DNA from: a virus
Reading direction: 5' to 3' (one strand)
IMG/VR virus record: IMGVR_UViG_3300027983_000133
Location: 1-22,072 of that record
Length of the DNA stretch: 22,072 bases
The notes under the pieces were generated by a model. It was not told the DNA's origin, did not search any database, and was given only the letters and a program-made list of their open reading frames with translations. The position numbers and the translations under genes are program-made. This document shows positions 1 through 22,072 of the stretch, piece by piece. Every line of letters begins with the position of its first letter. Within the stretch, counting starts at the first letter, position 1.

Positions 1-1749
1 GCGTTTGCGGAGTCGGAGAAGCCCACGCCTCAGCCCACGCCGCTGATCCAGTACGGCGACGATCGGCAGAAGAGCGCTCAAGAGAAGTACGCCGAAAAGG
101 CGCTTCAAAGCGCGGCGGCCGACATCCGGGCGCAGGGCAAAGGCAACCGCAACCCAGAGGCCCACAAACAGGCCTACTCGATTGGTGGTTACGTCGGCGC
201 CGGCGTGCTCGACGGGGTTTATGCGGGCCAGGTACTGACCGCGGCGATCCAGTCCGTTGTCGGGCCGGACCGCTACGCAAAGGAGGCGGACACCGTCCAG
301 CGCGGCATACTCGATGGCGCAGCCAACCCGCGCGACATGTCACGCATCGGGCTTGGGCGTGAGCCCCGAAGACACCGCCAAACGGAGGACGTCACGCATA
401 TTGACCACGCGCGAGAGGTCGAGGAAGCAACGACTTTGCTTGAGACCGCGACGACCGCTGCGGGGCGAAAGGCCGGCGCAAAGGCGCTCGGCATCGCTAA
501 GCGCAAAGAGAAAGCGGCGTCGGGCGGGTCGCCGATGTTCGTCGGCACCCGCGACGATGGGTCAAACCCGACCACACAAGAGAACGTCCGGGCATTGCTC
601 GACTTTTACGGCGTTGACTATCGGTATAACGCCATGTCGCGAGTGGTTGACATCAACATACCCGCGGCGGTCAGCGAGGGCGTCTTGTGCAATGCGCCCG
701 CGGCCGCTATCCGTCGGCTAGCGCGGAAACACGGCATCAAGGCGGACGCGCCAGCCTTTCGCGATGAGCTACTGCTCTACGGCGTCGACAATGCCTACCA
801 TCCCGTTGCTGACTGGATAAGGGCGACGCCTTGGGACGGCGTTGACCGTTTTGAGGCCCTTTGGGCGTCGATCGTCATCCGCGAAGAGGGGCTTGCGGAC
901 GTCGGGCTGTACCGCGCGATGCTTCGGGCGTGGCTCGTCGCAGGCGCGATGTGCGCGATGCTGCCGCTTGACTCGACGCGGGGCGTATCTACTCACGGCG
1001 TGTTGGTGCTCCAAGGGAAACAGGGGTGCGGAAAAACAACGTGGCTTACATCGCTGGTGCCGCGCAGGGGCGCTTGGATCAAAGACGGTGTATCCATTGA
1101 CCCGGCGCAAAAAGACAGCGTAGCGGGAGCCACTAGTAGCTGGCTGGTGGAGCTCGGGGAGTTGGACCAGACAGTGCGAAAGGCGGACATGGCCGGCCTC
1201 AAGGCGTTCATCACGGCCCCGGTGGACAGTTACCGCAGGCCCTACGCAGAGGCGTCGGAGGACCATCCGCGGCGCACCAACTTCGCGGCATCCGTCAACT
1301 CGGTTGAGTTTTTGAAGGACGACACCGGCAATAGACGGTTTTGGGTCTTGCCGATTGAGGCATGCATGTGGCGCGAGACGGAACCCAACAGCGTTGCGAG
1401 TATCGACTTGCAGCAACTCTGGGCACAGTTTGCCCAGCACGCCGTTGAGGGCGAGTTGCACGTCTTGGCTACCGAGTGGGACGTGGCGCAACGGGCGTCC
1501 GCCGAGCGCCATCGGATCGTAAACGCGACCGAGGACGAGCTAAAAGAGTTGTTTGAAGTAGACGTTGACGCACCGAAGGCGTTTTGGACGGCGACGTCTG
1601 CGATCTACTACGCGCTTTATCCGAACCGTGAGCCGCATCACTGGACGAGCCAGGAGAAGATGGGAGTATCAGTCTCCCTGAAGGCGATGGGCGCCGTGAG
1701 CGGTAACGGACGCTCCGGGCGAACATGGAGCGTCAAGCGGCGCATGTAG
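1..1749 (+). CDS. VapE/VirE-family primase-helicase, 5' truncated by window edge
   Basis: The reading frame is open from base 1 without a stop, so the gene starts before the window; 582 residues are visible. Residues 339-347 form a Walker A loop (GKQGCGKTT), 381-389 a Walker B-like strand (WLVELGELD), 401-415 the family segment KAFITAPVDSYRRPY, and 440-448 the arginine-finger-like DDTGNRRFW. This order and wording are characteristic of the virulence-associated E (PF05272) superfamily 3-type helicase domain. Residues around 60-75 (SIGGYVGAGVLDG) resemble the end of a primase C-terminal domain, so the missing N-terminus is probably a primase-polymerase. A GTG at 205 would give a shorter protein, but the upstream residues fit the family and it is not the likely start. 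Role by family: unwinding and priming of phage DNA at the origin. The repeat array directly downstream may be its target (inference). Confidence 0.9.
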   Translation, partial: AFAESEKPTPQPTPLIQYGDDRQKSAQEKYAEKALQSAAADIRAQGKGNRNPEAHKQAYSIGGYVGAGVLDGVYAGQVLTAAIQSVVGPDRYAKEADTVQRGILDGAANPRDMSRIGLGREPRRHRQTEDVTHIDHAREVEEATTLLETATTAAGRKAGAKALGIAKRKEKAASGGSPMFVGTRDDGSNPTTQENVRALLDFYGVDYRYNAMSRVVDINIPAAVSEGVLCNAPAAAIRRLARKHGIKADAPAFRDELLLYGVDNAYHPVADWIRATPWDGVDRFEALWASIVIREEGLADVGLYRAMLRAWLVAGAMCAMLPLDSTRGVSTHGVLVLQGKQGCGKTTWLTSLVPRRGAWIKDGVSIDPAQKDSVAGATSSWLVELGELDQTVRKADMAGLKAFITAPVDSYRRPYAEASEDHPRRTNFAASVNSVEFLKDDTGNRRFWVLPIEACMWRETEPNSVASIDLQQLWAQFAQHAVEGELHVLATEWDVAQRASAERHRIVNATEDELKELFEVDVDAPKAFWTATSAIYYALYPNREPHHWTSQEKMGVSVSLKAMGAVSGNGRSGRTWSVKRRM

Positions 1750-1755
1750 CTAGCG

Positions 1756-2032
1756 TGTTGACAGGTGTTGACAGGTGTTGACAGGTTCAACAACCTGTCA
1801 ACATCGACCAAACCCTTTAACAGTGCGGTCTATCTATACTCTGTAGACATGTTGACAGGTTATTTTATAAAAGAGTAGAGGGGGTGTAAATGAGGGGAAT
1901 AAGGGGGTAGTGATTCCGCGAGACCCCTCTATGGGAAAACCTGTCTACACCTGTCAACGTGTCAACATGTTGGCAAAAAACCAAATGAAAACACCATAAG
2001 CTTGTAGACACCCTTGGTCGGACCTGTCTACG
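1756..2032. repeat. Two-stranded iteron-like array, consensus TGTWGACAGGT
   Basis: Exact TGTTGACAGGT copies lie on the + strand at 1756-1766, 1766-1776, 1776-1786 (10-base period) and 1850-1860. Reverse-strand copies lie at 1793-1803 (exact), 1939-1949 (TGTAGACAGGT) and, with one mismatch, 1949-1959, 1957-1967 and 2022-2032. Weaker partial sites lie near 1842, 1968 and 2003. Between them are an AT-rich run (1861-1870) and a purine-rich G-tract stretch (about 1876-1910). A good -10-like TATACT sits at 1835-1840 between sites, but no convincing -35 was found. Repeats in both orientations plus an AT-rich element next to a primase-helicase fit a replication origin; a repressor operator cluster is the alternative. 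No credible gene lies in 1750-2216. Confidence 0.85.
1776..1803. repeat. Perfect 12-base inverted repeat inside the array
   Basis: The third tandem copy (1776-1787, TGTTGACAGGTT) and its exact reverse complement (1792-1803) face each other across a 4-base CAAC spacer. This makes the only perfect back-to-back pair of the array. It could be a dimer-binding operator, or it could extrude as a cruciform. There is no T-tract after it, so it is not a typical terminator of the preceding gene. Confidence 0.85.
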
Positions 2033-2053
2033 CCAGCCGATGAGAGGGCATTT

Positions 2054-2132
2054 TTGAAACAAAACGGTTCAAGTCTTGTTTCAAACGTTTCATCGGGTGA
2101 AACAAAATGATTCAAGGCCAATGATTTCAACG
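2054..2132. repeat. Second repeat cluster, TGAAAC/GTTTCA family
   Basis: A near-identical 18-base direct repeat (16 of 18 bases) occurs at 2056-2073 and 2099-2116, of form GAAACAAAAyGrTTCAAG. TTGAAACAA (2054-2062) and TTGTTTCAA (2076-2084) form a perfect 9-base inverted repeat with a 13-base spacer, and GTTTCA recurs at 2087-2092. The motif differs from the TGTTGACAGGT array just upstream, so it suggests a different DNA-binding protein. The cluster ends about 85 bases before the VRR-NUC start and could control the nuclease-ssb genes or be part of the origin (inference). No good -35/-10 pair was seen between 2133 and 2216. Confidence 0.7.
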
Positions 2133-2216
2133 CCTAACGCGTGCTGGCCACCCCTCCGCCCTTCACCCATCCCAAGCCCCATTTAACGCACGCAACCCAG
2201 AAGGCAGGGCCTAGCC

Positions 2217-2666
2217 ATGAGTAACCGCGAGGACTTCGTTCAGCACGCCATAGCGATGGTCCTAGACGAGATGGGCGTGTTCTGGCTGCATCCGCCGAAC
2301 GAGCGCGAAAAGCCGACGACTCCGCAAGAGCTCGGCAGACTGATCGCGAAAGGAATGAAGCCGGGCGCATCCGACGTCATGATCCTTCAGGCGCTGCCAG
2401 CCTATCCCAATGCTCGGGGCCTCATGCTCGAGCTGAAGACCGAGTCCGGCGCTCTCAGGCCGAACCAGCGGGCCTTTCTCGCACGGTCCGAGGACGCCGG
2501 GTTCCTCGCACGGACTGGCAAGGGAATCCCGGCATCCCTTCAAATCCTGCGAGATGTCGGGTTCGAAGTGGATTCGGCCTTGACGCGGTTGGACTCGCAG
2601 GGCTATACATTGTCCCTCTCGGGGATAAAAAAAGTCCCCACAAAAGACAAAAGTCCGAAACGGTGA
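2217..2666 (+). CDS. VRR-NUC domain nuclease (Holliday-junction-resolvase-like fold)
   Basis: The protein has 149 residues. The family signature is clear: KPGASDVMIL (about 48-57) carries the metal-binding aspartate, GLMLELKTESGALRPNQRAFL (about 68-88) carries the ELK pair followed by the conserved glutamine region, and GFLARTGKGI follows. These match the VRR-NUC (PF08774) subset of PD-(D/E)XK nucleases, stand-alone versions of which are common in phage replication modules. The family cleaves structured or branched DNA; its substrate here is not known. The ATG is preceded by a weak purine patch (AGGCAGGG). The last codons overlap the first of the two palindromes that flank ssb. It lies between the primase-helicase and ssb, consistent with a replication or recombination job. 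Confidence 0.87.
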   Translation: MSNREDFVQHAIAMVLDEMGVFWLHPPNEREKPTTPQELGRLIAKGMKPGASDVMILQALPAYPNARGLMLELKTESGALRPNQRAFLARSEDAGFLARTGKGIPASLQILRDVGFEVDSALTRLDSQGYTLSLSGIKKVPTKDKSPKR

Positions 2667-2683
2667 ACGGTTGTTCTCTGTTT
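2658..2683. promoter_or_regulatory. 26-base palindromic operator-like site upstream of ssb (GAAC-N4-GTTC core)
   Basis: The arms AAACGGTGAAC and GTTCTCTGTTT surround GGTT. The core GAACggttGTTC spans 2665-2676. Apart from one central T/T mismatch per arm pair and one G/T pair, the site is symmetric. It overlaps the nuclease stop codon and ends 27 bases before the ssb ATG. The core resembles the GAAC-N4-GTTC LexA box known from Gram-positive bacteria, although the inner bases do not fully match that consensus. A phage repressor site or an RNA hairpin are the alternatives. Confidence 0.55.
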
Positions 2684-2709
2684 CTGGGCTCTAAAGACAA
2701 AGGAAAGCT

Positions 2710-3249
2710 ATGTCGTTGAATAAAGCGATGATCATCGGGAATCTCGGGGCTGACCCCGAGACACGGGACGTGAACGGATCGATGGTCGCGACGCTGTCCG
2801 TGGCGACTTCCGAGAAGTGGACGGGCAAGGACGGGCAACGGCAAGAGAAGACAGAATGGCATCGAGTCGTCGTGTGGGACAAGCTCGCGGAGCTTTGTGA
2901 CCAGTACTTGCGCAAGGGCGCAAAGGTTTATATCGAGGGTAAAATCCAGACGCGAAGCTTCGACGACGCCAACGGCCAGAAGAAGTACTCGACGGAGATC
3001 GTGGCTCAGCGCGTCGAGTTCCTTGACGGCGCGGACGGCCGAAACGATGCCGACGGGCGAAACAATGCCGCGCAAGCCCCGGCCCCCGCTCAGGGCGGGT
3101 ATGGGCAACGGGCTCAAGCTCCGGCAACCGGGCAGCGGTCTCAGCCCCCCGCTCAAAGCGGATATGGTGGACAGCAGCGAACCCAAGCCCCGGCGCAAGG
3201 CGGGCAGCGGCCGCACAGGCCGAACAGCGATGATGACATTCCGTTTTGA
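2710..3249 (+). CDS. ssb: Single-stranded DNA-binding protein
   Basis: The 179-residue protein begins MSLNKAMIIGNLGADPETR, continues with TEWHRVVVWDKLAELCDQYLRKG and KVYIEGKIQTR in the OB-fold, and has a low-complexity tail (about 115-170) rich in Gln, Ala, Pro and Gly. It ends in the acidic tip DDDIPF, which in bacterial SSB proteins docks partner enzymes. Length and domain order are normal for a bacterial-type SSB. The start is supported by AAAGGAAAG just upstream. It would coat single-stranded DNA during phage replication, and its acidic tip suggests it can recruit host repair or replication partners. It is a single-gene unit with an operator-like palindrome on each side and a terminator after it, which suggests its own regulation. 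Confidence 0.96.
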   Translation: MSLNKAMIIGNLGADPETRDVNGSMVATLSVATSEKWTGKDGQRQEKTEWHRVVVWDKLAELCDQYLRKGAKVYIEGKIQTRSFDDANGQKKYSTEIVAQRVEFLDGADGRNDADGRNNAAQAPAPAQGGYGQRAQAPATGQRSQPPAQSGYGGQQRTQAPAQGGQRPHRPNSDDDIPF

Positions 3250-3270
3250 TTAAGCGCCTCGCCTGACCCG

Positions 3271-3296
3271 AAACAGTGAACATCCGTTCTCTGTTT
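3271..3296. promoter_or_regulatory. 26-base palindromic operator-like site downstream of ssb
   Basis: The arms AAACAGTGAAC and GTTCTCTGTTT surround ATCC, giving an almost perfect palindrome with a GAACatccGTTC core at 3278-3289. In the 29-base window 3268-3296 it matches 2655-2683 at 24 positions; all but one of the differences fall in the central spacer. It lies between the ssb stop and the terminator hairpin and before the HTH gene. It could be an operator for the downstream gene, a second site used for looping, or a recombination scar. Confidence 0.55.
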
Positions 3297-3297
3297 G

Positions 3298-3329
3298 AAC
3301 TGCCGAGGATTCCTCGGCAGTTGCCTTTT
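3298..3329 (+). terminator. Rho-independent terminator after ssb
   Basis: AACTGCCGAGGA (3298-3309) and TCCTCGGCAGTT (3311-3322) form a perfect 12-base stem, followed by GCCTTTTG. It begins directly after the second palindrome and ends the ssb transcript before the HTH gene. Confidence 0.85.
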
Positions 3330-3349
3330 GTCCCGGATTGAGACTTTTA

Positions 3350-3378
3350 TTGACTTTTGGCCGTGCATCCAGTCTGAT
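3350..3378 (+). promoter_or_regulatory. Candidate sigma-70-like promoter for the HTH gene
   Basis: TTGACT (3350-3355, 5 of 6 to the -35 consensus), a 17-base spacer and TCTGAT (3373-3378, 4 of 6 to the -10 consensus) lie right after the ssb terminator. The first good ATG of the next gene is only 6 bases beyond the -10, which would make the message leaderless or nearly so. The host sigma consensus is unknown, so this is tentative. Confidence 0.3.
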
Positions 3379-3384
3379 CCGCCC

Positions 3385-3756
3385 ATGGTCCGACGCAGCA
3401 AAATGGAATTGTGGTCGCGGTTGTCTCAGTGTGAGACGAGCACGCTTGAGTATCGCGTTTCGCAACTGGTACGCCAAATCGGGCTATCAGGGATCGGCGA
3501 GCTATGCGGTGTCGAGCCGCAAGAGGTTCGCGAATGGTTTGAGGTCCGATCGGTTCCACCGTCGTTTGATGCGATCCTGCGCGAGCGCGTTGAGGGTCTT
3601 GATTTCCTCAACCCGGCTAGCCTCGTCGAGGACTATCAGGATATGAAGGCCCAGGGTCTAAGCAACGTCGAGATTGCGGACCATCTGGGCGTTACGCGGC
3701 AGGCGGTCAGCAAGGGCCTGAAGGCTCGGGCGGCGCGGTCGTCTGACGGTGACTGA
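3385..3756 (+). CDS. Small DNA-binding protein with two helix-turn-helix segments
   Basis: The protein has 123 residues from the ATG at 3385. The frame can be extended to a TTG at 3295, but that start would lie inside the terminator stem; an ATG at 3403 is also possible. No Shine-Dalgarno precedes either ATG. Residues about 32-56 (IGLSGIGELCGVEPQEVREWF) look like a Cro/YdaS-type helix-turn-helix, and residues 84-113 (MKAQGLSNVEIADHLGVTRQAVSKGLKAR) like a second, sigma-region-4 or HTH_23 type. It lies between the ssb terminator and the packaging genes and overlaps the small terminase gene by 8 bases. It may control the late genes or take part in packaging-site recognition; no specific family was recognised. 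Confidence 0.7.
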   Translation: MVRRSKMELWSRLSQCETSTLEYRVSQLVRQIGLSGIGELCGVEPQEVREWFEVRSVPPSFDAILRERVEGLDFLNPASLVEDYQDMKAQGLSNVEIADHLGVTRQAVSKGLKARAARSSDGD

Positions 3757-4543
3757 ACAAAGTCGTCCAATGCCTGGGCCGCGGACTCGACCCAAGCCCA
3801 AAGCGGCCAAGGAGCCAAAGCGACCCAAAGCGCCGGCCTCTCTGGACGAGGCTCTAGCGATCGAGGCCAGCAATGCTCAGCGCGCTAAGGCATTGCGCGA
3901 TGAGGTTAAGTCGACGACGGCGCCGACCCACAAGCGCGGCTCGTTCGATCCTGCCAAGCGCGAGGCATTAATCGCCGCGGTCCGAAAGGGCCTGTCTCTG
4001 TCCTATGGGTGCCGGCTCATCGGCATCACGAACCAGGTCGCATATGTATGGTTAAGGCGCGGCTCGATCGCCCTCGGCGAGCCGGGCCACAGGCCCGAGT
4101 ACGCTCAGTTTGCCAGCGACTTTCGCCGGGCAGAGGCTGAAAAGGTCGCCGAGCTGCTAGACCATGCATCGCTTCAATCAACCACAGACCATCGGGCGAC
4201 GAAGACGTTGCTCGATATGCTGGACCGGCGTCAGGGGATGGCGCAGCGGCAAAAGGCCGAGACCATCGCGCTTGCCAAGCAACAGACGGAGCTCGCCATC
4301 GCTCAAGAGCAACTGCGGATGGCGCGGATGAAGGGCGACGCAACCGAGGCGGCGATTAAGACGGGCGGACAGGCAATGATCGTAATTGGGATCTCAGCGT
4401 TCCTCGAAAGCTCCGACCTTTCGCCTGAAATCAAGGGCCAGATCATCGCCTCAATCGGTCGAGCGGGCGGCACGGCGATCGCACGGCGAGATCTAGGTGC
4501 CGAGCCCGACAGGTCCGACGGGTCCGACGGGTCCGACCGATGA
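3749..4543 (+). CDS. terS: Terminase small subunit (probable)
   Basis: The 264-residue protein uses a GTG start overlapping the previous stop; an ATG at 3770 is an alternative. A Lys/Arg/Pro-rich leader (1-60) precedes a helix-turn-helix at about 66-106 (KREALIAAVRKGLSLSYGCRL, then TNQVAYVWLRRG) and the segment RPEYAQFASDFRRAEAEKVAELL (about 115-138), a layout typical of small terminases. A Gln/Ala/Glu-rich helical stretch (about 165-195) may mediate ring oligomerisation. The C-terminus ends in a DRSDGSDGSDR repeat tract. It would bind the packaging site and hand DNA to the large subunit. The assignment rests on the helix-turn-helix layout and on its 4-base overlap with the large terminase gene. 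Confidence 0.75.
   Translation: MTEQSRPMPGPRTRPKPKAAKEPKRPKAPASLDEALAIEASNAQRAKALRDEVKSTTAPTHKRGSFDPAKREALIAAVRKGLSLSYGCRLIGITNQVAYVWLRRGSIALGEPGHRPEYAQFASDFRRAEAEKVAELLDHASLQSTTDHRATKTLLDMLDRRQGMAQRQKAETIALAKQQTELAIAQEQLRMARMKGDATEAAIKTGGQAMIVIGISAFLESSDLSPEIKGQIIASIGRAGGTAIARRDLGAEPDRSDGSDGSDR
4512..4538 (+). repeat. Three 9-base tandem units at the end of the small terminase gene
   Basis: GGTCCGACG is repeated at 4512-4520 and 4521-4529, with a third copy at 4530-4538 that differs only in its last base. In frame it encodes the Ser-Asp-Gly tail of the small terminase and stops one base before the large terminase ATG. It probably arose by replication slippage. Confidence 0.8.
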
Positions 4544-6000
4544 CGCTAAGCCATGAACCAGCGGTCGACACCGCACCGCAAAAGGTCAAGTTCTACCCGA
4601 CGAACTATGCGCCGCACAGGGCGCAGCGTCGCGCGCACAGGGCGCTGAGGCTCGCTCGCTTCATCGTGCTGGTTGCCGGCCGCCGTGGCGGGAAAACGAA
4701 ATGCGGCGGGGGCATATTTGTTGACCGCATGCTCAAAGATCTTGAGGCGTGGTCAGCGATCAATGGCGCATGGCAACGAGGCGCGGGCAAGGCTCCAACC
4801 CCGTCCGTCCAGTACATGGTTGTCGCTCCGGTCTACGCGCTCCTCGAAGAGCCGCGCAGTGCGTTACAGAAATATCTCGGCGGCATGGTCGCCGAAGGCG
4901 GTCTCATCGTCCATCAGAGCGACCAGACATGGTGGCTCGTCGAGGGCGTGCGGATCGACTTCCGAAGCGGCGAGCATCCCAAAAGACTCGTAAGCCAAGG
5001 GCTCAACGGGATCTGGCTAGAGGAAGCGGCACGCCTCAAGCCCGAGGTCTGGATCGACAACCTCCGCCCAGCGCTCTCGGATAAACTCGGCTGGTGCATT
5101 TTCACATCAACGCCGCTCGGCAAAAACTGGCTGTGGCGTGAGATCTGGGCCAAGGCCGACCCGTCCGCGGCGGCCGAACTCGGCATGATCGACGGCCTAA
5201 ACCCGAACGACATCCTCGATGCGAACTACTGCGGGATCTCGTGGACCACGGCCGATAACGACGCGCTTACCCACCTTGCTGAAGAGATGGAGCTCGCACG
5301 TCGGACTATGCCTTACGCGTTCTTCGCGCGTAACTATCTGGCATCATTCGAGACTTTCGTTGGTCAGCTGTTTCAACTCGACCGGCATCGTCATTTCACA
5401 TCGGATCCAGCGCCCTCGTTCGCAGAGTCGCGGCGCAAGTTCGTTGGCGGCGATCTCGGGACACGGCATAAGTCGAGCTTCACGCTCATCGTCGAGGGCC
5501 GCGAGTCGCCCAAACCCATTTGGCATGAGGTCGAGACAGACGCCGCGTCTGACATTCTATTTGACGAGCATCATTCATGGGAGGCTCGTCGGCGAGGCGA
5601 CCGAGGCTCTTGGACGGCCCGCGTTTGGCGGATCCTTCGGGATTACGCGGGCGAGAGCGGATGGCGGTCGATCCCGGTATTTTTGCCGGCGGATCGGCCC
5701 GAGGTCAAGCGGCAGTTCGAGGCGCGCGGCTTCAAGGTTATGGAAGCATTTCAACGGCATGACCCGGCTGTTGACTTCTTCTCCGTCCTGTTTGCTGTTG
5801 ACCGGATCAAGATCAGGTCGGCGAACCTGTGGCGATGCGTCGAAGCGCTGCACACACCGGAAGTCGGCAAAAACTCAACGAAAGTTTGGGTCGACGAAGA
5901 CGACGACGAGTTCGACGGCCTTCGATACGCGCTCAGCGACCCGATCAGGCTCGGCGAGAGCCCGGCTCGCAACGCGATGACCGCGCTCGGATGGCGGTGA
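4540..6000 (+). CDS. terL: Terminase large subunit (packaging ATPase-nuclease)
   Basis: The protein has 486 residues. ATPase half: Walker A AGRRGGKT at 46-53, Walker B IWLEEA at 158-163 with the catalytic glutamate pair, and coupling motif FTSTPLGKNW at 188-197. RNase H-like nuclease half: GGDLG with Asp305 as the likely first metal ligand, and the late motif DEFDGLRYAL with Asp459 as the likely last ligand. Order and spacing are those of phage large terminases. It powers DNA translocation into the prohead through the portal and cuts the concatemer. The ATG overlaps the small-subunit stop (ATGA), which implies translational coupling. The end of the gene carries a 15-base segment repeated 40 bases downstream, in the gap before the portal start. 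Confidence 0.95.
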   Translation: MTLSHEPAVDTAPQKVKFYPTNYAPHRAQRRAHRALRLARFIVLVAGRRGGKTKCGGGIFVDRMLKDLEAWSAINGAWQRGAGKAPTPSVQYMVVAPVYALLEEPRSALQKYLGGMVAEGGLIVHQSDQTWWLVEGVRIDFRSGEHPKRLVSQGLNGIWLEEAARLKPEVWIDNLRPALSDKLGWCIFTSTPLGKNWLWREIWAKADPSAAAELGMIDGLNPNDILDANYCGISWTTADNDALTHLAEEMELARRTMPYAFFARNYLASFETFVGQLFQLDRHRHFTSDPAPSFAESRRKFVGGDLGTRHKSSFTLIVEGRESPKPIWHEVETDAASDILFDEHHSWEARRRGDRGSWTARVWRILRDYAGESGWRSIPVFLPADRPEVKRQFEARGFKVMEAFQRHDPAVDFFSVLFAVDRIKIRSANLWRCVEALHTPEVGKNSTKVWVDEDDDEFDGLRYALSDPIRLGESPARNAMTALGWR

Positions 6001-6065
6001 CCGCGCTCGCAACGCGATGGTCAACCCGGCCTTGCCAAACCATCGCCCATGCCCATGATCCGTGC

Positions 6066-7673
6066 ATGACGAACATCAAGCCCACCGACATCGTTAAGGT
6101 CTACACACAGCGCCAACGGCGCCTATTGGGGCTGGAGGCAATCTACGCCGGGACCCAGTACGATCGGCTCGAGCCATGGTATCCGGGCGTCAGGCACATA
6201 CAGGGCGCGATCCAGCGGATCCCATGTGACCAGCGCGCCCCGCCCATTCAGTTGGGGCTCATCACAGAAAAGGTCGACAAGCTAGTTGACAAGCTAGTTG
6301 CGGTTGGGAAACTCCCTACGATAACAGGCATTAGCGACCGGTTGAATGCAATCTTGCGCGATGAGATCAACCTTGAGGAATCGCTCTACCTGCCGGCGCT
6401 AGACGTGGTCGTGAAGGGCTCGGGCTGCCTCGGATTCACGCGTCCAGACGGCATGGTCTTTGAGTCCGTCCATATCGACCCCACATGGTCCGAGCCCATC
6501 ATATCAACTCAGGCCAGTGGCGATCGGGCCAAGTCGATCGCAGCCGAGCTTGCCGCGATCGAGGGCATCACGCTTGCCCGTCCCGCACCCGGCGACCATC
6601 TTTTCGTGCCGCTTGATAGCTGGCAGGATGACGTGATTTTCCTGCGGCATGAATGGTTTTGGGAAGAGGAAATGGTTGCAGGCGCAACCGTCGAGATCGT
6701 CTACTGGCGTCGGCGTGTCGACTACACGCCGGACATGATCATCGAATATGAGGACGTCAAAGCGCTCGGGCAGGGTGCGGGCGTCGTCGAATGGCGGCTC
6801 AAGGAGGTGCCCCGGCCGCACAGATGGGGCACGGTCCCCGTTGTTTGGGTCAGAGCGCGAGGCGCGCGCCCGCGGGATATTGACGGCCCCTCGTTCATCA
6901 CACCGGCGCTGGTCAAGCTCGACCGCGCTGCCGACATCGCCGCGAGCCGCCTTGACGATTCGATCGCGTCCATCGCATGGCCCCAACTTGTCGAGCAGGA
7001 CGTGATTGACGTCGTCAGCGAGGCGCAGAACGAGATTGCGCCGGGGTTTGCCAGCGAGCAATCGCCTTTATCGAGCGAAGTGCGTCGCTATCGGTCGCAC
7101 GATGCGAGCAAGCCCGGCAAGGTCTCGATCTTGGAGATCTCGGGCGCTGGCGCCACGATCGGCCGCGAGTACGTCAAGGATCTGGAGGCCCATGTCCAGC
7201 GGCTCACCGGCATCGTCGAGTTCGATCAATCTGCGTCGGCGGGCGCGCTCTCTGGCGTTGCGATCGAGCGCATGATGGAGACGACGATCGCACGCGTGGG
7301 CGCGTATCGAGGAAGGCTCAGCGAGATGATTCGAGTCCTCGCCTTCAAGATCGGCAAGGTTATCAAAGAAGACGTGACCGCGATCAAGATCGACTGGCCG
7401 CCTATCGTCCCGCCTACCGCGCAAGAGCTTGGCGACCTGGGCTCGACGTTGATGGCCGCGGCTGGTGCGGCGGTCGTCAGCATCGAAACCGCCTCCGCGA
7501 TCTTCTCGCGGGCTGCAGGGATCGAGGACCCGGCCGCGGAGTTCGCGAAACTCGAGGTCCAAGCCGATGAGCGCTTGGCCGCCGCCCGGAACGCTATGGA
7601 CATCGGGGACCCAGAGGACGACCCAGAGGCCGAGCCTGCGCCAGGTGCTGATCCTGAACCGGTTGCCGAATGA
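6066..7673 (+). CDS. Portal protein
   Basis: The protein has 535 residues from the ATG at 6066 (MTNIKPTDIVKVYTQRQRR). The frame stays open upstream to 5829, but that stretch overlaps the large terminase and is Arg-rich nonsense; an ATG at 5991 is possible but less protein-like. No clear Shine-Dalgarno precedes 6066. The C-terminal half has the portal pattern: SAGALSGVAIERMMETT, a long helix with RLSEMIRVLAFKIGKVI, IDWPPIVPPTAQELGD, then AAGAAVVSIETASAIF and an acidic tail. Position after the large terminase and before a MuF-like gene supports the call. It forms the dodecameric ring for DNA entry and head-tail joining. The closest family is probably the SPP1 gp6-type group, which I could not confirm. 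Confidence 0.85.
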   Translation: MTNIKPTDIVKVYTQRQRRLLGLEAIYAGTQYDRLEPWYPGVRHIQGAIQRIPCDQRAPPIQLGLITEKVDKLVDKLVAVGKLPTITGISDRLNAILRDEINLEESLYLPALDVVVKGSGCLGFTRPDGMVFESVHIDPTWSEPIISTQASGDRAKSIAAELAAIEGITLARPAPGDHLFVPLDSWQDDVIFLRHEWFWEEEMVAGATVEIVYWRRRVDYTPDMIIEYEDVKALGQGAGVVEWRLKEVPRPHRWGTVPVVWVRARGARPRDIDGPSFITPALVKLDRAADIAASRLDDSIASIAWPQLVEQDVIDVVSEAQNEIAPGFASEQSPLSSEVRRYRSHDASKPGKVSILEISGAGATIGREYVKDLEAHVQRLTGIVEFDQSASAGALSGVAIERMMETTIARVGAYRGRLSEMIRVLAFKIGKVIKEDVTAIKIDWPPIVPPTAQELGDLGSTLMAAAGAAVVSIETASAIFSRAAGIEDPAAEFAKLEVQADERLAAARNAMDIGDPEDDPEAEPAPGADPEPVAE

Positions 7674-8566
7674 CGACCGATGAGAAGATTAGGCAACTGA
7701 TAGTTGCTCAAATGGAAGAGCTTGCGGGGCTCCTGCCAGAGCGGGCCGCGCAGATCGTGAGAGCCGCTAAGCGCGCTCAGGCAAGCCTGCTGAAGCGGCT
7801 CAAGGCGCTTGGTCCTGAAAGCTTTTCAGCGCAGTTCACGCGCGCGAGGCTTATCGAGATTGCCGGCATCGTAGACAGATCTGGCGCGGAGTGGGGCGAA
7901 CTCGTCGGGCGTGAGGGTCAGGCTGCGGCAGTCGAGGCCGCGCTGGTTGGAAGGCGCGGGATCGTGAAACAGCTCCAGGCCAGATCTGAGAAATTCGCTG
8001 GTCTGATCGGCAGTGTCGCGACCGTGGGCAAAGCCGCCGGCCTCGGCTCACCGGGGCTCCTTGAGTACTATCGGCAGAGCCGCGAGGCGTACGGGCTGGA
8101 GGCGATCGCGAGAATGCGCTCGCTGATGATGCGCTCGGCGCTTGAGGGGGATTCGCTGCCGGTGACATGGGCGAAGGTCAGCGATAAAATGGACATGCCG
8201 ATTTGGCGTGCCGAGCGGATCGCCCGGACCGAACACAGCTTTGCGATGCACCGGGCTCAAGTTCAGGTCGTGCGCGATCTCTTCGGCGCATCTGTTGATC
8301 AGCAATGGCGCAAACAGCTCATTACCTCATTTGACCAGCGCACTGGCTCGGATTCTGTGTCTGTCCATAACCAGATCCGCCCGATAAACAAGCCGTTTCG
8401 CGACAACGAGGGGCGGGTCTACATGCAGCCGCCGAATCGTCCCAATGACCGCGAGGTCATGGTCTTGTTGCCCGAGTGGGCCGACGCAAACGGTGACATG
8501 CCAGATGCTGAGATGGAGCCGTTTGCGGCACGCTGGCGAAAACTCGACGCTGAAGGGCGGGCTTGA
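7670..8566 (+). CDS. MuF-like minor head / head morphogenesis protein
   Basis: The 298-residue protein has its start overlapping the portal stop (ATGA). The N-terminal half is helical and rich in Ala, Arg and Leu. The C-terminal part shows the Mu gpF / SPP1 gp7 signature: WRAERIARTEHSFAMHRAQV (about 178-197), a conserved Trp-containing strand (VDQQWRKQLI), a His in SVHNQIRPINKPF, and RPNDREVMVL near the end. Family members are minor capsid proteins that bind portal or DNA and affect infectivity. No toxin domain is fused to it, as happens in some relatives. It closes the packaging module; an accessory gene block separates it from the scaffold and capsid genes. Confidence 0.85.
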   Translation: MTTDEKIRQLIVAQMEELAGLLPERAAQIVRAAKRAQASLLKRLKALGPESFSAQFTRARLIEIAGIVDRSGAEWGELVGREGQAAAVEAALVGRRGIVKQLQARSEKFAGLIGSVATVGKAAGLGSPGLLEYYRQSREAYGLEAIARMRSLMMRSALEGDSLPVTWAKVSDKMDMPIWRAERIARTEHSFAMHRAQVQVVRDLFGASVDQQWRKQLITSFDQRTGSDSVSVHNQIRPINKPFRDNEGRVYMQPPNRPNDREVMVLLPEWADANGDMPDAEMEPFAARWRKLDAEGRA

Positions 8567-8683
8567 GCGGGTTCGGATAAATCGACATGGCGAAGGTGTT
8601 TTCGTATTGACGTAAATATCCGAGTCGGGCAGACTTCAGGAGTCAGGCAGGGACGCCGGACAACACCAAAAGGAAACGACACC

Positions 8684-8902
8684 ATGAACGCAACGACCAT
8701 CAAGACCGGCGACAACCTCATCAACGTCCTCCCCAGCGGCACGGCCCTCGCGGTTGTCGCCATTGAGGACCTTTCGGACGCCAGCGGCTCGATGTGGCGC
8801 GTAGTTCCAGCGACCGATTGCAAGCCCGGCGTCAGCCACAAGCAGCTGATTAGCCGCAATAAAACATACGCATGCCCGGTCGCGAACTTGCGCCTCGCCT
8901 AA
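8684..8902 (+). CDS. Small hypothetical protein (72 aa), accessory block
   Basis: A clear AAAGGAAAC ribosome-binding site precedes the ATG at good spacing. The protein is compact and not low-complexity, with two Cys (in TDCKPGV and YACPVA), one Trp and a Lys-rich segment (SHKQLISRNKTYACP). It has no signal peptide or membrane segment and I recognise no family. The alternating hydrophobic pattern in the first half (NLINVLPSGTALAVVAIEDL) suggests a beta-rich fold. It is preceded by a 117-base gap and followed at once by a terminator, so it is probably a separate transcription unit: an extra gene carried between head genes. Confidence 0.7.
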   Translation: MNATTIKTGDNLINVLPSGTALAVVAIEDLSDASGSMWRVVPATDCKPGVSHKQLISRNKTYACPVANLRLA

Positions 8903-8908
8903 TGCACC

Positions 8909-8942
8909 AAGGGGGCGCCTCGAAAGGGGCGCCTCTTTTTTT
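8909..8942 (+). terminator. Rho-independent terminator with GAAA tetraloop
   Basis: A 13-pair stem (8909-8921 with 8926-8938, including three G-T wobbles) closes on a GAAA loop and runs into a T-tract at 8936-8942. It separates the first accessory gene from the zinc-finger gene. Confidence 0.85.
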
Positions 8943-8973
8943 CGTCCGGCTTGCCATCAAGAAGGAAAGCACC

Positions 8974-9330
8974 ATGACCGCGGAAGCCAAGACAATCGAG
9001 ACGGAGTGCGCTGCCTGTACCGGCACGGGCTCAATCGATGTCTTCAATCACTACGCGTCCGGCGTGTGCTTTACATGCAAGGGCAGCGGTATCATTTGGC
9101 TGGCGCCGTCCAAGACGCCAGCCGCCCGCGCTGCCGAGATCGGCATTGTCCGCGACGATGCGATCTGCCAGATCGTTATCATCGAAGGCGGCCACGTCGT
9201 TATCAGCAGGAGGACGCTGGCGATGGTCAACGTCTGGGCCGACGGGCGCGTTGAAGTCAGAAACGGCGTGCACGCCAGCCTCGCGCGCGCTGCAATCGAA
9301 TGGGCGCGTCGCGCGGTCGCAGCGCTCTGA
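8974..9330 (+). CDS. Small protein with a DnaJ-type CxxCxGxG zinc finger
   Basis: The protein has 118 residues from the ATG at 8974, supported by GAAGGAAAG upstream; the frame is open further upstream, but that part runs through the terminator. CAACTGTG (residues 12-19) and CFTCKGSG (32-39) form the paired CxxCxGxG knuckles of the DnaJ central zinc-binding domain, with no J domain. The rest is a hydrophobic beta-like stretch (AICQIVIIEGGHVVISRRTLAMVNVW) and a C-terminal helix (SLARAAIEWARRAVAAL). It probably binds zinc and acts as a small adaptor or chaperone-like factor. Function in the phage is unknown. It starts a run of four closely spaced small genes. Confidence 0.75.
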   Translation: MTAEAKTIETECAACTGTGSIDVFNHYASGVCFTCKGSGIIWLAPSKTPAARAAEIGIVRDDAICQIVIIEGGHVVISRRTLAMVNVWADGRVEVRNGVHASLARAAIEWARRAVAAL

Positions 9331-9357
9331 CCCACCATCCAAAAAAGGAAGCACCAA

Positions 9358-9603
9358 ATGAAAACCCCCATCGCCATCATCCGAAACCCCACCATCCACA
9401 CCGACGGATCCGGCGAGTTCTTCGGGCGCGTCGAGAGCGCCCACAAGACCCGCGAAGGAGCATGGCGGCGCTACAACGCCGCCCAAAAGGCAAATCGCCG
9501 GGCGAACCCAGGCACGCACCTTGACATTACCGTCATCGCGGTCAACTCACCAAACGAGCCGACCATCAACGAGACGACCCGCGGCAATCTGGCGCCCCTG
9601 TGA
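9358..9603 (+). CDS. Small hypothetical protein (81 aa), accessory block
   Basis: AAAAAAGGAAG precedes the ATG at normal spacing, almost the same leader as the previous gene (GGAAGCACC against GGAAAGCACC). The protein opens with a beta-like stretch (KTPIAIIRNPTIHTDGSGEFFG), has a basic helix in the middle (GAWRRYNAAQKANRRANPGTHL), and ends in an Asn/Thr-rich tail. No Cys, no membrane segment and no recognised family. The stop shares bases with the next GTG start (GTGA), so the two are probably translated together. Confidence 0.65.
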   Translation: MKTPIAIIRNPTIHTDGSGEFFGRVESAHKTREGAWRRYNAAQKANRRANPGTHLDITVIAVNSPNEPTINETTRGNLAPL

Positions 9604-9929
9604 AGGCCAAGCGTTCGCCGTGGATCCAGTGGGGTCCGATCATGGACCGGATGACCTCTGCGGCGGCTACGGCACCGGTCAAGATCCGGGCGCTTGCCGC
9701 GGCCGAAGGCGTCACCTATTGGGCGCTCTACATGCGCCTACGGCGACACTGCCCCGACGGTTACACGTTTGATCGTGGGCGTGTCGAAAAGACCGGGGCG
9801 CCCTACTGGACGCCGCCCAAGGGCGTCACTGACTCTCGGCGTCCCATGGACAAGGCGGGACTGATTGAGGCCCTCAAAGGGCCCTTCCCGCATGCTGTTT
9901 TTGTTGAAGAAGATAGCGAGCAGGCGTAA
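9600..9929 (+). CDS. Small basic protein with a helix-turn-helix-like segment (109 aa)
   Basis: GTG start overlapping the preceding stop (GTGA). Residues about 26-50 (APVKIRALAAAEGVTYWALYMRLRR) read as a helix-turn-helix, followed by DGYTFDRGRVEKTGAPYWTPP, which could be a wing or linker. The C-terminus is acidic (FVEEDSEQA). It may be a DNA-binding regulator of the accessory block or of the late genes. This is inference from pattern alone and no family was recognised. An internal ATG at 9642 could be used instead. Confidence 0.6.
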   Translation: MKAKRSPWIQWGPIMDRMTSAAATAPVKIRALAAAEGVTYWALYMRLRRHCPDGYTFDRGRVEKTGAPYWTPPKGVTDSRRPMDKAGLIEALKGPFPHAVFVEEDSEQA

Positions 9930-9971
9930 TGTTTACGTCCTGCTAGAACCCAAGCCAAAGGAATCGACGAA

Positions 9972-10175
9972 ATGCTTAATTTTTTCAAACCGGTGGTCCC
10001 CGTCAAGGTATACAACTTCGACACGGCGGTCCCCACCACCGCCAAGTACAAGGCCCGCCTTGCCGCGTATCATGCGCATCTGGCCTTCTGCGCCGCGCAT
10101 CGCAAGGAGGCCAGAAAGAACAAGCGCATGGCGGCCAAAGCCGCTTCGCATCGGCCCTACCAAAACCACGGCTAA
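9972..10175 (+). CDS. Small basic hypothetical protein (67 aa)
   Basis: CAAAGGAATC lies upstream of the ATG as a ribosome-binding site. The protein starts with a hydrophobic, Val-rich stretch (MLNFFKPVVPVKVYNF) and continues as a strongly basic, Ala-rich helix with several His and Tyr (YKARLAAYHAHLAFCAAHRKEARKNKRMAAK). This composition would suit nucleic-acid binding, but no family was recognised. The stop codon TAA lies inside the first unit of an 11-base tandem repeat that follows. It is the last gene before the long non-coding stretch and terminator. Confidence 0.6.
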   Translation: MLNFFKPVVPVKVYNFDTAVPTTAKYKARLAAYHAHLAFCAAHRKEARKNKRMAAKAASHRPYQNHG

Positions 10176-10220
10176 GAAATAGCTAAGGATTAGCTAAGGA
10201 TTAGCTAAGGATTAGCTAAG
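10170..10220. repeat. 11-base tandem repeat (AGCTAAGGATT), about 4.6 units
   Basis: A diverged unit (GGCTAAGAAAT, 10170-10180) is followed by three exact AGCTAAGGATT units (10181-10191, 10192-10202, 10203-10213) and a partial AGCTAAG (10214-10220). The 11-base period is close to one DNA turn. Because 11 is not a multiple of 3, the TAA in each unit puts stop codons in all three forward frames right after the 67-residue gene. A related GCCTAGAAATAGCT follows. Confidence 0.9.
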
Positions 10221-10250
10221 TGCCTAGAAATAGCTTGACAGCAATGACCA

Positions 10251-10393
10251 AGATCGGGCAGCCTCCCGATCTCAAGCGCCGCGCGGCTAGTCCCGGCCTT
10301 GGTTCGCCTTGAAAACGCATCAAGGTACGCCGCGCGAACGCTCCGATCTAGGTGCTAGGTTTTTTTGCTTTTTCCTTCCTAGCGCCCAGATCG
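10251..10393 (+). other. Structured non-coding stretch with several hairpins before the scaffold operon
   Basis: The gap 10176-10497 holds no credible gene. Visible structure: AGATCGGG (10251-10258) pairs with CCCGATCT (10265-10272). CTTGA (10308-10312) pairs with TCAAG (10320-10324), inside a wider GTTCGC/GCGAAC pair (10302-10307, 10334-10339). A long hairpin of 16 positions (10344-10359 with 10378-10393, one mismatch and one wobble) has an 18-base T-rich loop. CCGATCT recurs at 10343-10349, so it could compete for the first stem's AGATCGG, allowing alternative folds. A TTGACA at 10235-10240 could be a -35, but no matching -10 was found. It may be a small RNA, an attenuator, or the leader of the capsid operon. 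Confidence 0.55.
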
Positions 10394-10395
10394 AC

Positions 10396-10432
10396 AAAGA
10401 CCGACTCTCTTCACAGAAGTCGGTCTTTTTTT
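10396..10432 (+). terminator. Rho-independent terminator at the end of the accessory block
   Basis: AAAGACCGACT (10396-10406) and AGTCGGTCTTT (10418-10428) form a perfect 11-base stem with an 11-base loop, and a run of seven T (10426-10432) follows. It lies 3 bases after the long hairpin and 65 bases before the scaffold start, so the capsid genes would need antitermination, read-through or their own promoter. Confidence 0.9.
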
Positions 10433-10476
10433 GTGCCTCCGAGCGGTAGCGTCAACCTCGGATTGTTTTCGTCGAG

Positions 10477-10498
10477 TGCGCCCGACATTGTCGGCGCA
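10477..10498 (+). promoter_or_regulatory. Hairpin covering the scaffold start codon
   Basis: TGCGC (10477-10481) plus CGAC (10483-10486), with C10482 bulged, pair with GTCG (10490-10493) and GCGCA (10494-10498) around an ATT loop. The final A is the first base of the scaffold ATG. No Shine-Dalgarno is present, so translation may be limited by this structure. Confidence 0.45.
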
Positions 10499-11103
10499 TG
10501 GACGCACGAAAAAAACTAATCGCCAAGATCAAATCCCTCGCCGGCGGACCGGAGATGCTGCTTGCGGCAGCGGCCGAGCTTGAGGCGTTTGACTCCGATC
10601 TCGACGATCTGAAGGCGGACGCCGTCCGCGCAAAACGGCTCTCCAAAGAGGTCGACACCCTGCGCGCCGCTCAGGACGACCCCAAATCCGCTGAGGCGGT
10701 GACCAAGCTCACGTCCGAGCGCGATCAGGCTGTTGCCGACCTCGCCTCCGAGCGCGGCGTCCATCGCCAGAGCCGGCTGAAGTCGGCGATCGCCGACAAA
10801 CTCGGCGTGACGGATCCGAAAAAGGCGAAACGCGCCCTTGACGCGTTCCTCGCCGACTATCTCGGCGACGCGGACTTTGACGCGGAAGGGAACCTTCCCG
10901 GCATCGAGAAGTCGATGAAAGCATTCAAAGAGAAAGAATCCTTTTTCTTTGATGCCGTCGAGGCGCCAACCAAACCAAACGAGGGCGGGCGCCAAGGCGG
11001 CGTGCCGGCTCCGGCTAAGGCCAGCGGCAAGGCTGCGGGCCAAAGCCAGGACGAGAAGATCGCGGCCTGGCGTGAACAACTTAGTGGAGGGAAGACCAAA
11101 TGA
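10498..11103 (+). CDS. Capsid scaffold protein (phage GP20-like)
   Basis: The 201-residue protein is highly charged and helical. Residues about 25-90 are coiled-coil-like (LEAFDSDLDDLKADAVRAKRL and following heptads). Then comes LKSAIADKLGVTDPKKAKRALDAFL, DFDAEGNLPGIEKSMKAFKEKESFFF, and a Gly/Pro/Ala-rich linker to a short C-terminal helix (DEKIAAWREQLSGG). The middle block matches the usual layout of GP20-type scaffolds, where a short C-terminal helix binds the capsid protein. Position before the decoration and capsid genes agrees. It would guide prohead assembly and then leave the shell. The stop overlaps the next start (ATGA). Confidence 0.8.
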   Translation: MDARKKLIAKIKSLAGGPEMLLAAAAELEAFDSDLDDLKADAVRAKRLSKEVDTLRAAQDDPKSAEAVTKLTSERDQAVADLASERGVHRQSRLKSAIADKLGVTDPKKAKRALDAFLADYLGDADFDAEGNLPGIEKSMKAFKEKESFFFDAVEAPTKPNEGGRQGGVPAPAKASGKAAGQSQDEKIAAWREQLSGGKTK

Positions 11104-12080
11104 GAGTTGGAAGCACCGAACTCGCGAGCAACCCCAATTACCTCGCCTCGCACAGGGCAATCGGAGCCTGCGACGGCGGTACGATCCCCAAGGATAACGA
11201 CGCGGTCAATGGTGCCGGCACTGTTACGCCTTACGGACGCATCAAGCCCGGCACCGTGCTGGCGCAAGATGCCACCGGGCTCCTGCACCCGTGCGGACTC
11301 ACTGAGGCCACAGCCGCGGCAACCGCGGTCAACGCCCTAGTCGTCGCTGATTCGGCGGCCTTCCGTGTGGGTGACCTCGTGTCTCTCGCCGGGGCCGATG
11401 GTCCGGGCACGACGTTTGCGGCTGGCGCTGCCGCGGCTACGCTGACTGTCAAGCCGAAGGTTAGCGCTCTGGACATCCAGATCGTCGTGTCTGGCACCTC
11501 GACCGCGTTCAGCACCACCTATAACCCGATCACGAATCTGATTCTGATCAACAGCGCGACATCGGGCGCGGCGGCTGCTACCACGACCCTCGCGGAGATT
11601 GTCGCGGTGCTCCTGTCGACCTACGGGGCGCTTATCGCGTCGGCGTCGGCGTCGAGCGGTGCGGCCATCGCGGCCACCACGGCGGCGACTGACGTCGGAA
11701 CGGCGGCCTATGCCGCCGTCGCATCGGACCGCGCTGTCGTGACCGTCGTTCAGGCAACGAAGACCATCACGCTGGACGGCGCGGCCTTCAATGTGGCCGT
11801 TGGCGATTTCCTCGTGAAAAACCTCGCCTACGTCCCCTGCGGCGTCAATGACGTGGATGTTTCCACGATCCGATATGACGACGTGACGGAGATCCAAGAG
11901 GCTCGCATCACGACCTATCGCGTTGAGGGTGACCTTCGGTCCTCGCTCGTGATCGGCGCGTCGAATGACGGCCTGCTCAAGAAGGCCCTCTCGGGCGACC
12001 TCTGGCCTGACCCGCTTAATGGCGGGGCGCTTCGCCGCTCGGACGCCGCCCTCGTCGGGTTCCGGTTCAAGGCCATCTAA
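11100..12080 (+). CDS. Head decoration-like protein with long Ala/Thr-rich middle
   Basis: The protein has 326 residues; GTGGAGGGAAG upstream and an ATGA overlap support the start. Residues about 48-65 (IKPGTVLAQDATGLLHPC) match the loop common in small head-decoration proteins. The C-terminus (about 285-326: RSSLVIGASNDGLLKKALSGD, GGALRRSDAALVGFRFK) also looks structural. Between them lies an Ala/Thr/Ser/Val-rich region (about 68-240) with repeated AATTAAT-like words that makes the protein much larger than lambda gpD (about 110 residues). It may carry an inserted surface domain. Its place between scaffold and major capsid genes is the usual one for a decoration protein, which stabilises the expanded shell. 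The exact family is not confirmed. Confidence 0.65.
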   Translation: MRVGSTELASNPNYLASHRAIGACDGGTIPKDNDAVNGAGTVTPYGRIKPGTVLAQDATGLLHPCGLTEATAAATAVNALVVADSAAFRVGDLVSLAGADGPGTTFAAGAAAATLTVKPKVSALDIQIVVSGTSTAFSTTYNPITNLILINSATSGAAAATTTLAEIVAVLLSTYGALIASASASSGAAIAATTAATDVGTAAYAAVASDRAVVTVVQATKTITLDGAAFNVAVGDFLVKNLAYVPCGVNDVDVSTIRYDDVTEIQEARITTYRVEGDLRSSLVIGASNDGLLKKALSGDLWPDPLNGGALRRSDAALVGFRFKAI

Positions 12081-12087
12081 GACCTTT

Positions 12088-12143
12088 GGCGCCTTCGGGC
12101 GCCGATCAATACCACTGAACAAACGGCAGCGGGGCGACCCGCT
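12088..12143 (+). promoter_or_regulatory. Two tetraloop hairpins in the capsid gene leader
   Basis: GGCGCC (12088-12093) TTCG GGCGCC (12098-12103) makes a UUCG-loop hairpin, and AGCGGG (12128-12133) GCGA CCCGCT (12138-12143) makes a GNRA-loop hairpin. No T-tract follows either, so neither is a normal terminator. They may mark an mRNA processing or stabilising point between the decoration and capsid genes. Confidence 0.6.
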
Positions 12144-12181
12144 CACTATCTCGGCGGACGACCCGCCAACGGAGAATGAAC

Positions 12182-13255
12182 ATGGAAGGTTACTCGCTGC
12201 CCTACCTCGAGGCCGAGGCGCTCATCGCCGCGATGGAAGTGCTCAATGAGCAGGACACCAACCGTCCGATGCTGGGGGTCTTCCCTCGCGTCGGTCGGCC
12301 GGCGAATCTGATCAAGATCCGTCGTATGCTCCGACGTGCCAGCCAGGTGCGCCACACTTCGATCGGTGGCCGGGCTATGCCCGTCGAGCGCGGCGTTCTC
12401 AAGGAAGACTACTACGAGCCTTGCATGCTCAAAGTCGAGTCGCATCTGACGGCCGAAGATCTGACGCTTTTTGCTGCGGCCGACACTGCGCTGCGTGCGA
12501 ATGACGTCGGGCCGCTCGCCAAAAGCGTCATCGCCAGCGCTGACGCTTTGACGATGGAGATCGCCGGCGTGCTCGTCGATAACCTCAACGAAGAGCGTCA
12601 TCGCATGATGTGCGAGGCTCTTCTGGGCACGATCAACTATCGGATCGGCGAAGGCCCGAACTTGACCGTGGACTACGGCCTGACGGCGCTCGGCGCCCCG
12701 GTAACCCCGTGGGACAACGTGGGCGCGACCATCGTCGCCGACCTCACCCGTTTCATCAGCGAGTTCCGCGCCGCCAACGACAAGGGGATCTCGCCCAACA
12801 CCGTGTTTTACGGTGAGGACCTTTACGCGGACTACTTCTTGGGTAACACCGAGTGGAAGGAGTTCAAAAAGGCCAACCCGGAATACGCCATCGGGTTCCT
12901 GCGCGTCGCTGGCGGTCGCCAAGAGGCCGACGTCAATGGCACGTTCACCGATCGGGTGTTCGGCTTGACTTGGATCAAGGTCGAGGGCACTTACCTCAAT
13001 CTGGACAAGACCCCCACTAAGCGGTGGCCGTCGAACAAGTTGGTCTTCGCGAACCTTGGCCCGCGTGGGGCTGTGCCTCAGTGGTCCATGCGCGTTGACC
13101 AACTTCAGAATCCCCGCCCGGACGTGAACGTTGAGATCAAAGCGCCTGTCTACGGTGACGACGTCAAGGTGTTCCAGATCCGAGCGTTCGACAACGGGCT
13201 GCCGACGTTCATGGATCCACAGCTGATCATGCCGGTCGAGATCGACCCGGCCTAA
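12182..13255 (+). CDS. Major capsid protein (lambda gpE-like)
   Basis: The protein has 357 residues. GGAG at 12171-12174 is 7 bases before the ATG at 12182 but only 1 base before the in-frame ATG at 12176, so 12182 is the start. Typical features are the N-terminal PMLGVFPRVGR strand, the IKIRRM and GGRAMPVERGVLKEDYYEPC (E-loop-like) segment, a long helical stretch (SADALTMEIAGVLVDNLNEERH), the EALLGTINYR ... DYGLTALGAPVTPWDN motif, and a C-terminal domain with FYGEDLYADYFLGNTEWKEF. These match the Phage_cap_E group of HK97-fold capsid proteins. It builds the icosahedral shell. Position after scaffold and decoration genes is as expected, and a weak terminator-like hairpin follows. Confidence 0.88.
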   Translation: MEGYSLPYLEAEALIAAMEVLNEQDTNRPMLGVFPRVGRPANLIKIRRMLRRASQVRHTSIGGRAMPVERGVLKEDYYEPCMLKVESHLTAEDLTLFAAADTALRANDVGPLAKSVIASADALTMEIAGVLVDNLNEERHRMMCEALLGTINYRIGEGPNLTVDYGLTALGAPVTPWDNVGATIVADLTRFISEFRAANDKGISPNTVFYGEDLYADYFLGNTEWKEFKKANPEYAIGFLRVAGGRQEADVNGTFTDRVFGLTWIKVEGTYLNLDKTPTKRWPSNKLVFANLGPRGAVPQWSMRVDQLQNPRPDVNVEIKAPVYGDDVKVFQIRAFDNGLPTFMDPQLIMPVEIDPA

Positions 13256-13271
13256 TCTGGGCGGCTAAACG

Positions 13272-13313
13272 AGGGGGATCTCGGCTCTTGGGCGGGGGTC
13301 CCCTTTTCTTTTT
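13272..13313 (+). terminator. Possible weak terminator after the capsid gene
   Basis: AGGGG with A at 13278 (13272-13278, one bulged G) can pair with TCCCCT (13299-13304), and TTTTCTTTTT follows (13304-13313). The stem is short and the loop long (20 bases), so it could reduce rather than stop transcription into the connector genes. Confidence 0.4.
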
Positions 13314-13328
13314 GACGGGAGGCGAACA

Positions 13329-13553
13329 GTGGCAGTGCGACCAACGATTGAATCTGTTGAGGCTAGGATCTTGGCCCTCGAAGACGCGCGCGACACCATG
13401 CTGTTGCTGCCTGTCAAAGGCAAAGTCGGCAACACCGACATTGACCTTACGGGCCGCCTCGCCGACATCGAGCGGGAACTCGCTCGGAAAAAGATGGTGC
13501 TCCAAGGTCTTTATAATGGCGGCGTGGTCCCGACGACCCGCCGGTGCTGTTGA
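13329..13553 (+). CDS. Small head-tail connector candidate (gpW-like size and position)
   Basis: The protein has 74 residues from a GTG start with GGGAGG at 13317-13322. It is mostly helical: IESVEARILALEDARDTML, a short strand-like KGKVGNTDIDL, then LADIERELARKKMVLQGLYNGG. Size, helix-hairpin-helix layout and place right after the major capsid gene resemble lambda gpW-type connectors, which join the portal to the stopper. Sequence similarity to gpW is only suggestive. The stop lies just inside the next gene (10-base overlap). Confidence 0.5.
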   Translation: MAVRPTIESVEARILALEDARDTMLLLPVKGKVGNTDIDLTGRLADIERELARKKMVLQGLYNGGVVPTTRRCC

Positions 13554-13879
13554 TCGTGGCGCTGCTTGGATCGGCATGGGCTGGCTGGGCCGGGCGGCTC
13601 CGAGCCTTCGTTGAGGGCGATACTCCTGACCAACTGACCCCAGTCGGCGGCGGGGCGGCGGTCTCGTTCGTCCACGACAAACGCGAGCGGGACGCATCAG
13701 CCACCGAGGGCGGCCTCGTCGCTGAAGCCGTGTTGACGGTCTTCACCGCGTCGCGGCTTTCGCTTGGGTCGATCTACACATGGGACGGCAAGAGGTGGCA
13801 GGTCGCGACCGTCGAACTTGACCGCGCCGCGGGCTCGGACTGGCCGATCAAGCATGAGTTGGTGCAGCATGCAGATTAA
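13544..13879 (+). CDS. Head-tail joining / stopper-like protein candidate (111 aa)
   Basis: GTG start overlapping the previous gene by 10 bases; a GTG at 13556 is the alternative, and neither has a clear Shine-Dalgarno, so coupling is likely. After a hydrophobic first stretch (LLIVALLGSAWAGWAGRL) the body is beta-like: AAVSFVHDKRERDAS, GLVAEAVLTVFTASRL and YTWDGKRWQVATVEL. That body recalls the small beta-barrel stoppers that follow gpW-type genes. The N-terminal stretch could pass for a signal peptide, but the gene neighbourhood makes a structural head-tail role more likely. Family not confirmed. Confidence 0.55.
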   Translation: MLLIVALLGSAWAGWAGRLRAFVEGDTPDQLTPVGGGAAVSFVHDKRERDASATEGGLVAEAVLTVFTASRLSLGSIYTWDGKRWQVATVELDRAAGSDWPIKHELVQHAD

Positions 13880-13888
13880 GGATGCGCC

Positions 13889-14566
13889 ATGAGCGGGACC
13901 GTCATCACGCGCCCTGAGTTTTTTGGGAAGGTCATGCAGGCTTGGGGCGATGGCTACAAGGACGCCTTCGACAAGGCCGCGATCCGCGGCGTCATGGCGG
14001 CTGCGCAGTTCTCGAAGATCGTCGCGGTCCGCGAGATCGGTTTCGTGAAGCCCCGCCAGCCGATCGACACGGGCGAGTTGCGGCGGTCGTATCGCGTCCG
14101 GATGGTCTACCTCCGAGAATCCAATCAATGGGCGGCCGAGTTGATCAACATCGCGCCTCACGCGCCTATGATGGAGTTCGGCACGCGGCCTCATGCCGCG
14201 CCGATGGCGGCTTTGATCAAATGGGCCGAGCGAAAGCTACGTGTCACACAGCCGAAAAAGGCGCGGAAGAAACAATCGCTGATCAAACGAATCATGCGAA
14301 AGGTCGTCAAGGCCTCGCTGAACGCGGTCGGGCTCAAGGGCAAGAGCCGCCTGCGGTCGAAGGCGACGCTCAAGGGCGTCTTGGGAAACAAGCCCAGCCG
14401 GGCACAGCGCGATCGGTTGCGAGAGGCGAAAAAGCTAGCGCGCGCCGCGTGGTGGTCAATCAAACAGCGCGGCACCGAGGCTCGCGAATTCCACAAAGAG
14501 GCCGAGAAATCATTTCCGACCATCATGGAAGGCGCGATGCGCCGCGAGATCAACAAAATCATCTAA
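13889..14566 (+). CDS. HK97 gp10-like tail completion protein with long basic C-terminus
   Basis: The protein has 225 residues, with AAGGA upstream. The HK97-gp10 family pattern is clear: QPIDTGELRRSYRVRM (about 55-70), then INIAPHAPMMEFGTRPHAAPMAALIKW (about 88-115). Past residue 115 the protein has a long Lys/Arg-rich extension (KLRVTQPKKARKKQSLIKRIMRK and onward) and ends in a helix (FPTIMEGAMRREINKII). Many family members have about 120-150 residues, so the basic insert is unusual and may contact DNA or the tail. It sits in the head-tail joining block before the tail terminator candidate. Confidence 0.8.
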   Translation: MSGTVITRPEFFGKVMQAWGDGYKDAFDKAAIRGVMAAAQFSKIVAVREIGFVKPRQPIDTGELRRSYRVRMVYLRESNQWAAELINIAPHAPMMEFGTRPHAAPMAALIKWAERKLRVTQPKKARKKQSLIKRIMRKVVKASLNAVGLKGKSRLRSKATLKGVLGNKPSRAQRDRLREAKKLARAAWWSIKQRGTEAREFHKEAEKSFPTIMEGAMRREINKII

Positions 14567-14584
14567 CTGCTCGGAGCTCAAAAC

Positions 14585-15190
14585 ATGCCTAACCTTACGG
14601 CGAACATCATCCGCGAAGCCCTCGCGGCATGGGCTCTGGATCTGGTGTCGGACCTCATTGTTGACGCTCAAGCCATTGCGGGGCCTCTTGAGCCGGGCGA
14701 ACTTCCGCCCTTGCCGACGGTCGGGATCGAATGGTCAACGGCCTACGGGATCACGGAATATCCCGACGTGAGTTTCGACGTCGACGGGTCAGAGCGATGG
14801 ATGATCCAAACCGAGGAAGCCGAGCTTGCGTTTGTGTGGCGGTCCAACGATCGCGATGAGGCGGACCTTCTCGCGCACGCCTTCAAGAGCCGGTCGGCGA
14901 TTGAGTCTAGCGAGTCAAACCCCGATGGGAACAGGGTTCTTCATTTTTTCGTCAACCTTGACGGGCAAAGCTATCTAGCCAAGTTATACGAGCTAGGCAC
15001 GGTCGAGCCGCCCAATCCAACAGATGCGGGCGAGCGATCGCTTTATACTCAACGTATCCCGGCGTCGGTCATTTATCCATCGGTCTATCTCAGAGACGCG
15101 GACCTCGCAGAAATGAACATCGGCGTGACAGTCAACGGGACGATCTACCCTAAGCCGAGCATATTAATCCTAGACGAGACGAAGTTCTAA
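14585..15190 (+). CDS. Tail terminator / tail completion candidate (201 aa)
   Basis: The protein has 201 residues; GGAGCTC upstream of the ATG can serve as ribosome-binding site. It starts with a helix (IIREALAAWALDLVSDLIVDAQAIAG), then strands (PTVGIEWSTAYGITEYP, ERWMIQTEEAELAFVWRSNDRDEADLL), then HFFVNLDGQSYLAKLYELG and a C-terminal beta part. No strong family motif was recognised. The call rests on its place between the gp10-like gene and the sheath, where the tail terminator normally lies, and on its alpha-beta layout. It would cap the tail tube and sheath at the head end. Confidence 0.55.
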   Translation: MPNLTANIIREALAAWALDLVSDLIVDAQAIAGPLEPGELPPLPTVGIEWSTAYGITEYPDVSFDVDGSERWMIQTEEAELAFVWRSNDRDEADLLAHAFKSRSAIESSESNPDGNRVLHFFVNLDGQSYLAKLYELGTVEPPNPTDAGERSLYTQRIPASVIYPSVYLRDADLAEMNIGVTVNGTIYPKPSILILDETKF

Positions 15191-15203
15191 AGGAGCCGGA
15201 AAC

Positions 15204-16718
15204 ATGCCTGATATCTATGGTTACTCGTCCGACCCCGGCCTTGAGACGCTGCTCGGAAACGGCGCGGTGCTCAACTACGTCCAAGGCGGCCTGCCTAGCG
15301 TCCAGCTTCTGCCGGGCGAGGATGTTTTCGGTGCGGTCGGTGCGGTCGTCAACGATCGCGGCGCGCCGAATGTCCCCGTCGAGCTCAAGGGCGGAATTGC
15401 TGATATCCACAGCGTCTACGGCGGATTTAAGGCGTCGCTGGGCGACGGCGCGGCGACCGGATACGAGGGCAACCTCGCGTTTCTGCTCGACGCTCTCAGG
15501 CTGCCGCGGATCATCATTCAGCCTGTGGATCTCGCGATCAAGACCGCTTCGATCGGGGATTCTGGCGTGGACCTCAGCGTGAGTTTCACGCGCAGCGATG
15601 CGGCCAACGGCGCCAAGGTCATCAAGGCGGGCCATCGCATCAGTTCCGCCGCCGCGGCCTATGTGCTCGCGACGCTTGAGGATGTGGCATGGACGGAGGC
15701 TGAGACGGGATCTAAAACGGTCCGTTGCCGGCAGGTCAGCGGCACCGCAGAAGCGCTTGACGACGTCAACCTCTTCGTCGACGCGACGCCTGACGCCAAC
15801 ATCACAATCAATACGGCAATCACGACTATCCCCGACGCCGTCGACGCTGCCGAGTTGGCGCTTCGATATGAAGCCGCGATCGACGCGTTGAACAGCAATG
15901 AGGTTGGATCCGCCATCAACATCGTGGTCACGGACCGAAACGAGCCTGGGATCGCTGACTACCTCTCCGCGTCCTGCGCTGACTCGCTGTCGGACGGGAT
16001 TTTTCGGAGTTGCGTTGTTGCGCCCCCGATCGGCACGACTGTTGCCGCCGCGGAAGCGACTACGGCCGACGGTGTTGGGCGTGCAACGCTCACCGGCGGG
16101 CGGGCGGTCTACGTTCACCCCGGCCTCACGCGGAAGTTCACGCGGGACACGGCACTTGCCGGCGCCAGCGTGGTCTATCCCGGCCAGGCATTCGCCGCGG
16201 CCCTGATCTGCAATGCGCGCGCCGAAGAGAATCCGATGGTCGCCAGCGAGATCGGCTCGGCGGCGGGCGTGATAAGCGCAGAGATACTTTTGACGAAGGC
16301 CGAAAAGGTCTCGCATTTCCGGAAGTTCATCGCGGCGCCTGCGTTCGAGTTTTTGAACGGCCGTCGCGTGATGTCATACCGTGATGGCATCATGGCCGAT
16401 GGGACGAAGATCGCGGATCGACGCATCCAAGACTTCATCGCGTCCGGCCTCATCGTCACGCTGTCGCCGCACCACAAGCGGATTGCGACCGAGGCGAACC
16501 GCCAAGCGGCCCTTGACGCCGCGATCAACTACCTTGAGCGCCAGCGAAAGCCCGCTGCAGGCGCGGCGCCACGGATCGCAAACTACTCGCTGGGCTCCGA
16601 TTGGTCGGCGGTGGATGAGCATTTCCAATTGACATTCGTCATCCAAAAGCTCGGCAACCTTGACGTCATGACGCTCCGCCTGAACGTCACGGCGGACAAC
16701 ATCGAAATCACCGCATAA
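15204..16718 (+). CDS. Contractile tail sheath protein (probable)
   Basis: The protein has 504 residues, with AAAGGAGCC upstream. The N-terminal part has PGEDVFGAVGAVVNDRGAPN, VELKGGIADIHSVYGGF and LAFLLDALRLPRIIIQPVD, a layout seen in sheath proteins where a strand-turn motif precedes a phage-specific domain. The C-terminal part holds MADGTKIADRRIQDFIASGL, ATEANRQAALDAAINYLERQR, and the final strands FQLTFVIQKLGNLDVMTLRLNV and NIEITA, which fit the conserved C-terminal sheath domain that interlocks subunits. It is directly followed by a tube-like gene, the normal sheath-tube order. It would contract to drive the tube through the cell envelope. A short 9-base in-frame duplication (GGTGCGGTC) lies near 15331. 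Confidence 0.75.
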   Translation: MPDIYGYSSDPGLETLLGNGAVLNYVQGGLPSVQLLPGEDVFGAVGAVVNDRGAPNVPVELKGGIADIHSVYGGFKASLGDGAATGYEGNLAFLLDALRLPRIIIQPVDLAIKTASIGDSGVDLSVSFTRSDAANGAKVIKAGHRISSAAAAYVLATLEDVAWTEAETGSKTVRCRQVSGTAEALDDVNLFVDATPDANITINTAITTIPDAVDAAELALRYEAAIDALNSNEVGSAINIVVTDRNEPGIADYLSASCADSLSDGIFRSCVVAPPIGTTVAAAEATTADGVGRATLTGGRAVYVHPGLTRKFTRDTALAGASVVYPGQAFAAALICNARAEENPMVASEIGSAAGVISAEILLTKAEKVSHFRKFIAAPAFEFLNGRRVMSYRDGIMADGTKIADRRIQDFIASGLIVTLSPHHKRIATEANRQAALDAAINYLERQRKPAAGAAPRIANYSLGSDWSAVDEHFQLTFVIQKLGNLDVMTLRLNVTADNIEITA

Positions 16719-16728
16719 GGGGTTTGAC

Positions 16729-17157
16729 ATGAAAGCAAAAGGGCATGACGTCAGGTTGCGGATATTTCGCAATGGCGCGGATCTGAAAGAGTTTTCTGAA
16801 ATCGTTTCGCTCGACATTGATTTCGGTCTTTCGACAGAGGTCGTTGATTATGTCGGCGCCGAAGACCCAACGATCTTCGGAAACAACGGTCCCGCGACTC
16901 TTCGGATCTCGATCGAGCCGGGCTCGTTGGCGCTTGACGATCTGATCTGGGCGCAAATGAACGCCAACCGCCCGAACGCCACTGCCGAGCCGGTCAATAT
17001 CGACGTGACGGCATCTGTCGATCACGGCAGCGGCGGTCGGGCTCGATGGGCGTTCCCGGCTTGCACGCTCAGCGCCCCGAACAAGAATGCTTCGAGCCGT
17101 ACGTCGCGCGTGAGTGCCACGTTTGAGCTCCAGTGCCCCCGGCCGCAGAAGATCTAA
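16729..17157 (+). CDS. Tail tube protein (probable)
   Basis: The protein has 142 residues, compact and beta-rich: HDVRLRIFRNGADLKEFSEI, LDIDFGLSTEVVDYVGAEDP, PATLRISIEPGSLALDDLIW and SRVSATFELQCPRPQ. Size and strand pattern fit tail tube proteins of contractile-tailed phages. The place between sheath and tail chaperone genes is decisive. AAGGGG lies upstream of the ATG. It polymerises around the tape measure protein to form the inner tube. A GC hairpin follows the gene. Confidence 0.75.
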   Translation: MKAKGHDVRLRIFRNGADLKEFSEIVSLDIDFGLSTEVVDYVGAEDPTIFGNNGPATLRISIEPGSLALDDLIWAQMNANRPNATAEPVNIDVTASVDHGSGGRARWAFPACTLSAPNKNASSRTSRVSATFELQCPRPQKI

Positions 17158-17168
17158 ACCCATCCTTG

Positions 17169-17190
17169 AGGGGCGCCCCTTCGCGCCCCT
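17169..17190 (+). promoter_or_regulatory. GC-rich hairpin between tube and chaperone genes
   Basis: AGGGGCG (17169-17175) and CGCCCCT (17184-17190) form a perfect 7-base stem around an 8-base loop. No T-tract follows, so this is more likely an mRNA-stability or partial-attenuation element that lets the tube be made in excess. Confidence 0.5.
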
Positions 17191-17214
17191 ATCGCTTGAA
17201 AAAGGGAACTAGCA

Positions 17215-17574
17215 ATGAACCAGAAGACCTTCACATTTTCGCCAGCGCTCGGCGGCGGTAGTATCACGATGCGGGAGTTGACCACCGGCGAGGTCGAGGA
17301 CGTTCTCGCCGACGAAGCTCGGGCGGCGAAGGCATCGAAGAGCGAGCCAAGCGCGTTGAAAATGCAGGGCGCCCTCGCTCGCGAGTCGATCTCGGCGCTG
17401 AACGGCAAGCCATTCCCGAGAGGGATGGCGGGCGAAATCGAGTGGCGCAAGCTCTCGGAAAAGAAGAGGTCTTTGCTGTTTCAAGGGTATCAGAGCCTGA
17501 ACCAGACGACCGACGAGGAAGACGCTGATTTTTTGTCGAGCGCGGAAGCGACCGAGCAACCGGATCGAGTCTAG
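17215..17574 (+). CDS. Tail assembly chaperone, short form (lambda gpG-like)
   Basis: The protein has 119 residues, with AAAAAGGGA upstream. The sequence starts FTFSPALGGGSITMRELTTGEVEDVLADEA and is largely helical with an acidic end. Its position between tube and tape measure genes is that of the lambda G gene. Such chaperones coat the tape measure protein before tube polymerisation. Near its 3' end it carries a TTTTTTG slippery run, giving a longer form by -1 frameshifting (separate entry). Confidence 0.75.
   Translation: MNQKTFTFSPALGGGSITMRELTTGEVEDVLADEARAAKASKSEPSALKMQGALARESISALNGKPFPRGMAGEIEWRKLSEKKRSLLFQGYQSLNQTTDEEDADFLSSAEATEQPDRV
17529..17535 (+). promoter_or_regulatory. Probable -1 programmed frameshift slippery site (T TTT TTG)
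   Basis: In the chaperone frame the codons read GAT TTT TTG, so the heptamer T-TTT-TTG has the X-XXY-YYZ form. The -1 frame has a TGA at 17526-17528, directly before the heptamer, and is then open to a TAA at 17751-17753. This is the standard design of phage tail chaperone pairs. Confidence 0.8.
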
Positions 17575-17753
17575 ACGACGATTCGGCGCGCGGTCAGCTC
17601 GCTAATCTGACGTGGCAGATGGCCTACGTCGCACGCTACACCCACCAAGCCCGCACAGAGATCAGGTCATGGCCGTTCAGTGTCCTGAGGCGCTGGCTGA
17701 AGGCATGTAACGACATCGTTCAGCGAGAGTCGGCCACAGATCAGGACGATTAA
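17535..17753 (+). CDS. Tail assembly chaperone, frameshifted C-terminal part (lambda gpT-like)
   Basis: After slipping at 17529-17535 the ribosome would read 72 more codons, giving a fusion of about 179 residues with the upstream short form. The translated extension contains LTWQMAYVARYTHQARTEIR and SWPFSVLRRWLKACNDIVQR, an aromatic-rich helical segment, and ends ESATDQDD. The frame is closed by a TGA just before the slip site. The only ATG inside it (17619) has no Shine-Dalgarno, so expression by frameshift is the simplest reading. The long form would link the tape measure protein to tube subunits, as lambda gpGT does. The stop is 9 bases before the tape measure ATG, and AAGGAG lies in that gap. 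Confidence 0.75.
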   Translation, partial: VERGSDRATGSSLDDDSARGQLANLTWQMAYVARYTHQARTEIRSWPFSVLRRWLKACNDIVQRESATDQDD

Positions 17754-17762
17754 GGAGCCCCC

Positions 17763-19517
17763 ATGACGATCAAAAAAGTCGTAACATATTTCGGGGCTAA
17801 CACGTCATCCATGGAGGCGGCGCTCGGGCGCGTCGGGCAAAAGGCGCACGCGACTTCGGGCATCATGCGAAAGCTCGGCGGCGCGATCGGCGCTTACATG
17901 GGCTTTTCGGCTGTCAAGGGCATGGCCGATTTTGCGACGAAGATGGAGTCAACCCGGCTGTCAATGGCGGTCTTGCTTCAAAGCGGCGACAAGCTGCGGG
18001 GCGTAATGACGCCTTTCGGCAAGGCCGCAACAGAGGCGGGCGCGGCATGGGATTTGATTCGTCAAGCGGCAATCCAGACGCCAGCGACAACGGAACAGGT
18101 CGCGGCTGGCTTTAACGTGATCGCAATGCGCGCTCGCGCGGCGGGTATGTCGCTCAAGGACATGGTCTCTCTTTCGGCCAACCTTGCGACATTTGACATG
18201 ATGTCCGGCGGCAAGGGCGTCGTTCAAATGGACGTCGAGCAGCTCGCTCGGGGGTCGTCCGGGCAGATTGCAACCGGACAGCTTAATGTCATCAAGCACG
18301 AGCTCGCGGCGCTCGGGCGTGAGGGTAAGCACGCGGAAATGTTCAAGCGCGTCTCCGAGGCGCTTGCGCTGGACCCGGAAACGAAGGCGGCCTTCGGTGC
18401 GTCAATGTCTGGTATCTTGTCCACATTCGAGGACAAGATGAATCAGATGAAGGAAATGATCGGAAAACCTCTAATGGAAACGGTCGTCGTGGCGCTCAAG
18501 GGTATGATGGAATGGTTGGAGAAGAACGAAGACGCGGTTAAGAAAATCGCGAAGACGATTACTGACATTCTCGGCGGGGCTTTTAAGGCGGTCGGTCTGG
18601 TCGTCAAGGGGATTGCGGTATTCATGGCCAATGATTTAACACGCGGGATCGGTTTGGTCGCTTTGGCTTTCGGCGCCGTGCACATTGCGCTGAACGCAAT
18701 GAAGGCTCACCCCGTAATCCTAGCGCTGACGGCTGTGGCGGCGCTAGGCGGGGCCATCGGCGACGTCTTTGGGGCTGAGAATACGCCTCAAAGCCGTTTC
18801 AGCGACGCGAGCGCTCAGTTTTCATCGACCGTGGACCATGCCAAAAACATGCGGAAGATGATGGAATGGCTCGGCACTTCGCCCGCCGTTCGCTCAGCCG
18901 CAGAAAAAGACTTGGCTGCAATTCAAATGAAGTCGATTCAAGGCTTTACGGCAGCGGCGACAGAGGCGGGCCTTCAACTTAAGACATTTGGGTCTATCGG
19001 CAAGGCGCTGGGGATCGGCACAAATGTTACGGCCGAGCAATACGTCGAGCGCGTCGGCGGAGCCACCCAGATGTTCGGCGCGGGATTCACGCCAGAGCAG
19101 TTCGACACCTTCATGATGATCGACGGCAAGGCCCGCGAAAACCGCGACAGCCTTGTCAAAAGCTTGCAGGCGCTGGCCGACGAGGCCAACAGGGCTCAGG
19201 GCGAACTCTTCAAGCTCGGCTTGTTGCCGCAGGCGATGGAGAAAAACGAGTTCGGGATCTCAGTCGCTAAAAAAGGCTATGTCACCGGTCAAAAGTACTC
19301 GGTTGACACGCAAAACATGACATTGGCGTCCAGCAACGTGAACGTGAAACAGGATAACCGTGGGTCAAAGGTCACGCTGAACCAGAAGATCACGACCAAT
19401 GATCCATCACGGCTTGCGGGCGCGTCGCTCGTCGGTGCATTCGTCGGTGCATTCGTGCGCCCGATGACCGCACGTTTCGCGCTGGGAAGCTCGCCGCTAG
19501 CCACGGGCGGCAACTAA
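17763..19517 (+). CDS. Tape measure protein
   Basis: The protein has 584 residues, with AAGGAG just upstream. The N-terminus (VTYFGANTSSMEAALGRVGQ) starts like many tape measure proteins, followed by an Ala/Gly-rich hydrophobic segment (GGAIGAYMGFSAVKGMA). A long amphipathic helical stretch includes QTPATTEQVAAGFNVIAMRA. Further hydrophobic segments at about 269-290 and 293-337 (RGIGLVALAFGAVHIALNAM, PVILALTAVAALGGAIGDVF) may pass into or across a membrane during DNA injection. By the usual scaling of about 0.15 nm per residue the tail would be short, near 90 nm (inference). It follows the chaperone pair and precedes baseplate genes, as expected. Its end has a 12-base tandem duplication (19431-19454). 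Confidence 0.88.
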   Translation: MTIKKVVTYFGANTSSMEAALGRVGQKAHATSGIMRKLGGAIGAYMGFSAVKGMADFATKMESTRLSMAVLLQSGDKLRGVMTPFGKAATEAGAAWDLIRQAAIQTPATTEQVAAGFNVIAMRARAAGMSLKDMVSLSANLATFDMMSGGKGVVQMDVEQLARGSSGQIATGQLNVIKHELAALGREGKHAEMFKRVSEALALDPETKAAFGASMSGILSTFEDKMNQMKEMIGKPLMETVVVALKGMMEWLEKNEDAVKKIAKTITDILGGAFKAVGLVVKGIAVFMANDLTRGIGLVALAFGAVHIALNAMKAHPVILALTAVAALGGAIGDVFGAENTPQSRFSDASAQFSSTVDHAKNMRKMMEWLGTSPAVRSAAEKDLAAIQMKSIQGFTAAATEAGLQLKTFGSIGKALGIGTNVTAEQYVERVGGATQMFGAGFTPEQFDTFMMIDGKARENRDSLVKSLQALADEANRAQGELFKLGLLPQAMEKNEFGISVAKKGYVTGQKYSVDTQNMTLASSNVNVKQDNRGSKVTLNQKITTNDPSRLAGASLVGAFVGAFVRPMTARFALGSSPLATGGN

Positions 19518-20596
19518 TGCCCGTTTTCGAACTACGGCAGATTGAGCCGCACCGGCCGGGGGCGCCCCTCCGCGTGCTGGTCCTGAAGGGCTCTGCCGCG
19601 CCGGTGGGCGAACTCGTGACGCCGGTCAGTATGCGGAACAGCCTGACTTGGGTCAGCGCGTCAAACAAGGGTTCGGCGCGGCTGGACGGCGCGGAATACG
19701 GCGAGATCCCGGCGTCATTCGTTTGGCGCTCCGAGCAACTCGCCCGCTCTGACGACGCGAGGTTGTCATTTATCGACCCAAACGGCTCGCGCGGCTCCGA
19801 GACGGCCCTCACGCGATGGGAGGCGATTTCAGAGGTTGCGGCCCTTTTCGCCGAAGAGCCGGCGCTTTGCCGACTGACATTTGAGGATCGCGAGTGGGTC
19901 GGGTTCGTTGCGGAGGTTGCCCCGACTGCGCTACGCGCGGGACATGGGCGTTGCGAGATTGTATTTCAGCCAATCGAGCGGGGCATCCCCAAACAACGAG
20001 GATTCGAGGCGCCCTTTGACCCTCAGCGGTTTTCGCGCGACATATCGGCGATGTTTGAGGATGGCGTCGAGACTTCATCGGCGGCGCGGTTAAAGACCTT
20101 TTCCGGGCGCGAAATGGACGCCGTTGACACCGCTATAGAGGACGTCAGGACGGCAATCGCTGACATCCAAACTCAAGCCGAATCAATCAACAACCCGGCG
20201 CGGACGGTCAAGGCCGTCCAGTCGGGCGTGGCTTTCGCGGTCGCCGGCCTGACCTCGGCGGCTACTGCGCTCGTTGAGGCCGCGGTCAGCCCGGCCGAGC
20301 AACTGGCGCAAACGGACGACTATGTTGCTCAAATCAAAGCGCGGATCTCGCGGACATCAATCAGGGCGTCGACGCTGAGGATGAAACACGAGGCGTCAAG
20401 GGCGCGGCGGCAGATCGACACCGCGGGCGACTCGATCGGATCCTATACCACACTCGGGCCTGAAACACTTTGGGCCATCTCGTTTGTTTGGTTTGGAACA
20501 ACTGCATATGCCGACGCCATCGGCCGGCGCAATGGGATCGTCGGACCGTTCGTGGATGGCGGCGTCAAACTGACCATCCCGAAGAGACCGCTCTAA
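19517..20596 (+). CDS. Tail/baseplate protein with LysM-like C-terminus
   Basis: The protein has 359 residues; start and previous stop share bases (TAATG). The N-terminal 150 residues are beta-rich (VGELVTPVSMRNSLTWVSAS, CRLTFEDREWVGFVAEVAP), resembling the tail protein that follows the tape measure in Mu-like and P2-like phages. The middle is helical (about 195-300) with many Ala, Gln and Glu. The last 50 residues, TLGPETLWAISFVWFGTTAY then ADAIGRRNGIVGP and GGVKLTIP, match the LysM pattern (a start-of-repeat dipeptide region, W/F core, N-G-I, and a final L-x-IP). LysM binds peptidoglycan and is found in baseplate proteins near the hub. Role at the tail tip is inferred. Confidence 0.65.
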   Translation: MPVFELRQIEPHRPGAPLRVLVLKGSAAPVGELVTPVSMRNSLTWVSASNKGSARLDGAEYGEIPASFVWRSEQLARSDDARLSFIDPNGSRGSETALTRWEAISEVAALFAEEPALCRLTFEDREWVGFVAEVAPTALRAGHGRCEIVFQPIERGIPKQRGFEAPFDPQRFSRDISAMFEDGVETSSAARLKTFSGREMDAVDTAIEDVRTAIADIQTQAESINNPARTVKAVQSGVAFAVAGLTSAATALVEAAVSPAEQLAQTDDYVAQIKARISRTSIRASTLRMKHEASRARRQIDTAGDSIGSYTTLGPETLWAISFVWFGTTAYADAIGRRNGIVGPFVDGGVKLTIPKRPL

Positions 20597-22017
20597 TGAC
20601 CGGCCTAGCACTGCGCACAGGGCGGATATCCTCGCGGATCAGCGCACGCGTGGACCTCGCCTTTCGGCTGAGGGGTCAGGAGGACGAGCCCCTGATCAAC
20701 ATGACACACATCGTCCCGATCGACGTCACATGGTCGCGCAACAAGCCGGCTGAGGCCGATACATGCGACATCTCGATCTCACGTTCCGATCTTCCATTTG
20801 ACCCGCGGATCATCGCGCCACGCGGAGGCCTGGTCTTTGTCTGGCTTTTCGAGCATGGCGATATCGACGCTTGCAAATACGATGATCCGGGCCTTTTTGG
20901 CGGTCCTATCGATGAGATCAAGAGGTCGCTTGAGGACGGCAAGATCTCAATCCGGGCGAGGGACTTCACGTCGATCTTGCTCGATGCGACGTTGGGCGAG
21001 GGCGTGTTGGCGAAGATCCCTGTCGAGCGGGCGCTCTCGCTCGCTGACGTTGTCCGGGCCACGGTCAACAGCGTCAGCGATATAGACACGTGGCAGATTG
21101 AAGAGCTGACGCCGTCGGCGGGGGCTCGCGTAGGCTCGCCAGCGGTCAGGCCGCGCGAGCGGTCAAAGTCGAAAACGGGCAGGGTTAGCAGGGCTCCGAA
21201 GTCGATCCTATCCGCGCGGTTTAAAACGATGGCATCCGTCAATGCGAAACAGGGTCAGGTGTCGGCATGGGACGCGGTCAGTGCGGTATGCGCGCGGATG
21301 GGCGTTGTTCCAGAGGTCACGATTGACCGGCTCGGGCGCCCTAAGATACAGCTGATCGCGGCTGATGAGTTGAACACTTCTGCGATCCTACGTCCATTCA
21401 AGCGCGGCAATCGTCCGTTTCGGACCTTGACAGTGGGCGGCGACGTCGAGACGCTTGACGACACGATCGATCTATCGCCGCACGAAAAGCGGCCTGACTT
21501 CGTTGCGGTTGCAAGTATTGACCGAGAAACCGGCCTTTCAGTCGCGGCCGAATTTCCTTCGCGCGCAGATCGTCGCAGAACGGACAAGTCCGAGAACGGT
21601 CTCTACCAGACGATTGAGGGAATCGGAACGGTCGAAGGCTGCGAGAAGATTGCGCGATCGGCTTGGGAGAGCTTGAGCCAAAACGAATTCACCATGACGA
21701 TAGCATCTCCACACCCATGGTCGACGGGCGGCTCGCCTGACGACCCTGATCTTCTGGATCTGGGCTACGGCGCAGCGCTGGCGGTCGATTACGAGGGGTT
21801 TGAACAGCTCGCAAATCGGTCTCCGTCTGATATCCTGCGCGATCAGGGGCTGCCTGCCGTGATCGCGGCGCGGATCGCCAGAGCTCAAACTGAACTCGGG
21901 CGCCTGTCGCTGCTTTTCCTCGTCGTTTCTGTCGAACACAGTTGGACGGGTGGAAACCAGCCATCCTATAAATGCAGCATATCGGTGCGTCAGGCGCTAA
22001 ATGGGCAGGTGGTCTAA
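20596..22017 (+). CDS. Baseplate hub-like protein (gpD / Mu gp44-like, tentative)
   Basis: The protein has 473 residues from the ATG at 20596, sharing bases with the previous stop (TAATG). The frame runs further upstream to 20470, but that extra part overlaps the previous gene and is Cys/Arg-rich nonsense. The N-terminal half is beta-rich (DVTWSRNKPAEADTCDISIS, GGLVFVWLFEHGD, ISIRARDFTSILLDATLGEG). The middle contains VSAWDAVSAVCARMGVVPEV and the strand IDRLGRPKIQLIAADEL, a layout seen in gpD/gp27-type hub proteins. The C-terminus ends in strands (LLFLVVSVEHSWTGGNQPSY, CSISVRQALNG). It lies after the LysM protein and before another tail gene. It probably forms the hub ring that carries the spike. 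Confidence 0.6.
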   Translation: MTGLALRTGRISSRISARVDLAFRLRGQEDEPLINMTHIVPIDVTWSRNKPAEADTCDISISRSDLPFDPRIIAPRGGLVFVWLFEHGDIDACKYDDPGLFGGPIDEIKRSLEDGKISIRARDFTSILLDATLGEGVLAKIPVERALSLADVVRATVNSVSDIDTWQIEELTPSAGARVGSPAVRPRERSKSKTGRVSRAPKSILSARFKTMASVNAKQGQVSAWDAVSAVCARMGVVPEVTIDRLGRPKIQLIAADELNTSAILRPFKRGNRPFRTLTVGGDVETLDDTIDLSPHEKRPDFVAVASIDRETGLSVAAEFPSRADRRRTDKSENGLYQTIEGIGTVEGCEKIARSAWESLSQNEFTMTIASPHPWSTGGSPDDPDLLDLGYGAALAVDYEGFEQLANRSPSDILRDQGLPAVIAARIARAQTELGRLSLLFLVVSVEHSWTGGNQPSYKCSISVRQALNGQVV

Positions 22018-22072
22018 TGTTCGAGCCGGGCGTCATCATCTCAGAGCCGGAAACGGCGACGGTCAACGGGCT
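22017..22072 (+). CDS. Start of a further tail/baseplate gene, cut by window edge
   Basis: ATG at 22017 shares bases with the preceding stop (TAATG), the same junction as the two genes before it. Only 18 codons are visible (MFEPGVIISEPETATVNG). By gene order it should encode a baseplate or spike-related protein, but the visible part is too short to identify it. Confidence 0.6.
   Translation, partial: MFEPGVIISEPETATVNG

Follow-up and report, generated by a model that had tools for sequence, protein, structure and literature searches.

The window, i.e., the whole stretch of 22,072 bp analyzed here, is the IMG/VR virus record IMGVR_UViG_3300027983_000133. It opens inside a VapE-type primase-helicase gene, followed by genes encoding a VRR-NUC-like nuclease, a single-strand DNA-binding protein (SSB), an HTH ORF (3295-3756), the small and large terminase subunits (TerS and TerL, 3749-6000), the portal, a Mu F-like protein, the major head and the tape-measure proteins (Table 1). 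The presence of terminase, portal, major head and tape-measure genes identifies the carrier as a tailed phage and not as a PICI satellite. The VapE product belongs to the VapE-like proteins, its PF05272 domain scoring 151 bits against a gathering cutoff of 25; it also matches phrog_1313 (DNA helicase) and, at the profile level, the PDB entry 7pds, "Similar to D. nodosus vapE" (E=1e-45). The VRR-NUC-like gene is the downstream flank expected for the module, and VRR_NUC genes are also found 3′ of VapE in relatives.

Table 1. Coordinates of the features discussed in the text; positions refer to the window, except in the last five lines, where they refer to the viral contig named.
Feature	Position	Strand	Remarks
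VapE-type primase-helicase gene	1-1749	+	5′ end missing at contig edge; PF05272 E=4e-44
Sequence encoding the C-terminal winged helix predicted in VapE (residues ~529-582)	1585-1746	+	Proposed iteron reader; AlphaFold2
Iteron copy TGTTGACAGGT	1756-1766	+
Iteron copy TGTTGACAGGT	1766-1776	+
Iteron copy TGTTGACAGGT	1776-1786	+
Iteron copy TGTTGACAGGT	1793-1803	-
Iteron copy TGTAGACATGT	1842-1852	+	1 mismatch
Iteron copy TGTTGACAGGT	1850-1860	+
Core between iteron sets	1861-1938		Candidate melting site; 55.1% AT vs 39.1% for the contig
Iteron copy TGTAGACAGGT	1939-1949	-
Iteron copy CGTTGACAGGT	1949-1959	-	1 mismatch
Iteron copy TGTTGACACGT	1957-1967	-	1 mismatch
Looser 8-mer TGTTGGCA	1968	+
Degenerate iteron, 8-mer TGTAGACA	2003-2010	+	8-mer exact, different flank
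Iteron copy CGTAGACAGGT	2022-2032	-	1 mismatch
Second AT-rich repeat cluster, TGAAACAAAA..TTCAAG	2053-2130		Direct and inverted; 65.4% AT
VRR-NUC-like nuclease gene	2217-2666	+	PF08774 E=0.003, under gathering score; phrog_824 E=2e-14
Single-strand DNA-binding protein gene	2710-3249	+	PF00436 E=2e-35
TGTWGACA array past a helicase/primase gene, L065	2902-3037
TGTWGACA array past a helicase/primase gene, L036	13014-13295
TGTWGACA array past a helicase/primase gene, L052	2603-2834
TGTWGACA array past a helicase/primase gene, L057	1895-2146
TGTWGACA array past a helicase/primase gene, L059	29-249

The VapE and VRR-NUC-like genes are separated by the longest intergenic gap of the contig (1750-2216, 467 bp), which contains no plausible gene. 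Seven bp past the VapE stop, whose last base is 1749, begins an array of the word TGTWGACAGGT. Allowing at most one mismatch, this word occurs at ten places, six of them exact, on both strands, and every one of them falls inside 1756-2032. Dinucleotide shuffles of the whole window gave a mean of 0.2 copies (maximum 4), and 1000 shuffles of the 467 bp of the gap gave a mean of 0.025 (maximum 1). The original prediction, which counted at least eight two-stranded copies within 277 bases directly 3′ of the primase-helicase gene and saw no gene of the region's own, is thus borne out, as is its description of three copies in perfect 10-base register (1756, 1766 and 1776). Close neighbors in the window are spaced by 10, 10, 8, 10 and 8 bp.

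The copies form two sets, 1756-1860 and 1939-2032. The AT-rich element and the G-tract stretch described at the outset are both real: the intervening core reaches 87.5% AT over 1861-1876 (16 bp) and continues with purine-rich G tracts, which lie between the two repeat sets. Furthermore, when the contig is scanned in 60-bp steps of sequence, the highest AT content (66.7%) falls in the gap, in segments with starts near 1816-1831 and 2051. Directly 3′ of the iteron array, the second repeat cluster consists of the words TGAAACAAAACGGTTCAAG / TGAAACAAAATGATTCAAG plus the inverted TTGTTTCAA; it includes a 19-nt repeat pair at 2055/2098 that is 89% identical and a 13-nt inverted pair at 2053/2073, and is possibly part of the origin proposed below. 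No Rfam match was found, and no intrinsic terminator in 1600-2400.

A single-protein search of viral contigs with the window VapE confirmed no relatives, a megablast of phages gave no match, and phage and plasmid sequences, queried by blastn with the array, gave only chance-level matches. Relatives were compared on a set gathered by protein search only, blind to the motif, and arrays were sought de novo, as any 7-mer found on both strands just past the VapE stop at least five times and exceeding 40 dinucleotide shuffles. In the L019-type VapE subfamily, 75 of 90 loci have such an array directly past the end of the VapE gene, as against 2 of 270 background windows. In the window's own subfamily the figure is 29 of 79 (background, 5 of 240 random windows); the remaining 50 loci, named Jilinvirus-type phages among them, carry no such array after VapE, which counts against the origin reading. 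The words are diverse, including ATGTGGG, GGTGTCA, GTGACAT, CTGACAG, GTTGCAC, TGTTACA and GGTAACG, as well as GGTTGACA, GGTTTACA, TGTAGACA and TGGATACC. The closest relative, L139, has ten copies of ATGTGGG around a TATATA stretch and then a VRR_NUC (PF08774) gene. The order VapE, gap, VRR_NUC is also annotated in Enterococcus phiFL4A, and the order VapE, gap, nuclease (annotated as "nuclease" or "endonuclease") in Paenibacillus Pd_22F, Acutalibacter Fontainebleau and Corynebacterium Adelaide; the gaps of all four contain an array of their own, as judged by eye and by count. In 70 of 98 relatives the copies flank the most AT-rich 50 bp on both sides, with opposite orientation in 42 of these 70, which is likewise counted against the origin reading.

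The check suggested at the outset was a search for the same array beside VapE-like genes in relatives. Arrays do recur in the same place, and the exact word is absent, with 0 copies within 600 bp downstream of VapE in the 80 nearest viral-contig relatives. The placement (VapE, array, VRR-NUC) is conserved and the spelling is not, so that a conservation test confined to the motif would have wrongly led to the rejection of an origin. The loci compared show arrays 3′ of VapE to be a general feature of VapE phages. The 10-base phasing turned out to be a local trait, since the same-strand iteron spacing in VapE loci (L303-L379) peaks at 9, 8 and 12 bp, 9 bp being the commonest, and 10 bp accounts for just 5%.

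In turn, the word itself was followed in other settings. Two copies of TGTWGACA at 10-bp spacing occur in at least 120 stretches of viral contigs, 28 of which, among the matches listed, have at least 4 copies per 500 bp; the pattern read backwards, scanned to completion, gave 64 stretches, of which 3 have such clusters. Several arrays lie directly past the stop of a primase or helicase gene, of various kinds: VapE (L019), DUF5906 (L065 and L052), DUF927 with a Cch-type HTH (L036), PriCT_2 (L057) and a primase (L059). This suggests that the word recurs across non-homologous initiators (DUF5906, DUF927, PriCT_2, primase). Other TGTWGACA arrays adjoin terminase or tail genes; the setting cannot be told from the word by itself. 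A protein common to all TGTWGACA-array contigs was sought and none emerged, VapE being present in 6 of 33, DUF5906-type proteins in 5 and PrimPol in 3.

PrimPol-DnaB_C genes with repeat arrays in the coding sequence were seen at L021:1531-3099, L028:1768-3312, L102:4875-6497, L291:1498-3180 and L292:1513-3621; the arrays in the first three are those of the TGTWGACA scan. Among named viruses, L102 is most closely related to the archaeal MetMV and vir555; in their genes other words recur, CGACCAC six times and CAGTTGA eight times (raw counts). Contigs with a TGTWGACA cluster also carry intein and Hint domains, in the terminase large subunit at L123:5589-8072 and, at L125:6542-10583, in a pair of neighboring ORFs that also has a LAGLIDADG domain.

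Which protein would read the repeats? The AlphaFold2 model of the window VapE ends in a winged-helix block (pLDDT 82-91) made up of helices 532-539 and 550-562 and strands 567-570 and 573-580, and its best PDB fold match is the SaPI initiator PriRep1 with dsDNA, 7pds (E 3e-18), also matched by the model of the L284 VapE (E 4e-37). The window VapE is accordingly predicted to load itself as a helicase and to bind DNA through a domain at its C terminus. Among relatives, the VapE proteins of L284 and L289 are 94.6% identical, yet their arrays are TGTAGACA and GGTTGACA, respectively; those of L285 and L290 are 95.5% identical, yet the arrays are GGTTTACA and GGTTGACA. Over the last 120 columns the identity drops to 83.5% and 80.9%. 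This part contains the wing motif RFGPYGxQ, where x, residue 811 of L284, is L, R, I or K in these four proteins. In the L284 model, residues 803 and 811 both map to the hairpin that follows helix 781-793, the last one. Under the broader proposition weighed further below, their combinations would go with the word: N with R or K for GGTTGACA, T with I for GGTTTACA, and S with L for TGTAGACA.

When residue 811 was compared with the word class across 50 loci of the L019-type subfamily, it ranked first among 583 variable columns (z 9.9, the next being 5.7), and first once more, among 564 columns, after removal of every sequence used to spot it (z 7.4). The same association in neighbor proteins reached maxima of 4.1 (VRR_NUC) and 4.8 (helicase), and no iteron overlaps codon 811. 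In the independent set minus the TGTTACA clade, the residue drops to 12th of 548; among 25 disjoint nearest pairs, used to control for relatedness, its rank is 16th of 552, with p=0.012 uncorrected. Four disjoint GTTGAC-vs-GTTTAC pairs have residues K/I, R/I, Q/I and R/A, two of these pairs involving discovery sequences. Altogether, these comparisons make VapE the probable reader of the array, and the role of residue 811 as determinant of the word is suggestive, not established. The wing association concerns a VapE subfamily other than the window's, with a C-terminal sequence that differs from that of the window VapE.

SaPI Rep recognizes iterons directly downstream of its own gene through its C-terminal domain (PMC7581432), and PICI origins, found just 3′ of the initiator gene, invariably comprise an AT-rich region with an iteron set on either side and drive plasmid replication (PMC6092414). 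The window has the same arrangement: the array lies immediately 3′ of the gene of the proposed initiator helicase, and two sets of short iterons flank an AT-rich region, with the caveat of the G tracts in the core. The candidate origin of the original prediction gains strong comparative support from this layout, from the arrays found 3′ of VapE in many unrelated phages, and from the profile and fold match to PriRep1. Also counted against it are these findings: the core is only 55% AT and holds G tracts, and the cumulative-skew check that had been suggested revealed no GC-skew switch at the array (0.084 before the gap, 0.054 after). On balance, the array is very probably an iteron-type replication origin of the phage, with a SaPI/PICI-like layout and VapE as the proposed initiator. 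VapE, which combines a self-loading AAA+ helicase with a primase part at its N terminus, would use its C-terminal winged helix to bind the TGTWGACAGGT iterons; once it has assembled on both sets, melting of the AT-rich stretch that they enclose, loading of helicase hexamers and the start of replication would follow. Binding, melting, helicase loading and origin activity are what we infer from the comparisons above.

Three other readings of the array were weighed. As an operator cluster, without origin role, the array would be bound by a phage repressor or by VapE and would control the VRR-NUC, SSB and later genes. It does precede the next gene block, a promoter-like site (10/12, minus strand) lies at 1890-1862, and the TTGACA within the iteron resembles a -35 hexamer. 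However, at least ten sites over 277 bp would be unusually many, no repressor gene adjoins them (the nearest HTH ORF sits beside the small terminase gene), and arrays hold the same place in phages of many hosts while the word varies with a VapE residue, all of which makes the operator unlikely; autoregulation by VapE may exist alongside the origin function. A packaging site (cos or pac) bound by the small terminase is highly improbable: the terminase genes do lie close, TerS being encoded 1.7 kb downstream, and some TGTWGACA arrays elsewhere adjoin terminase genes (L032, L099, L111 and L126), but in the relatives gathered blind to the motif the arrays go with the VapE stop and the VRR_NUC gene. 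Finally, the first three copies form a perfect tandem, as if produced by slippage, and a repeat expansion devoid of function would account for them; it is barely credible for an array whose copies are on both strands and scattered over 277 bp, and the unrelated words in the same place in distant phages cannot have arisen from one expansion.

Returning to the origin reading, we hold as evenly balanced the broader proposition that the SaPI/PICI layout is the general origin of VapE tailed phages across phyla, in which wing and word switch together, so that close relatives sort into groups of different origin specificity that depend mainly on one or two wing residues. The layout itself is already published and is found here in a tailed phage. 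No paper describing an iteron origin of a VapE phage was found in the open-access literature, the part searched, and this absence is weak evidence of novelty. For this phage the data single out a concrete predicted origin, and for many VapE phages they supply a simple rule for locating one, namely to seek repeats of any spelling just past the VapE stop. Furthermore, near-identical helicases with different words constitute a ready test set for how initiators change origin specificity, and for asking if phages and satellites that share a cell steer clear of each other's origins or make use of them.

Several known systems share elements of this organization. The alpha protein of phage P4 is a primase, helicase and initiator that binds decameric iterons on both strands (ori/crr); P4 differs from the window in its iteron sequence, in having two separated loci and in being a satellite phage. 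The archaeal plasmid pRN1, whose replication gene is orf904, needs sequence downstream of that gene for its minimal replicon and has a different replication protein (PMC4234260). In SCCmec, Cch2 is likewise a self-loading helicase whose C-terminal domain binds repeats downstream of its gene, but the helicase is of the D5_N type, there are only three 5-nt iterons (AAGTG direct repeats), and the carrier is an SCC element and not a phage (PMC7581432). The SaPI/PICI origins share with the window a VapE-fold initiator helicase, an origin 3′ of its gene, two iteron sets around an AT-rich core and a C-terminal DNA-binding domain (PMC6092414; PMC7581432; 7pds), whereas they belong to satellite islands and not to a tailed phage, their iteron word is different, and the origin role in the window is a predicted one.
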